From Sphaerisporangium corydalis (GTDB lineage Bacteria; Actinomycetota; Actinomycetes; Streptosporangiales; Streptosporangiaceae): 64,000 nucleotides of DNA. The translations under genes were made by a program, and so were the position numbers. Shown here piece after piece: positions 1-64,000 of the stretch (its first letter is position 1; each line of letters begins with the position of its first letter). The notes under the pieces are model-generated. The model worked only from the letters and a program-made list of their open reading frames with translations, searched no databases and was not told the origin of the DNA. The stretch covers positions 1 to 64,000 of the forward strand of contig NZ_JANZYP010000008.1 in NCBI RefSeq assembly GCF_025506355.1. Reading direction: 5' to 3'.

Positions 1-541
1 CCGCGGTGGGCTTGGCCGCGCCGGCCTTCGCGGCGGGCGTGGCCTCGGTCACATCGGGGGTGGCCGCGGCCTCCGGGGAGGGGGCGGGCCCGGCGGCGGC
101 AGGGGTGGGCGCTGGGGCGTCCGGGGTGGCCGCGGGGGCCGGGCGCATCGAGGGCGCGGGCGCCGCCGCAGGGGCGGACACGGCGGTCTCGGCCTTCGGC
201 GTCGCCCCGTTGAGGCTGTCCCCGGACTTGGCGGGACGCGGCGCGAAGATGACGGGCTCGCGCCTGGCCGGCCGGGGCTCGGGCTCCTCGGCCACCGCGG
301 GCGCGGCCTCGGGCCGGGCGGCGTCCCTGGTCTCGGGGGCGTCCTTGTCGTCGTCGTTCAGCAGCCGCTTGATGCCCGTGCGGATGCGGTCGCTCAGCAT
401 CAGGGCCTGCCCGACGCCGGTGAGCGCGCTCTGCAGGACGCTGAGCGGCAGGTCCTTGGCCTTCTCCTTGAGCTCGCTCGGATCGGAGACGGTCTGCCGG
501 ACGTTTTTGGCTATGGTGCGGACGATGTCGGTCACTGACAT
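1..541 (-). CDS. Lipid-droplet-associated protein (Rv1109c-like), C-terminus cut by window edge
   Basis: Reading leftward from ATG at 541, with AGGGAG 6 nt upstream, gives about 180 residues with no stop before the window edge. The first ~100 residues are a mixed helical region starting MSVTDIVRTIAKNVRQ and containing a run of acidic residues (LLNDDDKD). The rest is an Ala/Pro/Thr-rich tail. A short helical protein with an Ala/Pro tail divergent from ispH matches the actinobacterial family named lipid-droplet-associated after M. tuberculosis Rv1109c, which also sits beside ispH. The family call rests on this neighbourhood and general composition rather than on a catalytic motif. In the family it is thought to coat neutral-lipid inclusions. 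The 205 bp between its start and ispH hold both promoters. Confidence 0.6.
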   Translation of the reverse strand, partial: MSVTDIVRTIAKNVRQTVSDPSELKEKAKDLPLSVLQSALTGVGQALMLSDRIRTGIKRLLNDDDKDAPETRDAARPEAAPAVAEEPEPRPARREPVIFAPRPAKSGDSLNGATPKAETAVSAPAAAPAPSMRPAPAATPDAPAPTPAAAGPAPSPEAAATPDVTEATPAAKAGAAKPTA

Positions 542-746
542 GCCGGCTCCCTAGAGTGTCTGATATTGGACGACCAGTCTCACCTGACTGTGCCGCATGA
601 GGTCAAGGGGAGGACGGACAGCGCCGCCGGACACTCCCTCAAGCATAGGAAAGCAGATAAACCGTGCCTGCCTACGCAAGGTGAGCATGAGGCTGGCAAG
701 GAATCGCCGAGCGCATAGCATTGAAGACATGATTCTGGAGACCTCT

Positions 747-1700
747 GTGAACCGCCGAGTCCTGGTGGCCAAGCCGCGTGGTTACTGCGCGGGCGTCGAC
801 CGTGCGGTCCAGGCGGTCGAGAAGGCTCTGGAGCGGTACGGCGCGCCGATCTACGTCCGCAAGCAGATCGTCCACAACACCCACGTGGTGAAGACCCTTG
901 AGGAGCGCGGCGCGATCTTCGTGGAGGAGACCGGCGAGGTCCCCGAGGGCGCGATCGTCGTCTTCTCCGCCCACGGCGTGGCCCCGGCCGTCCACGAGGA
1001 GGCCGCCGCGCGGTCCCTGAGGACGATCGACGCCACGTGCCCGCTCGTCACCAAGGTCCACAACGAGGCCAAGCGCTTCGCCGCCGGCGACTACGACATC
1101 CTTCTCATCGGCCACGAAGGCCACGAAGAGGTCGAGGGCACCGCCGGGGAGGCCCCGCGCCACATCCAGCTCGTCGACGGGCTCGACGGGGTCGACCGCG
1201 TCCAGGTGCGCGACCCCGAGCGGCTCGTCTGGCTCTCCCAGACCACGCTGTCGGTCGACGAGACCACCGAGACGGTCACCCGCCTCAGGGAGCGGTTCCC
1301 GAACCTCATCGACCCGCCGAGCGACGACATCTGCTACGCCACGCAGAACCGCCAGGTCGCCGTCAAGGAGATCGCCCGCGAGTCGCAGCTCGTGATCGTC
1401 GTCGGCTCCACCAACTCCTCCAACTCCAAGCGCCTCGTCGAGGTCGCCCTGGACGCCGGTGCCGACGCCTCCTACCTGGTGGACAACGCCTCCTACATCC
1501 AGGACGAGTGGCTGGAGGGCGTCACGACCGTCGGGGTGACCAGCGGGGCCTCGGTGCCCGAGGAGCTGGTCGAGGCCGTGCTGGCCCGGCTGGCGGGCCA
1601 CGGCTTCGGTGATGTCCAGGAGGTCGAGTCGGTCGCCGAGAACGTCCGCTTCGCCCTTCCCCACGAGCTCCGCCGCGACCTCCGTCCCGCCACCGCCTGA
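747..1700 (+). CDS. ispH: 4-hydroxy-3-methylbut-2-enyl diphosphate reductase
   Basis: This is the last enzyme of the methylerythritol phosphate pathway. It reduces HMBPP to isopentenyl and dimethylallyl diphosphate with an oxygen-sensitive Fe-S cluster. The three cluster cysteines are visible at residues 14 (RGYCAGV), 98 (DATCPLV) and 196 (DICYATQN). The HNTHVV histidine and the HEEVEGT histidine of the substrate pocket are also present. Length, 317 residues, is normal. I chose GTG at 747 because GGAG lies 6 nt upstream; an in-frame ATG at 729 would add six residues and has a poorer ribosome site. It is divergent from the Rv1109c-like gene, as in other actinobacteria. Confidence 0.95.
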
Positions 1701-1812
1701 CCCCGCCCCCGGCTTCGCGGACCCCCCTGACCTCGACCGCCGTCTGACCTCGCGACCCGCCGTCACCGCCCCCCGGGCCTCGGAGGGCGGTCACAGGGAA
1801 CGGCAGGCGCGG

Positions 1813-2361
1813 TCACCGGGGCACGGGGCCGGTGTCGACGGTCAGGTCGGCGCGCTCGCGCACCCGGTCGGTGGCGAAGTACGCCCGCTCCTGGAGCGCC
1901 CACCGCTCCCAGTGCGGGCGGTAGGTCCCGCCGTCCCGGCCGAGCGCCCGCTCCCGCCGCACGGCGAGCGGCGCCTCCATCCAGACCAGGAACGACGTGT
2001 ACGGCCCGGCGGCCAGCGCGCCGCTCCCCACGCCCTCGACGACCACCGCCGCCGACGGCGGATGCTCGTGCCACTCCGCGTACGCCTCCAGCGTCCAGTC
2101 GTAGCGGCGCCACCGGGCGGCCTCCCCGCTCGCGAGCGGGCGCAGGATCCACTCGACGAGCCGTTCGACGCCGCCGCGCAGCCCGTCCCACCCCGGGTAC
2201 AGGTCGTCCATGTGGATCAGGCCGGCGCCCAGGTCGTCCGCGAGCGCGCGGCCCAGGGTGGTCTTCCCCGACCCTGAGGGCCCGTCCACGGCGACCACCC
2301 GTGCGCGGGCCGCGCGCAGCCGCTCCGCCAGCCGCGCCGTGCCGGGGTCGTCCGGGTTCAC
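1813..2361 (-). CDS. Uridine kinase-like P-loop kinase
   Basis: A 182-residue P-loop kinase with Walker A GPSGSGKTT at residues 27-35 and an HMDDLYPGWDG segment like the acceptor region of uridine/phosphoribulokinase-family enzymes. A VVEGVG strand precedes the lid region, where arginines are frequent (MEAPLAVRRERALGRD). It probably phosphorylates a nucleoside or small sugar in the cytoplasm; the exact substrate cannot be read. GTG at 2361 overlaps the TGA of the upstream KDPG aldolase gene (GTGA), so the two are translationally coupled. That pairing hints at sugar-acid or pentose metabolism but does not prove it. Confidence 0.7.
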   Translation of the reverse strand: MNPDDPGTARLAERLRAARARVVAVDGPSGSGKTTLGRALADDLGAGLIHMDDLYPGWDGLRGGVERLVEWILRPLASGEAARWRRYDWTLEAYAEWHEHPPSAAVVVEGVGSGALAAGPYTSFLVWMEAPLAVRRERALGRDGGTYRPHWERWALQERAYFATDRVRERADLTVDTGPVPR

Positions 2362-2993
2362 GGCAACGCTTCGCCGTACGGCAGCGCCCGGCGGAAGCGC
2401 CTGGCCCGCTCGCGCAGCCCCGCCAGGTCGCCGCCGTCGGCCGCGTCGCCGATGAGCGGTGAGCCGATGCCGACGGCGACCGCGCCCGCGTCGAGGTAGG
2501 CGGCCATCTGGTCCGCCTCGATGCCGCCCATCGGGATCAGCGGCACGCGCGGGAACGGCCCGCGCAGGCTCGCGACGTACGACGGGCCGAACACCGAGGC
2601 GGGGAAGACCTTGACGGCCATGGCGCCCGACGCCGAGGCCGACCACACCTCGGAAGGGGTCAGCGCCCCGATCACCGTCGGCACCCCCAGCTCGACGCCG
2701 CGCGCTGCCCCCTCGCACATGGCCGGGGTCACGATGAACGCGACCCCCGCGTCCCGGGCCTGGCCGGCCTCGTCGCGGGTCATGACCGTGCTAGCCCCGA
2801 GGACGACGCGGTCGCCCAGCTCGGCCCCGATCCTGCTGATGACCTTCAGCGCTCCGGCGCCGGTCAGCGACACCTCGATGACGTCGATGCCCTCCTCGGC
2901 GAGGACGCAGGCGGTCTGGAACGACGCCTCGGGGTCGCTGCCCCGGATCACGGCCATGAGGTGCTTCTTCCAGAGCAGGCCCAGCAACTCCAT
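2358..2993 (-). CDS. eda: KDPG/KHG aldolase
   Basis: A class I aldolase of 211 residues that cleaves 2-keto-3-deoxy-6-phosphogluconate to pyruvate and glyceraldehyde 3-phosphate, or 4-hydroxy-2-oxoglutarate to pyruvate and glyoxylate. The TIM-barrel landmarks are present: VIRG near residue 14, EVSLTG with the catalytic glutamate region, GASTVMT, a FIVTPAM strand, and KVFPAS carrying the Schiff-base lysine. The closing strand PMGGIE is also present. The start at ATG 2993 has GGAG 7 nt upstream; a GTG four codons earlier is possible. It is coupled to the downstream kinase gene. The rest of an Entner-Doudoroff pathway is not in this window. Confidence 0.88.
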   Translation of the reverse strand: MELLGLLWKKHLMAVIRGSDPEASFQTACVLAEEGIDVIEVSLTGAGALKVISRIGAELGDRVVLGASTVMTRDEAGQARDAGVAFIVTPAMCEGAARGVELGVPTVIGALTPSEVWSASASGAMAVKVFPASVFGPSYVASLRGPFPRVPLIPMGGIEADQMAAYLDAGAVAVGIGSPLIGDAADGGDLAGLRERARRFRRALPYGEALP

Positions 2994-3110
2994 GTTCGGC
3001 TCCACGCTTGTCTCACGCTCGACGGTCGCCCCGGGCTCGGCGGGACGGCTCCCCGCGGCGGCGGGGGTTCTCGCGCCCGGGAGGCGAGAGCCGTCCGGGG
3101 GAGGGGTCGG

Positions 3111-3638
3111 TCAGTCCTTCTGCTCTCTGGGCGACCCGTAGACGCGGGGTTCGAAGTAGCCCTCAGGCTCGGGGGCGAACGCCTGTTCCTCGCCGGGCCG
3201 TCTGCGCTTGGCGTCGGGGACGGCCGGGCGGTTCGCGCGCAGCTCGGCGCGCAGTTCCGACACGTTGGCGGGCAGCCCCCGGAACCAGGCGACGGCCAGC
3301 ATGAGCGCCGAGCCGCCGAACAGCCACGGCGCCGCCGCCGACAGGTCGGTGAACAGGCCGAGGCCGAGCGCCTGGATCATCGACGGCGCGCCGAACGTGC
3401 CGAAGACGGCGCTGATCAGCGTGGCCGCGAAGAAGATCAGGGGCGGCGTCACCACCAGGGGCAGCAGGTCGCGCGGCTGCACGAGGAAGACGGCGGCCAG
3501 GCAGGCCACGGCGAAGACGATGCCGACGATCGTCGTGGACCGGGTCGCCTCGGACACGAGCGTGATCACGAATATGAGCGCGACGGCGCCCCGGGCGGTC
3601 AGCCTGACCCCCGGGCGCGCCCGCTCCCCTGTTACCAC
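3111..3638 (-). CDS. DUF6542 membrane protein
   Basis: A 175-residue protein with four predicted hydrophobic segments between about residues 15 and 120 (GAVALIFVITLVSEA, TIVGIVFAVACLAAVFLV, LLPLVVTPPLIFFAATLIS, APWLFGGSALMLAVAWF). A charged cytoplasmic tail rich in Arg, Glu and Pro follows. The topology and the N-terminal LTARGAVALIFV pattern match the actinobacterial DUF6542 family, which often lies next to ychF or rmuC. The function is unknown. GTG at 3638 is preceded by GGAGGGGG with a 5-nt gap. About 50 bp separate it from the upstream rmuC, so the two are probably co-transcribed. Confidence 0.7.
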   Translation of the reverse strand: MVTGERARPGVRLTARGAVALIFVITLVSEATRSTTIVGIVFAVACLAAVFLVQPRDLLPLVVTPPLIFFAATLISAVFGTFGAPSMIQALGLGLFTDLSAAAPWLFGGSALMLAVAWFRGLPANVSELRAELRANRPAVPDAKRRRPGEEQAFAPEPEGYFEPRVYGSPREQKD

Positions 3639-3688
3639 TGTCGCCCCCTCCGAGCCCGGACGGCCGCCTCGCGGCCGGCAGGCTGGCC

Positions 3689-5182
3689 CTACGACGAGTC
3701 TCGCGCCAACCTACCGTTCAGGCGAGGGGCCGGGAACGGGCTTGCCGTCTCTTCACCCTGGGGTTGCGGGCTCTCGTCCCCCGCCCCCTCCGGCACCCGC
3801 CCCGCACCCGCGTCCCCGCCCTCGCCCGGCGCCCGCTGCGCGTTCTCACCCGGCGCCCGTTCCGCGCTCTCGCCCTCGCCCGGCGTCCGTTCCGAGCCGG
3901 AGCCCTCGTCCTCGTCTTCGTCCGGAGGCACGTAGTGGTCCTCGCCGAGGAGTTCGGGCATGGAGGGCGGCCGGGGCAGCTCCTCGACGAGCTCCGGCTG
4001 GGGGAGCGGCCCGTCCACCACGCCGAGGTCGTTCAGCTTGCGCGCGCTCACCAGGACGCGGCTCTCCAGGGAGCCGACCGTCTTGTTGTAGGCGACGACG
4101 GCCCGGCTCAGCGCCTTGCCCACCGCGTCGACGTTGCGGCCCATCGCGCCGAGCCGGTCGTACAGCTCCTTGCCGAGGTCGAAGACCGCGCGGGCGTTCT
4201 CGCTGAGCGCCGCCTGCTGCCAGGCGTACTGCGCGGTGCGGAGCATGGTGATCAGGGTGGTCGGGGTGGCGAAGTGGACCCGCCGGCTCATCGCGTACTC
4301 CAGCAGGCCGGGGTCCCGCTCCAGGGCGGGGGCCAGGAACGCCTCCCCGGGGACGAACAGCACGACGAACTCGGGGGCCGGGCTGAACGCCTGCCAGTAC
4401 GCCTTGGCGGCCAGCCGGTCGACGTGGTCGCGCATGTGCCGGGCGTGCGCGTCGAGCCGGACCTCCTGCATCTCGCTCTCGCCCGCCTCGGCGGCCTCCA
4501 GGTAGGCGGCCAGCGACACCTTGGAGTCCACGATGATGTTCTTGCCGCCGGCGAGCCTGACCACCATGTCGGGCCGTACGACCCCGTCGGCGGTGGTCGC
4601 GGAGGCCTGCTCGTCGAAGTCGCAGAACCGCGCCATCCCGGCGATCTCGGCGACCCTGCGGAGCTGGAGCTCCCCCCACCGTCCCCGCGCCTCCGGCCGT
4701 CGCAGCGCCCTGACCAGCGAGGAGGTCTGCGTCTTGAGCTGCTCGGAGCTCTCCCGTACGAACTCCATCTGCTTGCCCAGCTCGGCCTGGGCGACGCGGT
4801 TGCCCGTCTCGCTGACGCGGAGCTGGTCCTGGACCTGGGCGAGGGTCTCCCTGAGGGGGGCGACGAGGTTCTCCACGGCCTGCCTGCGCTGCTCCAGGTC
4901 GCCGGCGGCGTCGGCGCGCGAGGCGGCGAAACGGGTCTCGGCCAGCTCCAGGAAGCGCAGGTTGTTGACGTCGAGCGCCCGGTTGGACAGGGATTGGAAC
5001 CGCTGGGTCATCTGCTCCTCGACGTAGGCGACCTTCTCCTCGGCCGCGAGCGCGCGGGCCTCGGCCAGGGCGACCCTGCTCTCGGCGCCGGCGGCGCGCG
5101 CGGTCGCACGGGCCCGCCCGAGGGCGAAGCCGATGACCAGCCCGGCGGCCAGCCCCGCGGCCAGTTGGAAGGCGAGTGCCAT
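3689..5182 (-). CDS. rmuC: DNA recombination protein RmuC
   Basis: A nuclease-fold protein of ~497 residues linked in E. coli to suppression of inverted-repeat rearrangements. An N-terminal membrane anchor (ALAFQLAAGLAAGLVIGFALG) is followed by a ~130-residue coiled coil. The RmuC core follows, with the diagnostic RGRWGELQL, VDSKVSL and FVPGEAFL segments. The last ~90 residues are acidic, Pro/Gly-rich and semi-repetitive (ERTPGEGES, ERAPGE, QRAPGEGG), an extension the family does not need. The start at ATG 5182 has AAGG 8 nt upstream and begins directly before the anchor; another ATG at 5200 is possible. It is divergent from ychF with only ~83 bp between them. Confidence 0.9.
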   Translation of the reverse strand: MALAFQLAAGLAAGLVIGFALGRARATARAAGAESRVALAEARALAAEEKVAYVEEQMTQRFQSLSNRALDVNNLRFLELAETRFAASRADAAGDLEQRRQAVENLVAPLRETLAQVQDQLRVSETGNRVAQAELGKQMEFVRESSEQLKTQTSSLVRALRRPEARGRWGELQLRRVAEIAGMARFCDFDEQASATTADGVVRPDMVVRLAGGKNIIVDSKVSLAAYLEAAEAGESEMQEVRLDAHARHMRDHVDRLAAKAYWQAFSPAPEFVVLFVPGEAFLAPALERDPGLLEYAMSRRVHFATPTTLITMLRTAQYAWQQAALSENARAVFDLGKELYDRLGAMGRNVDAVGKALSRAVVAYNKTVGSLESRVLVSARKLNDLGVVDGPLPQPELVEELPRPPSMPELLGEDHYVPPDEDEDEGSGSERTPGEGESAERAPGENAQRAPGEGGDAGAGRVPEGAGDESPQPQGEETASPFPAPRLNGRLARDSS

Positions 5183-5265
5183 GACGTCCACCTTCCGCAT
5201 GATTCCAGGCCTGTGGCCCCCGTGCGTGTCCGTCGCGCGGCCAGGGCACCGTAAACTCGGCGAAC

Positions 5266-6342
<1,077 letters not shown>

Positions 6343-6357
6343 CGGGCCCGGAGGCGG

Positions 6358-7971
6358 TCAGCGGTAGGTCTCCAGGTTCTTCTCCATCCATTTGGCGGCG
6401 AGGTCGACGCGGGCGTAGCCGGCGCTGTGCAGGCTGGTGAAGACGGTGAGGGTCATGTTGTCCTTCCTGAACAGGACCTGCGACTGGTAGTTGCTGGTGT
6501 CGGGGACCTTCTTGGTGTGGCTGAAGGCCTCCTGGCCCGCGGTGCCGTTGTAGCGGATCTTCGTCCCCGGGTATCTCTTCGGCTCGTCCACCATGCCCTT
6601 CCTGATCTCCGTGAAGATCGTGTGAGCGTATTCCGAGCTGTCCACGCGGGTCATCTGCAGGCTGAGGAAGATGCCGATGTCCTCCCGCATCCACTGGCAC
6701 GCGCCGTGCGTCTGGTACTGGCTCTTCACCGGGGCGCCGAGGAGCCGCTCGGCCTGCGCGTCGGTCAGCAGATCGCAGGCGTCCGGGTCCCCCTTGATCA
6801 CGGCGCCCTTCGCCGCGGTGGTGGAGGGGCGGGCGGTGGCGGTCTTCGAGGCGGCGACCACGTCCCCGCTGGCGGGCGACTCCGTGGGCGAGCCCGTCCC
6901 CGGCCGGTCCAGCCACAGGCCGCGGGTCGCGAACCCGGCGGCGGCGACCATGACCACCGCGAGCACCGACCCGAGGAGCACCGACTTCCTGCGGGACGGC
7001 GCCGGTGACCTGCCCTGGGAGGGGACGGTGGCCTGGCCCGGCCGCCCGGGAGCGGTCGCGCCGGGGGCGCCGCGCCCGCGCGGGCCCGCGCCAGGCGGGA
7101 GGCCCGGCGCCGGGACGGCCCCCGGCGGCGGGACGCTCCCGTTGACGACCGAACGCAGGTACCAGACGGCATGCTCGCGGGTCATGCGCCGGGCGGGGTC
7201 CTTCTCCAGCAGGCCGGCCAGCACGGGCGCGATGGGCCCGGCCAGGCGCATCGGGTTGGGCTCCTGCATGAGCACGGCGGCCATCACGGCCGTCGGCCGC
7301 TCCCGCGCGTAGGGGGGCTGGCCCTCGACCGCGGCGAACAGGGTGGCGCCGAGCGACCAGAGGTCGGACGCCGGCCCGTCGTCCTCGCCCCTGAGCCGCT
7401 CGGGGGCGACGAACCCCGGGGTGCCGGTCAGCATGCCGCTCTGGGTGAGGGAGGGGTCGCCCGAGACGGTGGCGATGCCGAAGTCGGTCAGCACGACCCG
7501 GCCCTCCTCGTTGAGCAGGACATTGGGCGGCTTGATGTCACGGTGCAGGATGCCCGCGTCGTGGGCGGCGCCGAGGGCGTCCAGCAGGCTCAGGCCGATG
7601 CTCGCGACCCGGCGCGGGGGCAGGGGTCCGTGCTCGCGGATGACCTGGCCGAGTGAGCGGCCCTGGACCAGCTCCATGACGATCCAGGGGCGTTCGTCCT
7701 CGATGACGATGTCGTGCACGGTGACGATCGAGGGGTGGGCGCGCAGCGTGGCCGCCGCCCGCGCCTCGCGCAGTGTGCGTTCGCGCAGCTCCGCGCGCGT
7801 GCTCTCGTCCAGGTCCGGGGGCAGTCGCACCTCTTTGACGGCGACCTGCTGGCGCAGGAGATCATCGGAGGCCAGCCAGACGGTGCCCATGCCTCCCTTG
7901 CCGAGAAGGGAGATGAGCCGGTAGCGGCCGACCAGATAACGAGAGGATGGCGTACTCACAGAGGGCAACAT
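6358..7971 (-). CDS. Membrane Ser/Thr protein kinase with extracellular sensor domain
   Basis: A 537-residue PknB-type kinase. The kinase domain spans about residues 12-275: glycine loop LGKGGMGTV, VAVKEV lysine, HRDIKPPN catalytic loop, DFG, and an APE-like APERL. A Pro/Gly-rich juxtamembrane stretch of ~60 residues leads to one membrane helix near residue 330 (VLLGSVLAVVMVAAAGFA). A ~150-residue external domain follows. It contains CDLLTDAQAERLLGAPV and a CQWM segment, reminiscent of the DUF3558 lipoprotein fold; there are no PASTA repeats. It should sense something outside the cell and phosphorylate cytoplasmic targets, which are not identifiable here. It is convergent with ychF. Confidence 0.88.
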   Translation of the reverse strand: MLPSVSTPSSRYLVGRYRLISLLGKGGMGTVWLASDDLLRQQVAVKEVRLPPDLDESTRAELRERTLREARAAATLRAHPSIVTVHDIVIEDERPWIVMELVQGRSLGQVIREHGPLPPRRVASIGLSLLDALGAAHDAGILHRDIKPPNVLLNEEGRVVLTDFGIATVSGDPSLTQSGMLTGTPGFVAPERLRGEDDGPASDLWSLGATLFAAVEGQPPYARERPTAVMAAVLMQEPNPMRLAGPIAPVLAGLLEKDPARRMTREHAVWYLRSVVNGSVPPPGAVPAPGLPPGAGPRGRGAPGATAPGRPGQATVPSQGRSPAPSRRKSVLLGSVLAVVMVAAAGFATRGLWLDRPGTGSPTESPASGDVVAASKTATARPSTTAAKGAVIKGDPDACDLLTDAQAERLLGAPVKSQYQTHGACQWMREDIGIFLSLQMTRVDSSEYAHTIFTEIRKGMVDEPKRYPGTKIRYNGTAGQEAFSHTKKVPDTSNYQSQVLFRKDNMTLTVFTSLHSAGYARVDLAAKWMEKNLETYR

Positions 7972-8634
7972 AGTGGTGATGTAGGGGGATATTCACTTTG
8001 TGTCGCTGAACTGCCGCTTGAGGTGCTCTGCCACTCATGCCCTCTGACCTGCGGGTAGCAATGCCTGGCCGTCAGGTAATCCAGCAGGGCTTCCCCTCAC
8101 GCGTACTCTCTCGTGTTTGGGTCGGTAGTGTGCCCCGCCGGGGTCGGCGACCATGGACATGGCCGTCGTGCGCCGATTCGCGCGAGCGGTCCCGCGGAAG
8201 GGAGGCCGGTGCGTGCGGACGGTTCGCAGCCTCCTGGCCGAACCTGACGCCTTCGTCGGCATCGACGGATTCACCCGGATCGGCGCGCGCGAGCCGGGTA
8301 CTCGCCTGAGCAGGAAGAACATCCCTGCGGCATGCCACATTTACAGCGGTTTCTCATCTGGTGCGAGCTTTGTCTCTAGTGCGCATTTTGTCGTTGAGTT
8401 TCCGCGGGGCCCCGCGGGCGGAGAAGTGCCCCGCACCCTGCGTGAACTCGGCGGACGCGTTCCCGAAACCGGAGGAAGACCGACTTGGTCTGCTACGTGG
8501 ATGCCTGCAGCATGGGCGTGGCTTTCCTGGAACAATTGGTGAGGCGGCTAAAGTGAATACTTCACCATGGACAACAGGATCGACAGGAAGACGACAGCGC
8601 GTCAGCCGGGGGGATCGGCGCGAGCGGAGGCGTG
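7972..8634 (+). other. Intergenic region between divergent kinase and secretion operons
   Basis: A 663-bp stretch with no ORF I can support on either strand. It must contain the promoters of the kinase gene (leftward) and of the secretion-like operon (rightward). A 10-bp sequence, AAAGTGAATA, occurs at 8550-8559 and in inverted form at 7990-7999, so it reads in the direction of transcription ahead of each gene. Beyond that I see nothing recognisable. Confidence 0.5.
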
Positions 8635-9660
8635 ATGGCTCGCAGGTCAAACGTCCAGCACGGTCCGCGGACCGCTGGCGAACCCGAGCATTCAGCGTAC
8701 CCTCCGTCGCCCTACGATCCGGATCCTGACCAGGTGCCGGCTCGGGCACGCAACGCGCCGCGCCGTGGCGGATGGTCCGGAGGGGGCGGGCGCTGGCTGG
8801 TATGGATGGGCAGGGCCGTACTGTGGGCCGTGATCATCGTGATCGTGGTCAACGGCGTCCGTGCCCCCATCGAGCGCTTCGCCCAGGGCGACCAGCCCAC
8901 CAACCCGGCCACGGCCCCGACGTCCTCGGGATTCCCCGAGGCCGGCGCGGCCGCGTTCGCCGCGCAGTTCGCGGCGGCGTACCTGAACTTCGACGGGTCC
9001 AAGCCGGACGACAGGGCCGACCGCCTGAAGCCCTTCCTTCCCGAAGGCGGGGAGCGGCAGTTCGGCTGGAACGGGTTCGGCCGCATGTCCGCGGGCGCCT
9101 TCCAGTTGTCCGACGTGGAGGTGACCGACACGCAGAACGCGGTCGTGACGGTCTTCGCCCAGTCCGGCGCGCAGCGGTGGAAGCTGTCGGTGCCGGTCTA
9201 CGTCTCGGGAGGCAGGTTCGTGGTGTCGGGCGAGCCCGCCCTGCTGCCCGCCGGCGGCCCCGCCGGCCTGCCGCAGGTCCCCCAGCTCGAACACGACGCC
9301 ACCGCCGAGGGCGAGCTGCGCCCGCAGCTCGAAGGCTTCTTCCGGGCGTACGCGGCGGGCGACGCCGCGCAGCTGCAGCGCTATGTCGTCCAGGGCGTGA
9401 CCCTCGACGGTTTCGACGGGAAGGTCAACTTGGCCGAGCTGCAGAGCGTGAGCGCGCCCCCCGGCGGCACCAGCCGTGAGATCACCGCCGTGGTCGTGTG
9501 GAACGTCGCCACCGGCCCGACCCCTTCGCCGGCCTCGACGTCCAGCGACCCCGTCGCTCAGGCGGCCGGGCTGGAGCAGGCGTACCGGCTCAATGTGGAG
9601 AAGCAGGGCGATAACTGGTACATCAAGGACATTCGCGGTGCAGCCCGGTCCGCAGGGTGA
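8635..9660 (+). CDS. TcpC-like conjugal transfer/secretion protein
   Basis: A 341-residue bitopic membrane protein. The cytoplasmic N-terminus is Pro/Arg-rich. One membrane helix lies at about residues 55-75 (AVLWAVIIVIVVNGV), and two NTF2-like domains fill the outside part (about 95-195 and 225-340). The segments AAAFAAQFAAAYLNFD and RFVVSGEPALLP fit the TcpC family, a VirB8 relative that forms part of Gram-positive type IV secretion and conjugation channels. ATG at 8635 follows GGAGG by 4 nt. It opens the operon that runs to 19.5 kb. Confidence 0.8.
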   Translation: MARRSNVQHGPRTAGEPEHSAYPPSPYDPDPDQVPARARNAPRRGGWSGGGGRWLVWMGRAVLWAVIIVIVVNGVRAPIERFAQGDQPTNPATAPTSSGFPEAGAAAFAAQFAAAYLNFDGSKPDDRADRLKPFLPEGGERQFGWNGFGRMSAGAFQLSDVEVTDTQNAVVTVFAQSGAQRWKLSVPVYVSGGRFVVSGEPALLPAGGPAGLPQVPQLEHDATAEGELRPQLEGFFRAYAAGDAAQLQRYVVQGVTLDGFDGKVNLAELQSVSAPPGGTSREITAVVVWNVATGPTPSPASTSSDPVAQAAGLEQAYRLNVEKQGDNWYIKDIRGAARSAG

Positions 9661-9762
9661 GGCCGGGACGTCGATGGGGAGCGAGGGAGCGGCAAAGGGA
9701 GCGCGAGGATCCCGGGACTGTTCGCAGACCGGTCAGCGTGACCATGAGCAGGAGGACGAGAG

Positions 9763-10050
9763 TTGATTCTGAAAATTATCGTGGAGAACGCCTTGGAGGC
9801 CGTGACCCCGTCGGCCCCGCCGTCCGGTGGAGTGAACACCGCCGGCCTGGCGGACTTCCTGCGCAAGTTCTTCGCCCCGCTGTTCCTCGTCGTGGTCTCG
9901 GTGGTGGCGATCTTCTTCCTCTTCACGCGAGAGATCACCAGGTTCGTCCAGTTCATCATCCTGGCGGTCGCGATCGGTGTGATCTTCTACGTGCCCAACG
10001 TCATCGAGGTGACGGCCCGGGCGATCGCGGGGGCGCTCGGCATCAAGTAA
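9763..10050 (+). CDS. Small two-helix membrane subunit (VirB2/TrbC- or TcpD-like)
   Basis: A 95-residue protein with a short N-terminal helix and two hydrophobic helices (FFAPLFLVVVSVVAIFFLF and FVQFIILAVAIGVIFYV) separated by a TREITR turn. The layout matches VirB2/TrbC pilins or TcpD-type subunits of Gram-positive type IV systems. The sequence alone does not choose between them. Translation begins at TTG 9763, chosen because AGGAGG lies 7 nt upstream and there is no better start. Its place between TcpC and the TcpE fusion supports a structural role in the membrane channel. Confidence 0.65.
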   Translation: MILKIIVENALEAVTPSAPPSGGVNTAGLADFLRKFFAPLFLVVVSVVAIFFLFTREITRFVQFIILAVAIGVIFYVPNVIEVTARAIAGALGIK

Positions 10051-10088
10051 GCGTGACCAGATGGACGTGACAGGGAGAGGAGGATCGG

Positions 10089-12710
10089 GTGGACCTGCCT
10101 ACCTATACCAATATCTGGCGGATTGAGAAGCGGCTCTACAAGCTGTACGACCTCCGGCTGCCGATGCCGCTTCCGATCGTCTGGATCGGTGTGTTCGTGG
10201 GCGTGCTGGTCCCATGGACGATCCTTCTGAAGATCGCGCAGGTCCCGTTCGAGGCGCCCTGGCACGTGCTGTACCTCGTGCCGCCGGGCATCGTGACGTG
10301 GTTGTCGACCCGGCCGGTGATCGAGAGCAAGCGGCTCAACGAGCTGATGCAGTCCCAGCTCCGCTACATCGGCGAGCCGAAGGCCTGGTGCCGCCTGTCG
10401 CCGGTCGAGGAGCCCGACGAGATCACGTTCACCGGCAGGGTGTGGCGCTCGGCCCCGCAGGCCGCGCGGCTGGCGTCCGCCGAGTCGGCGAGGGCGGCGT
10501 CCAAGGCGCGGCGCGGCACCCGGGCCAAGCCCAAGCACACCGCGCCGAGGCGGCGCCCGATGGAGGCGTGGGGTCCCGGGCGGCAACCGCCGTCGGTCAA
10601 GCCGGTGGCGCGCGGCGCGGTCGTGCCCGGCGAGGTGCGCCCGGCGGTGGCCGCCGCCGCGGCGGCCGTCACCTCCCTGCCGCCGGCCGAGGCGCCGGCC
10701 CGCGTGACCGCGCGGCCCCTGGTCGCCTTCGGTGGCGCGGTCGCCCAAACCGCCGAAGCGGCCTCCTCTCCGGCCCTGCCCACCGCCTCACCCGCCTCGT
10801 CCACCTCCCTCCCGTCCACCGGCGCTCCCGGCCGGGCCCTCGGACGTGCCGTCGCGTCCCCGGCGACGCACCCCGACCGGTCCGCCGAGTCCCCGATGTC
10901 GAACCCCGACCGTTCCGTCTCGTCGCCGGCGTCGCTGCCGGACCGCGTCGTCCAGCGTCCGGCGCCCAAGCCGCAGCTCCCGGCCGCCAAGCCGCAGCTC
11001 CCGGTGGCCGCCGAGGCGACGGGTTCGCCCGACGTGCGTGAGCAGGGGGGCACGCCCTCGACGGCCCCCGCGCCGATCGGCACCGAAGCGCTGCGCCGCC
11101 TGCGCAGGCTCGCGGCGTCCGCCGAGCACCGTGGCACCCCCTGCGCCGCCGCCCGCGAAGGCGTGCCGGGCATGAGCGAGGGCGACGTCCCCGGCCCACG
11201 GGCGGCCTCGCCCGGGAGCGGGACGGTCATCCCCGGCCGTCCCCTGGCCGGATCCGCTTCCGAGCGCGCGGCCGCCACACCCGAGCCCACCCTCGGCCCT
11301 CCGAACGCCCCGTCCAGGCCCGAGCCCACACTGGGCGACCCCGTGGGCGAGCCCGCGCGGGCCGAGGCGGGGAGCGGGTCCGTTTCGGGGATCGACGTCC
11401 GCGAGCTGCACCGCAAGGGGCAGCCGCCGCACCCCGCCGCCGCCACCCGGCTGCCCGAGTCCCGCACGGTCTGGCCCCCGGCACGCACACCGTCCGCCGA
11501 GCCGCCGGTCGTCCCGGTGAGGCCCGCGGAGCCGGTGGCGCCGAGCGGCCCGGCCAGGCCGCCGGTCGTTCCGCCGGGCCCGGCGGAGCCGGTCGCGCCG
11601 AGGCCGGTGACTCCTGACGGTCCCGCCGAGCCGGTGGCGCCGAGGACCCCGGTCAGGCCTGCGGCGCGCGAGCAGGCGCCGCCGCTGTCCATCCGCGCCG
11701 TCTCCGCCGCGTCGGGCACGACCGCCGACCCCGCCGCCCCCTCCGTCCCCGTGCCGGTCCCGAGGACCGGCGAGGAGCCGAGGGTGCGCAGGGTCGAGTC
11801 GGTGGTGGGCCGCGACCAGTCAGGTGGCTGGCGCAGGCTGGCGCAGGTGGTGGTCGGCGGCGGCGGTCCGAGCCGCAACGAGGGCATCGAGACCGACGAG
11901 GCGAGGGCGCGCACGGTGCTCACCGGCAGCCGCCGCGTCGTCGTGCTCGGCTGCACCGGCGGCGCGGGCCAGACCACGACGACGCTGATGCTGGGACACA
12001 CCCTCGCCCGCTACCGCGAGGACCGCGTGCTCGCGGTCGACGCCAACACCGGGGACCACACCCTGACCGGCCGCATCCCGGCCGACTCGCCGGAGACGCT
12101 GACCTCGCTGCTGGCCGGCCTGGACGGCGTCAGCGGCTACCTCAGCATGCGGGCGTACACGACGCGCTGCGAGTCGGGCCTTGAGGTCGTCGGTTCCGAC
12201 GCCGACGGCGCGGCGGCGCGCCGGCTCGCCGACCAGGGCCTGTTCTCCGACCAGCGGCTGGCGCAGGCCATGCGGGTGCTCGACCGGCACTACCGGCTGA
12301 TCCTGGTCGACCCGGCCGCGTCGGTGGCGGCCCGCATGCTGCCGTACGCCGACCAGCTCATCCTGGTCGCCCCCGCCAGCGAGGACGCGCCCGACGCGGT
12401 GGCCATGACCTTCGACTGGCTGGACGGTCACGGGTCCACCGAACTGCGCCGCCGGGCGATCATGGTGGTCAACGGCGTGAGCCGGCGGAGCATGGGCGGC
12501 GTCGAGCAGGCGGAGGCGGTGGCCAGGGGCCGGTGCCGCGCCATCGTGCGCATCCCGTGGGAGGACGAACTCGCCCCCGGGCATCCTGGCCCCGCGCAGC
12601 TCACCCATCTCCGGGCCGGAGGCCGCAGGGCGTACGTGGCGCTGGCGGGCGTTGTGGCAAGCGGCCTGGCGGCGGCGAGCCGCCCTAGCGAGGAGGAAGT
12701 GGCCCAGTGA
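10089..12710 (+). CDS. TcpE-like membrane domain fused to a MinD/ParA-like ATPase
   Basis: An 873-residue fusion. Residues 1-120 look like TcpE/PrgI-type conjugation membrane proteins: TYTNIWRIEKRLYKLYDLRL, two hydrophobic segments, then SKRLNELMQSQLRYIGEP. About 430 residues of Pro/Ala/Val-rich linker follow. The C-terminal ~260 residues are a MinD/ParA fold: a loop GCTGGAGQTTTT near residue 620, VLAVDANTGDHTL, and ILVDPAAS. The loop lacks both lysines of the usual deviant Walker A (KGGxGKT), having Thr and Gln instead, so hydrolysis is doubtful. GTG at 10089 follows AGGAGG. It probably positions or regulates the VirB4 motor encoded next. Confidence 0.75.
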   Translation: MDLPTYTNIWRIEKRLYKLYDLRLPMPLPIVWIGVFVGVLVPWTILLKIAQVPFEAPWHVLYLVPPGIVTWLSTRPVIESKRLNELMQSQLRYIGEPKAWCRLSPVEEPDEITFTGRVWRSAPQAARLASAESARAASKARRGTRAKPKHTAPRRRPMEAWGPGRQPPSVKPVARGAVVPGEVRPAVAAAAAAVTSLPPAEAPARVTARPLVAFGGAVAQTAEAASSPALPTASPASSTSLPSTGAPGRALGRAVASPATHPDRSAESPMSNPDRSVSSPASLPDRVVQRPAPKPQLPAAKPQLPVAAEATGSPDVREQGGTPSTAPAPIGTEALRRLRRLAASAEHRGTPCAAAREGVPGMSEGDVPGPRAASPGSGTVIPGRPLAGSASERAAATPEPTLGPPNAPSRPEPTLGDPVGEPARAEAGSGSVSGIDVRELHRKGQPPHPAAATRLPESRTVWPPARTPSAEPPVVPVRPAEPVAPSGPARPPVVPPGPAEPVAPRPVTPDGPAEPVAPRTPVRPAAREQAPPLSIRAVSAASGTTADPAAPSVPVPVPRTGEEPRVRRVESVVGRDQSGGWRRLAQVVVGGGGPSRNEGIETDEARARTVLTGSRRVVVLGCTGGAGQTTTTLMLGHTLARYREDRVLAVDANTGDHTLTGRIPADSPETLTSLLAGLDGVSGYLSMRAYTTRCESGLEVVGSDADGAAARRLADQGLFSDQRLAQAMRVLDRHYRLILVDPAASVAARMLPYADQLILVAPASEDAPDAVAMTFDWLDGHGSTELRRRAIMVVNGVSRRSMGGVEQAEAVARGRCRAIVRIPWEDELAPGHPGPAQLTHLRAGGRRAYVALAGVVASGLAAASRPSEEEVAQ

Positions 12711-12747
12711 CCAGCAAGCGAGCCCGGCGCGGGGAGCGGGCCGGCTG

Positions 12748-15231
12748 ATGGGGAGATCGTCGCGGTCGAGGAGCAGGCTGGCCGTACGCTATTTCGACGA
12801 TCGGATCCTTCTCACCGACTCGTCAGCATGGGCATATTTCCGGCTTCCGACGGTGAGCTATGAGTTCGTCACCGCCGAGGAGCGGGAGTCGCTCGCCACC
12901 AACATCACCATCGCGCTCGCCGCGATCCGCATGATCGACGCCGAGGTGCACCTGCGCGTTGCGCACCGCGCCTACCCCGCCGCCGACTGGGCCCTGGCGC
13001 TCAACTCCACCTCCGACGAGGGGGAGGGCTGGCGCGACTACCTGGAGGACATGTACCGGCACGTCTGGGCGAAGGACTTCTGGAGCAAGGAGGTCTACAT
13101 CGGCGTGCGGCTCGGCCCGCGCGGCGCGCAGCTCGGCACCGGCGTGCTGGCCCAGATGTTCGGGTTCTACCAGCGCGGCGAGAAGACGCTCGGCCTCGAC
13201 GACGACCACGTCCCCGAGAACGAGATCAACAAGTGGACCGAGCAGGCCGAGCGCCTCGGCCGCGCCCTCGGTTCCAGCGCCCTGTACGCCCGGCACGCCT
13301 CGTCCGGCGAGATCGCCTGGCTGTTCCGGCACGCCGCGTCGGGCTCGCTCGGCGACCCGCCGCCGTCGGCGACCCCGTCCAGGCGGTGGGGCAAGGGCGA
13401 GGTGGAGTCCCTGGTCGAGGGCCAGATCCACAACGGCAGGTCGCTGCTGCGCATCGAGCAGCCGTCGGGCGGCTCGTACGTGGCCCACCTGTCGTTCGCG
13501 CGGTTCCCCGACCTGATGCCGTTCCCCGACGGGGAGCCGTGGCTGCACTTCATCGACCAGTTACCGTTTCCGGTGGAGGTCAGCTCGCGGATGCGCTTGA
13601 TCCCTCCGATCAAGGCGAGCAAGGACGTGGCGCGCAAGCTCGCGCACGCCCGTGACATGGACATCCACATCCGTGAGGCCGGCGCGGAGGCGCCCATCGC
13701 CCTGGCCGAGCAGATCGACGCGGCCCGCATGCTGGAGCACGGCATCACCAAGGAGCGCCTGCCCTTCGTGTACGGCTGGCACCGGCTGATCGTCGCCGCG
13801 CCCACCGAGGAGATGTGCGTCCAGCGCGTCGAGGCCGTCGTGGAGCACTACCGCGACATGGGCATCGACATCGTCAACTCGACGGGCGACCAGTTCTCGC
13901 TGTTCTGCGAGTCGCTGCCGGGTGAGCGCGTGCGCGTGAACGCCTACGCCCAGCGGCAGCCGCTGCGCACGATCGCGGGCGGCATGGCCACGGCCACCGT
14001 CGACCTCGGCGACCGCGTCGACGAGAGCGGCGCGGGGTGGGCCGGGCCGTACATCGGGGAGACCCTCGGGCGGGCCCGGTCGATCGTCCACTTCGACCCG
14101 CTGGTCGCGGCCACGAGGAACCGGCCCACGGCCATCGCCATCACCGGCGAGCCCGGCGGCGGCAAGACGACCCTCGCGCTGCTGCTCATCTACCAGATGG
14201 CGCTGCGCGGGGTCACCGTCGCGGTCATCGACCCCAAGGGCGACGCGGAGTCGCTGGTCCAGCTCCTGCAGAGGCGCGGGCGCAAGGCGCGCATCATCCC
14301 GCTGGGGTCGGCGTCCCCCGGCCTGCTCGACCCGTTCTCCTTCGGCGACGACATCGCGGCGAAGAAGACCATGGCGACCGAGACCCTGCGGCTGCTGCTC
14401 CCGCGCATGTCGGAGGAGCGCGAGTCGGCGATGATCCAGGCCGTCTCCACGGTGTCGAACGCGCCGAGCCCGTCGCTCGGGAAGGTCGTCGACCACCTGG
14501 AGCAGGCAGAGGACCCCGCGTCGAGGAACCTCGGCGCGGTGCTCCGCTCGATGGCCGAGATGCACCTCGCCCGGCTGTGCTTCGACGCCTCGGGCGGCGA
14601 GCAGATCGACACCGAGGGGTGGACCACGGTGTTCACGCTCGGCGGGCTGACCCTGCCCGACGTCACCACGGCGCGCGACGACTACTCCTACGAGCAGCGC
14701 CTGTCGGTCGCGCTGCTCTACCTGGTGTCGCAGTTCGCCCGGCGGCTGATGAACGGCCTGGACCGCCGCTCGCCCAAGGCGATCTTCCTGGACGAGGCCT
14801 GGGCGATCACCTCCACGCCCGAGGGCGCCAAGCTCGTGCCCGAGGTCTCGCGCATGGGCCGGTCGAGGAACACCGCGCTGGTGCTGGTCTCCCAGAACGC
14901 GGGCGACCTGCTGAACGAGCAGGTCACCAACTGCCTGTCCTCGGTGTTCGCGTTCCGTTCGACCGAGCGGGTCGAGGTGGACCACGTCATGGCGCTGCTC
15001 GGCGTGGAACCGTCCGAGGAGCACAAGGCCGCGCTGCGCGCGCTGGGCAACGGCGAGTGCATCTTCCGCGATCTGGACGGCCGCGCGGGGCGGATAGGGG
15101 TGGACCTCATCTCCGAGGACCTGCTGCGCTGGCTCGACACCAATCCGACCCACGACAAACCCGGCGAGAGCGTGCATGATCCTCGTGGGCGGGCGAACAG
15201 GCAGGGGACTGCGCAGGAGGTGCGGTCATGA
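12748..15231 (+). CDS. VirB4-family type IV secretion ATPase
   Basis: An 827-residue motor protein of the actinobacterial SCO6880/VirB4-like group. The N-terminal half is the family domain that contacts the membrane channel. The C-terminal half is the RecA-like motor, with Walker A GEPGGGKTT near residue 468, VAVIDPKGD, and Walker B AIFLDEAW near 677. A QNAGDLLN segment typical of the family follows. ATG at 12748 is chosen because GGAGCGGG precedes it; an upstream in-frame ATG at 12652 would overlap the previous gene by 59 bp. It energises substrate transport or pilus-like assembly at the inner face of the membrane. Its stop overlaps the next small ORF (ATGA). Confidence 0.85.
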   Translation: MGRSSRSRSRLAVRYFDDRILLTDSSAWAYFRLPTVSYEFVTAEERESLATNITIALAAIRMIDAEVHLRVAHRAYPAADWALALNSTSDEGEGWRDYLEDMYRHVWAKDFWSKEVYIGVRLGPRGAQLGTGVLAQMFGFYQRGEKTLGLDDDHVPENEINKWTEQAERLGRALGSSALYARHASSGEIAWLFRHAASGSLGDPPPSATPSRRWGKGEVESLVEGQIHNGRSLLRIEQPSGGSYVAHLSFARFPDLMPFPDGEPWLHFIDQLPFPVEVSSRMRLIPPIKASKDVARKLAHARDMDIHIREAGAEAPIALAEQIDAARMLEHGITKERLPFVYGWHRLIVAAPTEEMCVQRVEAVVEHYRDMGIDIVNSTGDQFSLFCESLPGERVRVNAYAQRQPLRTIAGGMATATVDLGDRVDESGAGWAGPYIGETLGRARSIVHFDPLVAATRNRPTAIAITGEPGGGKTTLALLLIYQMALRGVTVAVIDPKGDAESLVQLLQRRGRKARIIPLGSASPGLLDPFSFGDDIAAKKTMATETLRLLLPRMSEERESAMIQAVSTVSNAPSPSLGKVVDHLEQAEDPASRNLGAVLRSMAEMHLARLCFDASGGEQIDTEGWTTVFTLGGLTLPDVTTARDDYSYEQRLSVALLYLVSQFARRLMNGLDRRSPKAIFLDEAWAITSTPEGAKLVPEVSRMGRSRNTALVLVSQNAGDLLNEQVTNCLSSVFAFRSTERVEVDHVMALLGVEPSEEHKAALRALGNGECIFRDLDGRAGRIGVDLISEDLLRWLDTNPTHDKPGESVHDPRGRANRQGTAQEVRS

Positions 15232-15332
15232 GACACCGTGAGGTGGCAGGACCGGAAGGCGGACCACGCGAGGACCACGAGGAGACCGGACCTAGGGCGC
15301 CCGGCGGGCGCGCGAGTGGAGCGAGCGCATGA
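15228..15332 (+). CDS. 34-residue translationally coupled ORF
   Basis: A short ORF that fits exactly between virB4 and the virB6-like gene. ATG 15228 overlaps the virB4 stop (ATGA) and its TGA overlaps the ATG of the next gene (ATGA). A strong ribosome site, AGGAGGT, lies 6 nt upstream. The peptide begins MRHREVAGPEGG and ends GGRASGASA. It is hydrophilic, rich in Gly, Pro, Arg and Glu, with no membrane segment or cysteine. The double coupling says it is translated, but whether the peptide acts or only carries ribosomes to the downstream start cannot be told. No family recognised. Confidence 0.6.
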   Translation: MRHREVAGPEGGPREDHEETGPRAPGGRASGASA

Positions 15333-17776
15333 GACGGTTGCGGCGCAAGGTCATCCTGATCCTCGCGATCCTCGCGAGCGTCCTCGTGGTGCCGATCGCG
15401 CTCTCGCCCACCGTGGCGGGCGCCGCGGGGCCGTGCGACCTGTCGCCCGACCTCGCCCCCGAGATCGTCGGCGGCGGCGTCGACGGCCTGGTCAAGCCGC
15501 CCCTGCCCGACGCCGCGGAGGGCACCACTCCGGTCGACTCTCCCACGCTGCCCCCCGGGGCCGCGACGGCGACCGCCGGCGTGATCACCGCCGACCCGGT
15601 GACCAACTACGACCGGTACGGGATGGCCGGGCAGTTCTGGCACACCTACGGGCTGGGCTGCAACGACGTGGCCGCCGTCCTCGGCAACGCGTGGGCGAAC
15701 ACGGTCTTCTCCTGGGCCAAGGCCATCGACCGCATGACGATCACGACCTACGAGGCCGCGGCCACCGAAGGACCGCTCCAGTCCATCAAGGACGTCGTCG
15801 ACGACATCGTCACCAACCTCGCCAACGCCATGTACTGGCCGTACCTGCGGGTGGTCATCCTGCTCGGGGCCGTCTGGCTGGCATGGTACGGGCTGATCCG
15901 CAAGCGGGCCAGCACGACGGCCGAGGGCGTGATCTGGATGATCCTCGCCGTCACGGTCGCCGTGTGGTTCTTCAGCCGTCCCGGCGACTTCACCGGCCTC
16001 GGCAAGACCGTCACCGACAAGACCGGCGAGATCGTCAACTCCGCCTTCAGCGGGCTGCCGGGCGCCGGTGGCGCGTCCTGCCTGCCGACCAAGGGCCAGA
16101 AGGACGCCAAGCCGGGCCCCGGCGGCTACGGCCAGGCCGGCACCCCGGGGGTCGCCCAGAACGCCGACGCGCTGTGGTCCACCCTCGTCTGCAAGCCCTG
16201 GCTGATGGGCGAGTTCGGCACCGCAGACCCCAACGCCCCCATCGTGCGCACGTTCGGCGCCAAGACGCTCGACCTTCAGGCGAGCGACGTCCAGGAACAG
16301 GCGGCCAGCCAGAAACCGAGCTCGGGGTCGCATCAGGCGAAGTTCGAGGAGGAGGTCGCCAAGCCGCTGGAGAGCACGCCGATGTTCTTCCTCTTCCAGG
16401 GCAAGGACTGGACCAGCCGTCTCGGCATCGCGATCGGCGCCCTGATGGCGGCCATGGTCACCGGCGTGCTGATCTTCCTGGTCGCGGTGTCGCTCATCGC
16501 GCTCAAGATCGGCTTCCTGCTGCTGCTCATCATGGGACCGATATTCCTGCTGATCGGCGTGCATCCCGGGTCCGGGCGCATCATCGCCATGCGCTGGGTC
16601 GAGATGCTGGTCGGCACCCTGCTGAGACAGGCCGTGCTCGCCTTGGTGCTCGGCGTGCTCGTGTACGGCTACGCGCTGATCATCTCCACGAACCTCCCGT
16701 GGGGCATGCAGATCATGTTCATCGCGCTGCTGACGATCGCCGTGTTCTTCTACCGGCGGCCCTTCCAGCACCTGTTCGCGTCCATGGACGGGCACACGCT
16801 CACCACCAGGATGCTCGGCGAGGCCGCCTCGGCGCCGACGCTGTCCAGGGCGGCGAACGCGCTGCCGCCCGTGGCCGCCGCGCGGATGGGCCGCTGGGGT
16901 CTGCGCAAGGCGGAGCCGCTGCTCAACGCTGCGGCCATGGTCGGCGGGGGCGCCGCGGCGGCCTCGGCCGCCGTCGCCCAGGGCAGGGTCAGGGGCGAGG
17001 AGGTCACCCCCGGGGCCACGCAGCAGTCCGGCACCCGCGTGCCGGTGGGCGCTCAACCGGCGCCGCTGGACGCCGACGGGCAGGCGGGCGCGCGCCGCAA
17101 GGCGACCGGGCGCGGCACCGCCGTCCCGAGACCTGGGGCCGCGCCGCCGCTCGACCTGTCCGGACGTCCTGGCGTGCCGCCCGGGCGCCCGGGCGGCACG
17201 GGCCGGGGCGGCGGCGGGGCGCCGGGCCCCCGCCCGGCGGCCCGGTGCGGTTCGGGGACCGGTTCGGGTTCGGGAGGCGGCGGCTGGTTCGGCGGCAGGT
17301 CCGGCGGGGGATGGGCCTCGCGGTCCGGCTCGGGCGGGTCGTCGTCCGGCGGCGGTTCGGGCGGCGGCGCGCGGCGGGAGGGCGCGACGCCCAGGGCCCC
17401 GCGCTCGACGGCCGGCGGGCCACGCGGAGCCTCGGGCGGCCTGTTCGGCGGCTCGTCGGGCCGTTCCTCCGGCGGTTCGTCCGGCGGCTCCTCCGGGAGG
17501 TCGTCGGGCGGTTCGTCCGGCGGGCTGTTCGGCGGCGGCTCCTCCGGCCGATCGTCCGGTGGTTCGTCCGGCCGTTCCTCCGGCGGCTCGCAGAACAGGT
17601 CCTCGAACGGGTCGGGCGAGTCGTCCGGCTCGGGGGGCTCGTTCGGGCGTCCGGCGGGATGGGACAGGTCGGCGTCCGGTGAGGCACCGCCGCTGTGGCT
17701 GCCTCCGCGCTCGGGAGGCGGCCAGGCCGAGGAGTCGCCCTTCTGGCTGCGACCGGCCGACCGCGACAAGGACTGA
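15329..17776 (+). CDS. VirB6/TrbL-like polytopic channel protein with Ser/Gly-rich tail
   Basis: An 815-residue protein with an N-terminal signal-like helix (VILILAILASVLVVPIALS), an extracytoplasmic segment, then membrane helices near residues 170-190 and 205-215 and a cluster at 365-480. These include TGVLIFLVAVSLIALKIGFLLLLIMGPIFLLIG and AVLALVLGVLVYGYALI, the VirB6/TrbL core. The last ~250 residues are Pro/Arg-rich and then an extreme Ser/Gly repeat region (units such as GGSSGRSS). Such proteins form the inner-membrane pore of type IV systems. The tail is unusual in length and composition and may be cytoplasmic or a surface filament; its side is not determinable here. Confidence 0.78.
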   Translation: MRRLRRKVILILAILASVLVVPIALSPTVAGAAGPCDLSPDLAPEIVGGGVDGLVKPPLPDAAEGTTPVDSPTLPPGAATATAGVITADPVTNYDRYGMAGQFWHTYGLGCNDVAAVLGNAWANTVFSWAKAIDRMTITTYEAAATEGPLQSIKDVVDDIVTNLANAMYWPYLRVVILLGAVWLAWYGLIRKRASTTAEGVIWMILAVTVAVWFFSRPGDFTGLGKTVTDKTGEIVNSAFSGLPGAGGASCLPTKGQKDAKPGPGGYGQAGTPGVAQNADALWSTLVCKPWLMGEFGTADPNAPIVRTFGAKTLDLQASDVQEQAASQKPSSGSHQAKFEEEVAKPLESTPMFFLFQGKDWTSRLGIAIGALMAAMVTGVLIFLVAVSLIALKIGFLLLLIMGPIFLLIGVHPGSGRIIAMRWVEMLVGTLLRQAVLALVLGVLVYGYALIISTNLPWGMQIMFIALLTIAVFFYRRPFQHLFASMDGHTLTTRMLGEAASAPTLSRAANALPPVAAARMGRWGLRKAEPLLNAAAMVGGGAAAASAAVAQGRVRGEEVTPGATQQSGTRVPVGAQPAPLDADGQAGARRKATGRGTAVPRPGAAPPLDLSGRPGVPPGRPGGTGRGGGGAPGPRPAARCGSGTGSGSGGGGWFGGRSGGGWASRSGSGGSSSGGGSGGGARREGATPRAPRSTAGGPRGASGGLFGGSSGRSSGGSSGGSSGRSSGGSSGGLFGGGSSGRSSGGSSGRSSGGSQNRSSNGSGESSGSGGSFGRPAGWDRSASGEAPPLWLPPRSGGGQAEESPFWLRPADRDKD

Positions 17777-17778
17777 CG

Positions 17779-18429
17779 ATGATGCAGGTCAACGACCGGC
17801 GAGGGGTCGTCTTCGCCGGGGTGGTGGTCGCGCTGGCGGCCGTCGGCATCTACCTGTCGATGCGGCCCGCGTCCGGTGGCTCCGACGGCGCGGAGCCGCC
17901 GGAGAGGTCGGCGGTGGTCTCGTCGGCGCCCATCGGGCGGCCGTCGTCGTCCCCCGCGCCCTCGATCACGCCCGGCACGTTCGACATCTACGGTTACCTC
18001 CCGCTGTCCAGGGAGCAGATCGCCCAGGCCGCCGACGCGGCGCAGCGGTTCGCCGTCTCCTACGCGACGTTCCGGTACGACGAGGACCCCGCGTCGCTGG
18101 CCGAGCGGCTGAAGGGCTTCACCACGGCGGACCTCGGCACGATCCTCGCGCGGGACGTCACCACGCCCGCGACGGTCGAGCAGAACCGGGCCGACGAGGT
18201 GGTCTCCGCCGGGTCGGCCCGGCTGAAGTCGATCAGGGACATCACCGAAGGGTCGGTCGTGTTCGTGGTCACCGCGACGCAGCACATCACGGCCAAGAGC
18301 GGCCCGCAGGAGCGCAGCGCCGACTACGCGCTCACTCTGACCCAGCTGGGCACCGACTGGAAGGTGTTCGACATGCAGCCCGCTGACGCGGGTCAGGACG
18401 GGGACACCGGCGACGGGACCACTCAGTGA
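17779..18429 (+). CDS. Membrane-anchored VirB8/NTF2-like secretion protein
   Basis: A 216-residue bitopic protein with one N-terminal membrane helix (GVVFAGVVVALAAVGIYLS) and a Ser/Pro linker. A ~150-residue external domain (from about FDIYGYLP to WKVFDMQP) has the alternating helix/sheet look of the NTF2-like fold used by VirB8 and TcpC. No catalytic residues are evident. Two nucleotides separate it from the previous stop and its own stop overlaps the GTG of the next gene, so it is deep in the operon. A second VirB8-like subunit beside TcpC would fit an asymmetric channel scaffold. This is inference from fold pattern and context. Confidence 0.6.
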   Translation: MMQVNDRRGVVFAGVVVALAAVGIYLSMRPASGGSDGAEPPERSAVVSSAPIGRPSSSPAPSITPGTFDIYGYLPLSREQIAQAADAAQRFAVSYATFRYDEDPASLAERLKGFTTADLGTILARDVTTPATVEQNRADEVVSAGSARLKSIRDITEGSVVFVVTATQHITAKSGPQERSADYALTLTQLGTDWKVFDMQPADAGQDGDTGDGTTQ

Positions 18430-19511
18430 GCTCACGTGTGCGCATAGCGCTCCTCATCGGGCTGGCCGGCGTCGTGCTGGTCACCCTGATCATGGCGCCG
18501 ATGCTCATGAGCACGTTCCCCTCGTTCCTCGGCGGCGGCAGCACCGGCGAGGACTGCGGGGACGGGCCGGTCAAGGTCACGAACGTCTCGACCACCGCCC
18601 AGTCCGACATTCCCGCCAACTACCTTGAGCTCTACAAGAAGTGGGGCAAGAAGACCGGCGTGCAGTGGACCGTTCTCGCGGCGGTGGGCAAGCGCGAGAC
18701 CGATCACGGCCGCTCCACCCTCGCTGGGGTGCGAAGCGGGGTGAACTACGCGGGCGCCGCGGGCCCCATGCAGTTCCTGATCAGCACCTGGGGCGGGAAG
18801 GCGAAGATCAAGACCTCGTCCAAGTTCAACGGGTACGCCTCGGACGGGGACGACGACGGCGTGGCCGACGTGTACAACCCGGCCGACGCGATCCTGGGCG
18901 CGGCCAAGATGCTCAAGCGCAACGGCGCCCCCGGCGACCTCAAGCGCGCCCTGTTCGTCTACAACCACGCGATGTGGTACGTCGAGCAGGTGCTGGTGAT
19001 CGCCAGGCGGTACGCCTCCGACGGGACGCTCGAACTGCCCCCGGTGGACGACCCGTCGTGCGACACGCCCATCGTGGAGGCGGCGCCCACCGACATCGTG
19101 CGCAAGATCCTCCAGTACGCCCTGGCCCAGCGCGGCAAGCCGTACCGCTGGGGCGGCACCGGGCCGGACGCCTTCGACTGCTCGGGGATCATCTACATGG
19201 CCTACCGGGCTGCTGGGTTGTCCATCCCGCGCACCACCTTCGGCCAGTTCCCGTTCGGGGCGAAGGTCAAAAAGGGCACCGAGCAGCCGGGTGACCTGGT
19301 GTTCTTCAACGCCGGGCCCGGCACCTCGTCCAACAGCCCGGGGCACGTCGGCATGGTGGTCTCGCCCGGCAAGATGGTCGAGGCCAGGTGCACTCTGTGC
19401 GGTCCCATCAAGATGACGACCTACCGCGACCGGCCCAACATCGTGGGGTACACCAGGCCGCTGCAAAACCCCACTGTTATCGGACAACTCAAACGCCTAG
19501 GTCTTACCTAA
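18426..19511 (+). CDS. VirB1-type bifunctional cell-wall hydrolase (transglycosylase + NlpC/P60)
   Basis: A 361-residue exported enzyme with an N-terminal membrane/signal segment (IALLIGLAGVVLVTLIMAPML). The first domain, about residues 60-200, is a soluble lytic transglycosylase-like fold with KRETDHG (likely catalytic Glu) and AAGPMQFLISTWG. The second, about 225-345, is NlpC/P60 with the catalytic Cys in FDCSGII, the GDLVFF strand and the GHVGMV His. Such pairs open peptidoglycan to let a secretion channel through. GTG 18426 overlaps the previous stop (GTGA). It closes the operon. Confidence 0.88.
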   Translation: MSSRVRIALLIGLAGVVLVTLIMAPMLMSTFPSFLGGGSTGEDCGDGPVKVTNVSTTAQSDIPANYLELYKKWGKKTGVQWTVLAAVGKRETDHGRSTLAGVRSGVNYAGAAGPMQFLISTWGGKAKIKTSSKFNGYASDGDDDGVADVYNPADAILGAAKMLKRNGAPGDLKRALFVYNHAMWYVEQVLVIARRYASDGTLELPPVDDPSCDTPIVEAAPTDIVRKILQYALAQRGKPYRWGGTGPDAFDCSGIIYMAYRAAGLSIPRTTFGQFPFGAKVKKGTEQPGDLVFFNAGPGTSSNSPGHVGMVVSPGKMVEARCTLCGPIKMTTYRDRPNIVGYTRPLQNPTVIGQLKRLGLT

Positions 19512-19596
19512 CAAGATTGGGTTATTCCGGTCGCTTGCCGCATTCTCGAGGAGTCTCTGAGCGATATCGGTGCGGGACTCCTTAGTCTTTACCCGC

Positions 19597-19986
19597 ATGG
19601 AGAGGATTGTTGTGGCGGCGGCCATCGTCGAGGGGGGCAGGCTTCTGGCCGCCCAGCGTGCCGGGCCGCCGGCGATGGCGGGCGGCTGGGAGTTCCCCGG
19701 AGGCAAGGTCGACCCGGGGGAGACCGACCACGAAGCGCTGGTCCGGGAGTGTCAGGAGGAGCTCGGCGTCGGCATCGCGGTGGGCGACAGGATCGGCGGC
19801 GACTGGCCGCTCAGCCCCGGGTACGTGATGCGCGTCTGGCTCGCGCGGCTCATCTCGGGCGTTCCCCATCCCCATGAGCACTTGGCACTCCGCTGGCTGG
19901 CCCATGACGAGCTCTATGACATTCCTTGGCTGCCCGCCGACCTGCCCGTGGTGCGCGCTGTGCAAGAACTGATCCCTGAGGGTTGA
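19597..19986 (+). CDS. mutT: MutT-type nucleoside triphosphate pyrophosphohydrolase
   Basis: A 129-residue Nudix hydrolase that probably removes oxidised nucleotides such as 8-oxo-dGTP. The Nudix box is complete at about residues 32-54: GGKVDPGE, then RECQEELGV, matching G-x5-E-x7-RE-x2-EE-x-G. The GGWEFPGG lead-in and LRWLAHDEL near the C-terminus are typical of MutT. I chose ATG 19597; an in-frame GTG at 19570 would add nine residues. It follows the secretion operon by ~85 bp and is probably separately transcribed. Confidence 0.88.
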   Translation: MERIVVAAAIVEGGRLLAAQRAGPPAMAGGWEFPGGKVDPGETDHEALVRECQEELGVGIAVGDRIGGDWPLSPGYVMRVWLARLISGVPHPHEHLALRWLAHDELYDIPWLPADLPVVRAVQELIPEG

Positions 19987-20064
19987 ACCCCGGCGCGGTG
20001 TGAGATAACTGCTACACAGCGTGATGTGTTTGTCGCGCAACGTATCGGGGGACGGGGATTCGCA

Positions 20065-22440
20065 GTGGCCGGTTGGTGGCAACGTGCCCAGGTGATGTCC
20101 GCGGTCGGCGCCGGAGCGCTGGCCATCGGCGGCGGGGGAACGGCTCCCGCCCTGGCGGCGGAGCAAGGTTTCGCCGATCCGCCGGACTCGGTGGACAGCG
20201 CTCAGCTCAGCGTGCGCCTGATGGGCGCGACCGATCCGGCCCGGCAGGGTACGCCGATCCGTGCGGGCGACATCCTGCACTTCCGCGTCAAGCTCGACGG
20301 GCCCGCCCAGAACGCGCGGCTCGCGGTGGCCGCGACCCCGAAGGAGGCGCTCTCCTCGGTCGGATGCGAGAACCCCGCCGTCGCGCCCGTACGGGCCGCC
20401 GCGCGCCCCCAGGTCTGCGAGTTCGAAGAAATCGCGGGCACCAAGACCGTGGACGTGGCCCTGACCGTTCCCCGTGAGGCGGCGGTGGTGGGGGTCACGG
20501 CCGTCGCCCACATGCGCGACCCCGGCGGCGTCCAGTGGATCCGCCGCGTCGCGGACGTGACGTTCCGCATCGACAAGCCGTCCAGCACCCGGGGTCCCCT
20601 GCTGGACCCGGCCCCGCTCGACGCCGACGCCGTGCCGAAGGGGCTCGACGTCGAACCTGAGCTGGCCACCGGCGCCGGGTCGGTCACCACGGGCGGCGAG
20701 GACGCCGGCCCCGGTGCCGAGGACCATTCCGGCCCGACCGACGAGCCCGGTGCCGTCGGGGGCTCCGACGCGGGCACGGGCGTGTCCGCCAGCTCCGGCG
20801 TGGTCGTCGGCGACTCCGCCACCCTCGGCACGGCCGGGTCCGCCGCGTCGGGTCCCGCGGCCGTCGCCGCGCAGAAAGGCCCGTTCGGGGAGCGGCCCGC
20901 GGTGATCGTTCCCGCCGGGTCCGTCCCGGCCGCCGGCCTTCCCGGGCCGGCGGGGGTCCGTGCCCCTGACGGCGTCCCCGAGGGCCCGCAGGGCGCCAAG
21001 GGCGACTTCGCGAGCGCGACCGGCCCGGGTGGGCCGATCGGCGGGGTGGCCGGCCAGGGCACCAAGGACGTGTACGGCAACTCGGCCGGCCACGCCCCCG
21101 AGACCGCCTCCGCCGGCCCGGCGGCCCAGGACGTGAAGGACCTTTCGGGCAGCCCGGCGGCGCACGGCGCCAATGACATCGCGGGCGGCCCGGTGGTTCA
21201 GGGTGTTCAGGACATCTCCGGCGGCCCGGCCGTACGGGGCGATTCGGGTGGCCCGGCCGTCCAGGGCACCACGGGAAGTCCAGCCGTTCAGGGCAATATG
21301 GGAAGCCCGGCCGGTCAGGGCAATATGGGAAGCCCGGCCGGTCAGGGCGAATTGGAGAGCTCGGTCGAGGGCGATTCGGGTGGCCGGGTTGTGCAGGGCA
21401 TCGAGGACGCGAGTGGCCAAGCGGCTGGACAGAGCCCGGCGGGCGCCGGTGGCGCGGCCGGGCATGCTCCGAAGAACACCAGCGGAGACCTGGGCCCGAC
21501 CCTGCCGGACCTCCCAGAAGACTCGCAGGGCATGGCGGGCATCGACCCGAGGATCGAGATCCTGGCCGGGCCCGGCGCCCGGCGACCCGGTGAGACCAAG
21601 CTGGTCGAGGTGACCGGGAGGTCCCCGCAGACCGGCGGCTGGCAGGAGCAGAAGCCCGTCGCCGCCGCCCCGAGGGTGCCAGGCGCCGCCCATGCGGCCC
21701 CCAGGTCCTCGCGCCACCACCGCCCCGGCAAGGTGAAGGCCTCGCCCGCCGTGCCGCACCCGGCGCCCGGCATCCCGGCCCACCCGGGGAGGGCGGTCGC
21801 GCAGGCGCCCGCGAGGGTGGTCCCGATGCCGATGCCCCTCCCGATGCCGATGCAGGCGCCGCCCGTGGCGCCCATGACCACGCTCCAGATGCCTCCGGCG
21901 GTCGCGATGCCGCCGGCGCGGACGACCGCGCCGGCTCCGGGCACCGTCCTGGCCCCCGGAGCCGGCCCCGCGCAGAACCCGGCGCAGGGGACGCCCCTGC
22001 GCCCGGGCCAGCCGCAGGGCCTGCCCGGCCAGGCGATGCCGGGCCAGCTTCCGGGGCAGCCGATTCCCGGTCAGCCGGTTCCCGGCCAGAACCCGGACCA
22101 GGGGATGCCGGGCCAGCCGGTTCCCGGGCAGCCCATGTCCGGCCAGCCCATGCCCGGACAACCCCTGCCTGGTCAGCCCATACCCGGTCAGCCCTACCCG
22201 GGGCAGTCTCCGTTCGCCGGTCAGCCGCAGACGCTTCCCGGTCTTCCGCCGGGCCCGGCGATGGGCGCGCCCCTGCCGCAGGAGGCCCTCCCGCCGAAGC
22301 AGGACCTGATGGCGGGCACCGACAACGGTGACCTTTCGATGGTGCGCGGTCTCCCCGCCGTCGTGGGCGCCGTGGTGCTGCTGCTGGGCGCACTGGCACT
22401 GCAGATGAAGCTCCGCCGCCGGCGGGCTTCCCGCGGATAG
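20065..22440 (+). CDS. Secreted, membrane-anchored Gly/Pro-rich repeat protein
   Basis: A 791-residue exported protein that I do not recognise as a named family. It has a signal peptide ending around PALAAEQ and a ~130-residue globular N-terminal domain containing two cysteines (VGCEN and QVCEF). A very long low-complexity region follows. Its repeats include GSPAGQGNM-like units near residues 405-430 and PGQP units near 660-720. The C-terminus is one membrane helix (AVVGAVVLLLGALALQM) plus an Arg-rich stop-transfer tail. No LPXTG motif. GTG 20065 is preferred over GTG 20026 because a G-rich ribosome site, GGGGGACGGGG, lies 7-8 nt upstream and the signal peptide starts there. The collagen-like body suggests a stalk or wall-spanning role. 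Confidence 0.65.
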   Translation: MAGWWQRAQVMSAVGAGALAIGGGGTAPALAAEQGFADPPDSVDSAQLSVRLMGATDPARQGTPIRAGDILHFRVKLDGPAQNARLAVAATPKEALSSVGCENPAVAPVRAAARPQVCEFEEIAGTKTVDVALTVPREAAVVGVTAVAHMRDPGGVQWIRRVADVTFRIDKPSSTRGPLLDPAPLDADAVPKGLDVEPELATGAGSVTTGGEDAGPGAEDHSGPTDEPGAVGGSDAGTGVSASSGVVVGDSATLGTAGSAASGPAAVAAQKGPFGERPAVIVPAGSVPAAGLPGPAGVRAPDGVPEGPQGAKGDFASATGPGGPIGGVAGQGTKDVYGNSAGHAPETASAGPAAQDVKDLSGSPAAHGANDIAGGPVVQGVQDISGGPAVRGDSGGPAVQGTTGSPAVQGNMGSPAGQGNMGSPAGQGELESSVEGDSGGRVVQGIEDASGQAAGQSPAGAGGAAGHAPKNTSGDLGPTLPDLPEDSQGMAGIDPRIEILAGPGARRPGETKLVEVTGRSPQTGGWQEQKPVAAAPRVPGAAHAAPRSSRHHRPGKVKASPAVPHPAPGIPAHPGRAVAQAPARVVPMPMPLPMPMQAPPVAPMTTLQMPPAVAMPPARTTAPAPGTVLAPGAGPAQNPAQGTPLRPGQPQGLPGQAMPGQLPGQPIPGQPVPGQNPDQGMPGQPVPGQPMSGQPMPGQPLPGQPIPGQPYPGQSPFAGQPQTLPGLPPGPAMGAPLPQEALPPKQDLMAGTDNGDLSMVRGLPAVVGAVVLLLGALALQMKLRRRRASRG

Positions 22441-22715
22441 GGCCGTCACCTGAAGATCTGGCGCTGGCGGGCTTCCCGTGGATGGGCCGTGGTCTGAAGC
22501 TCTGGCGTCGGCGGCTTCCCGTGGATGGGCCGTGGTCTGAAGCTCTGGCGTCGGCGGCTTCCCGTGGATGGGCCGTGGTCTGAAGCTCTGGCGTCGGCGG
22601 CTTCCCGTGGATGGGCCGTGATCTGAAGCTCCGGCGTCGGTGGGCTTTCGCCCGATAGGGGCCGTCGCCCTGAAGCTTCGGTGCGGGCGGGGTTCTCGTG
22701 GATTGGGGTCGTCAC
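22402..22715 (+). repeat. 43-bp tandem repeat starting inside the upstream gene
   Basis: Seven imperfect units begin with TGAAG at about 22403, 22451, 22495, 22538, 22581, 22624 and 22671. The three central spacings are exactly 43 bp and those units are nearly identical. The first unit is the last ~13 codons of the upstream surface-protein gene, so the array looks like duplication of its 3' end. It has no spacer structure and no supported ORF. The remainder of this 370-bp gap, 22716-22810, holds an AT-richer stretch that probably contains the promoter of the next gene. Confidence 0.85.
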
Positions 22716-22810
22716 CGGAGCGGTGTCGTCAAACGCCCTTTACTGTTACTTTTGCCCGACTAGTATTTGCCGTAGTCGAATGGGCGATGGTGGCTGGGCG
22801 GAGGGCATCG

Positions 22811-24049
22811 ATGAGCGGACGCGTGCGTCTGACGGCCGCGTCCGCGGTGGTGGCCTCGCTCGCGCTGACCGGGGTCGTGCTGCTGGCGACCTCGCCCCTG
22901 ACGGCACCCAGGGCGAACGCGGCCCAGGTCGCCATGGCCGACCCCACAGAGGTCGAGCCGAGCGACCCGACGATCACCGACGTGCCGAGCGACGTGACCG
23001 ACCCGGACGGCCAGGACCCCCAGCCGGAGCCCACCGTCACGGTGACGATCACCGAAAGCCCCGACCCGACGGTCACCAAGACCAAGACGGTCGACCCCAA
23101 GCCCAAGCCCACCAAGACCAAACCGGTCAAGTCAAGCCCGAGCGCGACGAAGACCGCCCCCGTGGTGCCGCCGGTCGAGACCCTGCCCACCAGCACCCCG
23201 CCGACCCTGCCGACCAGCGAGCCGATCCTGCCGTCGACGCAGCCCACGGTCGAGAGCCAGGTGCCCGACCCGCAGGTGTCGCTGGCGCCGGCCTCGCCGA
23301 CGCTCTCGCCGTCGGAGAGCGCCGAGCCGGCCGTGTCCTTCGAGGAGCCGACGCCCGACTCGGTGCCGATCGAGATCCGGAACGCCTCCCCCGAGTACGA
23401 CCAGCTCGAGCTGAGCAGGAAGCTCGCCATCCCGGGCGTGCTGCTGGCCGTCCTGGTGATGCTCGGAGTGCTGATCTTCGAGGGCAGGATCCGGCGGATG
23501 GCGCACGCCGCGGCGGTGCGCAAGGCGGGCCCGCGTTCGCCCGGCAGGCACCGGGGCGACGAGTTCCCCGGGTACCCGATGCCCGGCTACCCGATCTACC
23601 ACGGCGGCACGACCTACGCGCCGATCATCAGCTTCGTGCCGGTACAGGGCCACCCCGGCGCGCTCGGCGGGCCGCAGGACGGCCCGTCCTTCGGCGGCCC
23701 GTACGAGCTGGGCCCCGGTCCTTCGTACGGTCAGGGCGCGGGCGGCGGGCAGATCCCGCTCGCCCCGATCGAGGGCGGCCCGATCTCGTTCGCCCCCGGC
23801 GCCTCCGAGCGCTGGCCCCGTGAGAACACCGGCGGGTTCGGCTCGGGCGAGACGATCACCTTCCCGGCGGCGGGACGCCGTCCGGCCCCAGAGCAGGGCC
23901 CGGTGCTCGACGGGACGCCGTCCCAGGGGCCCGGTTCCCGTGGCTCGTCCGGGGACGTCAGCGGGTTCACGTTGCAGGCGCCGCTGCCCGGCGACGCCGC
24001 CGAGCCGCGTCGCGGCATCCTCGGCCGCTTCCGCCGCCGCTCCTCCTGA
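22811..24049 (+). CDS. Exported Thr/Pro-rich single-pass membrane protein
   Basis: A 412-residue protein of no family I recognise. The signal peptide (ASLALTGVVLLATSPLTAPRANA) is followed by ~150 residues of Pro/Thr/Ser/Lys/Glu-rich sequence with DPTVTKTKTV-type repeats. One membrane helix lies near residues 200-220 (IPGVLLAVLVMLGVLIF). A ~190-residue Gly/Pro-rich tail then lies on the other side, ending with Arg-rich RRGILGRFRRRSS. The layout (outside stalk, helix, long Gly/Pro tail) parallels the surface protein upstream. ATG 22811 has GAGGGC just upstream. Possibly a wall-spanning partner of the preceding gene; this is inference. Confidence 0.65.
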   Translation: MSGRVRLTAASAVVASLALTGVVLLATSPLTAPRANAAQVAMADPTEVEPSDPTITDVPSDVTDPDGQDPQPEPTVTVTITESPDPTVTKTKTVDPKPKPTKTKPVKSSPSATKTAPVVPPVETLPTSTPPTLPTSEPILPSTQPTVESQVPDPQVSLAPASPTLSPSESAEPAVSFEEPTPDSVPIEIRNASPEYDQLELSRKLAIPGVLLAVLVMLGVLIFEGRIRRMAHAAAVRKAGPRSPGRHRGDEFPGYPMPGYPIYHGGTTYAPIISFVPVQGHPGALGGPQDGPSFGGPYELGPGPSYGQGAGGGQIPLAPIEGGPISFAPGASERWPRENTGGFGSGETITFPAAGRRPAPEQGPVLDGTPSQGPGSRGSSGDVSGFTLQAPLPGDAAEPRRGILGRFRRRSS

Positions 24050-24107
24050 CACCGCCCCTCCCTGCCTCTCCTGGGTCGCCTCTCCCGGGTCCGTGACCCG
24101 TACGCGG

Positions 24108-24142
24108 AAGGGCCGCTCACCGTGTGGTGGTGAGCGGCCCTT
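24108..24142. terminator. Bidirectional hairpin terminator
   Basis: Perfect 14-bp inverted repeat AAGGGCCGCTCACC / GGTGAGCGGCCCTT with a 7-base loop, lying between the convergent surface-protein gene and the sdhB gene. It starts with A's and ends with T's, so it can work in both directions. Confidence 0.85.
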
Positions 24143-24159
24143 GCGTGGTGGTGCCCGGT

Positions 24160-24942
24160 CTAACTCGTCTTGGAGCCCGACGAGCTGGACGACCCGGTCC
24201 GCTTGAAGATCTTGTTGCCGAGCCAGACCAGCGGGTCGTACTTCCGGTCGACGACGCGCTCCTTCATCGGGATCAGCGCGTTGTCAGTGATCTTGATGTG
24301 CTCGGGGCACACCTCGGTGCAGCACTTGGTGATGTTGCAGTACCCGAGGCCGTGCTCCTCCTGGGCCGAGTCCTTGCGGTCGGCCACGTCGTACGGGTGC
24401 ATGTCCAGCTCGGCGATGCGCATGAGGAAGCGCGGCCCGGCGAAGGCCGGCTTGTTCTCCTCGTGGTCACGGATCACGTGGCAGACGTTGTTGCACATGA
24501 AGCACTCGATGCACTTGCGGAACTCCTGGGACCGCTCGACGTCGATCTGCTGCATGCGGTACTCGCCGGGCTTGACGTTGTCCGGCGGGGTGAACGACGG
24601 GATCTCCCGTGCCTTCTTGTAGTTGAACGACACGTCCGTGACCAGGTCCTTGATGACGGGGAACGTCCGCATCGGGGTCACGGTGATCGTCTCGTCCTCC
24701 TCGAAGGTGGACATCCGCGTCATGCAGCCGAGCCTCGGCCTGCCGTTGATCTCCACCGAGCAGGAGCCGCACTTGCCGGCCTTGCAGTTCCACCGGACCG
24801 CGAGGTCGGGGGTCTGCGTGGCCTGCAGCCGGTGGATGACGTCGAGGACGACCTCGCCCTCGTTGACCTCGACCACGAAGTCCTCGAGCTTGCCCTCGCC
24901 GCCCTCGCCGCGCCAGATGCGGAACTTGGCCTTGTATCCCAT
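24160..24942 (-). CDS. sdhB: Succinate dehydrogenase/fumarate reductase iron-sulfur subunit (Sdh1 type)
   Basis: A 260-residue subunit carrying electrons from the flavin to the membrane. The [2Fe-2S] ligands are in NCKAGKCGSCS and the following RLGC. The [4Fe-4S]/[3Fe-4S] ligands are in CIECFMCNNVCH and CCTEVCPEH. The ~20-residue Ser-rich end is a small extension. ATG 24942 overlaps the sdhA stop (TGATG). Order membrane-flavoprotein-iron sulfur matches mycobacterial Sdh1 (Rv0249c-Rv0247c). A second, different set lies at 32.4-35.9 kb. Confidence 0.93.
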   Translation of the reverse strand: MGYKAKFRIWRGEGGEGKLEDFVVEVNEGEVVLDVIHRLQATQTPDLAVRWNCKAGKCGSCSVEINGRPRLGCMTRMSTFEEDETITVTPMRTFPVIKDLVTDVSFNYKKAREIPSFTPPDNVKPGEYRMQQIDVERSQEFRKCIECFMCNNVCHVIRDHEENKPAFAGPRFLMRIAELDMHPYDVADRKDSAQEEHGLGYCNITKCCTEVCPEHIKITDNALIPMKERVVDRKYDPLVWLGNKIFKRTGSSSSSGSKTS

Positions 24943-26849
24943 CAGGACTCCTTAACGAGCGTGTCGAAGTCCGCCAGCTCGTCGGCGGTGATGTACTTGC
25001 TGAGCTCCGCCCGGTCGAACAGGGCGATCAGGTCGTCCCGCATGGACGGCTGGTCGCGCTCCTCGATCGTGACCGCGCCGTCCGGCGTGAGACCGCACCT
25101 GAGCAGCTTGCGCCGCCACTCCGCCGACATCACGGGGAAGTCGTCCCGGGTGTGGCCGCCGCGGCTCTCCTGCCGGATCAGCGCCGCGCGGGCGACGCAC
25201 TCCGAGACCAGCAGCATGTTGCGCAGGTCGATCGCCAGGTGCCATCCGGGGTTGTAGATCCGCCCGCCCGGCGCGCCGGCGTTGGCCGCGCGCTCCTTGA
25301 GCTTCTCGACGACCTCCAGGGCCTCCTGGACCTCCTCGGCCTTGCGGATGATGCCGACGAGCTCGTTCATGGTCCGCTGGAGCTCGTGGTGGACCTCGTA
25401 CGGGTTCTCGCCGCCCGTCCGCGACAGGGGGGCCATGGCCTCGACCTCGGCGCCCTTCAGCGTCTCCTCGGGGCTGACCGGCCGGCCGGGGAGCCCGTCG
25501 ACGTACTGCGCGGCGCCGGCGCCGGCGCGGCGGCCGAACACCAGCAGGTCCGACAGGGAGTTGCCGCCGAGGCGGTTGGAGCCGTGCATGCCGCCCGACA
25601 CCTCACCGGCCGCGAACAGCCCCGGCACCGACGAGGCGCCGCTGTCGGCGTCCACCTCCACGCCGCCCATGATGTAGTGGCAGGTGGGGCCGACCTCCAT
25701 GGGCTCGGCCGTGATGTCGACGTCGGCCAGCTCCTTGAACTGGTGGTGCATCGAGGGCAGCCGCTTGACGATCTCGGCGGCGGGCAGCCGGCTCGACACG
25801 TCCAGGAACACGCCGCCGTGCGGGGAGTCGCGCCCGGCCTTGACCTCGGAGTTGATCGCCCGGGCGACCTCGTCACGGGGCAGCAGCTCCGGCGGGCGGC
25901 GGTTGTTGGCCTGGTCGTTGTACCAGCGGTCCGCCTCCTCCTCGGTGGTGGCGTACTTGTCCTTGAACACCTCGGGGATGTAGTCGAACATGAACCGCTT
26001 GCCCTCGGAGTTGCGCAGCACCCCGCCGTCGCCGCGGACCGACTCGGTGACCAGGATGCCGCGCACCGACGGCGGCCAGACCATGCCGGTCGGGTGGAAC
26101 TGGATGAACTCCATGTTGATCAGCTTGGCGCCGGCGAGCAGCGCGAGCGCGTGGCCGTCCCCGGTGTACTCCCAGGAGTTGGAGGTCACGACGTAGGACT
26201 TGCCGATGCCGCCGGTCGCCAGGACCACCGCGGGGGCGTCGAAGCAGATCAGGCGGCCGGTCTCGCGCCAGTAGCCGAAGGCCCCGCTGATGGGGGAGTC
26301 CTCGTCGGGTCCGGCCTTGAGAAGCTGGGTGATCGTGCACTCGGCGAAGACCTTGAGGTACGCCTCGGGGTCGCCGTGCAGCTTCTCGTCCTCCTGCTGG
26401 AGGGCGACGACCCGCTGCTGGAGCGTACGGATCAGCTCCAGGCCCGTGCGGTCGCCGACGTGGGCGAGACGCGGGTACTCGTGGCCGCCGAAGTTGCGCT
26501 GGCTGATCTTGCCGTCCTTGGTGCGGTCGAACAGCGCGCCCCAGGCCTCCAGCTCCCAGACGCGGTCCGGGGCCTCCTTGGCGTGCAGCTCGGCCATGCG
26601 CCAGTTGTTGAGGAACTTGCCGCCGCGCATGGTGTCGCGGAAGTGCACCATCCAGTTGTCGGCGGAGTTGACGTTGCCCATGGCCGCGGCGGCTCCGCCC
26701 TCGGCCATGACCGTGTGGGCCTTGCCGAACAGGGACTTGCAGACGATGGCGGTTCGCTTCCCCTGCTGCCGGGCCTCGATTGCCGCCCGGAGTCCGGCGC
26801 CGCCCGCTCCGATGACGACGACGTCGTATTCGTGACGCTCGATTTCCAC
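24942..26849 (-). CDS. sdhA: Succinate dehydrogenase/fumarate reductase flavoprotein subunit (Sdh1 type)
   Basis: A 635-residue FAD subunit that oxidises succinate to fumarate. The dinucleotide-binding motif VIGAGGAGLRAA lies at the N-terminus and the covalent-flavin histidine in GKAHTVMAEGG. FHPTGM and GNSLSDLLVFG are other family landmarks. GTG 26849 is chosen because AAGGA lies 6 nt upstream and the Rossmann motif begins directly after; upstream in-frame sequence overlaps the membrane-subunit gene. Coupled to sdhB by an overlapping stop/start. It acts at the cytoplasmic membrane face. Confidence 0.93.
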   Translation of the reverse strand: MEIERHEYDVVVIGAGGAGLRAAIEARQQGKRTAIVCKSLFGKAHTVMAEGGAAAAMGNVNSADNWMVHFRDTMRGGKFLNNWRMAELHAKEAPDRVWELEAWGALFDRTKDGKISQRNFGGHEYPRLAHVGDRTGLELIRTLQQRVVALQQEDEKLHGDPEAYLKVFAECTITQLLKAGPDEDSPISGAFGYWRETGRLICFDAPAVVLATGGIGKSYVVTSNSWEYTGDGHALALLAGAKLINMEFIQFHPTGMVWPPSVRGILVTESVRGDGGVLRNSEGKRFMFDYIPEVFKDKYATTEEEADRWYNDQANNRRPPELLPRDEVARAINSEVKAGRDSPHGGVFLDVSSRLPAAEIVKRLPSMHHQFKELADVDITAEPMEVGPTCHYIMGGVEVDADSGASSVPGLFAAGEVSGGMHGSNRLGGNSLSDLLVFGRRAGAGAAQYVDGLPGRPVSPEETLKGAEVEAMAPLSRTGGENPYEVHHELQRTMNELVGIIRKAEEVQEALEVVEKLKERAANAGAPGGRIYNPGWHLAIDLRNMLLVSECVARAALIRQESRGGHTRDDFPVMSAEWRRKLLRCGLTPDGAVTIEERDQPSMRDDLIALFDRAELSKYITADELADFDTLVKES

Positions 26850-26857
26850 TGTGATCC

Positions 26858-27673
26858 TTAAGCGAACGGGAAGTTGATGATGCCCTTGGCGACGAGCCGC
26901 ACGTAGAGGTCCGCCAGCATGACGGAGTACATGGAGAGCCAGGCCAGCAGCATGTGCCTCGAGTTGAGCTTCGAGACGAAGGTCCACATCTTGTAGCGCA
27001 CGGGGTGCTTGGAGAAGTGGTTGAGCCGGCCGGCCGTGATGTGGCGGCAGGAGTGGCAGCTCAGCGTGTACGCCCAGATCAGCACCACGTTGATCCACAG
27101 GATGGCCGTGCCGAGGCCGAAGTGGCCCCAGTCGCCCTGCGCGTCGCGAAGCGCGAGCACGGCGTCCCAGGTCAGGATCCCGGCGATGACGATGGCGCCG
27201 TAGAAGAAGTACCGGTGGATGTTCTGGATGATCAGCGGAAGCCGCGTCTCACCGGTGTACTTCTTGTGCGGCTCGCCCACGGCACAGGCGGGCGGCGAGA
27301 GCCAGAAGGCGCGGTAGTACCCCTTGCGGTAGTAGTAGCAGGTCATGCGGAATCCGGCGGGCAGGCCGAGGATCAGGATTCCGGGCGGCAGCGTCCACCA
27401 GTCGCCGAAGGGCGCGAGCCCGAGGAACCGCGCGCCCTCGGGACAGGACGTCGCCAGGCACGGCGACGAGAACGGGGCGATGTACGGCTCGACGAAGTAG
27501 CTCTTGTCGAAGATCGCCCACAGTCCGTAGACGAGGAACGACGCGAGTGCCGCGAATGTGATAGCCGGGGCCAGCCACCATCGGTCCGTGCGCAGGGTGC
27601 GGGCCTTGATCTGGGCTCGCTGCTTCCTCTGCGCCGGCTCATTGGTCGGCCGACCGGCCGTTGTCTGGGTCAT
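26858..27673 (-). CDS. Succinate dehydrogenase membrane subunit (Sdh1 type, Rv0249c-like)
   Basis: A 271-residue polytopic protein with about five hydrophobic helices that anchors the SdhAB pair and passes electrons to quinone. Several histidines and cysteines lie in and near the helices (IQNIHRYFF, SCHSCRHITAGRLNHF), suitable for haem or cluster binding. An extracytoplasmic loop has two cysteines (PCLATSCPEGA). The start at ATG 27673 follows GGAGAG by 7 nt. First gene of the operon. The 226 bp between here and the response-regulator gene must hold its promoter. Confidence 0.85.
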   Translation of the reverse strand: MTQTTAGRPTNEPAQRKQRAQIKARTLRTDRWWLAPAITFAALASFLVYGLWAIFDKSYFVEPYIAPFSSPCLATSCPEGARFLGLAPFGDWWTLPPGILILGLPAGFRMTCYYYRKGYYRAFWLSPPACAVGEPHKKYTGETRLPLIIQNIHRYFFYGAIVIAGILTWDAVLALRDAQGDWGHFGLGTAILWINVVLIWAYTLSCHSCRHITAGRLNHFSKHPVRYKMWTFVSKLNSRHMLLAWLSMYSVMLADLYVRLVAKGIINFPFA

Positions 27674-27899
27674 CGGAGAACTCTCCACCTCCCGCGGACC
27701 CCCCTCGCCATTCGGTGCGGGGTCCGGGCTTTCACATTTGGCTTTGGGTGCCGCGCGCGTCGTGGTTCGCGCCGGTCACACAGCCGCGCGCGTGCCGGTG
27801 GGGGTCTACGTTACGACGGTGCGATACCTCTGTGTGAGAAGGGTCACTCACTTTTTGGACTGACCTGGTGTGATTCCCGTCACGTCCCTGTCAGACCGG

Positions 27900-28346
27900 C
27901 TATCGCTGCCCGGTTCGCGGCAGTTTGACGACCGTGACGAAGAAGTCGTCGATCTGCCGGACCACCCGGATGAACTGGTCGAAGTCCACCGGCTTGGCGA
28001 CATACGCGTTCGCGTGCAAATGATAGCTCCGCAGGATGTCCTCTTCGGCCTCGGAGGTCGTGAGGACCACCACGGGGATGCTGCGGAGCGCCGCGTCGGC
28101 CTTGATGTCCTCCAGCACCTCCCTGCCGTCCTTGCGGGGCAGATTGAGGTCGAGCAGGATCAGGTCGGGCCGGGGCTTCCCGGCGTACTGGCCCTCCTGG
28201 CGCAGGAAGGCCATGGCTTGCTCGCCGTCGCTCACGACGTGCAGCGTGTTCTGGACCTTGTTGTGCTCGAAGGCCTCCTGGGTCAGCAGGACGTCGCCTG
28301 GATCGTCCTCCACCAGAAGGACGTCGATGAAGCGGTAGTCATCCAT
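27900..28346 (-). CDS. Single-domain response regulator (Rcp1-like)
   Basis: A 148-residue receiver with no output domain. The acidic pair VEDDPGD sits near residues 12-18, the phosphoacceptor Asp in [13 protein letters not shown], the Thr in VVLTTS and the Lys in VAKPVD. The extended loop between strand 3 and helix 3 ([13 protein letters not shown]) is typical of Rcp1-type regulators that pair with phytochrome-like kinases. Its start overlaps the end of the kinase gene by 8 nt. It likely signals by protein contact, perhaps with the phosphatase encoded first in this operon. Confidence 0.9.
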
Positions 28347-29964
28347 GCTGCTCTCCAGGAGTCGCGGGCAGGGTCCAGCGGAAGGTGGTGCCAGGCCGGT
28401 CGGGGTCCGGGTCCTCCAGCCAGATCTTCCCGCCGTGGTACTCGACGATCTTCTTGCACAGCGCCAGGCCTATGCCCGTACCCGGATACACGTCCCGTGG
28501 GTGCAGCCGCTGGAATATCAGGAAGATGCGGTCAGCGTACTTGCTGTCCACCCCGATGCCGTTGTCGGCGCAGGCGAACTCCCACATGTCGCCCTGCTCG
28601 TGGGCGGAGATGTGGACGCGCGGCGCCCGGTCGGAGCGGAACTTCAGGGCGTTGCCGATGAGGTTCTGGAAGAGCTGGGTGAGGAGCACGCGGTTCCCGA
28701 AGACCGTCGGCAGCCCGTCGTGGGTCACGACGGCGTCGGTGTCCTCGATCTGCGCCGCCAGGTTGCCCACGGCGGTGTCCACCACCTTGCCGGCCTCCGT
28801 CGGGGCCTTCTCCCCGCCCACGCGGCCGACCCGGGACAGGTCGAGCAGGTCGTTGATCAGCAACTGCATGCGCTTGGCGCCGTCCACCGCGAAGGCGACG
28901 TACTGCTTGGCGCGGTCGTCGAGCTGGTCCCCGTACCTCTGGTCCAGCATCTGGGTGAAGCTCGCGACCTTGCGGAGCGGCTCCTGCAGGTCGTGGCTCG
29001 CCACGTAGGCGAACTGCTCCAGCTCGGCGTTGGACCTGCGCAGCTCCACCGTCTGGTCGGAGAGCATCCGCTGGGCCTCGGCGGCGCGGCGCCACTCGCG
29101 CAGGATGCGCCCGCGCATGGCGTCGACGCGGCCGGACAGCTCCGCCAGCTCGGCGGGCCGGTCGACCTGCAGCGTCCGGTCGAAGTCGCCCGTGGCCACC
29201 GCACGCACCTGCTGGGTGAGCTGGGAGATCGGCCGCAGCACGATGTACCTGATGATCAGCGTGAACGCCACGGCCGCGCCCACGAAGACGAGCGCCAGCA
29301 CGATCAGCACCAGGTAGAACGTCCGCCAGCCCGCCTCGATGCGGTCGCTGCCGACGTTGTGCAGCCGGCCGAGGTTGTCCTGCTGGGCCGACAGGGCCGC
29401 GCGGACGGCGGTGAACCGCTGGGTGTTGACCTGGGCGTAGGTGGTCGCGGTCTGCTTCTTCAGCTCCGGCACCTTGGCGATCACGACGTCGGCGTAGTCG
29501 CGGCGCCAGGCGGCGGAGGTCTCGATCAGGTGGGCGAGGTCGGCCTTGGCCGTTCCCTCGGGCATCCGCCCCATCAGCGCGCCGAGCTTGGCGGTCGCGG
29601 CCGACTCGGCGGTCACCCCGGCCTTGTAGCTCTGGAGGTACTGGTCCTCGTTGGTGCGCCCGTAGGTGCGGATGGAGCTCTCCTCCGCCGAGAGCGCGGT
29701 GGCGACCTCCAGGGTGTGCAGGACGGCCGGGTCGATCACGTCGACCACCGACTCCCGTGCGGCGTTCATGGAGTTGACGGTCGCGAGGGTCAGGCCGGTC
29801 CCGAGCACGAAGGCGAGGGCGACCATCATCCCCGCGATGAGGAACCACCGGCCCAGGGGCAGCCGCCCGACGCCGCTCGGCGGCTCGGGGGAGGGCAGGG
29901 GGGCGAGTTCGGTCACGGCCGGCTCCTGGTCGGGCGTACGGGCCGGGTGGACCGCCTCGGTCAT
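28339..29964 (-). CDS. Sensor histidine kinase (two membrane helices, HAMP)
   Basis: A 541-residue kinase. Membrane helices lie at about residues 40-62 and 225-250 with a ~160-residue extracytoplasmic helical sensor (CHASE3-like) between them. A HAMP linker ([18 protein letters not shown]) and coiled coil lead to the dimerisation/phosphoacceptor segment [17 protein letters not shown], and the ATPase has [14 protein letters not shown] and GTGIGLAL. The SHDLQEP box is that of phytochrome-type kinases. Its ATG overlaps the stop of the upstream phosphatase gene (ATGA), and its end overlaps the response-regulator start. The ligand cannot be read. Confidence 0.92.
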
Positions 29965-31154
29965 CGGACGCTCCGCCCGACGAGCACGGCGGCCAGGTCG
30001 TCGCTGAGCGCGTCGCGGTGCATCGCCTGGACGGCGCTGATGATCCGGTCGAGGTCGATCTCGCCCTGCTCGCGGATGAGGCGGATGAGGCCCTCGGTGC
30101 CCAGGAGGTCGGGGCCGCCGCCGACGGTCGCCTCGATCAGGCCGTCGGTGTACAGGAGCATCGACCAGTCCTCGCCGAGCTCCAGGTCGATCGTGGTCCA
30201 GTCGATGTCGTGGAAGATGCCGAGCGGGGGCCCGGAGGGCGTGCCCGGCACGATGTCGACGCCGCCGTGCACCCCATCACGCACCAGCAGCGGCGGCGGG
30301 TGCCCCACCACGTGCAGCCGGGCGTGCCGAAGGTCGGGGTCGATGGTCACCATGCACATGGTCGTGAAGATCTCCGGCGACTTGCGCTCGTTGCGCAGCA
30401 CCCGGTCGAGGGTGGCCAGCAGGTCGTTGCCCGTGTGGCCGGCCAGCACGAGGGTGCGCCAGGCGATGCGCAGGGCCACGCCGAGGGCCGCCTCGTCCGG
30501 GCCGTGGCCGCAGACGTCGCCGATGACCACGTGCACGGCGCCGTCGGGGGTCTGGACGGTGTCCCAGAAGTCGCCTGCGAGCAGCGCCTGCCTGCGTCCG
30601 GGCAGGTAGCGGGCCTGGTGCTGGAGGCCCTCGCTCTCCAGTTCCTTCTTCAGCATGGGCACGGGCAGCAGGCCGTGCTCCAGCCGGGCGTTCTCGCGGC
30701 TGAGGTGCTGGGCGTCGGCCAGGTTGCGCTGGGCCAGGTCGGCGCGCTTGCGCTCGATGGCGTAGCTGATCGCGCGCGCGAGCAGCCGCTCGTCGACGTC
30801 CTGCTTGACCAGGTAGTCCTGGGCGCCGGCGGCGACGGCCTCGACGCCGACGTGGGCGTCGTTGAGGCCGGTGAGCACCAGCACGGCGGTGTTGGGCGCC
30901 ATCGTGATCACTTGACGCAGGGCCTCCAGGCCGCTGGCGTCCGGCAGGGAGAGGTCGACGACCACGCACTGCACCTCGGAGGTGAGCCGGTCGAGGCTTT
31001 CGGCGAGGCTGCGAGCCCAAATGATCTTGGGGGGTGTGGGCGCCGCCGCGAGAAGCTCCTCGACCAGGAACGCGTCACCCGCGTCGTCCTCGATGAGGAG
31101 GATCGTCTGCATCTCGGTCGGCGCCTCCGGCATGCCGGGCGAGAGCGCGGTCAC
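29961..31154 (-). CDS. Receiver-SpoIIE (PP2C) phosphatase
   Basis: A 397-residue fusion. The receiver domain (about residues 15-135) has IEDDAGDAF, the acceptor Asp in VVVDLSLPDASG, VLTGL, and VKQD. A short coiled coil leads to the SpoIIE/RsbU phosphatase domain (about 190-395) with LLAGDFWD, VIGDVCGHGPDEA and MLLYTDGLIEA. Such proteins dephosphorylate anti-anti-sigma factors in response to phosphorylation of the receiver. First gene of the phosphatase-kinase-regulator operon. GTG 31154 has AGAGG upstream. Its target (an RsbV-like protein) is not in the window, though an RsbW-like ATPase lies at 40.6 kb. Confidence 0.9.
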   Translation of the reverse strand: MTALSPGMPEAPTEMQTILLIEDDAGDAFLVEELLAAAPTPPKIIWARSLAESLDRLTSEVQCVVVDLSLPDASGLEALRQVITMAPNTAVLVLTGLNDAHVGVEAVAAGAQDYLVKQDVDERLLARAISYAIERKRADLAQRNLADAQHLSRENARLEHGLLPVPMLKKELESEGLQHQARYLPGRRQALLAGDFWDTVQTPDGAVHVVIGDVCGHGPDEAALGVALRIAWRTLVLAGHTGNDLLATLDRVLRNERKSPEIFTTMCMVTIDPDLRHARLHVVGHPPPLLVRDGVHGGVDIVPGTPSGPPLGIFHDIDWTTIDLELGEDWSMLLYTDGLIEATVGGGPDLLGTEGLIRLIREQGEIDLDRIISAVQAMHRDALSDDLAAVLVGRSVR

Positions 31155-31303
31155 TTGTGCCTCTTGTGAAGTGATGGTTGACCTTGACTGTTGCCCTGCA
31201 CCTTATAGCGAAAGTCGTTCGAACGCATGAAAGTGCTAAACCGTGACTCGGGGGTAGGAAGCACGAGAAATGCCCCTCGATACCGGTGGGTAGCCACGGC
31301 CGG

Positions 31304-32242
31304 CTAGTCGGCCGGCTGCTGGGCCAGTGCGACACCTTGCGGCAAAGATCCCTCCTCGGCGGCCACCAGTAGATAGGACAGCAGCGTAGCGCGGAAGGCG
31401 TGGGCGGCCCGGGTAGGTTCGACGTCCTTGCGGTGAGCGAGAGCTATCGTGCGGCGAAGCCCCGGCGGCGCCAGCGGAGTGCCCGCCAGGCCCGGCCGGC
31501 CGTCCAGGACCATGGACGGCACCACCGCGACCCCGAGACCGGCCTCCACGAACCGCAGCACCGCGTCCATCTCGCCGCCCTCCACGGCGAAACGCGGCTC
31601 GAACCCGGCCTGGCGGCAGGCGCTCAGCGTCGCCTCGCGCAGGTCGTATCCCCGGCGGAACATCACCAGCGGGCGCCCGCGCAGCTCGTCGATCCTGATG
31701 TACGCCTTGCGCCCCCGCGCCGAGGCGGGGGAGGCCACCACGAGGCTCTCGTTCAGGATCTCCTCGGTGACCAGGGAGGGGTCGCTGCTCTGCAGGGGCA
31801 GGATGATCAGCGCCAGGTCGAGCTGGCCGCGCGCCAGGTCGCGCACCAGGTCCCGCGAGCCGCCCTCCTCCACCAGCAGGTCGATGCCGGGGTAGTCGCC
31901 GTGGAACCGGGCCAGGGCGTCCGCCAGCAGCCCCGCGCACAGGGACGGCGTGGCACCCAGCCGCACCCGCCCCCGGCGCAGCCCGGCCAGCTCGGCCACC
32001 TCGCGGCGGGCGGTGTCGGCGTCGGCCAGCATCCGCCTCGCCAGCGGGAGCAGGGCCTCGCCGGCCGGGGTGAGGGTCACGTTGCCCCTGGCGCGGCTGA
32101 ACAGCGGCGCGCCCAGCTCGGTCTCCAGGGCCTTGATCTGCTTGCTCAGGGACGGCTGGGCGACCCGCATCCGCTCCGCCGCCTGCGTGAAGTGCGAGGT
32201 CTCCGCCACAGCGACGAACGAGGCGAGTTGCTGTAGCTGCAC
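31304..32242 (-). CDS. LysR-family regulator divergent from the second SDH operon
   Basis: A 312-residue regulator. The winged HTH is at residues 1-60 ([32 protein letters not shown]) and the effector-binding domain spans about 90-295 ([37 protein letters not shown]). It is divergent from sdhC with a 189-bp gap, the usual LysR arrangement, so control of that operon is likely. GTG start at 32242. Confidence 0.9.
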
Positions 32243-32431
32243 GTCTCACAGCGTACGGGGACGCTTCCGGCGCGCTCGGCAGCGGCCGGTGCCCGCATTG
32301 TGAGATTGCTCGCATCGGCGGCGCGGCCGGGACCGGCCCGCCGCGCGGAGCCACGGAGGATAGCCTCCGGCTATCGGAACCAGGCGAAACGCGACTTGGA
32401 CGCCCGCCGGGCCGCTACCTAGCGTCGAAGG

Positions 32432-33220
32432 GTGACATCGACGATCGACCGGGGCCTGGCCACCACACCGGTGCCCCGACGCGACGCGCCCCCGAAGCCG
32501 TCCGCCCGGCGAACGAAGCCGCCCGCCCCGCGAGGGCCCGCGCGGCGCCCGGGCCTGTTCGGGTCCACCAACGGCAAGAAGGCCGTCATGGCCGTCACCG
32601 GAGCCGTCCTGGTGGCCTTCCTCATCGGCCACATGCTCGGCAACCTCAAGATCTTCCTCGGCGCCGCGTCGTTCAACTCGTACGCCGAGTGGCTGCGGAC
32701 CGTCGGCGAGCCCGCGGTGCCGGCCCGCAGCCTGCTGACCGTCGCCGAGATCGTGCTGACCGCGGCGGTGGTGCTCCACATGTGGTCGGCGGTCTCGCTG
32801 GCCCGCCGCGCGTCCAAGGCGCGGCCGGTGAAGTACGCCAAGCGCAGGTCGCAGGCGGGGGGCTACGTCGTGCGCACCATGCGGTACGGCGGCGTCATCA
32901 TCCTGCTCTTCGTCATCTGGCATCTGCTCGACCTGACGTTCGGCGCGGTCAACCCGAAGGGCTTCGACGCCACCCCCTACGACCGGGTCGTGGCCGGCTT
33001 CGCGCCCGCCCGCTGGTGGGTGACGGCCTTCTACGTCGTGGCGCTGGCCATGGTGGGGCTGCACCTGCGGCACGGGCTGTGGAGCGCCTTCCAGACGCTC
33101 GGGCTGGCCGCCGGGCGCAGGCGCAGGTTCCTCGACGTGTTCGCCGCCGTCTTCTCCGCCGCGCTCGTCCTGGGCTTCGTCGCGGTCCCCGTCGCCGTGA
33201 TGATCGGAGTGGTCAAGTGA
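32432..33220 (+). CDS. sdhC: Succinate dehydrogenase cytochrome b558-type subunit
   Basis: A 262-residue membrane anchor of the b558 type found with three-gene SDH sets. About 45 N-terminal residues are basic and Pro-rich, then five hydrophobic helices follow. Haem-ligand candidates are the histidines in [25 protein letters not shown] and [12 protein letters not shown] 32432 has only GAAGG directly against it, so initiation may be leaderless. It is coupled to sdhA by a GTGA overlap. The LysR gene at the other side of the intergenic region is its likely regulator. Confidence 0.88.
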
Positions 33221-35142
33221 AGTACACGATAGGCGAGCCGATTCGCGACACGAAGGCGCCGGAGGGGCCCATCGAGGAGCGGTGGGACACCCGCCGCTTC
33301 TCCGCCAAGCTCGTCAACCCGGCCAACAAGCGCAAACTACGCGTCATCGTCGTCGGCACCGGCCTGGCCGGCGGCTCGGCCGCCGCGACCCTCGGCGAGC
33401 TGGGCTACAAGGTCACGTCCTTCTGCTACCAGGACTCGCCCCGGCGCGCGCACTCGATCGCCGCGCAGGGCGGGATCAACGCCGCCAAGAACTACCGGGG
33501 CGACGGCGACTCGGTCCACCGGCTGTTCTACGACACCGTCAAGGGCGGCGACTTCCGCGCCCGCGAGTCGAACGTCTACCGGCTCGCCCAGGTGAGCGTG
33601 AACATCATCGACCAGGCGGTGGCGCAGGGCGTGCCGTTCGCCCGCGAGTACGGCGGCCTGCTCGACACCCGCTCCTTCGGCGGCGCCCAGGTCTCGCGGA
33701 CGTTCTACGCGCGCGGGCAGACGGGCCAGCAGTTGCTGCTGGGCGCGTACCAGGCCCTGGAGCGGCAGATCGCGGCCGGGACCGTCGAGATGCACACCCG
33801 GCACGAGATGCTCGACCTGGTCATCAGCGACGGGCGGGCGCGCGGCGTCATCGTCCGCGACCTGGTGACCGGCGAGATCGAGACGCACCTCGCCGACGCC
33901 GTCGTGCTGGCCACCGGCGGGTACGGCAACGTGTTCTTCCTGTCGACCAACGCCAAGGGCTGCAACACCACGGCGATCTGGCGCGCGCACCGGCGCGGGG
34001 CCTACTTCGGCAACCCGTGCTACACCCAGATCCACCCGACCTGCATCCCGGTCAGCGGCGACTACCAGTCGAAGCTGACCCTGATGTCGGAGTCGCTGCG
34101 CAACGACGGCCGGGTGTGGGTGCCGGTGCGCGCGGGCGACGACCGGGCGCCCGCCGACATCCCGGAAGAGGACCGCGACTACTACCTGGAGCGGATATAT
34201 CCCGCTTTCGGGAACCTGGTGCCGCGCGACATCGCCTCCCGGGCCGCCAAGAACGTGTGCGACGAGGGACGGGGCGTCGGCCCCGGCGGGCTCGGCGTCT
34301 ACCTGGACTTCGCCGACGCGATCGGCCGCCTGGGCAAGACCGCCGTCGAGGAGAAGTACGGCAACCTCTTCGAGATGTACGAGCGCATCACCGGCGAGGA
34401 CCCCTACACCCGCCCGATGCGCATCTACCCGGCCGTCCACTACACGATGGGCGGCCTGTGGGTGGACTACGACCTGCAGTCCACCATCCCCGGGCTGTTC
34501 GTGATCGGCGAGGCCAACTTCTCCGACCACGGGGCCAACCGGCTCGGCGCCTCCGCGCTGATGCAGGGGCTCGCCGACGGGTACTTCGTGCTGCCGACCA
34601 CGATCGGCGACTACCTGGCGGGCGGGCCGTTCGGCGACGTCGACCAGGCGAGCGTCGACCAGGCACTCGGCCAGGTCACCGGCAAGATCGGACGGCTGCT
34701 GTCCACCGGCGGCACCCGCACGGCCGACTCCTACCACCGCGAGCTGGGCAGGCTCATGTGGGAGTACTGCGGCATGGAACGCACCGAGGAGAGCCTGCGC
34801 AAGGCGCTGGAGCGCATCCCCGAGCTGCGTGAGGAGTTCTGGGTCAACGTGAAGGTGCCCGGGGACGAGGAGGGCCTCAACCAGGCGCTGGAACGGGCCG
34901 GGCGGGTCGCGGACTTCTTCGACCTGGCCGAGCTGATGTGCCTGGACGCGCTGCACCGCACCGAGTCCTGCGGCGGGCACTTCCGGGCCGAGTCCCAGAC
35001 CGAGGAGGGCGAGGCGCTGCGCGACGACGAGAACTTCGCGTACGTGGCCGCCTGGGAGCACGGGGCGGACGGTGTCCCGGTGCTGCACAAGGAGGCCCTC
35101 GACTACGAGTACGTCAAGCTGAGCTCGCGGAGCTACAAATGA
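33217..35142 (+). CDS. sdhA: Succinate dehydrogenase/fumarate reductase flavoprotein subunit (b558-type set)
   Basis: A 641-residue FAD subunit. [12 protein letters not shown] is the dinucleotide-binding loop, the covalent-flavin histidine lies in [18 protein letters not shown], and catalytic-region landmarks are [22 protein letters not shown] and [16 protein letters not shown] 33217 overlaps the sdhC stop; the ATG of sdhB overlaps its own stop. It differs strongly from the flavoprotein at 25-27 kb, so these are separate acquisitions rather than a local duplication. Confidence 0.94.
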
Positions 35143-35876
35143 ACCTCACCCTGAAGGTATGGCGGCAGAACGGCCCCGCCGACACCGGCCGGATGGTGAC
35201 CTACCAGGTCACGGACGTCTCGCCGGACATGTCGTTCCTGGAGATGCTGGACGTCCTGAACGAGCGGCTCATCCTCGACGGTGACGACCCCGTCGCGTTC
35301 GACCACGACTGCCGCGAGGGGATCTGCGGCATGTGCGGCATGGTCATCGACGGGGTGGCCCACGGCGAACAGCGGGCCACCACCACCTGCCAGCTCCACA
35401 TGCGCCACTTCGAGGACGGCGCCACGGTCACCATCGAGCCGTGGCGGGCCGCGCCCTTCCCCGTGATCAAGGATTTGGTCGTCGACCGCAGCTCGTTCGA
35501 CCGCATCATCCAGGCCGGCGGCTTCATCTCCGTCCCGGCCGGTTCGGCGCCGGACGCGCACAGCGTGCCGGTGAAGAAGGACGACGCCGACGACGCGTTC
35601 GACGCCGCCACCTGCATCGGATGCGGCGCCTGCGTGGCCGCCTGCCCCAACGGCTCCGCCTCCCTGTTCACCGCCGCGAAGATCACCCACCTGGGGCTGC
35701 TCCCGCAGGGGCAGCCGGAACGCGCCTCGCGGGCGGTGGCGATGGTCGACCAAATGGACCTGGAGGGCTTCGGCGGCTGCACCAACACCGGCGAATGCAC
35801 CGCCGTCTGCCCCAAGGGCATCTCCCTCGACGTGATCACGCAGATGAACCGCGACTACCTGAGATCCCCGAAGTAG
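35139..35876 (+). CDS. sdhB: Succinate dehydrogenase/fumarate reductase iron-sulfur subunit (b558-type set)
   Basis: A 245-residue iron-sulfur subunit. [2Fe-2S] ligands are in [11 protein letters not shown] and TTCQ; the other clusters are in [16 protein letters not shown] and [19 protein letters not shown] 35139 overlaps the sdhA stop (ATGA). The operon ends here with a hairpin terminator ~15 bp later. Immediately beyond it begins the first GTTWD cassette. Confidence 0.94.
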
Positions 35877-35891
35877 GACGCGCGGCCCCCT

Positions 35892-35935
35892 GACCTGCCA
35901 TGACCTCCACGTCACGCCGTGGGGGGTGGCAGGTC
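35892..35935 (+). terminator. Hairpin terminator of the second sdh operon
   Basis: GACCTGCCA (35892-35900) pairs with TGGCAGGTC (35927-35935), followed within a few bases by a run of T's. It separates the sdh operon from the first GTTWD cassette. Confidence 0.7.
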
Positions 35936-35947
35936 GCTTTTCTGTGT

Positions 35948-36069
35948 GGCAGGAAGTGGTCACGGGCGGGCAGCTTGCTGCCGTCCATTCGTCTGGTTCC
36001 AGGCTTCTGTTTGCCGGAGAGTTGTTCTCACAAGGACGAACGCAAAACCTCCCGGAAAAGAGAAACAAA
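35948..36069 (+). promoter_or_regulatory. Conserved GTTWD-cassette leader, copy 1
   Basis: A 122-bp leader found in all five cassettes. It holds a hairpin (GGCAG-CTTG-CTGCC at 35969-35982, extended by GGGC/GTCC around a bulged base), a variable middle, then GAGTTGTTCTCACAAGGACGA and a purine-rich GGAAAAGAG ahead of the ATG. Copies 1-3 share the middle TTCCAGG..TTCTGTTTGCC, unlike copies 4-5. Confidence 0.75.
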
Positions 36070-36207
36070 ATGACGAACTCCACTTCCTCCCCCGCCGCCA
36101 AGAACACCGCCACCCGCGCCGCCGGCACCACCTGGGACTCCTTCTCCCGCACCGCCGGAACCACCTGGGACGCCTTCGGCAAGACCCCCGGCACCACCTG
36201 GGACTAA
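36070..36207 (+). CDS. GTTWD triple-repeat peptide, copy 1
   Basis: A 45-residue peptide of unrecognised family. The N-terminus is MTNSTSSPAAKNTATR, then three GTTWD units spaced 11 residues apart: AAGTTWDSFSR, TAGTTWDAFGK and TPGTTWD, the last ending the protein. No cysteine, signal peptide or membrane helix. The second unit uses GGA for Gly where the others use GGC, a synonymous change with the peptide kept. The purine-rich GGAAAAGAG before the ATG serves as ribosome site. The short N-terminus plus repeated identical units resembles a multi-core precursor peptide. No modifying enzyme is recognised next to it. The next gene downstream is DUF6058-like. Confidence 0.75.
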   Translation: MTNSTSSPAAKNTATRAAGTTWDSFSRTAGTTWDAFGKTPGTTWD

Positions 36208-36584
36208 TCACACCAGAACAATCGCCAGAATCGCTCATAGCAATCAGAAATCAAGTTCAATCAGATCCACCTGAACGAACAGCTCGATCGAACGAGAACA
36301 GCCCGGCCGCCCGACTAAGACCCTCTTGATCCGCATCCGGATCGACGGCATCGGCGAACATCGAATCACCGGGTACCAAACGCTCAGCACACCTCCCGCG
36401 AACACGGCTGTTCCGGCACGCTGCCCGAAAAGCCGTCCAATTCATCCGGCGCCGGTGGGATCCACTCCTGCCCGGATGCCGGTCGTCCTGGGATGGTTCG
36501 ACGCTCGGCGAAACGATCCACGGCTAGCGTGCGGGACGAGAGCGGCCGGAGCGCCGCCCCGCGCGAGCACCGGAGGAACGTCCC
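36208..36584 (+). other. Gap after cassette copy 1
   Basis: A 377-bp stretch without a supported gene. The first ~100 bp are A-rich, unlike the surrounding DNA. The conserved cassette 3' element follows at 36312-36376. The rest, 36377-36584, must contain the promoter of the DUF6058-like gene; nothing else was recognised. Confidence 0.5.
36312..36376. repeat. Cassette 3' element, copy 1
   Basis: Conserved block about 105-170 bp after the peptide stop. It contains GATCCGCATCCGGATC, itself an inverted repeat, followed by GACGGCATCGGCGAAC. It matches copy 4 best (the first 17 bases of the block differ at only a few positions) and shares GGCATCGGC with copies 2, 3 and 5. Confidence 0.65.
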
Positions 36585-37181
36585 ATGTCCGAGGCGGATC
36601 TGAAACGACACCTGTCCGAGCGGTTCCGCGAGGTCAACGGGGACCATCCGATGACGCGTGCCGACGACGACTACGTCAGCGAGCAGTTCGTCGTCCTGGA
36701 GAAGCTGTGCGCGACCCACGGACGTGACGCGGACGAGGTCCGGCGGCTGATGCTGGACAGGCGCCTGCCGCTGCCCGGCTACCTGCGCTCCGACGGCGCC
36801 GAAATGGTGCCTTCCGACCTGTTCGCCCTCGCCGAGGAGGCCGGCGGCCTGGACCGGCTCGGCGCGTGGTTCGCCGCCCACTGGGCCGACCCGGCCGAGG
36901 GGGAGGACGAGCTCAACGGCTACCTCAACGGCCGGTACGTGTGCCTGCACTCGGTGACCCCGGAGAACATCCAGCGCAAGGGCGCGCTCGTGGCCGCCAT
37001 CACCACCGAGCTGGACGAACCAGGGGAGGGGGAGTGGCTCGGGCGCCTGCACGCCCTGGTCGACGAGCTCGACGCGCTGGAGCCCCCGTTCACCGCCTAC
37101 GACCGTCTGCGCTTCGGCGGCCCGACGTCCCGCGACACCTGCGTGGACGGCGCGCGCGCCCGCCACCCTCTCCCGCGCTGA
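36585..37181 (+). CDS. DUF6058-like protein of unknown function
   Basis: A 198-residue soluble protein starting MSEADLKRHLSERF, mostly helical. The segments REVNGDHPMTRADDDYVSEQF, VVLEKLCATHGRD, RLPLPGYLRSDG and EMVPSDLF look like the family called DUF6058, which databases associate with natural-product gene sets. I recall this pattern rather than having searched it. No catalytic motif is visible. The ATG is preceded by GGAGG about 7 nt upstream. It lies between cassette copies 1 and 2, 77 bp before the second leader, which makes it the only local candidate partner for the peptides. Confidence 0.6.
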   Translation: MSEADLKRHLSERFREVNGDHPMTRADDDYVSEQFVVLEKLCATHGRDADEVRRLMLDRRLPLPGYLRSDGAEMVPSDLFALAEEAGGLDRLGAWFAAHWADPAEGEDELNGYLNGRYVCLHSVTPENIQRKGALVAAITTELDEPGEGEWLGRLHALVDELDALEPPFTAYDRLRFGGPTSRDTCVDGARARHPLPR

Positions 37182-37257
37182 CGGCTCCCGCGCTGTCGCC
37201 CTCCCGCGCTGACGGCGCGAGCGTTCCCGCACGTCGTAGGGCGTGGTTTTCGCGGGT

Positions 37258-37379
37258 GGCAGGAAGTGGTCACGGGCAGGCAGCTTGCTGCCGTCCATTC
37301 GTCTGGTTCCAGGCTTCTGTTTGCCGGAGAGTTGTTCTCACAAGGACGAACACAAAACCTCCCGGAAAAGAGAAACAAA
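37258..37379 (+). promoter_or_regulatory. Conserved GTTWD-cassette leader, copy 2
   Basis: 122 bp, nearly identical to copy 1. One difference is G to A at 37278, the position that is unpaired (bulged) in the proposed hairpin, so the stem is left intact. Starts 77 bp after the DUF6058-like stop. Confidence 0.75.
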
Positions 37380-37517
37380 ATGACGAACTCCACTTCCTCC
37401 CCCGCCGCCAAGAACACCGCCACCCGCGCCGCCGGCACCACCTGGGACACCTTCTCCCGGACCGCCGGAACCACCTGGGACACCTTCGGCAAGACCCCCG
37501 GCACCACCTGGGACTGA
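37380..37517 (+). CDS. GTTWD triple-repeat peptide, copy 2
   Basis: A 45-residue peptide, identical to copy 1 except at the two residues after the first and second WD, where both are Thr (WDTF) instead of Ser and Ala. It has the same three 11-residue-spaced GTTWD units, no cysteine, and ends exactly in GTTWD. Same leader and ribosome site. The residues between the units vary while GTTWD does not, in all five copies. Confidence 0.75.
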   Translation: MTNSTSSPAAKNTATRAAGTTWDTFSRTAGTTWDTFGKTPGTTWD

Positions 37518-37966
37518 GAAGACAAAGAACTCAAGCGGCCGACCACCAACCGAGAAACAGTCCCCCTCGAAAATCGAACAAGCGCAGAGAACCACCGCAC
37601 CACCAAAGTGAACACTTCCGGTCACGCCGACTCTGGCCATTCGACTCCGATGGCATCGGCGACAATCAGGGAACCGGGCATTCCAGCGGCCGATTGACCG
37701 CCGAGACCCTCCTCGCCGGAAACGACCGGCCGGACCCTTCTCCGGACCAGCACCCGATGACCCCCTCACGCGCCGTCCAACCCGGTGCCGCGCTGCCGCG
37801 CCGTCGCGCCCTTCGCCGCCCGGGGATCTTCGCGCCCGAGGGGTTCCGCCAGTACTGAGCGGGCCGCCCAACCCTCACGACCGACACCTCGGCGCTCCGC
37901 GCCGCCTCCCCATGCCGCGACCGCTCCTCCAGCCACGTAGAAGCGCAACCTTTCATGCAGTCGACC
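37518..37966 (+). other. Gap after cassette copy 2
   Basis: A 449-bp stretch. The first ~100 bp are A-rich spacer. The cassette 3' element is at about 37584-37691. The remainder, up to the Fic operator, shows no supported gene on either strand; it contains a half-site CCTTTCAT at 37949-37956 of the Fic operator motif. Confidence 0.5.
37618..37691. repeat. Cassette 3' element, copy 2
   Basis: Contains CCGGTCACGCCGA, the odd palindrome CCGATG-G-CATCGG and AACCGGGCATTCCAGCGGCC. It aligns closely with copy 5 (46414-46486), and the likeness extends upstream to a shared CACCGCACCACCA at 37584 and 46388. Confidence 0.7.
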
Positions 37967-37999
37967 TCGATGAAAGGATACGGCTTATCCTTTCATCGA
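37967..37999. promoter_or_regulatory. 14-bp palindromic operator upstream of fic
   Basis: Perfect inverted repeat: TCGATGAAAGGATA, 5-base loop, TATCCTTTCATCGA. Further half-sites of TGAAAGGAT occur at 37949-37956 (inverted) and 38011-38019. It lies just before the fic start and, since Fic carries a C-terminal winged HTH, is a plausible autoregulatory operator. Confidence 0.7.
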
Positions 38000-38026
38000 A
38001 AGGGCGTGCGTGAAAGGATGGCCGAC

Positions 38027-39325
38027 ATGGCTGGACACCTCGAGGAGTCATGGCCCGCAGCCTGGGACGCCCCAAGCAAGCGGGACCGGCGGGGTGGGCT
38101 CTATCGCCCCTACCTTCCTGACCTCCTTGCGGGTGGCGGCCCGCTTGAGGTGTCCTCGGGCATGGCTCAAGAAGCCTCCAAGGCTGAGAATCTGGTGCGC
38201 CGGCTGGTCGCGCATCCCGCAAGCCACGGCATCGACGGCCTCGCTCGGTTCCTCCTTCGGTCAGAGGCGATCGCCTCATCCAGGATCGAAGGGCTGCAGG
38301 CTTCCCCGCAGCAGGTGGCGCTGGCCGAACTCGCCGACGGCGACACGGGGGTCACACAAGGATTCACCACGACGGCAAAGCTGGTGGCCAACAATGTGAC
38401 AGCGCTTCGGCGGGCCGTCACCGAACTGGTCGCTGTCGAGGCCGTCTCGACGGCCGACATCGTGGCTTTGCATCAGGCTCTGCTGCCCGAGGACAGGAAC
38501 CACGGCCTACGGGAGGTGCAGAATTGGATCGGCGGCGGCAATTGGCACCCTTTGGACGCCGAGTTCGTCCCGCCTCCGCCCGAGCACGTCCCTGCGCTTA
38601 TTGCCGATCTCGCGTCCTATGTCAACGACGCTCCGCACGCGCCTCTCATCCAGGCCGCACTGGTCCATGCGCAGTTCGAGACCATCCATCCGTTCACCGA
38701 TGGCAACGGCAGAGTCGGCCGGGCGCTCATTCACACAGTCCTCACTCGGCGCGGGCTGACCCCGAACGCGATCCTTCCGATCAGCTTGGTTTTACTCACG
38801 CGCTCGGATGAATACGTCAACGGGCTCACGGCGTTTCGATACAACGGCGAAATGGCGTCGCAGGAAGCTCAGTCCGCTCGGAACGCTTGGCTACATGTTT
38901 TCCTCACGGCCACGACGACGGCTGTCGAGCAGGCGGAGAGGTTCGCCGACGAACTCACTGAGCTGCGCGCGGAGTGGCTGGAGCGGCACCGCCTCTTCCG
39001 GCAATCTCGCGGGCTGCGGCCCTCTCCCCGGTCCGGTTCGGCGGTCGCTCGTCTTCTTGAGTTGTTGCCGGCGGTGCCGGTCATGACCGCCCGTACCGTA
39101 CAGCAACTGTTGTCGGTCACTCACCCTGCTGCCCGTCAGGCGCTGGAAGAACTCGCCGGGGCCCGCATCGTGCATCCCAAGCAGGTTGAGCGGCAGACCA
39201 CGGGATACCTGGCTCGTGAAATCTTCGATCTTCTCACGCTGACCGAGCGCCGCTTGGCCAGTACGCGATGGGATACCCGCGAAACCCCACCCCGGCGTAC
39301 GGTCCCGGCTCGTCCACAGCGTTGA
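38027..39325 (+). CDS. Fic-family AMP-transferase with winged-helix tail
   Basis: A 432-residue Fic protein. The N-terminal domain carries the inhibitory helix SSRIEG near residues 84-89 (pattern S/T-x3-E-G/N), so it is a self-inhibited class II type. The Fic core has HPFTDGNGRVGR near residues 221-232, complete with catalytic His and phosphate-binding residues. The C-terminal ~110 residues hold a winged HTH (TARTVQQLLSVTHPAARQALEEL). It should transfer AMP (or another nucleotide) to a protein target; target unknown. Starts at 38018 or 38027 avoid the upstream operator; 38027 has GAAAGG 9 nt ahead. The longer ORF from 37955 would run through the operator. Confidence 0.9.
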   Translation: MAGHLEESWPAAWDAPSKRDRRGGLYRPYLPDLLAGGGPLEVSSGMAQEASKAENLVRRLVAHPASHGIDGLARFLLRSEAIASSRIEGLQASPQQVALAELADGDTGVTQGFTTTAKLVANNVTALRRAVTELVAVEAVSTADIVALHQALLPEDRNHGLREVQNWIGGGNWHPLDAEFVPPPPEHVPALIADLASYVNDAPHAPLIQAALVHAQFETIHPFTDGNGRVGRALIHTVLTRRGLTPNAILPISLVLLTRSDEYVNGLTAFRYNGEMASQEAQSARNAWLHVFLTATTTAVEQAERFADELTELRAEWLERHRLFRQSRGLRPSPRSGSAVARLLELLPAVPVMTARTVQQLLSVTHPAARQALEELAGARIVHPKQVERQTTGYLAREIFDLLTLTERRLASTRWDTRETPPRRTVPARPQR

Positions 39326-39473
39326 GTCCGGTAACGGCTGCGATCTGCCAAGCCAGGGCCGGTCAGGGCGCTGCGCAAGCGATGATCTTCGTGTGCGCGA
39401 CAGGCGGCGCAGGGTCCTGACCTGGCCTGGCGTGAGGTGCTGCCGCACGCGTTGCCAGGTAGCTTTTTCAAAT

Positions 39474-39595
39474 GGCAGGAAGTGGTCAGGGGCGGGCAGC
39501 TTGCTGCCGTCCATTCGTCTGGTTCCAGGGTTCTGTTTGCCGGAGAGTTGTTCTCACAAGGACGAACACAAAACCTCCCGGAAAAGAGAACGAAA
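39474..39595 (+). promoter_or_regulatory. Conserved GTTWD-cassette leader, copy 3
   Basis: 122 bp with the same hairpin and GAGTTGTTCTCACAAGG block. Middle of the copy 1/2 type (TTCCAGGGTTCTGTTTGCC). Starts 148 bp after fic. Confidence 0.75.
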
Positions 39596-39733
39596 ATGAC
39601 GAACTCCACTTTCTCCCCCGCCGCCAAGAACACCGCCACCCGCGCCGCCGGCACCACCTGGGACTCCTTCTCCCACACCGCCGGAACCACCTGGGACACC
39701 TTCGGAAAGACCCCCGGCACCACCTGGGACTGA
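39596..39733 (+). CDS. GTTWD triple-repeat peptide, copy 3
   Basis: A 45-residue peptide: MTNSTFSPAAKNTATR, then GTTWD units separated by SFSHTA and TFGKTP, ending in GTTWD. Differences from copy 1 are Ser to Phe at residue 6, Arg to His in the first linker and Ala to Thr in the second. The middle unit again uses GGA for Gly. The genes downstream (DUF397, XRE) are on the other strand, so this copy stands alone as a transcription unit. Confidence 0.75.
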   Translation: MTNSTFSPAAKNTATRAAGTTWDSFSHTAGTTWDTFGKTPGTTWD

Positions 39734-39849
39734 AAAACCGGAAAGCCCCTCGAACAGCCGCTGGAAAATGAACACGACCGTTCGCTGAACGGCTTCAGGA
39801 AATACTGCGACACCGCAGGCAAGAAAGCGCACGGACCGCCAGGCCAAGT

Positions 39850-39905
39850 CGACCAAGACCATCGCGATCGGTACCCGACGGATGGCATCGGCGAACACCA
39901 CAGTG
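39850..39905. repeat. Cassette 3' element, copy 3
   Basis: Contains CGGATGGCATCGGCGAACACC. Shares the GATGGCATCGGC core with copies 2 and 5 and GCGAACA with copy 1, but its left flank is unlike either pair. Confidence 0.55.
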
Positions 39906-39973
39906 TTAGGCCCAGGACTCCAGGTCCCCATCGAATTCCCGGTCACCCGCTGCAGGGGTGAATTCCCGACGAG

Positions 39974-40180
39974 TCAGGACAGATTGCTGAAGCTGCCTGC
40001 CTTGACGCCGATGACGAAGGACCGCCACTCGGAGGGACCGAAAATCAGGTTAGGTCCATCCGGAATCTTGCTGTCACGTACGGCGACCACGCCGGGAAGA
40101 TTGTCGGCTACTTCTACACACTGCCCGCCATTGCCTGAAGATCGTGACGACTTCCGCCATACGGCGACACTCAAGTCCAT
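39974..40180 (-). CDS. DUF397 protein
   Basis: A 68-residue protein with the DUF397 hallmarks: WRKSSRSSGNGGQCVEVA near the N-terminus, VAVRDSKIPDGP in the middle, and WRSFVIGVKAG at the end. In actinomycetes these small proteins are partners of XRE/DUF5753 regulators in the whiJ/abaA-type modules that affect development and antibiotic production. The start at 40180 lies inside the end of the XRE gene (10-nt overlap), so translational coupling remains although the XRE gene is shrunken. Confidence 0.9.
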   Translation of the reverse strand: MDLSVAVWRKSSRSSGNGGQCVEVADNLPGVVAVRDSKIPDGPNLIFGPSEWRSFVIGVKAGSFSNLS

Positions 40181-40386
40181 TGCTGTTTCGCTTCCTCGAT
40201 CATCTTGCGGGACCCGCGCTCAGGATATGCCCATAGTCGTATGAGGCGGCTCACCTGGGTCTGTGTGCATCCCAGGCGGGTGGCCACGGCGGCCTGGGAG
40301 AGCTGAGCGGCCTCGCGCAGGCGGCGCATCTCGGTGCCGAACGGCACGCGAGGGGACCCGGGGTCGGGGAATTGCTCCACGGTCAT
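40171..40386 (-). pseudogene. XRE/DUF5753 regulator reduced by internal deletion
   Basis: A 71-residue ORF. Residues 15-48 are a good XRE helix-turn-helix (FGTEMRRLREAAQLSQAAVATRL, TQTQVSRL). The usual family is ~270-290 residues with a DUF5753 domain after the HTH. Here the HTH is followed almost at once by ERGSRKMIEEAKQQWT, which resembles the extreme C-terminus of those proteins. The middle ~200 residues thus appear deleted in frame. A mini-repressor that still binds DNA is possible, but it lacks its sensing domain. The downstream DUF397 overlap is retained. Confidence 0.65.
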
Positions 40387-40604
40387 GGCGATCCTCTCGA
40401 ATAGAGAAAATCGGGCTTTTCATCTTGGGCGGCGATTCCGGTCCGAGGTTTGATTAAACCGGCCGCTGTCATCACCGGTCATCTTCTGGGCCGCCGATCA
40501 GGCTTGGAATCACCGGTCACGAAGGCAATACAAGCACACGCCATGTTTATCCGGCAGGACGGAAAGAAAAGCGATTCATCATCTGTGAGCGAGGGGCGGG
40601 ACGA

Positions 40605-41075
40605 GTGAAAAGGGATCGAGGGGGTAGCTTCCGGCGGCCAGGGCCGGTCGGGCTGCGGCAATGCGATGAGGCGCCCAGTTCGGACGCGTGGATCGGGGAC
40701 TTTCCCGGCGGGATCGCGTCCGTGCCCGCGACCCGGGCGTGGGCGCGCGGGCTGCTGGCCACGCGGGTCGCCGGTCCGGTGCAGGACGACGTCATGCTCC
40801 TGCTGAGCGAGGTGGTCACCAACGCGGTGGAGCACTCGTCCTCCGGGAGCAGGGCCGATGGGCGGGTGACCGTACGCGTGACCCTTTCTTCCCGGTTCGT
40901 CCACGTGGAGGTGACCGACGCGGGATCGGCCACGAGCGCGCCCGTGGCGCGGATGGTGGAGGCCGGCAGCGAGGGCGGACGGGGCCTGTGGCTGGTCGAC
41001 ATGATCGCGACCGCGTGGGGATCCCGTCACGACGGCAAGGCAGGCAGAACGGTCTGGTTCCAGGCGGCGCTGTAG
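40605..41075 (+). CDS. RsbW-like ATP-binding protein (HATPase_c)
   Basis: A 156-residue single-domain GHKL ATPase of the anti-sigma/RsbW class. Motifs: LLLSEVVTNAVEHS (N box), VEVTDAGSA (G1), GGRGLWLVDMIATAWG (G2). The N-terminal ~40 residues are variable. Such proteins lie divergent from XRE/DUF397 pairs in actinomycetes, as here with a 218-bp gap. It may bind a sigma factor or an anti-sigma antagonist as a kinase, but no partner is encoded next to it. GTG 40605 follows a GAGGGGCGGG ribosome site. Confidence 0.88.
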   Translation: MKRDRGGSFRRPGPVGLRQCDEAPSSDAWIGDFPGGIASVPATRAWARGLLATRVAGPVQDDVMLLLSEVVTNAVEHSSSGSRADGRVTVRVTLSSRFVHVEVTDAGSATSAPVARMVEAGSEGGRGLWLVDMIATAWGSRHDGKAGRTVWFQAAL

Positions 41076-41118
41076 GAGGGTTACGCCACGACAGGGCGCC
41101 CCACCGATACGCGCGCAT

Positions 41119-41250
41119 ATGGCCGCGTCACTGCCAATACCGCGACGCAGATGGTCGCGTCACTGCCAATACCGCGACGCAGATGGTCGCGTCACTGCCA
41201 ATACCGCGACGCAGATGGCCGCGTCACTACGACGCAGATGGCGGCGTCAC
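41119..41250 (+). repeat. 32-bp minisatellite
   Basis: Three full 32-bp units beginning ATGGCCGCGTCACTG or ATGGTCGCGTCACTG (41119, 41151, 41183), a shortened 23-bp unit (41215) and a partial one (41238). Units are contiguous without spacers. It fills most of the gap between the ATPase and the AI-2E gene. Confidence 0.9.
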
Positions 41251-41340
41251 GGGAGGTGAGCGCTCGGGCCCCGGGCGAGGGGGTCACTCATCGGCGCCGG
41301 CCCGAGTCCGTTTCCTCTGGACTGTGCCTAGGGTGTCCTT

Positions 41341-42489
41341 GTGCCTGACATGCTCAATGCCACGAAGACGCGCACCGCGCTGCGCACGTCGGCGCTCATC
41401 TCCCTGGAGATGCTCGTCGTCCTGCTGATGGCCGCGGTAGCCGTATGGGTCCTCGGCCAGATGTGGTCCGTTATTTGGCCGCTCGTGATCGCCCTGCTCC
41501 TCACCACCCTGACCTGGCCCGTGGCCCGCTTCCTGCGCCGGCACGGCTGGCATCCCGCCCTGGCCGCCTCGGTGGTGACCATCCTCTTCCTCCTGGTCGC
41601 CGCAGGCACCGTGGTGCTGATCGCCGTCCCGGTGGCGTCCCAGTCCGGCGAGCTGTCCGCCGGGGTGGGCAGAGGCATCCAGCAGTTGCGCGACTGGGCC
41701 GCCGGGCCACCGCTGAACATCAGCGCGGACCAGGTCAGCAGCGCACTCGACAGCGGGGTCAAGCGCGTCCAGGCCAGTGTCGGCAGCATCGTCACCGCCA
41801 CCCTCACCGGCGTGGGCACCGTGGTCAACGGCCTGGTCACCACCGTCCTGGCGCTCTTCCTGATGTTCTTCTTCCTCAAGGACGGCCCGCGGTTCCTGCC
41901 CTGGCTGACCCGTCAGCTACCCGGCCGACTCGCCACGGACGTGCCGACCGTGGCCGCGCGTAGCTGGGACACCCTCGGCTCGTTCGTACGCTCCCAGGCC
42001 TTCGTGGGCCTGCTCGACGCCGTCTTCATCGGTCTCGGCCTGTGGATCGTGGGCGTACCGCTGGTCCTGCCCCTGGCCGTCCTGACCTTCGTCTCGGCGT
42101 TCATCCCCATCGTCGGAGCCCTGTTCGCCGGGTTCGTCGCGGTCCTCATCGCGCTGGTGTCCAACGGGTGGACGGACGCGCTGGTCGTGCTCGCCATCAT
42201 CGTCGCCGTGCAGCAGCTAGAGGGGAACGTGTTCCAGCCCATGGTGCAGAGCCGAGGTCTCGGCCTGCACGCGGGGGTGATCCTTCTGGCGGTGACGCTG
42301 GGCGGCAGCCTGGCGGGCATCGTGGGCAGCCTGCTCGCCGTACCGGTCGCGGCCCTGATCGCCGTGGTGTGGAACTACCTGCGCGAACAGCTCAGCGACC
42401 CGCCCCAAGAACCGGACACCGGCGTACCGGTAACGGACCAACCAGACACCGGCAAACCAGAGACCGTCCCCGTGCCGAAACCCACCTGA
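41341..42489 (+). CDS. AI-2E family transporter
   Basis: A 382-residue integral membrane protein of the AI-2E exporter/PerM family with about eight helices. The first two lie at residues ~20-60, a soluble stretch at ~95-145 includes GVGRGIQQLRDWA, and the family core near the middle and end shows LFLMFFFLKDGPRFLPWL, AFIPIVGALFAGFVA and QQLEGNVFQPMVQSR. Substrates in this family range from autoinducer-2 to ions; none can be assigned. GTG 41341 has AGGG ~8 nt upstream. Its 3' end abuts a truncated SRPBCC remnant on the other strand. Confidence 0.88.
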   Translation: MPDMLNATKTRTALRTSALISLEMLVVLLMAAVAVWVLGQMWSVIWPLVIALLLTTLTWPVARFLRRHGWHPALAASVVTILFLLVAAGTVVLIAVPVASQSGELSAGVGRGIQQLRDWAAGPPLNISADQVSSALDSGVKRVQASVGSIVTATLTGVGTVVNGLVTTVLALFLMFFFLKDGPRFLPWLTRQLPGRLATDVPTVAARSWDTLGSFVRSQAFVGLLDAVFIGLGLWIVGVPLVLPLAVLTFVSAFIPIVGALFAGFVAVLIALVSNGWTDALVVLAIIVAVQQLEGNVFQPMVQSRGLGLHAGVILLAVTLGGSLAGIVGSLLAVPVAALIAVVWNYLREQLSDPPQEPDTGVPVTDQPDTGKPETVPVPKPT

Positions 42490-42537
42490 CGAGGTCACCG
42501 TCCGCCCGTTGTGCTCGATGTAGGTTCCGAGGTTCAT
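42490..42537 (-). pseudogene. Truncated SRPBCC/AHSA1 gene remnant
   Basis: Just after the ArsR stop, overlapping it as TGATG, a reading frame begins MNLGTYIEHNGRTV. This is the normal opening of the SRPBCC-domain protein usually encoded downstream of this type of ArsR gene. After ~14 codons the likeness stops and the frame runs into the antisense of the AI-2E gene. The rest of the gene has been lost, apparently when the AI-2E gene arrived next to it. Confidence 0.6.
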
Positions 42538-42851
42538 CAGGTCTCCTTGGTGTCGTCGAGGTACCGCCCGAGCGTGTCGAGCCGGGCGTTCCACAGCCGC
42601 CGGTAGGGGGCGAGCCATGCGTCGAGCTCGGCCAGCGGGGCGGGGTCGAGGGTGTAGACGCGGCGTTGCGCGTCCTGCTCGACGCGGACGACGCCCGCGT
42701 CGCGCAGCACCCGGAGGTGCTTGGACGTGGCCGGCTGGCTGAGGTCGAGCGCGTCGACCAGCTCACCGACGGCGCGGGGGCGCTCACGCAGGAGCTCGAG
42801 TATCGCGCGGCGGTTCGGATCGATCAGCACGGACCAGATCGCATCGGGCAC
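42537..42851 (-). CDS. ArsR-family winged-helix repressor
   Basis: A 104-residue repressor with a complete ArsR winged HTH: DPNRRAILELLRERP, VGELVDALDLSQPATSKHL, LRDAGVVRVEQDAQRRVYTL. There is no cysteine metal site; this subgroup is usually paired with an SRPBCC protein. The C-terminal WLAPYRRLWNARLDTLGRYLDD fits that subgroup. I chose GTG 42851, which starts just after a palindromic operator and may be leaderless; an ATG at 42884 would put the operator inside the gene. Its partner gene downstream is truncated. Confidence 0.85.
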   Translation of the reverse strand: MPDAIWSVLIDPNRRAILELLRERPRAVGELVDALDLSQPATSKHLRVLRDAGVVRVEQDAQRRVYTLDPAPLAELDAWLAPYRRLWNARLDTLGRYLDDTKET

Positions 42852-42859
42852 TCGGCCCA

Positions 42860-42879
42860 ATATGCCACAGGAGGCATAT
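42860..42879. promoter_or_regulatory. Palindromic ArsR operator
   Basis: ATATGCC-N6-GGCATAT, a perfect 7-bp inverted repeat 8 bp upstream of the GTG chosen for ArsR and overlapping a CATATT that could be its -10 element. Fits autoregulation. Confidence 0.65.
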
Positions 42880-43035
42880 GCCATGCAAGGAATACACGCC
42901 GGTTTTCGTGTTCCGGTGAGGCGCGCCTGCCGTCGCGGAAGGCGATCACCCGATGCGTACGGGCGGCCGTGCGGGGCTCTCACCTGCGGTTACGTCCTTC
43001 GTCGGCGGGACCGGCGGCACGTCCCCCGAGATGGT

Positions 43036-43158
43036 GGCAGGAAGTGGTCAGGGGCGGGCAGCTTGCTGCCGTCCATTCATCTGGTTCGGGGCGCGGAATT
43101 GCCGGAGAGTTGTTCTCACAAGGACGAACACAAAACCTCCGAAGAAAAGAGAACGACA
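43036..43158 (+). promoter_or_regulatory. Conserved GTTWD-cassette leader, copy 4
   Basis: 123 bp. Same hairpin and GAGTTGTTCTCACAAGG block, but the middle is the other type, TTCGGGGCGCGGAATTGCC, shared with copy 5. The purine tract before the ATG is changed (GAAGAAAAGAGAACGAC), so the frame that reads through copies 1-3 is broken here. This argues that the leader is not protein-coding. Confidence 0.75.
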
Positions 43159-43272
43159 ATGACGAACAACACTTTCTCCGCCACCCGCACTGCCGGCACC
43201 ACCTGGGACTCCCGCGCCGCCGGCACCACCTGGGACAGCTTCTCCAAGACCCCCGGCACCACCTGGGACTAA
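43159..43272 (+). CDS. GTTWD triple-repeat peptide, copy 4
   Basis: A 37-residue peptide, the shortest copy: MTNNTFSATRTA, then GTTWD units with linkers SRAA and SFSKTP, ending in GTTWD. The segment PAAKNTATR is reduced to ATR, and the first spacing is 9 instead of 11 residues. The three GTTWD units are unchanged. Convergent with the phosphoesterase gene on the other strand. Confidence 0.75.
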   Translation: MTNNTFSATRTAGTTWDSRAAGTTWDSFSKTPGTTWD

Positions 43273-43371
43273 GAAAGACCGAACAGATTAATCAGCAAGA
43301 ATCCCAACTGGAAACAACGACCGACGAATAGCAGCAGATCCCATCTAGTAAGACGAGAAAAGCCCGAAAGC

Positions 43372-43430
43372 CCCGGCTAAGACCACCTTGATCCGCATTC
43401 GGATCGGCGGCACCGGCGGACACCGAAGAA
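43372..43430. repeat. Cassette 3' element, copy 4
   Basis: GGCTAAGACCACCTTGATCC, then GCATTCGGATCGGCGGCACCGG. It pairs with copy 1 (GACTAAGACCCTCTTGATCC) even though its leader pairs with copy 5. Confidence 0.65.
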
Positions 43431-43529
43431 ATCGGGCGAACAAAGCGGACGGCCCGACCCCCGCGAGACTCCATCCCCTGGCCCACCGGCCGGCCTTCGG
43501 CATGGCCATTGCGTCCCGCGGGATCAGAG

Positions 43530-44867
43530 TCAGTGCACCAGGCCGATGCCGGTGAAGGAGCGGTCGTACTCGGTGAACGACTGGTTGGTGTACGGCCCGT
43601 AGATCCAGGTGCGCACCGAGCCCGCCTGGGTGTCGATCTCGACCAGGCGCACCGGGTTGGTGGTGTTGGAGTGGAACGTCTGCAGGAACGAGTAGATCTT
43701 GTTGCCGTGCACGCCGGTGTCCACCCTGTTCCCCGCGATGCCGACATGCCCGGAGAAGACGAACATGATGTTGGCGTACTGCTTGATGAGGTTGTCGTAC
43801 AGGTACTGCGGGCTGGTGGCGCCGTACCCGGCGCTCTGCTCGATCGCGCCGTTCGCGTCGATGTAGTCGTGCGTGGCCACGATGACGTTGTGGTGCGGGT
43901 AGGCGGCGACGACGCTCTTGGCCCAGTCGACCACCTCGGTCCTCGGCCACAGCTCAAGGGTCATCACCAGCCACTGTGCCCCGCCGGCGTCATAGGTCGA
44001 GAACGAGTTGTCGACCTTGCCCGGCTCGAACTGCCCCTTGACGGCGCCGTACTGCGCAGCGGTGAAGTACTGGTTGAAGACGGTCGTGTCCCGGACGAGC
44101 TCCCGCGTGTGAGCGGGGTCGCGGGCCGAGCCGCCGACACCGGTCGCCTGCGTGTCATGGTTGCCGATCGCCAGCGAGTACGGCACCTTCGCCGTCTCCA
44201 GCGACCGCATGGCGTTCCGCGCGACCATGTACTGCGAATGGTCGGGGGTGTCCCAGTTGACGACGTCACCGGTGTGCGTCACGAACCGCAGGTCGAGCGC
44301 GGCCCGGTTGCCGGCGAGCCAGTCGGTCCGGTTCTTGAAGCGGGTGTCGCCCGCGTTCAGCACTTCCTGCTGGGTGTCGGGCATGACGGCGAAGCTGAAC
44401 TTGGTGTCGGTGACGGGCGACTCCATCCGGGCGTAGGCCAGGTGGACGTTGCGGTCGCACGCCGCCGTGCTCAGGTCGTTGATGAACTGGATCTTGACGG
44501 AGTGCGTGCCCGCGCCGAGCGCCGGTCCCACCGGGTAGGTGCCGTAGCTGGTGGCGCTGACGATCGTGGTCTGGCCGGCGACCGTGCCGTCCACCGTCAC
44601 CTGGACGGTCGGCCACCCCTCGCAGTTGTCGCCGATCGCGCCGATCGCCACCCGGCCGGAGCCGTCGATCGTCGTGGTGGCGTAGCTGGTATCGCTCCAC
44701 AGTGAGGCCTGGGTGCCCGACGCGGGGACGGGTGTGCCGGTCGCCGTCCTGATGGCCCCGTTCACCACGGTGAACTGCGAGGCCGGGGCGGCGTTCGCGG
44801 TACCTCCCCAGAGGGCGGTGGCCGCCAACGCCGCGATGACCGCGGATCCGCTTCTTCTCATGCGCAT
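43530..44867 (-). CDS. Secreted metallophosphoesterase with carbohydrate-binding module
   Basis: A 445-residue exported protein. The signal peptide (SGSAVIAALAATALWGGTANA) is cut near residue 27. Residues ~30-135 look like a CBM36/CBM60-type xylan-binding fold: a paired cysteine region DNCEGWPTVQVTVDG, SYGTYPVG, and AGTHSVKIQFINDL. The calcineurin-like phosphoesterase domain follows at ~150-440, with MPDTQQ, THTGDVVNW, AIGNHD, ATHDYID and FSGHVG, supplying the usual His/Asp/Asn metal ligands. It probably acts on phosphate esters at plant or microbial polysaccharide surfaces. ATG 44867 follows GAGG by 9 nt; the longer ORF extends into intergenic DNA. Confidence 0.85.
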   Translation of the reverse strand: MRMRRSGSAVIAALAATALWGGTANAAPASQFTVVNGAIRTATGTPVPASGTQASLWSDTSYATTTIDGSGRVAIGAIGDNCEGWPTVQVTVDGTVAGQTTIVSATSYGTYPVGPALGAGTHSVKIQFINDLSTAACDRNVHLAYARMESPVTDTKFSFAVMPDTQQEVLNAGDTRFKNRTDWLAGNRAALDLRFVTHTGDVVNWDTPDHSQYMVARNAMRSLETAKVPYSLAIGNHDTQATGVGGSARDPAHTRELVRDTTVFNQYFTAAQYGAVKGQFEPGKVDNSFSTYDAGGAQWLVMTLELWPRTEVVDWAKSVVAAYPHHNVIVATHDYIDANGAIEQSAGYGATSPQYLYDNLIKQYANIMFVFSGHVGIAGNRVDTGVHGNKIYSFLQTFHSNTTNPVRLVEIDTQAGSVRTWIYGPYTNQSFTEYDRSFTGIGLVH

Positions 44868-45126
44868 CGCCGATTTCCTCCGTGCACGTCGTGTCCGCTG
44901 CTCCGACACCCGGATGGTAGGCAAGATCAGGTACGGCAATGCGAATACCGAGAACATTGTCCAGATACGCGGGCTGTACTTCGTGCTTCCCCCTGAGGGC
45001 GCGTCCGGTTGTGGATCGGGGGCGATCGGCGGTCGAGGTGGCGGTGTCCGGGCGTCGCGCGCGGACCGGCGGGGGTGCGCGCGGAATGATGGGTTCTCCA
45101 GTTCGTCCAGGTGACAGGAGCGTCGG

Positions 45127-45996
45127 ATGCGGATCGGTGTCGTGTTCCCCCAGACCGAGATCGGCGGGGACGTGGGCGCGGTGCGCGCGTACGGCCAAGG
45201 GGTCGAGGAGCTCGGTTTCCAGCACCTCATCGCCTATGACCATGTCCTCGGCGCCGACCCGGCGGTCCACGAGGGCTGGCGCGGCGTCTACGACGTGGAC
45301 ACGACGTTCCACGAGCCGATGGTGCTCTTCGGGTACCTGGCGGCGCTGACCACGCTGGAGCTGGTCGCCTCGATCATCATCCTGCCCCAGCGGCAGACGG
45401 CGCTGGTGGCCAAGCAGGCGGCCGAGGTCGACCTGCTCAGCTCCGGCCGGTTGCGGCTGGGCGTGGGGCTCGGCTGGAACCCGGTCGAGTACGAGGCGCT
45501 CGGCCAGGACTTCACCACCCGGGGCAGGCGCATGGAGGAACAGGTCGAGCTGATGCGCCGGCTGTGGACCGAGCGGTCGGTCACCTTCGAGGGCGAGTAC
45601 GACCGGGTGACCGGAGCCGGGCTGGCGCCCCTGCCGGTGCAGCGGCCGATCCCCATCTGGTTCGGGGCGCAGTCGCCGGCCGCCTACCGCCGTACCGGGC
45701 GCCTGGCCGACGGCTGGTTTCCGCAGATGCTCCCCGGGCCGAAGCTGGACGAGGCGAAGGCGATGGTCCACGAGGCCGCCGTCCAGGCGGGACGCGACCC
45801 GTCGATGCTCGGCATGGACGGCCGCGCCACCTGGACGGGAGACGCGGAGGAACTGAACCGGGTGGCAGGCCGGTGGCGGGAGTCCGGCGCCACGCACCTC
45901 TCCGTCAACACGATGGGCACCGGCCTGAGCTCGCCCGACGACCACCTGACCGCCCTGCGGGCCGCCGCGGCCGCCCTCGGACTACGCCCGTCCTAG
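45127..45996 (+). CDS. LLM-class F420-dependent oxidoreductase
   Basis: A 289-residue TIM-barrel oxidoreductase of the luciferase-like class. Landmarks: MRIGVVFPQTEIGGD at the N-terminus, LEHLIAYDHVLGA-like FQHLIAYDHVLGA, LPQRQTALVAKQAAEVDLLSSGRLRLGVGLGW, and IPIWFGAQSPAAYRRTGRLADGWFP. The GVGLGWNPVE loop is typical of enzymes using F420 in actinomycetes. Substrate not predictable. It ends 39 bp before cassette copy 5. Confidence 0.9.
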   Translation: MRIGVVFPQTEIGGDVGAVRAYGQGVEELGFQHLIAYDHVLGADPAVHEGWRGVYDVDTTFHEPMVLFGYLAALTTLELVASIIILPQRQTALVAKQAAEVDLLSSGRLRLGVGLGWNPVEYEALGQDFTTRGRRMEEQVELMRRLWTERSVTFEGEYDRVTGAGLAPLPVQRPIPIWFGAQSPAAYRRTGRLADGWFPQMLPGPKLDEAKAMVHEAAVQAGRDPSMLGMDGRATWTGDAEELNRVAGRWRESGATHLSVNTMGTGLSSPDDHLTALRAAAAALGLRPS

Positions 45997-46035
45997 ACCC
46001 CGGAGCAGGGCGTTCTCGCCGTCTCCTGTGCGGGT

Positions 46036-46157
46036 GGCAGGAAGTGGTCACGGGCGGGCAGCTTGCTGCCGTCCATTCGTCTGGTTCGGGGCGCTGAATT
46101 GCCGGAGAGTTGTTCTCACAAGGACGAACACAAAACCTCCCGGAAAAGAGCAACGAA
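46036..46157 (+). promoter_or_regulatory. Conserved GTTWD-cassette leader, copy 5
   Basis: 122 bp. Same hairpin; middle of the copy 4 type (TTCGGGGCGCTGAATTGCC). A TGA in this middle stops the frame that is open through copies 1-3, again arguing for a non-coding leader. Confidence 0.75.
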
Positions 46158-46286
46158 ATGACGAACTCCACTTTCTCCCCCGCCAGGAACACCGCCACCC
46201 GCGCCGCTGGCACCACCTGGGACTCCCGCGCCGCGGGCACCACCTGGGACGGCTTCGGAAAGACCCCCGGCACCACCTGGGACTAG
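46158..46286 (+). CDS. GTTWD triple-repeat peptide, copy 5
   Basis: A 42-residue peptide: MTNSTFSPARNTATRAA, then GTTWD units with linkers SRAA and GFGKTP, ending in GTTWD. It combines the short SRAA first linker of copy 4 with the GFGKTP-type second linker of copies 1-3. Downstream is the alpha/beta hydrolase gene, ~410 bp away. Confidence 0.75.
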   Translation: MTNSTFSPARNTATRAAGTTWDSRAAGTTWDGFGKTPGTTWD

Positions 46287-46696
46287 AAACTCCGAACCTC
46301 CCGGAATACGAAAAGCCACCTCGAAACCAATTGAAGACCTGAAACCGGAAAGCCAACAGAATCGCCGCCCGGACAGCCAGAAAGAATCACCGCACCACCA
46401 CGAAAGAGCAGCCCCGGTCACGCCGATCGAGACCATCCGCACCCCGATGGCATCGGCCAATCTGAGAAACCGGGCATTCCACGGCCACTTCGACGCCGAG
46501 ACGCGCGAAACCCCCCGTCTCCAGCCATGACCGGCCGACTCCCCTCACAGATCGCCGGCACGACGGCCCGCCGCGCGGCCGTACCCCCGCCGCACCGGGC
46601 GCCCGCCGCCGGGCGCACCCATCTGAAGATCGCTCCGGAAATCCGTGGACGGTGTCCCGGTCGCCCCCGAATACTGGTGCTCCCTGACCAGCGATC
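46287..46696 (+). other. Gap after cassette copy 5
   Basis: A 410-bp stretch: ~100 bp of A-rich spacer, the cassette 3' element (about 46388-46486), and ~210 bp before the hydrolase gene with no supported ORF. The hydrolase promoter must lie here. Confidence 0.5.
46414..46486. repeat. Cassette 3' element, copy 5
   Basis: CCGGTCACGCCGA, then CCGATG-G-CATCGG, then AACCGGGCATTCCACGGCC. Near-identical blocks in the same order as copy 2, although its leader belongs with copy 4. Confidence 0.7.
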
Positions 46697-47542
46697 ATGA
46701 GGACTCCTGTGCCCTTCTTCGCCTCCTCGGCCGGTACGCCCCTGCACTACGACCTACGGGGCAGGGGGCCGTTGCTCGTCTGCCAGCCAGGTGGTCCCGC
46801 CCGGCCCGCGTCGTACCTGGAGACGCTCGGCGGCCTCGACCGGCACCGCACCCTCGTGCTGCTGAACCCCCGGGGCGTCGGTCAGTCTGCCGCCGCCGGC
46901 CATTACCGGTTCACGGACCTGGCGGACGACCTCGAAGCCCTGCGGCGGCACCTGGACGTGGACACCCTCGACCTGCTGGGCCACTCCGCGGGAGCGCTGC
47001 CGGTCGCGGTGTACGCGGCCAGGCACCCCTCACGTGTACGGCGCCTGGTGCTGCTCACCCCCACCCGTCGCCTGGTCCCCGTGCGGGACGGTGAGACCGA
47101 TCGCGAGACCTACGCCAAGCAGCTCTTCGGCCAGGAGCCGTGGCTCGGCGACGCCCTCGCGGCGGTCAGGGAGATGGCGTCGGCGACGACGGAGGAGGAG
47201 GTGGACGCCCTGACCGACCGGATGATGCCGTTGTTCTACGGGCGGTGGGACGCCGCCGCGCGGGCGCACGCCTTCGACGTGGAGGGCACCGCGTACGCCC
47301 CCGTCGCCAGTGCGGGCTTCGACGATCCCGCCTTCGACCTGGCGACGTTCGGCGCGGTCACCGCCCCGGTGTCCCTTCTCGTCGGGGACCGTGACTGGAA
47401 CGTCGGCAGCCGGGCCCCCGAGGTCATGGCCGGCTGGTTCCCCAAGGCCGAGATCGCCTGGCTGCGCGGCTGCGGCCACTTCCCCTGGGTGGACGACCCC
47501 CGCCAGACCGCCACGGCCGTCCTCGACGTCGTCTCGCCCTGA
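46697..47542 (+). CDS. Alpha/beta hydrolase (proline iminopeptidase-like)
   Basis: A 281-residue alpha/beta hydrolase. The oxyanion strand LLVCQPGGP, NPRGVGQS, the nucleophile elbow LLGHSAGAL (Ser near residue 99), LLVGDRDW for the Asp, and GCGHFPWVD for the His are visible. The NPRG(V/T)G motif is typical of proline iminopeptidase-like enzymes, but other esterases share it, so substrate is open. Confidence 0.88.
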   Translation: MRTPVPFFASSAGTPLHYDLRGRGPLLVCQPGGPARPASYLETLGGLDRHRTLVLLNPRGVGQSAAAGHYRFTDLADDLEALRRHLDVDTLDLLGHSAGALPVAVYAARHPSRVRRLVLLTPTRRLVPVRDGETDRETYAKQLFGQEPWLGDALAAVREMASATTEEEVDALTDRMMPLFYGRWDAAARAHAFDVEGTAYAPVASAGFDDPAFDLATFGAVTAPVSLLVGDRDWNVGSRAPEVMAGWFPKAEIAWLRGCGHFPWVDDPRQTATAVLDVVSP

Positions 47543-47586
47543 CCCGCGAAGAGACCTGATCCGCCGAGTGCGGGGCCGCCGAGGGG

Positions 47587-48147
47587 TCAGCCGAGTTCGG
47601 CGCGGATCTCCTGGCGGAGGGTGTCGAAGTCGACCCCGGCGTCGGCGATGACCTTGGCGGCCAGGCCCTCGCCCTCCCTGAGCAGGCCCAGCAGGATGTG
47701 GCCGCCGCAGATGTAGTTGTGGCCGAGGGCCAGGGACTCGCGCAGGGAGAGTTCCAGCACCTTCTTCGCCCGCCGGGTGAAGGGGAGGCGACCCCCCACC
47801 CGCCACGGCCGGTCACGGCGGGAGCGGGGCTCACGGTCGAGGGCCCCCGGCCCGAAGGTGGCCTCGACCTTCTCCCGGATCGCGTCCAGGTCGATGCCGA
47901 TCGACTCCAGCGCCGAGGCGTCCAGGTCGTCGGGCGCGGCCGCCGCGACGAGCCGCCCGATCCTGTCGCCCACGTCGTCGTGCTCCAGCCCGTGCCGGGC
48001 GAGGACCGTGGCGGGCACCGTGCCGGGTTGCCGCAGGAGGGCGAGCAGCAGGTGCTCGGTGCCGATGTGGTCGTGGTCGAACAGGAGGGCCTCTTCTTGG
48101 GCCAGTACCACCGTCTGCCGCGCGTCCTCGTGAAACCGCTCGAACAT
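47587..48147 (-). CDS. ClpN-domain protein (double Clp R repeat, no ATPase)
   Basis: A 186-residue protein made of Clp_N repeats without AAA+ modules: residues 1-75 (FHEDARQTVVLAQEEALLFDHDHIGTEHLLLALLR) and ~120-185 (FTRRAKKVLELSLRESLALGHNYICGGHILLGLL). It may act as an adaptor that delivers or protects substrates of ClpC/ClpA, or as a stress protein. ATG 48147 follows a GGGAGAAGTAAGG ribosome site two nucleotides after the stop of the HTH gene, so the two form an operon. Confidence 0.88.
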   Translation of the reverse strand: MFERFHEDARQTVVLAQEEALLFDHDHIGTEHLLLALLRQPGTVPATVLARHGLEHDDVGDRIGRLVAAAAPDDLDASALESIGIDLDAIREKVEATFGPGALDREPRSRRDRPWRVGGRLPFTRRAKKVLELSLRESLALGHNYICGGHILLGLLREGEGLAAKVIADAGVDFDTLRQEIRAELG

Positions 48148-48149
48148 CC

Positions 48150-48383
48150 TTACTTCTCCCGTCTGAGTAGACCGCGGCCGCCCGCGTACTTCTTGTGAAC
48201 CGCCTGCCTGCTCACGCCGAGCAGTACCGCGATCTCCTGCCAGGACCAGCCCTGATCCCGTGCGCTGTCCACCTGGAGCGCCTCCAGCCGCTCGACAAGG
48301 ATCCGCAACGCCCGTACGGCCCTGAGCCCGACGGACGGATCGCGGCTGCCGGCGTCGGAGGCCAACTGTGCCGTGTCGCTCAT
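48150..48383 (-). CDS. Small HTH regulator, likely autorepressor
   Basis: A 77-residue protein with an AsnC/sigma-like helix-turn-helix at residues ~45-66 (SWQEIAVLLGVSRQAVHKKY) after a helical stretch. The basic tail GGRGLLRREK ends the protein. It is the first gene of the ClpN operon. Its start lies 7 nt after a TATATT -10, so the mRNA is probably leaderless. Two 16-bp operators overlap the promoter and suit autorepression. Confidence 0.82.
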   Translation of the reverse strand: MSDTAQLASDAGSRDPSVGLRAVRALRILVERLEALQVDSARDQGWSWQEIAVLLGVSRQAVHKKYAGGRGLLRREK

Positions 48384-48387
48384 GTAT

Positions 48388-48430
48388 GTCAATATAAGTT
48401 GACGCCGCCGCGATGTCAACCATAGTTGAC
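48388..48430 (-). promoter_or_regulatory. Near-consensus leaderless promoter with twin GTCAA-N6-TTGAC operators
   Basis: On the minus strand: -35 TTGACA (48414-48419), 17-bp spacer, -10 TATATT (48391-48396), with the ATG 7 nt later. Two palindromes of the form GTCAA-N6-TTGAC lie at 48388-48403 (over the -10) and 48415-48430 (over the -35), spaced 27 bp apart centre to centre. Confidence 0.8.
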
Positions 48431-48552
48431 GGACCTTCTCGGAAGGATCTTCGGGAGGGGCGGATCGGAAGTCGTGTCCTGGCTGGTAGAGCGGCACACG
48501 GGCCGGAAAAGCGTTTGCCGCGCGACCCCGCGTTTGCCAGCCTGAGGGGGTT

Positions 48553-50244
48553 ATGCGATCCCTGCCCCATGCCGATCCCGGCATTCCCGATGCCCGCAGC
48601 CCTCTCCGATACCTGTGGTGGACCGCCCGCGCGCAGACGGGCCCGCTGGTCGTCGGCGTCGTGTTCGCCGTGCTGTGGTGGCTCGGGCAGGCCCTGGTCC
48701 CCTCCGCCCTGGGCAAGGCCGTCGACAGCCTCACCACCGACGACTCCGACGGGCTGGTCCGCTGGTCGGCGGTGCTGCTGGGCCTCGGGGTCGTGACCGC
48801 GCTCGGCGGCGTGATGCGCCACCGCCTGGCGGTCTACAACTGGCTGGCCGCCGCCTACCGCACGGTGCAGGTCACCGCGCGGCAGTCGACCCGGCTCGGC
48901 GCCACCCTGCCGAAGCTGCTGTCCACCGGCGAGGTGATCAGCGTCGGCAACTCCGACATCGCCCACATCGGCAACGCCATGGACATCCTGCTGCGCGGCG
49001 TCGGCGCGATCGTGGCCATCGCGACGGTCACCGTCATCCTGATCACGACCTCACCGCAGCTCGGCCTGATCGTGCTGGCCGGCGTCCCGCTGATGGCCGT
49101 GGGCGTCGCTCCGCTGCTCAGGCCGCTGCACCGGCGGCAGCACGCGCAACGCGACCTGCAGGGCGACCTCGCCACCCGGGCCTCCGACATCGTCGCCGGC
49201 CTGCGCGTGCTGCGCGGCATCGGCGGCGAGCAGGTCTTCGCCGAGCGCTACCGCCAGGAGTCCCAGAGCGTGCGGTTCGCCGGTGTGCGGGTGGCCTCGG
49301 TCGACGCCACGCTGGAAGGAGCCCAGCTCCTGCTGCCGGGCGTCCTCATCGCGTTCGTCACCTGGCAGGGCGCCCACTACGCCATGGACGGCACGATCAC
49401 CATCGGTCAGCTCGTCGCCTTCTACGGGTACGCGTTGTTCCTGGTCGGGCCGCTGCGCACGCTCACAGAAGCCGCCGACAAGCTCACCAAGGGCCACGTC
49501 GCCGCCCGCAGGGTCGTCCGCATCCTGGCGCTCGACCCCGAGATCAAGGGCGAGGGCACGGCCACCACACCCGGCGGCGACCTGGCCGACGAGGCCTCCG
49601 GGGTGACCGTTCCGCAGGGACGGTTCACCGCCCTGGCCGGGGCCGTACCCGAGGACGCGATCGCCGTCGCCGACCGGCTCGGACACTACGTCGCGGCGGA
49701 CGCCTCCTTCGGGGGCGTCCCGCTGGCCGATCTGCCGCTGCCCGAGGTCCGGCGCCGCATCCTGGTGGCGGGCAACGACGCCCGGCTGTTCAGCGGGCGG
49801 CTGCGCGACCAGCTCGACGTCACCGGCTCCGCCACCGACGACGACCTGCGCCGCGCGCTGCGCGCCGCCTGCGCCGAGGACGTGGTCGAGGCGCTGCCCG
49901 AGGGGCTCGACTCGCACGTCGCCGAGGCCGGCAGGGAGTTCTCCGGCGGCCAGCAGCAGCGGCTGCGGCTCGTACGGGCGCTGCTCGCCGCGCCGGAGGT
50001 GCTGATCCTGGTGGAGCCGACGAGCGCCGTCGACGCGCACACGGAGGCGCGCATCGCCGAGCGGCTCGGCGACGCCCGCCAGGGACGCACGACGCTGGTC
50101 TGCACGACCAGCCCGCTCGTCCTCGGCCGGGCGGACCACGTCATCTACATGCGGGACGGCCGGGTACGCGCCGAGGGCACCCACCGCTCCCTGCTCGCCA
50201 CCCACCCCGACTACACCGCGACCGTCACCCGAGGGGAGGACTGA
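48553..50244 (+). CDS. ABC exporter half-transporter with degenerate ATP site (A subunit)
   Basis: A 563-residue permease-ATPase fusion with six membrane helices in the first ~320 residues (type I exporter). The ATPase half is crippled. Where GxxGxGKST should be there is AGAVPEDAIAVAD, and Walker B reads VLILVEPTSAVD, with Val in place of the Mg-binding Asp. The signature FSGGQQQRLRLVRALL near residue 461 is intact. It therefore cannot bind/hydrolyse ATP alone but can supply the signature to its partner, encoded directly downstream. ATG 48553 follows GAGGGGG. Confidence 0.88.
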   Translation: MRSLPHADPGIPDARSPLRYLWWTARAQTGPLVVGVVFAVLWWLGQALVPSALGKAVDSLTTDDSDGLVRWSAVLLGLGVVTALGGVMRHRLAVYNWLAAAYRTVQVTARQSTRLGATLPKLLSTGEVISVGNSDIAHIGNAMDILLRGVGAIVAIATVTVILITTSPQLGLIVLAGVPLMAVGVAPLLRPLHRRQHAQRDLQGDLATRASDIVAGLRVLRGIGGEQVFAERYRQESQSVRFAGVRVASVDATLEGAQLLLPGVLIAFVTWQGAHYAMDGTITIGQLVAFYGYALFLVGPLRTLTEAADKLTKGHVAARRVVRILALDPEIKGEGTATTPGGDLADEASGVTVPQGRFTALAGAVPEDAIAVADRLGHYVAADASFGGVPLADLPLPEVRRRILVAGNDARLFSGRLRDQLDVTGSATDDDLRRALRAACAEDVVEALPEGLDSHVAEAGREFSGGQQQRLRLVRALLAAPEVLILVEPTSAVDAHTEARIAERLGDARQGRTTLVCTTSPLVLGRADHVIYMRDGRVRAEGTHRSLLATHPDYTATVTRGED

Positions 50245-50246
50245 AC

Positions 50247-52232
50247 GTGAGCGTGCACCAGGCCAGCGAGCCAGTGCTGGACGAGAGCGATACGGGTCAG
50301 GACCCGGCGAACGAGAACCGCCAGGACACCGCCCATAATCCCGGCGAACGAAAGCCGTCCGTCAAGGAGAAACCCGGGCCCGCCGGGGTGCGGGACCAGA
50401 CCCCGGACGGGGGCGGGGGAGTGCGGGATCAGGCCCAGGACGGGGGACAGGGGAAGCCGTCCGATCGGGCACCGGCCGCCGGCGGGAACCAGAGGCGGAT
50501 CCTGCCCGTCGCCGACCAGGCACAGGTCCGGGCGTACGCGCGCAGGCTGACGCTGAAGTACCCCGGCGCGCTCACGCTCGCCCTGAGCCTGCACGGCCTC
50601 GGCGCCGTCGCCGGGCTCGCCGGGCCGCGCCTGCTCGGCGAGCTGGTCGAGGGCGTGCGCGACGGCACCGGCGTCAGCGTCGACACGGTCGCGCTGACCA
50701 TCGCCGGTTTCATCGTCGTGCAGGCGGTCCTGATCCGGTACGCCGTGTACGTGTCGGCCAGGCTCGGCGAGAAGGTCCTCGCGGAGCTGCGGGAGGAGTT
50801 CGTCGACCGCGTCCTCGCGCTGCCCCTGTCGACCGTGGAGCGGGCCGGCTCCGGCGACCTGGTCACCCGCACGTCCCGTGACGTCGACGCGCTGTCGCGC
50901 ACCGTGCGCCACGCCGTGCCGGAGACGCTCATCGCCGTGGTGGCGGGAGCGTTCGTCCTCGGCGCGCTGGCCCTGGTCGGGCCGCTTCTCGTGCTGCCGA
51001 CGCTCATCGCCGTGCCGCTGATCTGGTTCTCCACCCGGTGGTACCTCAAGCGGGCCAGGGACGGCTACCTGCGCGAGAACGCCGCGTGGGCGGACATGAC
51101 CGAGGGCCTCACCGAGACCGTGGAAGGCGCGAGGACGGTCGAGGCGTTCGGCCTGCAGCACCGCCGGCACGAGCGCACCGACACCGACATCGCCAGGTCG
51201 TGGGCGGCCGAGCGGTACACCCTGGGGTTGCGCACGGTGTGGTTCCCCATGGTCGAGTTCGGCTACGTCATCCCGGTCGTGGCGACGTTGCTGATCGGCG
51301 GCATGTTCTACCTGCGCGGCTGGGTGTCGCTGGCGCAGGTCACCGCCGCCACCCTGTACGTGCAGCAGCTCATCGACCCGCTCGACCGGTTGCTGTCGTG
51401 GGTGGACGAGCTCCAGGTCGGCGGGGCGTCGATGGCCCGGCTGCTCGGGGTGGCCAACGTGCCCGACGACCGCAACGTCGGCACCGAGCGTCCCGACGGC
51501 GAGGAGATGGTCGCCGACGACGTCCGGTACGCCTACCGGGAGGGCCATGACGTGCTGCACGGCGTGTCGCTGCGGGTCGCGCCCGGGGAGCGGCTCGCGA
51601 TGGTCGGCCCGTCGGGCGCGGGGAAGTCGACCCTGGGCCGGCTGCTGGCCGGGATCCACGGTCCGCGCACCGGAGTGGTCACGGTCGGCGGGGTGCCGCT
51701 GGTCGACCTGCCCCTGGACGAGCTGCGCGGGCACGTGGCGCTCGTCACCCAGGAACACCACGTGTTCCGGGGCACGCTGAGAGACAACGTCCTGATCGCC
51801 CGGCCGGACGCCGGGGACGAGGCGGTCGCCGGGGCGCTGAAGGCGGTCGACGCGTCGGAGTGGGTGGAGGCGCTGCCCGAGGGGCTGGACACGGTCGTCG
51901 GCTCCGGCGGCCTGGCGGTGTCGCCGGCGCAGGCGCAGCAGGTCGCGCTCGCCCGGCTGGTGCTCGCCGACCCGCACACGCTGGTCCTGGACGAGGCGAC
52001 CTCGCTGATCGACCCGCGCGCGGCCCGTCACCTGGAACGGTCGCTCGCGGCCGTCCTGGACGGGCGCACGGTCATCGCCATCGCGCACCGGCTCTACACG
52101 GCGCACGACGCCGACCGGGTCGCCGTGGTCGAGGACGGCCGCATCAGCGAGCTGGGCTCACACGACGAACTGGTCGCCCAGGGCGGTGCCTACGCCGCCC
52201 TCTGGACCAGCTGGCACGGCCCCACCCCATGA
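50247..52232 (+). CDS. ABC exporter half-transporter with catalytic ATP site (B subunit)
   Basis: A 661-residue exporter half. ~95 hydrophilic N-terminal residues (Asp/Gly/Pro/Gln-rich) precede six membrane helices. The ATPase has an intact Walker A GPSGAGKST near residue 454 and Walker B LVLDEATSLID near 578. The signature, however, is VSPAQAQQVALARL instead of LSGGQ. This is the mirror of the A subunit, so the dimer would have one working site. GTG 50247 is two nucleotides after the previous stop, with GAGGGGAGGA upstream. Substrate not deducible; drug or lipid export is typical. Confidence 0.9.
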   Translation: MSVHQASEPVLDESDTGQDPANENRQDTAHNPGERKPSVKEKPGPAGVRDQTPDGGGGVRDQAQDGGQGKPSDRAPAAGGNQRRILPVADQAQVRAYARRLTLKYPGALTLALSLHGLGAVAGLAGPRLLGELVEGVRDGTGVSVDTVALTIAGFIVVQAVLIRYAVYVSARLGEKVLAELREEFVDRVLALPLSTVERAGSGDLVTRTSRDVDALSRTVRHAVPETLIAVVAGAFVLGALALVGPLLVLPTLIAVPLIWFSTRWYLKRARDGYLRENAAWADMTEGLTETVEGARTVEAFGLQHRRHERTDTDIARSWAAERYTLGLRTVWFPMVEFGYVIPVVATLLIGGMFYLRGWVSLAQVTAATLYVQQLIDPLDRLLSWVDELQVGGASMARLLGVANVPDDRNVGTERPDGEEMVADDVRYAYREGHDVLHGVSLRVAPGERLAMVGPSGAGKSTLGRLLAGIHGPRTGVVTVGGVPLVDLPLDELRGHVALVTQEHHVFRGTLRDNVLIARPDAGDEAVAGALKAVDASEWVEALPEGLDTVVGSGGLAVSPAQAQQVALARLVLADPHTLVLDEATSLIDPRAARHLERSLAAVLDGRTVIAIAHRLYTAHDADRVAVVEDGRISELGSHDELVAQGGAYAALWTSWHGPTP

Positions 52233-52276
52233 CCGCTCCCCCCACCTCCCCTGATCGGGAGGTGGGGGGAGCGGTT
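52233..52276. terminator. 19-bp bidirectional terminator
   Basis: ACCGCTCCCCCCACCTCCC pairs perfectly with the complementary arm at 52258-52276 around CTGATC. It lies directly between the ABC gene stop and the convergent peptidase gene. Confidence 0.85.
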
Positions 52277-52282
52277 CGTGGG

Positions 52283-54346
52283 TCACGGGGTCAGGGAGGA
52301 CTTGAGGAAGTCGACCTGGAGGAGGAGCAGGTTTTCGGCGATCACCTCTTGGGGGGTCATGTGGGTGACGCCGGACAGGGGGAGGACGGTGTGGGGGCGG
52401 CCGGCGGCGACCAGGGCCGATGAGAGGCGCAGGGTGTGGGCGGCCACCACGTTGTCGTCGGCGAGGCCGTGGATGAGCAGGAGCGGGCGCTCCAGCTTCT
52501 CGGCGTCGGCCATCAGCGAGGAGCGGGCGTACACGTCGGGAAGCTCGGCGGGGTGGCCGAGGTAGCGCTCGGTGTAGGCGGTGTCGTAGAGCCGCCAGTC
52601 GGTGACCGGCGCCCCGGCGATGGCCGCGTGGAACACGTCGGGCCGGCGCATGACCGCGAGCGCCGCGAGGAACCCGCCGAACGACCACCCCTTGATGGCC
52701 ACCCGGGACAGGTCGAGGTCGTCGGGGTAGAGCTGGGCGGCGCCCTTGAGGGCGTCGACCTGGTCCTCCAGCACAGGGGTCGCCAGGTCGTGCAGCACCT
52801 CGCGCTCGAAGGCGGGGCCGCGCCCCGGGGTGCCCCGGCCGTCGGCCACGATCACCGCGAAGCCCTGGTCGGCGAACCACTGGGACTCCAGGAACCCCCG
52901 CCCGGAGGCCGTCACCCGCTGCGCGTGCGGCCCGCCGTACGGGTCCATGAGGACGGGCAGGCGCCGGGAGCCGGGGACGTGGCCGCTCGGCAGCAGCACG
53001 GCGGTGGCGAGGCCGCGCTCGCCCGTGCGGACCAGCGAGACCCGGGGCTCCAGCTTCGGCCGCTCGGCGAGCGACCCGATGTGGAACCGCTTGCCACCCA
53101 CACCCACCTGGACGGTGGTGGCGGCGGTGTGGAGGGAGTGGGAGATGGTGAGGAGGGTGCCGCCGGACAGGCGGCCGTTGTGGACGCCGGGCTCGGTGGT
53201 GACCGGGGAGATGGAGCCCCCGGACCAGGTCCACAGGTGGATCTCGGTGGGCTCGGCGCTCGCGCGGAACAGGACGGTGTCGCCGTCGACGCTCGCCACG
53301 TCGCGGACGTGCAGGGACGGCGGCGTGACCGGCTCGTCTCCGATGAACAGGCGCCGCCCGCCGCCGGAGTCGGCCACCCACACCAGGGTGCCGTCGGACA
53401 GCCGGGCGGGCACTCCTTGCACGACCTCCACCCACGCGTCGTCGGTGTCCTCGCGGACCGGCTCGGTCGCGCCCGTGGCGGGGTCGACGGAGAACAGCCG
53501 CATCGCCTTCTGGTCGCGCGGCATCGTGACGATCGAGGGGCCGAACCGGTCCCAGGCGGCCGTCACGAGGTACTCGTCGTCGAAGGGGACCGCCGTGCGC
53601 GAGCCGTCGAGGCCGAGGACCAGCAGCTCGACCCTGGCGTTGGCCGTGCCGGCCGAGGGGTAGGCGACCGGGACGGGCGGCTTGGCGGGGTTGGCCGGGT
53701 CGGCGATGTGCCAGGTCTGGACCGGCGACTCGTCGGCGCGCTCGGCGAGCAGCGCCGTGCCGTCGGGCGACCACCAGTAGCCGGTCATGCGGTCGAGCTC
53801 CTCGGCGGCGATGAACTCCGCCAGCCCGTACGTCACGCCGCCCGCCTCGGGGGTCGCCAGGGCGCGGTCGTGACCGGTGGCGAGGTCCTGGACGCGCAGG
53901 GCGCCGCCCGTGACGTACGCCACACGGGTGCCGTCGGGGGACAGGCGCGGGTCGATCACCGCGCCGGGGGTGTCGAGCCGCCGCACGGCGCCCGACCTCA
54001 GCTCGGCGAGGTAGAGCCCGCCCGACAGCGCGAAGACCGCCGACGCCACGGCGGAGTCGGCGCCGTAGGCGACCACGCCGCCCGCCTGCTCCCTGGCGCG
54101 CTCACGCCGGGCCCGCTCCTCGGGCGGCAGGTCCTCGTCGGCGGCGCCGAGGTCGGCGGGGTCGACCACGAGGCGCTCGGCGCCCGTGCCGAGGTCGAGC
54201 TCCCACAGGCAGGTCACCGGGTCGGTGCCGGACCGGCTGCGCAGGAAGACGACCCGGTCTCCCCCCGGGGCGATGGTGAAGCCGCGGGGCACCCCGAGGG
54301 TGAAGCGGCGGGTCCTGGCGTAAAGGCGCGGGAAGCTCTCACTCAT
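52283..54346 (-). CDS. S9 prolyl oligopeptidase/dipeptidyl-peptidase IV-like enzyme
   Basis: A 687-residue serine peptidase. About 430 residues form a beta-propeller (repeated strands with [19 protein letters not shown]), the C-terminal ~250 an alpha/beta hydrolase. Catalytic triad candidates: Ser in KGWSFGGF, Asp in GLADDN, His in [14 protein letters not shown] and [14 protein letters not shown] are DPP IV landmarks. No signal peptide, so probably cytoplasmic. Start at 54346 or 54355 (both ATG; AGGAG lies too close to the first). Confidence 0.92.
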
Positions 54347-54416
54347 GCTCCTCATATTGCCAGGCCAACAACCAGGGAGATGCTTCCTGTCGGGGGCTGG
54401 GGATAACCTCGAAGAC

Positions 54417-55325
54417 ATGACTGATCGCCGTTTGATGCTCGTGCACGCCCATCCCGATGACGAGACGAGCGGCACGGGCGCCACGATGGCCAAATACGCC
54501 GCCGAGGGCGCCCATGTGACGCTCGTGACGTGCACCTTGGGCGAGGAGGGGGAGATCGTGGTGCCCGATCTCGCCCATCTGGCCTCCGACAAGGAGGACG
54601 CCCTGGGGGAGCACCGCATCGGGGAGCTGGAGGCCGCCTGTAAGGCGCTCGGCGTGGACGACCACCGCTTCCTCGGCGGCCCGGGCCGCTGGCGCGACTC
54701 CGGCATGATGGACGTCGCCACCAACGACAACCCCGACTGCTTCTGGCGCGCCGACCTCGACGAGGCCGCCGGGGAGCTCGTGAAGATCATCCGTGAGGTC
54801 CGGCCCCAGGTGATCGTGACCTACGACGACAACGGCTTCTACGGCCACCCCGACCACATCCAGGCCCACCGCGTGGCCTGGCGGGCCTACGAGCTGGCCG
54901 CCGACGCCTCCTTCGGGGAGGGCGAGCCGTGGCAGGTCGCCAAGTTCTACTACACGACCATGCCCAAGACGGTCATGCGCCGGGTCGCGGTGGCCATGCG
55001 CGACACCGACTTCGAGTTCTTCACCGAGGAGACGCTGGACGAGCTGCCATTCGGCGCCGCCGACGCCGACATCACCACCGAGATCGACGCGCGGCCGCAC
55101 GCCGGCGCCAAGCTCGACGCGATGCGGGCCCACCGCTCCCAGATCGACCTCTCCGCCCCCTGGTTCGTGGTCTCGGAGAGCTCCGGCCAGGACTCGCTCG
55201 GCATCGAGTACTACATCCTCCGGGATGGGACGCGCGGACCGGCGGCCACGGGTCTCCCCGCCGAGGCCGGGGGTCTCGGCGAGCCGTACACCCGCGAAGA
55301 CGATCTCTTCGCGGGCATCGGCTAG
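54417..55325 (+). CDS. mshB: N-acetyl-GlcN-Ins deacetylase of mycothiol biosynthesis
   Basis: A 302-residue zinc deacetylase of the LmbE family that removes acetate from GlcNAc-inositol in mycothiol synthesis. Zinc ligands are in [11 protein letters not shown] (His, Asp) and in GHPDHIQAH (His). Distinguishing features against Mca are [21 protein letters not shown] and GEHRIGEL, matching MshB. ATG 54417. It is followed 11 bp later by the DUF6113 gene, the usual actinobacterial order. The start is shared with a narrow gap to the divergent peptidase gene (~70 bp). Confidence 0.88.
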
Positions 55326-55336
55326 CCTTGCCAATC

Positions 55337-55807
55337 ATGGAGGAAGAGCAGGCCGGGACCGGTGTCGAGGCGGAGCAGGAGCCCGATGACGCCATGATCA
55401 CGGGCGCGGCCTACGGTGTGCTCTTCGTGCTCGGCGCGGTCTTCGGCGTCGTCTCGGGTCTCGAGCACTCCTGGGACGTGGGCGACGCCGTCCCGCCCAT
55501 CCCCATCGCGCTGGCCCTGCTGCTGTTCGCCCTGCTGTACGGCGCGGGGCGGCTGATGGGCACCAAACTGGGGGCCTTCGTCCCCGGCATGGGCTGGATG
55601 CTGGCGGCGCTGCTGTTCTCGGTCAAGAAGTCCGAGGGGGACCTGGTCGTCGCGGCCAACATCCCCGGCTACTGGTACCTCGGCTGCGGAGCGGTCGCCC
55701 TGGTGGTCGCCGTCCTGCTCATCCCTTCGTCCGGTTCCTGGTTGCTGCACCAGGGCCCGTATGGCAAAGCGGGTTCCATCAATCTTTCGGATGGAATGTC
55801 CGCATAA
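55337..55807 (+). CDS. DUF6113 membrane protein
   Basis: A 156-residue protein with an acidic N-terminus and four hydrophobic segments (ITGAAYGVLFVLGAVFGVVSG, PIPIALALLLFALLYGAGRLMG, LGAFVPGMGWMLAALLFSV, YLGCGAVALVVAVLLIPSSGSWLL). The DUF6113 family is unassigned and commonly follows mshB. ATG 55337 is 11 bp after the mshB stop. Confidence 0.8.
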   Translation: MEEEQAGTGVEAEQEPDDAMITGAAYGVLFVLGAVFGVVSGLEHSWDVGDAVPPIPIALALLLFALLYGAGRLMGTKLGAFVPGMGWMLAALLFSVKKSEGDLVVAANIPGYWYLGCGAVALVVAVLLIPSSGSWLLHQGPYGKAGSINLSDGMSA

Positions 55808-55817
55808 GCAGGCGCGC

Positions 55818-56333
55818 GTGCATCACGGACCCGTCGAGAACCAGGTGGACCAGGCGGTCTTCCGCAAGGTGACCGGCCGCTTCGCCACCGGCGTCGCGGT
55901 GGCCACCACCCTGCACGGCGGGGTCGACCACGCGATGACCGTCAACTCCGTCGCCTCGGTGTCGCTGGACCCGCTGCTCGTGCTCGTCTGCGTCGAGCGG
56001 ATCGCCAGGTTCCACGACGCCGTGCTCGCCGCCGGGATCTTCGGGATCTCGATCCTCGGCGAGGACGGCGAGGAGGCGTCCCGGGCCTTCGCCAAGCGCG
56101 GCCGCACGCTCCACGGACAGCTCGACCGCTGGTCCCACCGCCGGGGCACGCTGGGGCTCGCCCTGTTCGACACCGCCATCGCGACCCTGGAGTGCCGCAC
56201 GCGGGCCGTCCACGACGGGGGCGACCACTCGATCGTCGTCGGCGACGTCGTCTCGGCGCACGCCCCGAGGGATCACGCCCCGCTCGTCTACTACGCCGGC
56301 CGCTACCGCCACCTCCGCCCGCCGGGCCGTTGA
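55818..56333 (+). CDS. Flavin reductase-family protein
   Basis: A 171-residue split-barrel flavin-binding protein: FRKVTGRFATGVAVATTL, HAMTVNSVASVSLDPLLVLVC, GIFGISILGEDGE, and HSIVVGDVVSAH are family landmarks. It reduces FMN/FAD with NAD(P)H for a partner monooxygenase, or is itself a small oxidase. GTG 55818 is preferred, lying just after the previous stop; an ATG at 55791 inside DUF6113 is possible. Confidence 0.82.
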   Translation: MHHGPVENQVDQAVFRKVTGRFATGVAVATTLHGGVDHAMTVNSVASVSLDPLLVLVCVERIARFHDAVLAAGIFGISILGEDGEEASRAFAKRGRTLHGQLDRWSHRRGTLGLALFDTAIATLECRTRAVHDGGDHSIVVGDVVSAHAPRDHAPLVYYAGRYRHLRPPGR

Positions 56334-56393
56334 GCCCCCCGATCACCAATTCGAGCGTGGCCGCCGTCGCCGGTCAGGGGTCACAATCGGGGT

Positions 56394-56894
56394 ATGCGGG
56401 GACGGCATCGGGTCAGGCAGGTGCTCAACTACGCCAACCTGTCCACGCCGCTCGGGCTGCTCATCGCGGTCGCCGGGCGCGCCAAGGTGCGGCGGGGCGA
56501 GCACGGCCTGCTGTACGCGCACGGCTACCGCATCCCCTTCCCGGTCGCGGGCGCGTTCACGGTCGGCAACGTCGTCGTGACGGCCGAGTGCGACGGCTAC
56601 CTGACCGGGGCCCTGCTCCGGCACGAGGCCCGGCACGCCACCCAGTACGCCTTCTGCGCCGGCCTGCCGATGCTGCCGCTCTACGTGCTGGCCCTGCTGG
56701 TCTCCGTCCTCGTCTGCGGCCACCCCGCCTCCTGGAACGTCTTCGAGCGCCTCGCCGACCTGGACGAGGGGGGCTATCCTCGGCATCCCTCCCGATGGCG
56801 CAGGCACCGTGCAGGGCGCGGGGACCGGCTCCGCGCCGGGGGGAACCGGTCAAGGCGCGGGAATCGGCTCCGCGCGAGGAGGCACCGGTCCTGA
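56394..56894 (+). CDS. Membrane protein with HEXXH motif
   Basis: A 166-residue protein. After a basic N-terminus, the region at residues 75-110 reads LLRHEARHATQYAFCAGLPMLPLYVLALLVSVL: an HEARH (HEXXH) zinc motif followed by a membrane helix. It may be a small peptidase, but no third ligand is certain. The last ~35 residues are Arg/Gly-rich, from a repetitive CCGG-rich stretch, and may not be functional. A likely-shorter true end cannot be excluded. Confidence 0.6.
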   Translation: MRGRHRVRQVLNYANLSTPLGLLIAVAGRAKVRRGEHGLLYAHGYRIPFPVAGAFTVGNVVVTAECDGYLTGALLRHEARHATQYAFCAGLPMLPLYVLALLVSVLVCGHPASWNVFERLADLDEGGYPRHPSRWRRHRAGRGDRLRAGGNRSRRGNRLRARRHRS

Positions 56895-56988
56895 GGCGGG
56901 GACCGGCTCCTGGTGGGGAGGCGGCTCCGCATCAGGGATGACGCGCGGATACCTCCCACGGCCGAGGCATGTTTTCCGCTCACGGGGG

Positions 56989-57010
56989 ATCATCACTACA
57001 GAGTGGTGAT
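56989..57010 (+). other. Hairpin upstream of the MBL gene
   Basis: ATCATCACT, ACAG loop, AGTGGTGAT: nine-base arms with one mismatch, ~55 bp before the MBL-fold gene. It could be an operator or a 5' UTR hairpin; no factor is known. Confidence 0.35.
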
Positions 57011-57064
57011 TGATCCATATATGGACCAGCCCGTCTCCCACTCGGCGACGAACAGGAGGGTCGC

Positions 57065-58039
57065 ATGTCGCAAACCGTCAGCCCTGAGGTCTCTCCGGCC
57101 GCACCGCCGCGTGAGCGCGCCTTTCCCGCCGACTTCAAGGACCGCCTGACCTGCCCGCTCCCCGACTTCCGCGAGGTCGTGAGCGTGGCCTGGCACGGAG
57201 GCTTCCGTCCCGACATCGGCGACGCCGACCAGATCCCCGTGCTACGGGCCGGGCTGCCGGCCGCCGGCGCGGGCGACGTGGCGGTGACCTGGGTCGGGCA
57301 CGCGACGTACGTGCTGCGCATCGGCGGCCTGACGGTGCTGACGGATCCGGTGTGGTCGCGCAAGATCCCCGGGGTGCGCCAGCGGCTGACCCCGCCGGGC
57401 GTCGCGTGGAGCGACCTGCCGCCGGTGGACGCCGTCGTGATCAGCCACAACCACTACGACCATCTTGACGCCCCGACGATGCGCCGCCTGCCGAGGCACA
57501 CCCCGGTCTTCGTCCCGGCGAACCTGGCGAGCTGGTTCACCAAGAAGGGGTTCACCGACGTCACCGAGCTGGACTGGTGGGAGGGCGCCCGCGTCGGCGA
57601 GGTGAGCTTCGACTTCGTGCCCGCCCACCACTGGAGCCGCAGGACGCTGTTCGACACGTGCAAGTCGCTGTGGGGCGGCTGGGTGCTGACCTCCGGCGAC
57701 CAGCGCGTCTACTTCGCCGGCGACACCGCCTACGGGGACCGCTTCAAGCTCATCGGCGAGCGTTACCCGGGCATCGACCTCGCGCTGATGCCCGTGGGCG
57801 CGTACGAGCCGCGGTGGTTCATGCACGTGTCGCACGTGGACCCGGCCGAGGCCGTGCAGGCGTGCGCCGACGTGGGGGCGCGGCGGATGGCGGCCATGCA
57901 CTGGGGGACGTTCGTCCTGTCGGGCGAGCCGTTGATGGAGCCGCTGCGGGAGACCCGCGCCGCCTGGCTCGCCGCGGGCCGCGACCGCGCCGATCTGTGG
58001 GACCTGGCGATCGGTGAGACCCGTACCCTTGTCGTCTGA
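57065..58039 (+). CDS. MBL-fold metallo-hydrolase (NAPE-PLD/UlaG-like)
   Basis: A 324-residue metallo-beta-lactamase-fold enzyme of the N-acyl-phosphatidylethanolamine phospholipase D/UlaG-like group. Metal ligands: HNHYDHLD (HxHxDH), VPAHHWS, and FAGDTAYG. The start of the domain is TWVGHATYVLRIGG. The substrate may be a lipid phosphodiester or a small lactone; not decided. ATG 57065 follows an AGGAGGGTCGC ribosome site. Confidence 0.88.
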   Translation: MSQTVSPEVSPAAPPRERAFPADFKDRLTCPLPDFREVVSVAWHGGFRPDIGDADQIPVLRAGLPAAGAGDVAVTWVGHATYVLRIGGLTVLTDPVWSRKIPGVRQRLTPPGVAWSDLPPVDAVVISHNHYDHLDAPTMRRLPRHTPVFVPANLASWFTKKGFTDVTELDWWEGARVGEVSFDFVPAHHWSRRTLFDTCKSLWGGWVLTSGDQRVYFAGDTAYGDRFKLIGERYPGIDLALMPVGAYEPRWFMHVSHVDPAEAVQACADVGARRMAAMHWGTFVLSGEPLMEPLRETRAAWLAAGRDRADLWDLAIGETRTLVV

Positions 58040-58340
58040 CCGATCTTCGATCCGAGCCCGCCTCTGGGCAGGGCTCGCATCCGAGCAGAGCACCGATGGC
58101 ACGGGCATCCGCCCCGGCGTGCCGGACGTTCACCACGTCCGCCGCGGGGTGGAGCGCCTCAGGGGGCGCCCCGTCCCGGGGGGGGGGCCCCCCGGGGGGG
58201 GGGGGGCCACACCCCGCCGCCCCCGGGGGCCGACGCGCCGGGGGGGGGGCCCCCCCCCGGGCCCCCCCCCCCCCCCGGCACGACCGGGGCGGCAGGCAGG
58301 CGCTGAGCGGCGTCAGGCGTAAGGCTTAAGGCGTCATGCG
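58040..58340. other. Gap with extreme G/C homopolymer tracts
   Basis: About 300 bp between the convergent MBL and CysS-like genes, without a supported gene. Between 58170 and 58278 it is almost only G or C, with runs such as 13 G (58194-58206) and up to 15 C. The rest shows no clean terminator. Homopolymers of this length are prone to sequencing error. Confidence 0.7.
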
Positions 58341-59735
58341 TCAGGCCAGGGACCAGGTCTGGCCGTCGGAGGTGTCGGTGACCTTCACGCCGAGGGCGGC
58401 GAGCTCGTCCCGCAGGCGATCGGAGGCCGGCCAGTCCTTGGTGTCCCGGGCCTTCGCGCGCGACTCCAGCAGCTCGGCCGCGCCCGCTGGCAGGACCGCG
58501 ACGACCGGCGGCTTGCCGATGTCGACCGCGAGGTCCAGGCCGAGGACGTGGTCGAGGTGCAGGAAGGTCTCCAGCCGGGACCCGGGGTCCACCGTCTCGT
58601 CGCGCTCCAGCTCGCGGACCACGCGCAGCGCCGTCGGGGTGTCCAGGTCGTCGTCGAACGCGGTCAGGGCCCGCTCGGCGTAGGCGGCGGCGATCGGCTT
58701 GCTGGGGAACTCGGCCCACTCGGCGACCCGCTGCCGCCACCGCCGCAGGGTGCGGTCGGCGGCGTGCAGGGTGTCCCAGGTGAGGTTCATCTGCTGCCGG
58801 TAGCGGTGCTCCAGCAGCGCGAGACGGACGGCGAGCGGGTCGAGGCCGGCGGCCTCCACGTCGGACAGCAGCACGACGTTGCCGGTCGACTTGGCCATCT
58901 TGCGGCCGTCGAACAGGACGTGCTCGCCGTGCACCCAGTGCTTGACGACGTCGTGGCCGACGGAGGCGTTGGACTGGGCGCGCTCGTCCTCGTGGTGCGG
59001 GAAGCGCAGGTCCTTGCCGCCGGTGTGCACGTCGATGTGCTCGCCGAGGAGGCGCAGCGACATGGCCGAGCACTCGATGTGCCAGCCGGGGAAGCCCCGG
59101 CCCCAGGGGGTGTCCCAGGTCATCTCGCGGTCGGAGCCCTTCCACAGCGCCCAGTCGGCGTGGAAGCGCTTGCGGGGGTCCACGCCCTCGACGCGGTGGC
59201 CGGGCTTCAGCGCCTCCAGCCGGTTCCCCGAGATCTCGCCGTACGTCGGGAAGCTTCGCGCGTCGAAGAACACCGAACCGTCGTCGACCGCGTAGGCGTG
59301 ACCCTTCTCGATCAGCCGGGCGATCAGGTCGATCATCAGGTCGATGGTCTCGGTGGCGCGGGGGGTGTGCTCGGGCGTGCGCAGGTTGAGCGCGGCGGTG
59401 TCGCGGCGGAAGGCGTCCTCGTAGAAGCGGGCGATCTCCATGGCCGAGCGGCCCTCGCGCCGGGCCTGCTGCAGGACCTTGTCCTCGCCGGTGGCGTCGA
59501 TCTCCTCGTCGTCCACGAGGTGGCCCACGTCGGTGATGTTCTGACAGACCACCGACCGCACGCGGTGCTGCTCCAGGACCCGCCTGATCAGGTCCGACAG
59601 GAGGTACGACCGGAGGTTGCCCACGTGGGCGTATCGATAGACGGTCGGCCCGCAGGTGTACATGCGCAGGACGCGCGAGTTCGCCGGCATGATCGTCTCG
59701 AGCTGCCTGGACCTGGTGTCATACAGCCGCAACAT
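58341..59735 (-). CDS. cysS: Cysteinyl-tRNA synthetase-type enzyme
   Basis: A 464-residue class I synthetase. The HIGH-type motif is AHVGN in TCGPTVYRYAHVGNLRSYL, the KMSKS-type motif is KMAKST, and zinc ligands are Cys in TCGPT, Cys in WHIECSAM and His/Glu in PHHEDE. TGGKDLRFPHHEDE is diagnostic. MshC, the related mycothiol ligase, has a CGITPYDATHLGH motif instead, so this is CysS rather than MshC. A plain CysRS or a paralogue are both possible, since another cysS may lie elsewhere. Confidence 0.85.
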   Translation of the reverse strand: MLRLYDTRSRQLETIMPANSRVLRMYTCGPTVYRYAHVGNLRSYLLSDLIRRVLEQHRVRSVVCQNITDVGHLVDDEEIDATGEDKVLQQARREGRSAMEIARFYEDAFRRDTAALNLRTPEHTPRATETIDLMIDLIARLIEKGHAYAVDDGSVFFDARSFPTYGEISGNRLEALKPGHRVEGVDPRKRFHADWALWKGSDREMTWDTPWGRGFPGWHIECSAMSLRLLGEHIDVHTGGKDLRFPHHEDERAQSNASVGHDVVKHWVHGEHVLFDGRKMAKSTGNVVLLSDVEAAGLDPLAVRLALLEHRYRQQMNLTWDTLHAADRTLRRWRQRVAEWAEFPSKPIAAAYAERALTAFDDDLDTPTALRVVRELERDETVDPGSRLETFLHLDHVLGLDLAVDIGKPPVVAVLPAGAAELLESRAKARDTKDWPASDRLRDELAALGVKVTDTSDGQTWSLA

Positions 59736-59868
59736 GTCAACGAGCTTAGGTCATGGATCACGCCGTGTCCGTGGTCCCGGCACCCATATCGGGAACACCA
59801 GGCTCACGCCGCCCCGGGCTCCAGGAGCGCCAGGTTCACGACGCCCCAAGGTCCGGGAGGGCCGGGGC

Positions 59869-61728
59869 TCAGCCGGCCTCGGGGTCCAGGAAGGCCAGGA
59901 TGTCGCGGTCGCCGCGCTCGCGGAGCCGGGTGAGCACCTCCTCGCGCGAGGCGCCGTCCGGCAGCCCGATGCGCGCACCGATCAGGCGCAGGGCCTCCGC
60001 CTCCGAGGCCACCGGTGCGGTGTACCCGATGAGGTGCAGCGCCATGTTGATCGGCGGCAGCCCGGTGGCGGCCTGCGGCAGGTAGCGGGTCAGCAGCTCG
60101 CCGCCGTCGGAGACCGTCAGGAAGATCGAGTCCCCCTCGCCGGCGTTGTAGGCGGCCAGCACCGGCCGTACCGACCCCATCGTGGGCTGGTTGTGCCAGC
60201 TGATCACGACGTCCCCCGACGGGGTGGAGGTGGTGAGCTGCCCGCCCGGGGCCATGCCGAGGTGGGCGGCGAACCCGGTCGGCAGCGGCGACCCCGACCC
60301 CCGCAGATGCTCGGCGTTGACGTCGACCCGGTGCCACCAGCGGCCGTCCCGGCTGCGGAAGGACCGGCGGGTCATCGACACGTCCCGGCGCGGCTGGTAC
60401 GGCTCGGCCTGCTCGGGGGCCGCGACCCGCACCCAGCCCCGCTGGGTGCGCTCGAACCCCGGCCCGCCCGCGTACGCGCGCACTGAGCTCTCGCTGACCT
60501 CGTACCGGGTGGTCAGGTTGGCGACGATGGTGTTCACCGAGGCCTCGCCGCCGGCCCGCTCGATCTCGCGCGCGATCATCTCGCGGATGCCGATGTACTC
60601 CTCGCCGCCCCAGCGCGTCAGCCCGTACCTGTTGCGGTCGACGCGCAGGAAGCGCTCGTCGGCGGTCAGCTGGTTGCGGATGCCGACGAGGCTGTAGTCC
60701 TCGCCGATGCGGGTCTGGATCTCCTCGGGGCTGAGCGGCCCCTCGGCGACGGCGAGCACGGCCTCGGCCTTCTCGTTGACGCTGCGCGGCCAGGGCACGA
60801 CGTGCCCCTCCAGGATGCGCAGGTGCGGGACCGAGGCGAGCCAGCGTTCGGCGACGTCCTCCCTGACCCCGAGCTGGGCGACCATCGTGACCGCCTCGGG
60901 GAGCTTCACCGGGCCGTCGGTGAAGAGCTGGCGGGTCTTCTCCTTCAGCTCGTCGGCGCCCCCGGCCACCAGCCAGCCGTCCACCTGGTCGTATCCGGTC
61001 AGCAGGGTGCGGATGAACCGCCAGGTCGGCACGCCCAGGGTCGTCAGCTCCGTGCGGTGCCAGGGCACCGCGGCGGCCAGGTCGTCGGCCGGGACAGCCG
61101 AGCCGAGGCGCCCGCGCAGCCAGGCGAGGTGGGCGGCGAGCGGGGTGGCCTCGGGGGTGGCGAGCCGGGCCTGGACGTGGTCGCGCAGGTCGCGCTCGAT
61201 CTGCCGGATGCGCTCGCGGGTCACCGAGAACCGCTGCGCCAGCTCGTCCAGGGTCACGCGGCGCTCGGCGTAGACCCGGTCCTTGGCGATGGCGCGCTGC
61301 CGGTCGTCCAGCGCGGCGAAGATCTCGTCGATGAGCTCGGCGATGGGCCGGTCCGGCTTGGCCGGGGGCGGGGGCACCGGCGGGGCCGCGCGCCCGGCCT
61401 GCGTCTCGGAGGCCACCAGCCGCGACAGGACGCCGGTGAACAGGGCGTGGGCGACCTCACGGGCCTCCGGCGTGCGCAGGCTCTTCTCCGGGTCGGTCAT
61501 CCGTAGCAGGGGCAGGATGTCGCCGAGCGGGAGGTGCCCCCAGCACGTCACGGCGAGATCGGCCAGCCGTCCGGCCACCTGAGCGGTTCCGACGATCAGG
61601 CAGGCGCGTTCGAGGGGGAGCGCCTGCCACCACGCGTCCGGCAGACGGGTGTCGCTCGCGATCGGCTCGACCTGGCTGGGAGCTGTCCAGCGCAGGGGAG
61701 GCACGATGTCGCTAAGGCTCAAATTCAT
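59869..61728 (-). CDS. Sigma-region-4-like DNA-binding protein
   Basis: A 619-residue protein with a sigma-70 region 4 helix-turn-helix at residues ~165-205 (RAIAKDRVYAERRVTLDELAQRFSVTRERIRQIERDL). No sigma region 2 is visible, so it is not a complete sigma factor. A long middle part has several predicted winged or DUF-type helical stretches (ILEGHVVPWPRSVNEKAEAVLAVAEGPL), and the last ~60 residues include EVLTRLRERGDRDILAFLDPEAG. That end is closely matched by the gene entering at 63.9 kb. It is ~70 bp downstream of the helicase gene on the same strand. Confidence 0.75.
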   Translation of the reverse strand: MNLSLSDIVPPLRWTAPSQVEPIASDTRLPDAWWQALPLERACLIVGTAQVAGRLADLAVTCWGHLPLGDILPLLRMTDPEKSLRTPEAREVAHALFTGVLSRLVASETQAGRAAPPVPPPPAKPDRPIAELIDEIFAALDDRQRAIAKDRVYAERRVTLDELAQRFSVTRERIRQIERDLRDHVQARLATPEATPLAAHLAWLRGRLGSAVPADDLAAAVPWHRTELTTLGVPTWRFIRTLLTGYDQVDGWLVAGGADELKEKTRQLFTDGPVKLPEAVTMVAQLGVREDVAERWLASVPHLRILEGHVVPWPRSVNEKAEAVLAVAEGPLSPEEIQTRIGEDYSLVGIRNQLTADERFLRVDRNRYGLTRWGGEEYIGIREMIAREIERAGGEASVNTIVANLTTRYEVSESSVRAYAGGPGFERTQRGWVRVAAPEQAEPYQPRRDVSMTRRSFRSRDGRWWHRVDVNAEHLRGSGSPLPTGFAAHLGMAPGGQLTTSTPSGDVVISWHNQPTMGSVRPVLAAYNAGEGDSIFLTVSDGGELLTRYLPQAATGLPPINMALHLIGYTAPVASEAEALRLIGARIGLPDGASREEVLTRLRERGDRDILAFLDPEAG

Positions 61729-61797
61729 GGAGGTCCAACCGGAATGGGACTTGGGTCGGGACGAGACGTGGTCTTATCCGCAGTTCAGGTTATTGGG

Positions 61798-63867
61798 TCA
61801 CGGCGGCAGAAAGGGACTTGCCCGGCCGGAGTAGGACACATACAGCCGCTCGGCGGCGCGCATGCAGGCCATGTAGAGCAGTCCTCGTTCCCGTTGCAGG
61901 TCATGGGCCCGCGCGGTCGGATCCTCGGCGGCCGGGGTGAGCGTGTCGGCCGACGGCACGATCCCGTCGGCGACCCCGACGAGGGCGACCCGCCGGAACT
62001 CCAGGCCCTTCAGCCCATGGAACGTGGAGACCCGTACGCGCACCTCGGCGGTCGCCAGCGCCGCCTTGGCCTCCTTGACCAGTTCGCCCGTGCGGGCCGC
62101 GACGGCGATCTCCTCGGCGGGCACCCCTTCGTCCAGCCATCCCCTGACCTGGCCGGCCAGACCGGTCATCTCGGTCTCCCGTGAGGTGTACTCCCGTACG
62201 GCCGGGCGGGTGCCCGGGTGGGTGGCGCGGAAGCCGACGAGCTCGGTGATGCCGTCGACCAGGCCGTCCGCCGGGCCGCCGCCGCGCAGCCGCACGCCCC
62301 AGGAGAGGATCTCCTGCGGCACGCGGTGGGAGATGGTCAGCCGGTGCGGCTCGGCGGTGATCCCGAGGGTGCTGAGCGGCACGCGGGTGTCGAAGACCCG
62401 CTGGTGGGGGTCGCCGACGATGAACAGGTCGTCGGGCGAGGGCGGCACGGCCGCGCGCAGCAGCCGCCACTGCGCGGGGTGCAGGTCCTGCGCCTCGTCC
62501 ACCACGATGTGCCGGTACGGCTCGCGTCCGGGAGCGTCGTCGCCCAGCAGGTCGCCGGTGGTGCGGCCGAGGAGCGTGGAGGCCTCGGAGGCGAGCTGGA
62601 GCAGTGTGCGCCTGCCGGAGGCGCGCAGCCGCCCGGTGACGTGCTCGATGGCCTTCCAGACCGCGGTGCGGTCCTCGTAGTCGAGCTCGACGCTGCGGCC
62701 GGGACGCTTGGCGGCGAGGTACTCCTGGGCGGTGCACAGGTTCTGCGCGAGGATCACCTGCTCCCACTCGCGGAGCAGGAACGCCGGGCTGTGCAGGTCG
62801 CCGGAGATCTCCGAGGCTTCCTGCCACAGCGTGGCCAGCCCGGGACCGCCGACCAGCAGCGGCGGCCGGCCCTCGGCCTCGGCCACGATGCGGTGGGCCA
62901 GGCGCTCCACGTTGCCGACCTCGATGCGCCCGCGCACGTCCTCGTCGTCGATCAGCAGGTCGAGCTTGGCCGAGGCGTCGGCGGCGACGCCCTGGGAGAA
63001 GGTCACCAGAAGCACCCGGCCGGTGCCGGCCCTGGCCAGATGGGCGGCGCGGTGCAGCGCCACCAGCGTCTTGCCGGTCCCGGCGCCGCCGGTCACGAGC
63101 ACCGGTCCCTCGTACCCGTGGCGGTGGGCGAGGCGGTGCTGGGTGGGGTAGAGGAACGTGCACCAGTGCGGGGTGTTGAGTATCTGGTCCAGGACGCTCG
63201 GGTCGGGCACGAACGCGGCCCGGTCGGGCGTGCGCTCCAGGGCGGTGGACAGGTCGGTGACGTCGACCTCGCCCGCCGGGACGGCCACGTGGGAGTCCAG
63301 GGCCCGCCACGCCTCGGCCACCGTGCCGCCCTGGCCGAGCACCGACAGCGGGGTGAACTGGGTCTCGGGTAACAGCGGTTCCAGCGCGTCGAGGTTGGCG
63401 TCGGTGGTGATCAGCCGGACGAGGGGGATGAGCCGGGCGTCGATGCCGAGCCCGAGCAGTTCGGCGTCGGAGACGTGCGCGAACAGCCGCCAGCCCGTCG
63501 AGTCCGCCGACCGGCGCAGCGCGGGCTCCACGCGTTCCAGGGCCTCGGCGTTCCAGATCTCCGCGACCCCGATGGCGGTGTTCACGGCGAAGCGGTGCCG
63601 CTGGGCGTAGGACCAGGCCTCGCTGTCGGGCAGCACGCCGAGCATCCAGAAGACGTCCTTCTGGCGGACCACCACCGCGCGGTACTGGTCGGCGAGCCGC
63701 AGCGTGGCGACCCTCGGGTCCCGGGTGTTGCGCACCCGCTCGGGGTGGGGCGCGGAGGTGGTGTTCTGCAGGAACCGGCGCATGGCGATCACCGCGTCCC
63801 GGCGCACTGGCCTGGCCAGTGCGTCGAGGTCGCGGGGGACCTCGGGGGCGATCGCGAGCCGGGGCAC
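61798..63867 (-). CDS. UvrD/Rep-like superfamily 1 helicase with N-terminal RelE-like domain
   Basis: A 689-residue protein. Residues 1-95 have the RelE/ParE look (LRPVRRDAVIAMRRFLQ-like, then RDPRVATLRLADQYRAVVVRQ and a VLPDSEAWSYAQRHRFAVN end). The helicase core has Walker A TGGAGTGKTLVAL near residue 263, Walker B-type HIVVDEAQDLHP near 455, and FHGLKGLEFRRVALVG (motif V/VI) near the end. Known actinobacterial relatives share this layout. It should unwind DNA; the toxin-like front might be a structural domain rather than an active RNase. GTG 63867 lies 11 nt after the stop of the upstream partial gene (63879), so they share an operon. Confidence 0.85.
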   Translation of the reverse strand: MPRLAIAPEVPRDLDALARPVRRDAVIAMRRFLQNTTSAPHPERVRNTRDPRVATLRLADQYRAVVVRQKDVFWMLGVLPDSEAWSYAQRHRFAVNTAIGVAEIWNAEALERVEPALRRSADSTGWRLFAHVSDAELLGLGIDARLIPLVRLITTDANLDALEPLLPETQFTPLSVLGQGGTVAEAWRALDSHVAVPAGEVDVTDLSTALERTPDRAAFVPDPSVLDQILNTPHWCTFLYPTQHRLAHRHGYEGPVLVTGGAGTGKTLVALHRAAHLARAGTGRVLLVTFSQGVAADASAKLDLLIDDEDVRGRIEVGNVERLAHRIVAEAEGRPPLLVGGPGLATLWQEASEISGDLHSPAFLLREWEQVILAQNLCTAQEYLAAKRPGRSVELDYEDRTAVWKAIEHVTGRLRASGRRTLLQLASEASTLLGRTTGDLLGDDAPGREPYRHIVVDEAQDLHPAQWRLLRAAVPPSPDDLFIVGDPHQRVFDTRVPLSTLGITAEPHRLTISHRVPQEILSWGVRLRGGGPADGLVDGITELVGFRATHPGTRPAVREYTSRETEMTGLAGQVRGWLDEGVPAEEIAVAARTGELVKEAKAALATAEVRVRVSTFHGLKGLEFRRVALVGVADGIVPSADTLTPAAEDPTARAHDLQRERGLLYMACMRAAERLYVSYSGRASPFLPP

Positions 63868-63878
63868 CGCGGCTCCCG

Positions 63879-64000
63879 TCAGACCATCAGGGACAGCAGG
63901 TCGCGGTCCCCGCGCTCGCGCAGCCGGTTCATCAGGTCGGGCAGCCCCACGGGTCCGGTCATGCCTATGCGGGTCGCCAGCACCCTGATCGTCTCTTCGA
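63879..64000 (-). CDS. C-terminus of a paralogue of the sigma-like protein (5' end beyond window)
   Basis: The frame reading leftward from the window edge encodes about 39 residues: EETIRVLATRIGMTG and LPDLMNRLRERGDRDLLSLMV, then stop. It resembles the end of the protein at 59.9-61.7 kb (LRERGDRDILAFLDP). The rest lies outside the window. It is the first of three same-strand genes: this one, the helicase and the sigma-like protein. Confidence 0.7.
   Translation of the reverse strand, partial: EETIRVLATRIGMTGPVGLPDLMNRLRERGDRDLLSLMV

Follow-up and report, generated by a model that had tools for sequence, protein, structure and literature searches.

The closest precedents for the peptides analysed here would be the tandem pheromone propeptides of Bacillota and the repeated-core precursors of RiPPs, neither of which appears to be a full fit as far as the available parts of the sources describe them. 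In RRNPPA systems, propeptides such as Phr of the Rap-Phr pairs of Bacillota may carry more than one copy of the short signal (PMC11343458, available part). Some graspetide precursors hold several core repeats with Thr and acidic residues (PMC8939145, available part), and the Sphaerisporangium and Microbispora clusters named in work on YcaO-dependent RiPPs include a radical SAM protein (PMC8120280, available part).

The window, that is, the whole stretch of 64,000 nucleotides of Sphaerisporangium corydalis that was analysed, contains five cassettes with a small ORF each (Table 1), and related peptides occur at a conserved locus in several genera. Compared with the Phr propeptides, as far as they are described in the available part of PMC11343458, these peptides are likewise small, hold several copies of a short unit and are probably secreted; unlike them, they have up to 10 units, their locus has a YcaO-fold protein and a phosphopantetheinyl transferase, and the copies of the window genome are dispersed and without a hydrophobic segment. 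A hydrophobic segment, a candidate for a Phr-type export signal, is present in the long forms only. As in graspetides, a unit with Thr and an acid (GTTWD) is repeated several times per precursor (PMC8939145, available part). Whereas every graspetide core holds Thr plus Asp or Glu, as in GTTWD, the NTWP units of relatives have no acid and the GNGWG units neither Thr nor acid; moreover, ATP-grasp is absent from the eight locus proteins scanned. The YcaO-fold protein is shared with YcaO-dependent RiPPs, the thioamidated ones included, but its second ATP motif is degenerate, no TfuA or E1-like partner was noticed at the locus and, unlike in the Sphaerisporangium and Microbispora clusters, a radical SAM protein was not seen there (PMC8120280, available part). 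What multi-core RiPP precursors are recognised by, several near-identical cores with spacers in one ORF, was found.

Coordinates and translations bore out the preliminary description of five plus-strand ORFs with three GTTWD units apiece, the last directly followed by the stop codon. The same is true of the unit spacing of 9 or 11 residues (11/11 in copies 1 to 3, 9/11 in copies 4 and 5) and of the synonymous codon switch in the middle unit (GGA in copies 1 to 3, GGC in copies 4 and 5). Short forms with at least two units contain no hydrophobic stretch, their best 17-residue mean being at most 0.49. The cassette extends beyond the ORF, since about 120 nt of 5' region and a 3' hairpin accompany each ORF of the window. 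Homology among copies 1 to 3 gives out at the 5' block on one side and the stop codon on the other, or close to these points. Copies 1 and 2 hardly differ, whereas their flanks do; therefore, cassette copying or gene conversion occurs as well. The DUF6058-like gene lying between them, once taken as a hint of a natural-product link, is a genuine PF19531 member, yet it is one of several unrelated neighbours.

Table 1. Features of the five cassettes in the window.
Feature	Position	Strand	Basis
Cassette 1, conserved 5' region (putative promoter/UTR), TGGCAGGAAG to start codon	35947..36069	+	own-genome BLAST of 142-nt block; alignment
Cassette 1, peptide ORF, 45 aa, three GTTWD units	36070..36207	+	ORF reading
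Cassette 1, 3' hairpin	36310..36355	+	picked by eye; pairing/covariation test
Cassette 2, conserved 5' region	37257..37379	+	own-genome BLAST; alignment
Cassette 2, peptide ORF, 45 aa, three GTTWD units	37380..37517	+	ORF reading
Cassette 2, 3' hairpin	37626..37660	+	picked by eye; pairing/covariation test
Cassette 3, conserved 5' region	39473..39595	+	own-genome BLAST; alignment
Cassette 3, peptide ORF, 45 aa, three GTTWD units	39596..39733	+	ORF reading
Cassette 3, 3' hairpin	39848..39892	+	picked by eye; pairing/covariation test
Cassette 4, conserved 5' region	43035..43158	+	own-genome BLAST; alignment
Cassette 4, peptide ORF, 37 aa, three GTTWD units	43159..43272	+	ORF reading
Cassette 4, 3' hairpin	43372..43417	+	repeat family D7; pairing/covariation test
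Cassette 5, conserved 5' region	46035..46157	+	own-genome BLAST; alignment
Cassette 5, peptide ORF, 42 aa, three GTTWD units	46158..46286	+	ORF reading
Cassette 5, 3' hairpin	46422..46457	+	picked by eye; pairing/covariation test

The 5' block begins at or near TGGCAGGAAG, and the first 95 columns of the alignment of 51 copies are gapless. It contains an imperfect inverted pair, CAGGAAGC and GCTTGCTG, one block resembling TCTGGTTC and one of the form CCGnAGAGTTG...AGnACnAA. A 31-bp core pattern of this block was found in all 11 genomes of the genus, with 18 occurrences in the window genome, and at times it precedes genes other than the peptide ORF. A structured RNA was considered and rejected: RNAalifold, run on 33 dereplicated sequences out of the 51 copies, gave a weak consensus (-5.7) and no pair changed on both sides, and Rfam gave no match above a gathering score between positions 35900 and 46800 of the window. 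Because folding yields no pair altered on both sides, we read the region as a putative promoter plus operators, of which CAGGAAGC and GCTTGCTG, in inverted orientation, would be the half-sites.

The 3' hairpins of the window begin 100-136 nt past the stop codons. The form GCCGA ... CCNTC ... GANGG ... TCGGC, chosen by eye, lies about 95-210 nt past the stop in 22 of the 48 solo copies compared, those of the window genome (G000) and of G005 and G009; inspection by eye did not reveal it in solo copies from any other genome. When 19 of these 22 copies were analysed (two identical and one near-identical copy being omitted), 86% of cells were paired and 12 cells were changed on both sides. Neither the pairing nor the covariation score was reached by any of 500 shuffles, and slid controls scored far lower; the count of pairs with both-sided change was reached by 34 of the 500, and the number of pair types falls below the shuffled mean. 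The hairpin may be a terminator.

A pattern of two units plus stop gave 15 matches in the 9.48-Mb window genome, and the reversed pattern gave none, which indicates that the cassettes do not arise by chance. Searching the genome for GTTWD-ending ORFs thus added ten copies to the five of the window (contig C141): six on C107, two on C123 and one each on C74 and C96. The 5' block alone, used as a query in an own-genome BLAST, retrieved 16 strong copies, 15 of which have three intact units; in the remaining one, at the master locus on C13, the units have decayed to GITWT/GTTGD. Some copies are in decay (GTTGD, truncated ends). Solo cassettes sit among unrelated genes, often as same-strand clusters. 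The window, G005 and G009 all have clusters close to an SdhB-like gene (named by eye), which suggests that some cassette positions are old.

Among 394 genomes of the class, matches to the exact pattern came from two members of the family, G000 and G160; this count sets no bound on the peptide family, the pattern being blind to NTWP-type units and to unit gaps above 42 nt. The reversed pattern matched once in 250 genomes. Single matches in G014, G067, G103, G105, G127, G138 and G185 were set aside as chance, and for five of them unrelated reading frames were found at the matching loci (L231, L234, L235, L236 and L246). One scan of viral contigs with one long-form query gave 31 pattern-matching stretches, none of them confirmed. 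The ORF caller was crude, and some of the long ORFs called around loci are wrong frames.

Several observations favour a translated peptide whose units matter, namely linker drift, intact copies and codon bias. Among 24 distinct three-unit tails, the linkers have pS 0.30 and pN 0.28, and the units pS 0.11 and pN 0, the latter value following from the search pattern itself. Selection for the units, as first proposed, is supported in that frame and units are kept while linkers drift. A broken frame in a retained DNA repeat, which had been named as the sign that the DNA itself is the element, was seen in few copies: 46 of the 52 ORFs reached via the 5' region still end in GTTWD, in a set drawn mostly from loci fetched for holding GTTWD. 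Codons for Thr, Ala and Ser are far more biased in the peptide ORFs than in the ORFs of the window.

The longer forms that were measured have a 17-residue hydrophobic mean of 1.66-2.35 N-terminal of the repeats, and plausible signal-peptidase sites were identified by eye, such as AHA-ED in Planomonospora; some single-unit forms are intermediate in hydrophobicity between short and long forms. Most members have 2-10 units per ORF, and some operon-linked ones retain a single unit. Streptosporangium forms reach 10 GTTWD units and then continue in a short C-terminal tail, so that not every member ends exactly with a unit. In S. album (G001), a GNTWP-repeat peptide lies behind the common 5' block, and the genome search gave no GTTWD match. 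At 22 named loci, scanned out of the 31 confirmed, the repeat peptide was present at 13. LuxR-like and carboxyltransferase genes occur together at nine of them, with the repeat peptide between the two in eight: the units are GTTWP in Streptosporangium sp. KLBMP 9127, NTWP in S. album, Planomonospora and four Nonomuraea, and GNGWG in Planotetraspora. The ninth, L182, has no repeat peptide in this position; in its genome, a GTTWD peptide precedes a phosphopantetheinyl transferase gene outside the fetched stretch. Planobispora siamensis has a GNTWP peptide, Nonomuraea L201 and L203 have no repeat peptide at the scanned locus, and those of Streptosporangium L180 and L181 have decayed. Units are near-identical inside one precursor and differ as a set between lineages; Trp is present in all unit types and Gly in most, the latter not being kept in Nonomuraea candida. 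This change in concert is the behaviour of multi-copy functional units and argues against Thr- or Asp-dependent chemistry; the cross-links proposed at the outset are not borne out, given the homologous precursors with NTWP or GNGWG.

Around the operon-linked or single-copy peptides, a set of genes recurs from genus to genus, in full in some cases and in part in others. It comprises genes for the YcaO-fold protein, MarR regulators, a LuxR/TrmB-like regulator, an epimerase, a carboxyltransferase (by eye), a 90-aa protein, a 4'-phosphopantetheinyl transferase (PF01648) and an alpha/beta hydrolase. Among 93 matched stretches, 31 loci were confirmed, in Sphaerisporangium, Streptosporangium, Microbispora, Planobispora, Planotetraspora, Planomonospora, Sphaerimonospora and Nonomuraea. 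At many loci, the peptide ORF lies immediately 5' of the gene for the 90-aa protein, which is present in all 11 genomes of the genus and, across the family, in 15 of 130 genomes and 8 of 68 genera. Its structural model has a ferredoxin-like fold, matching only generic alpha/beta plaits, and PDB profile searches with the alignments of this and the YcaO-fold protein gave nothing significant. Remnants of the 90-aa gene 3' of window-type solo copies were sought by tblastn and dismissed (best E 0.16).

The ExxERD ATP/Mg motif of YcaO cyclodehydratases is not found in the YcaO-fold partner. In 18 YcaOs of the genus, E141 and D146 are present in all and E144 in at least 90%; the 25 relatives mostly read D/E-x-x-A-H-D, with Ala154 and His155 invariant. 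In the partner, the second ATP motif has lost a Glu and its Arg. A modifying role of this protein is doubtful, because it does not have the canonical ATP-motif residues. It ends in a PxPxP tail, which we take to be a likeness to YcaO-dependent RiPPs. Of the conserved co-occurring enzyme genes that the preliminary description had suggested looking for, that of the YcaO-fold protein at the locus of relatives is a candidate, with a degenerate second ATP motif. The Pfam scan of eight locus proteins revealed no ATP-grasp, radical SAM or lanthionine families. Co-occurrence of peptide and YcaO-fold protein is confounded by the relatedness of the genomes; G043 has two pattern matches and no YcaO-fold match.

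We consider it probable, at roughly 0.58, that the ORFs of the window belong, as short forms that have been amplified, to a family of tandem-unit precursors, and that the unit is a secreted short peptide. The long form would be a peptide of about 70-140 aa with a hydrophobic N-terminal segment as its apparent export signal, followed by 2-10 copies of one short Trp-centred unit with variable linkers between them. The unit, kept within a precursor and altered in concert between lineages, is the functional part; most likely it is released by cleavage or else displayed, as a short peptide that is secreted, and the product may be either a plain signal or modified, RiPP-like. The divergent YcaO-fold protein and the LuxR/TrmB-like regulator, syntenic with it, are its likely partners. 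In Sphaerisporangium, where GTTWD is the usual unit, one branch would have given up the hydrophobic segment while retaining the 5' region and, for the most part, three units; its multiplication would have led to the 15 separate cassettes of the window genome. Against this reading, the short forms of the window type are without a hydrophobic segment, and no protease, transporter or receptor was recognised.

A YcaO-dependent or other multi-core RiPP, with GTTWD as a core whose Thr or Asp is modified in trans (heterocycles, esters) for all cassettes, seems unlikely. Repeated cores with variable spacers, Gly preceding Thr in the unit and the YcaO-fold protein with its tail agree with it, and the original proposal of a multi-core ribosomal peptide did gain from the multi-unit precursors, the hydrophobic N-termini of relatives and the YcaO fold; the modification is opposed by NTWP and GNGWG, both without Asp and the latter also without Thr, by the lost Glu and Arg and by the result of the Pfam scan of eight locus proteins. 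Slightly less probable is a secreted or surface repeat peptide, structural or binding, whose sticky or ligand-binding units stay uncut: the long forms, with a hydrophobic N-terminus and several repeats, and the codon bias, suggestive of high expression, would suit it, but the short forms have no such segment and mostly three units, and a structural protein would not normally be encoded in numerous short copies dispersed over a genome. The position of the peptide ORF directly 5' of the 90-aa gene, the shared 5' region, the solubility of the short forms and the apparently non-catalytic YcaO-fold partner are compatible with an intracellular decoy or regulator, whose units would bind that partner, the 90-aa protein or the regulator to tune the locus while solo copies titrate in trans; the apparent export segment of the long forms speaks against this, and we rate it a little lower still. 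Finally, the gapless 5' block, the both-sided changes of the hairpin in three genomes, the homology of copies 1 to 3 ending at or near block and stop codon and the same-strand clusters among unrelated genes might be expected of a promoter-ORF-hairpin repeat acting as DNA or RNA, a mobile element or small RNA in which the ORF is incidental. This is very improbable, as linkers drift while frame and units are kept, units vary as amino-acid motifs across genera, codon bias is strong, no pair of the 5' block is changed on both sides and three species have solo clusters close to SdhB-like genes, a sign that these have long been retained.

Returning to the tandem-unit precursors, Pfam (8 members) and NCBIfam (10 members) gave no match over the curated cut-off, and a search of open-licence full texts for GTTWD and GNTWP found no description of the peptide family, which on those papers appears undescribed. 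The letters GTTWD do occur in two papers, whose titles concern insect receptors and Weissella. Tentatively, and at somewhat less than even odds, the family may be a new peptide-signalling or natural-product class of Streptosporangiaceae, in which the units (GTTWD, GTTWP, GNTWP, GNGWG) change in concert like pherotypes, a non-canonical YcaO-fold partner reads or matures them, and one genus has more than a dozen separately promoted cassettes without the hydrophobic N-terminus. The analysis names a peptide family missed by the models tested and connects this family with a conserved locus where a divergent YcaO-fold protein is encoded. The natural series of unit variants is a means to separate a signal, a modified product and a binding repeat, and a degenerate YcaO kept beside such precursors in several genera would bear on how YcaO proteins acquire other roles.

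Inside the window, an imperfect inverted repeat lies immediately ahead of a Fic-family gene (38018-39322), and a direct repeat is also present. Opposite six of the eight cassettes on contigs C107 and C123 of the same genome (loci L009 and L010), a hydrophobic antisense ORF of 67 aa was called, which is probably a by-product of codon bias.

The Pfam scan of the master locus proteins revealed a carrier-protein domain, in which the attachment-site stretch reads GGRGMTA and the usual Ser is apparently absent; the decayed peptide is found downstream of this gene. PF02624 was also matched elsewhere in the genome, at sites that perhaps correspond to other RiPP clusters. In the related genome G010, a copy of the 5' block precedes a transporter-like gene (MFS by eye).

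Positions of the features described (G000, window genome; G006 and G010, related genomes)
Feature	Position	Remarks
Imperfect inverted repeat	window 37946-38020	35-nt arms, 5-nt gap
Direct repeat	window 41114-41228	three overlapping copies, 32-nt period
PF00550 domain	L141:17016-17288 (G000:C13)	
PF02624 matches	G000 C84:40195, C97:189646, C119:34106, C97:191885	three strong, one weak
5' block, transporter-like gene	L294 (G010:C3:251846)	
5' block, AhpD-like gene	L285 (G000:C13:14721)	
5' block, AhpD-like gene	L310 (G006:C1:7226620)	
5' block, AhpD-like gene	L304 (G010:C18:110672)	

At three loci, the cassette-type 5' block is followed by a gene of about 220-232 aa, judged by eye to be AhpD-like (stretch SSLNQCRFCFRTHA at L310), with a SnoaL-like gene on the opposite strand. 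Because the block also stands ahead of this AhpD-like gene, it may mark a wider regulon, extending beyond the peptide cassettes.
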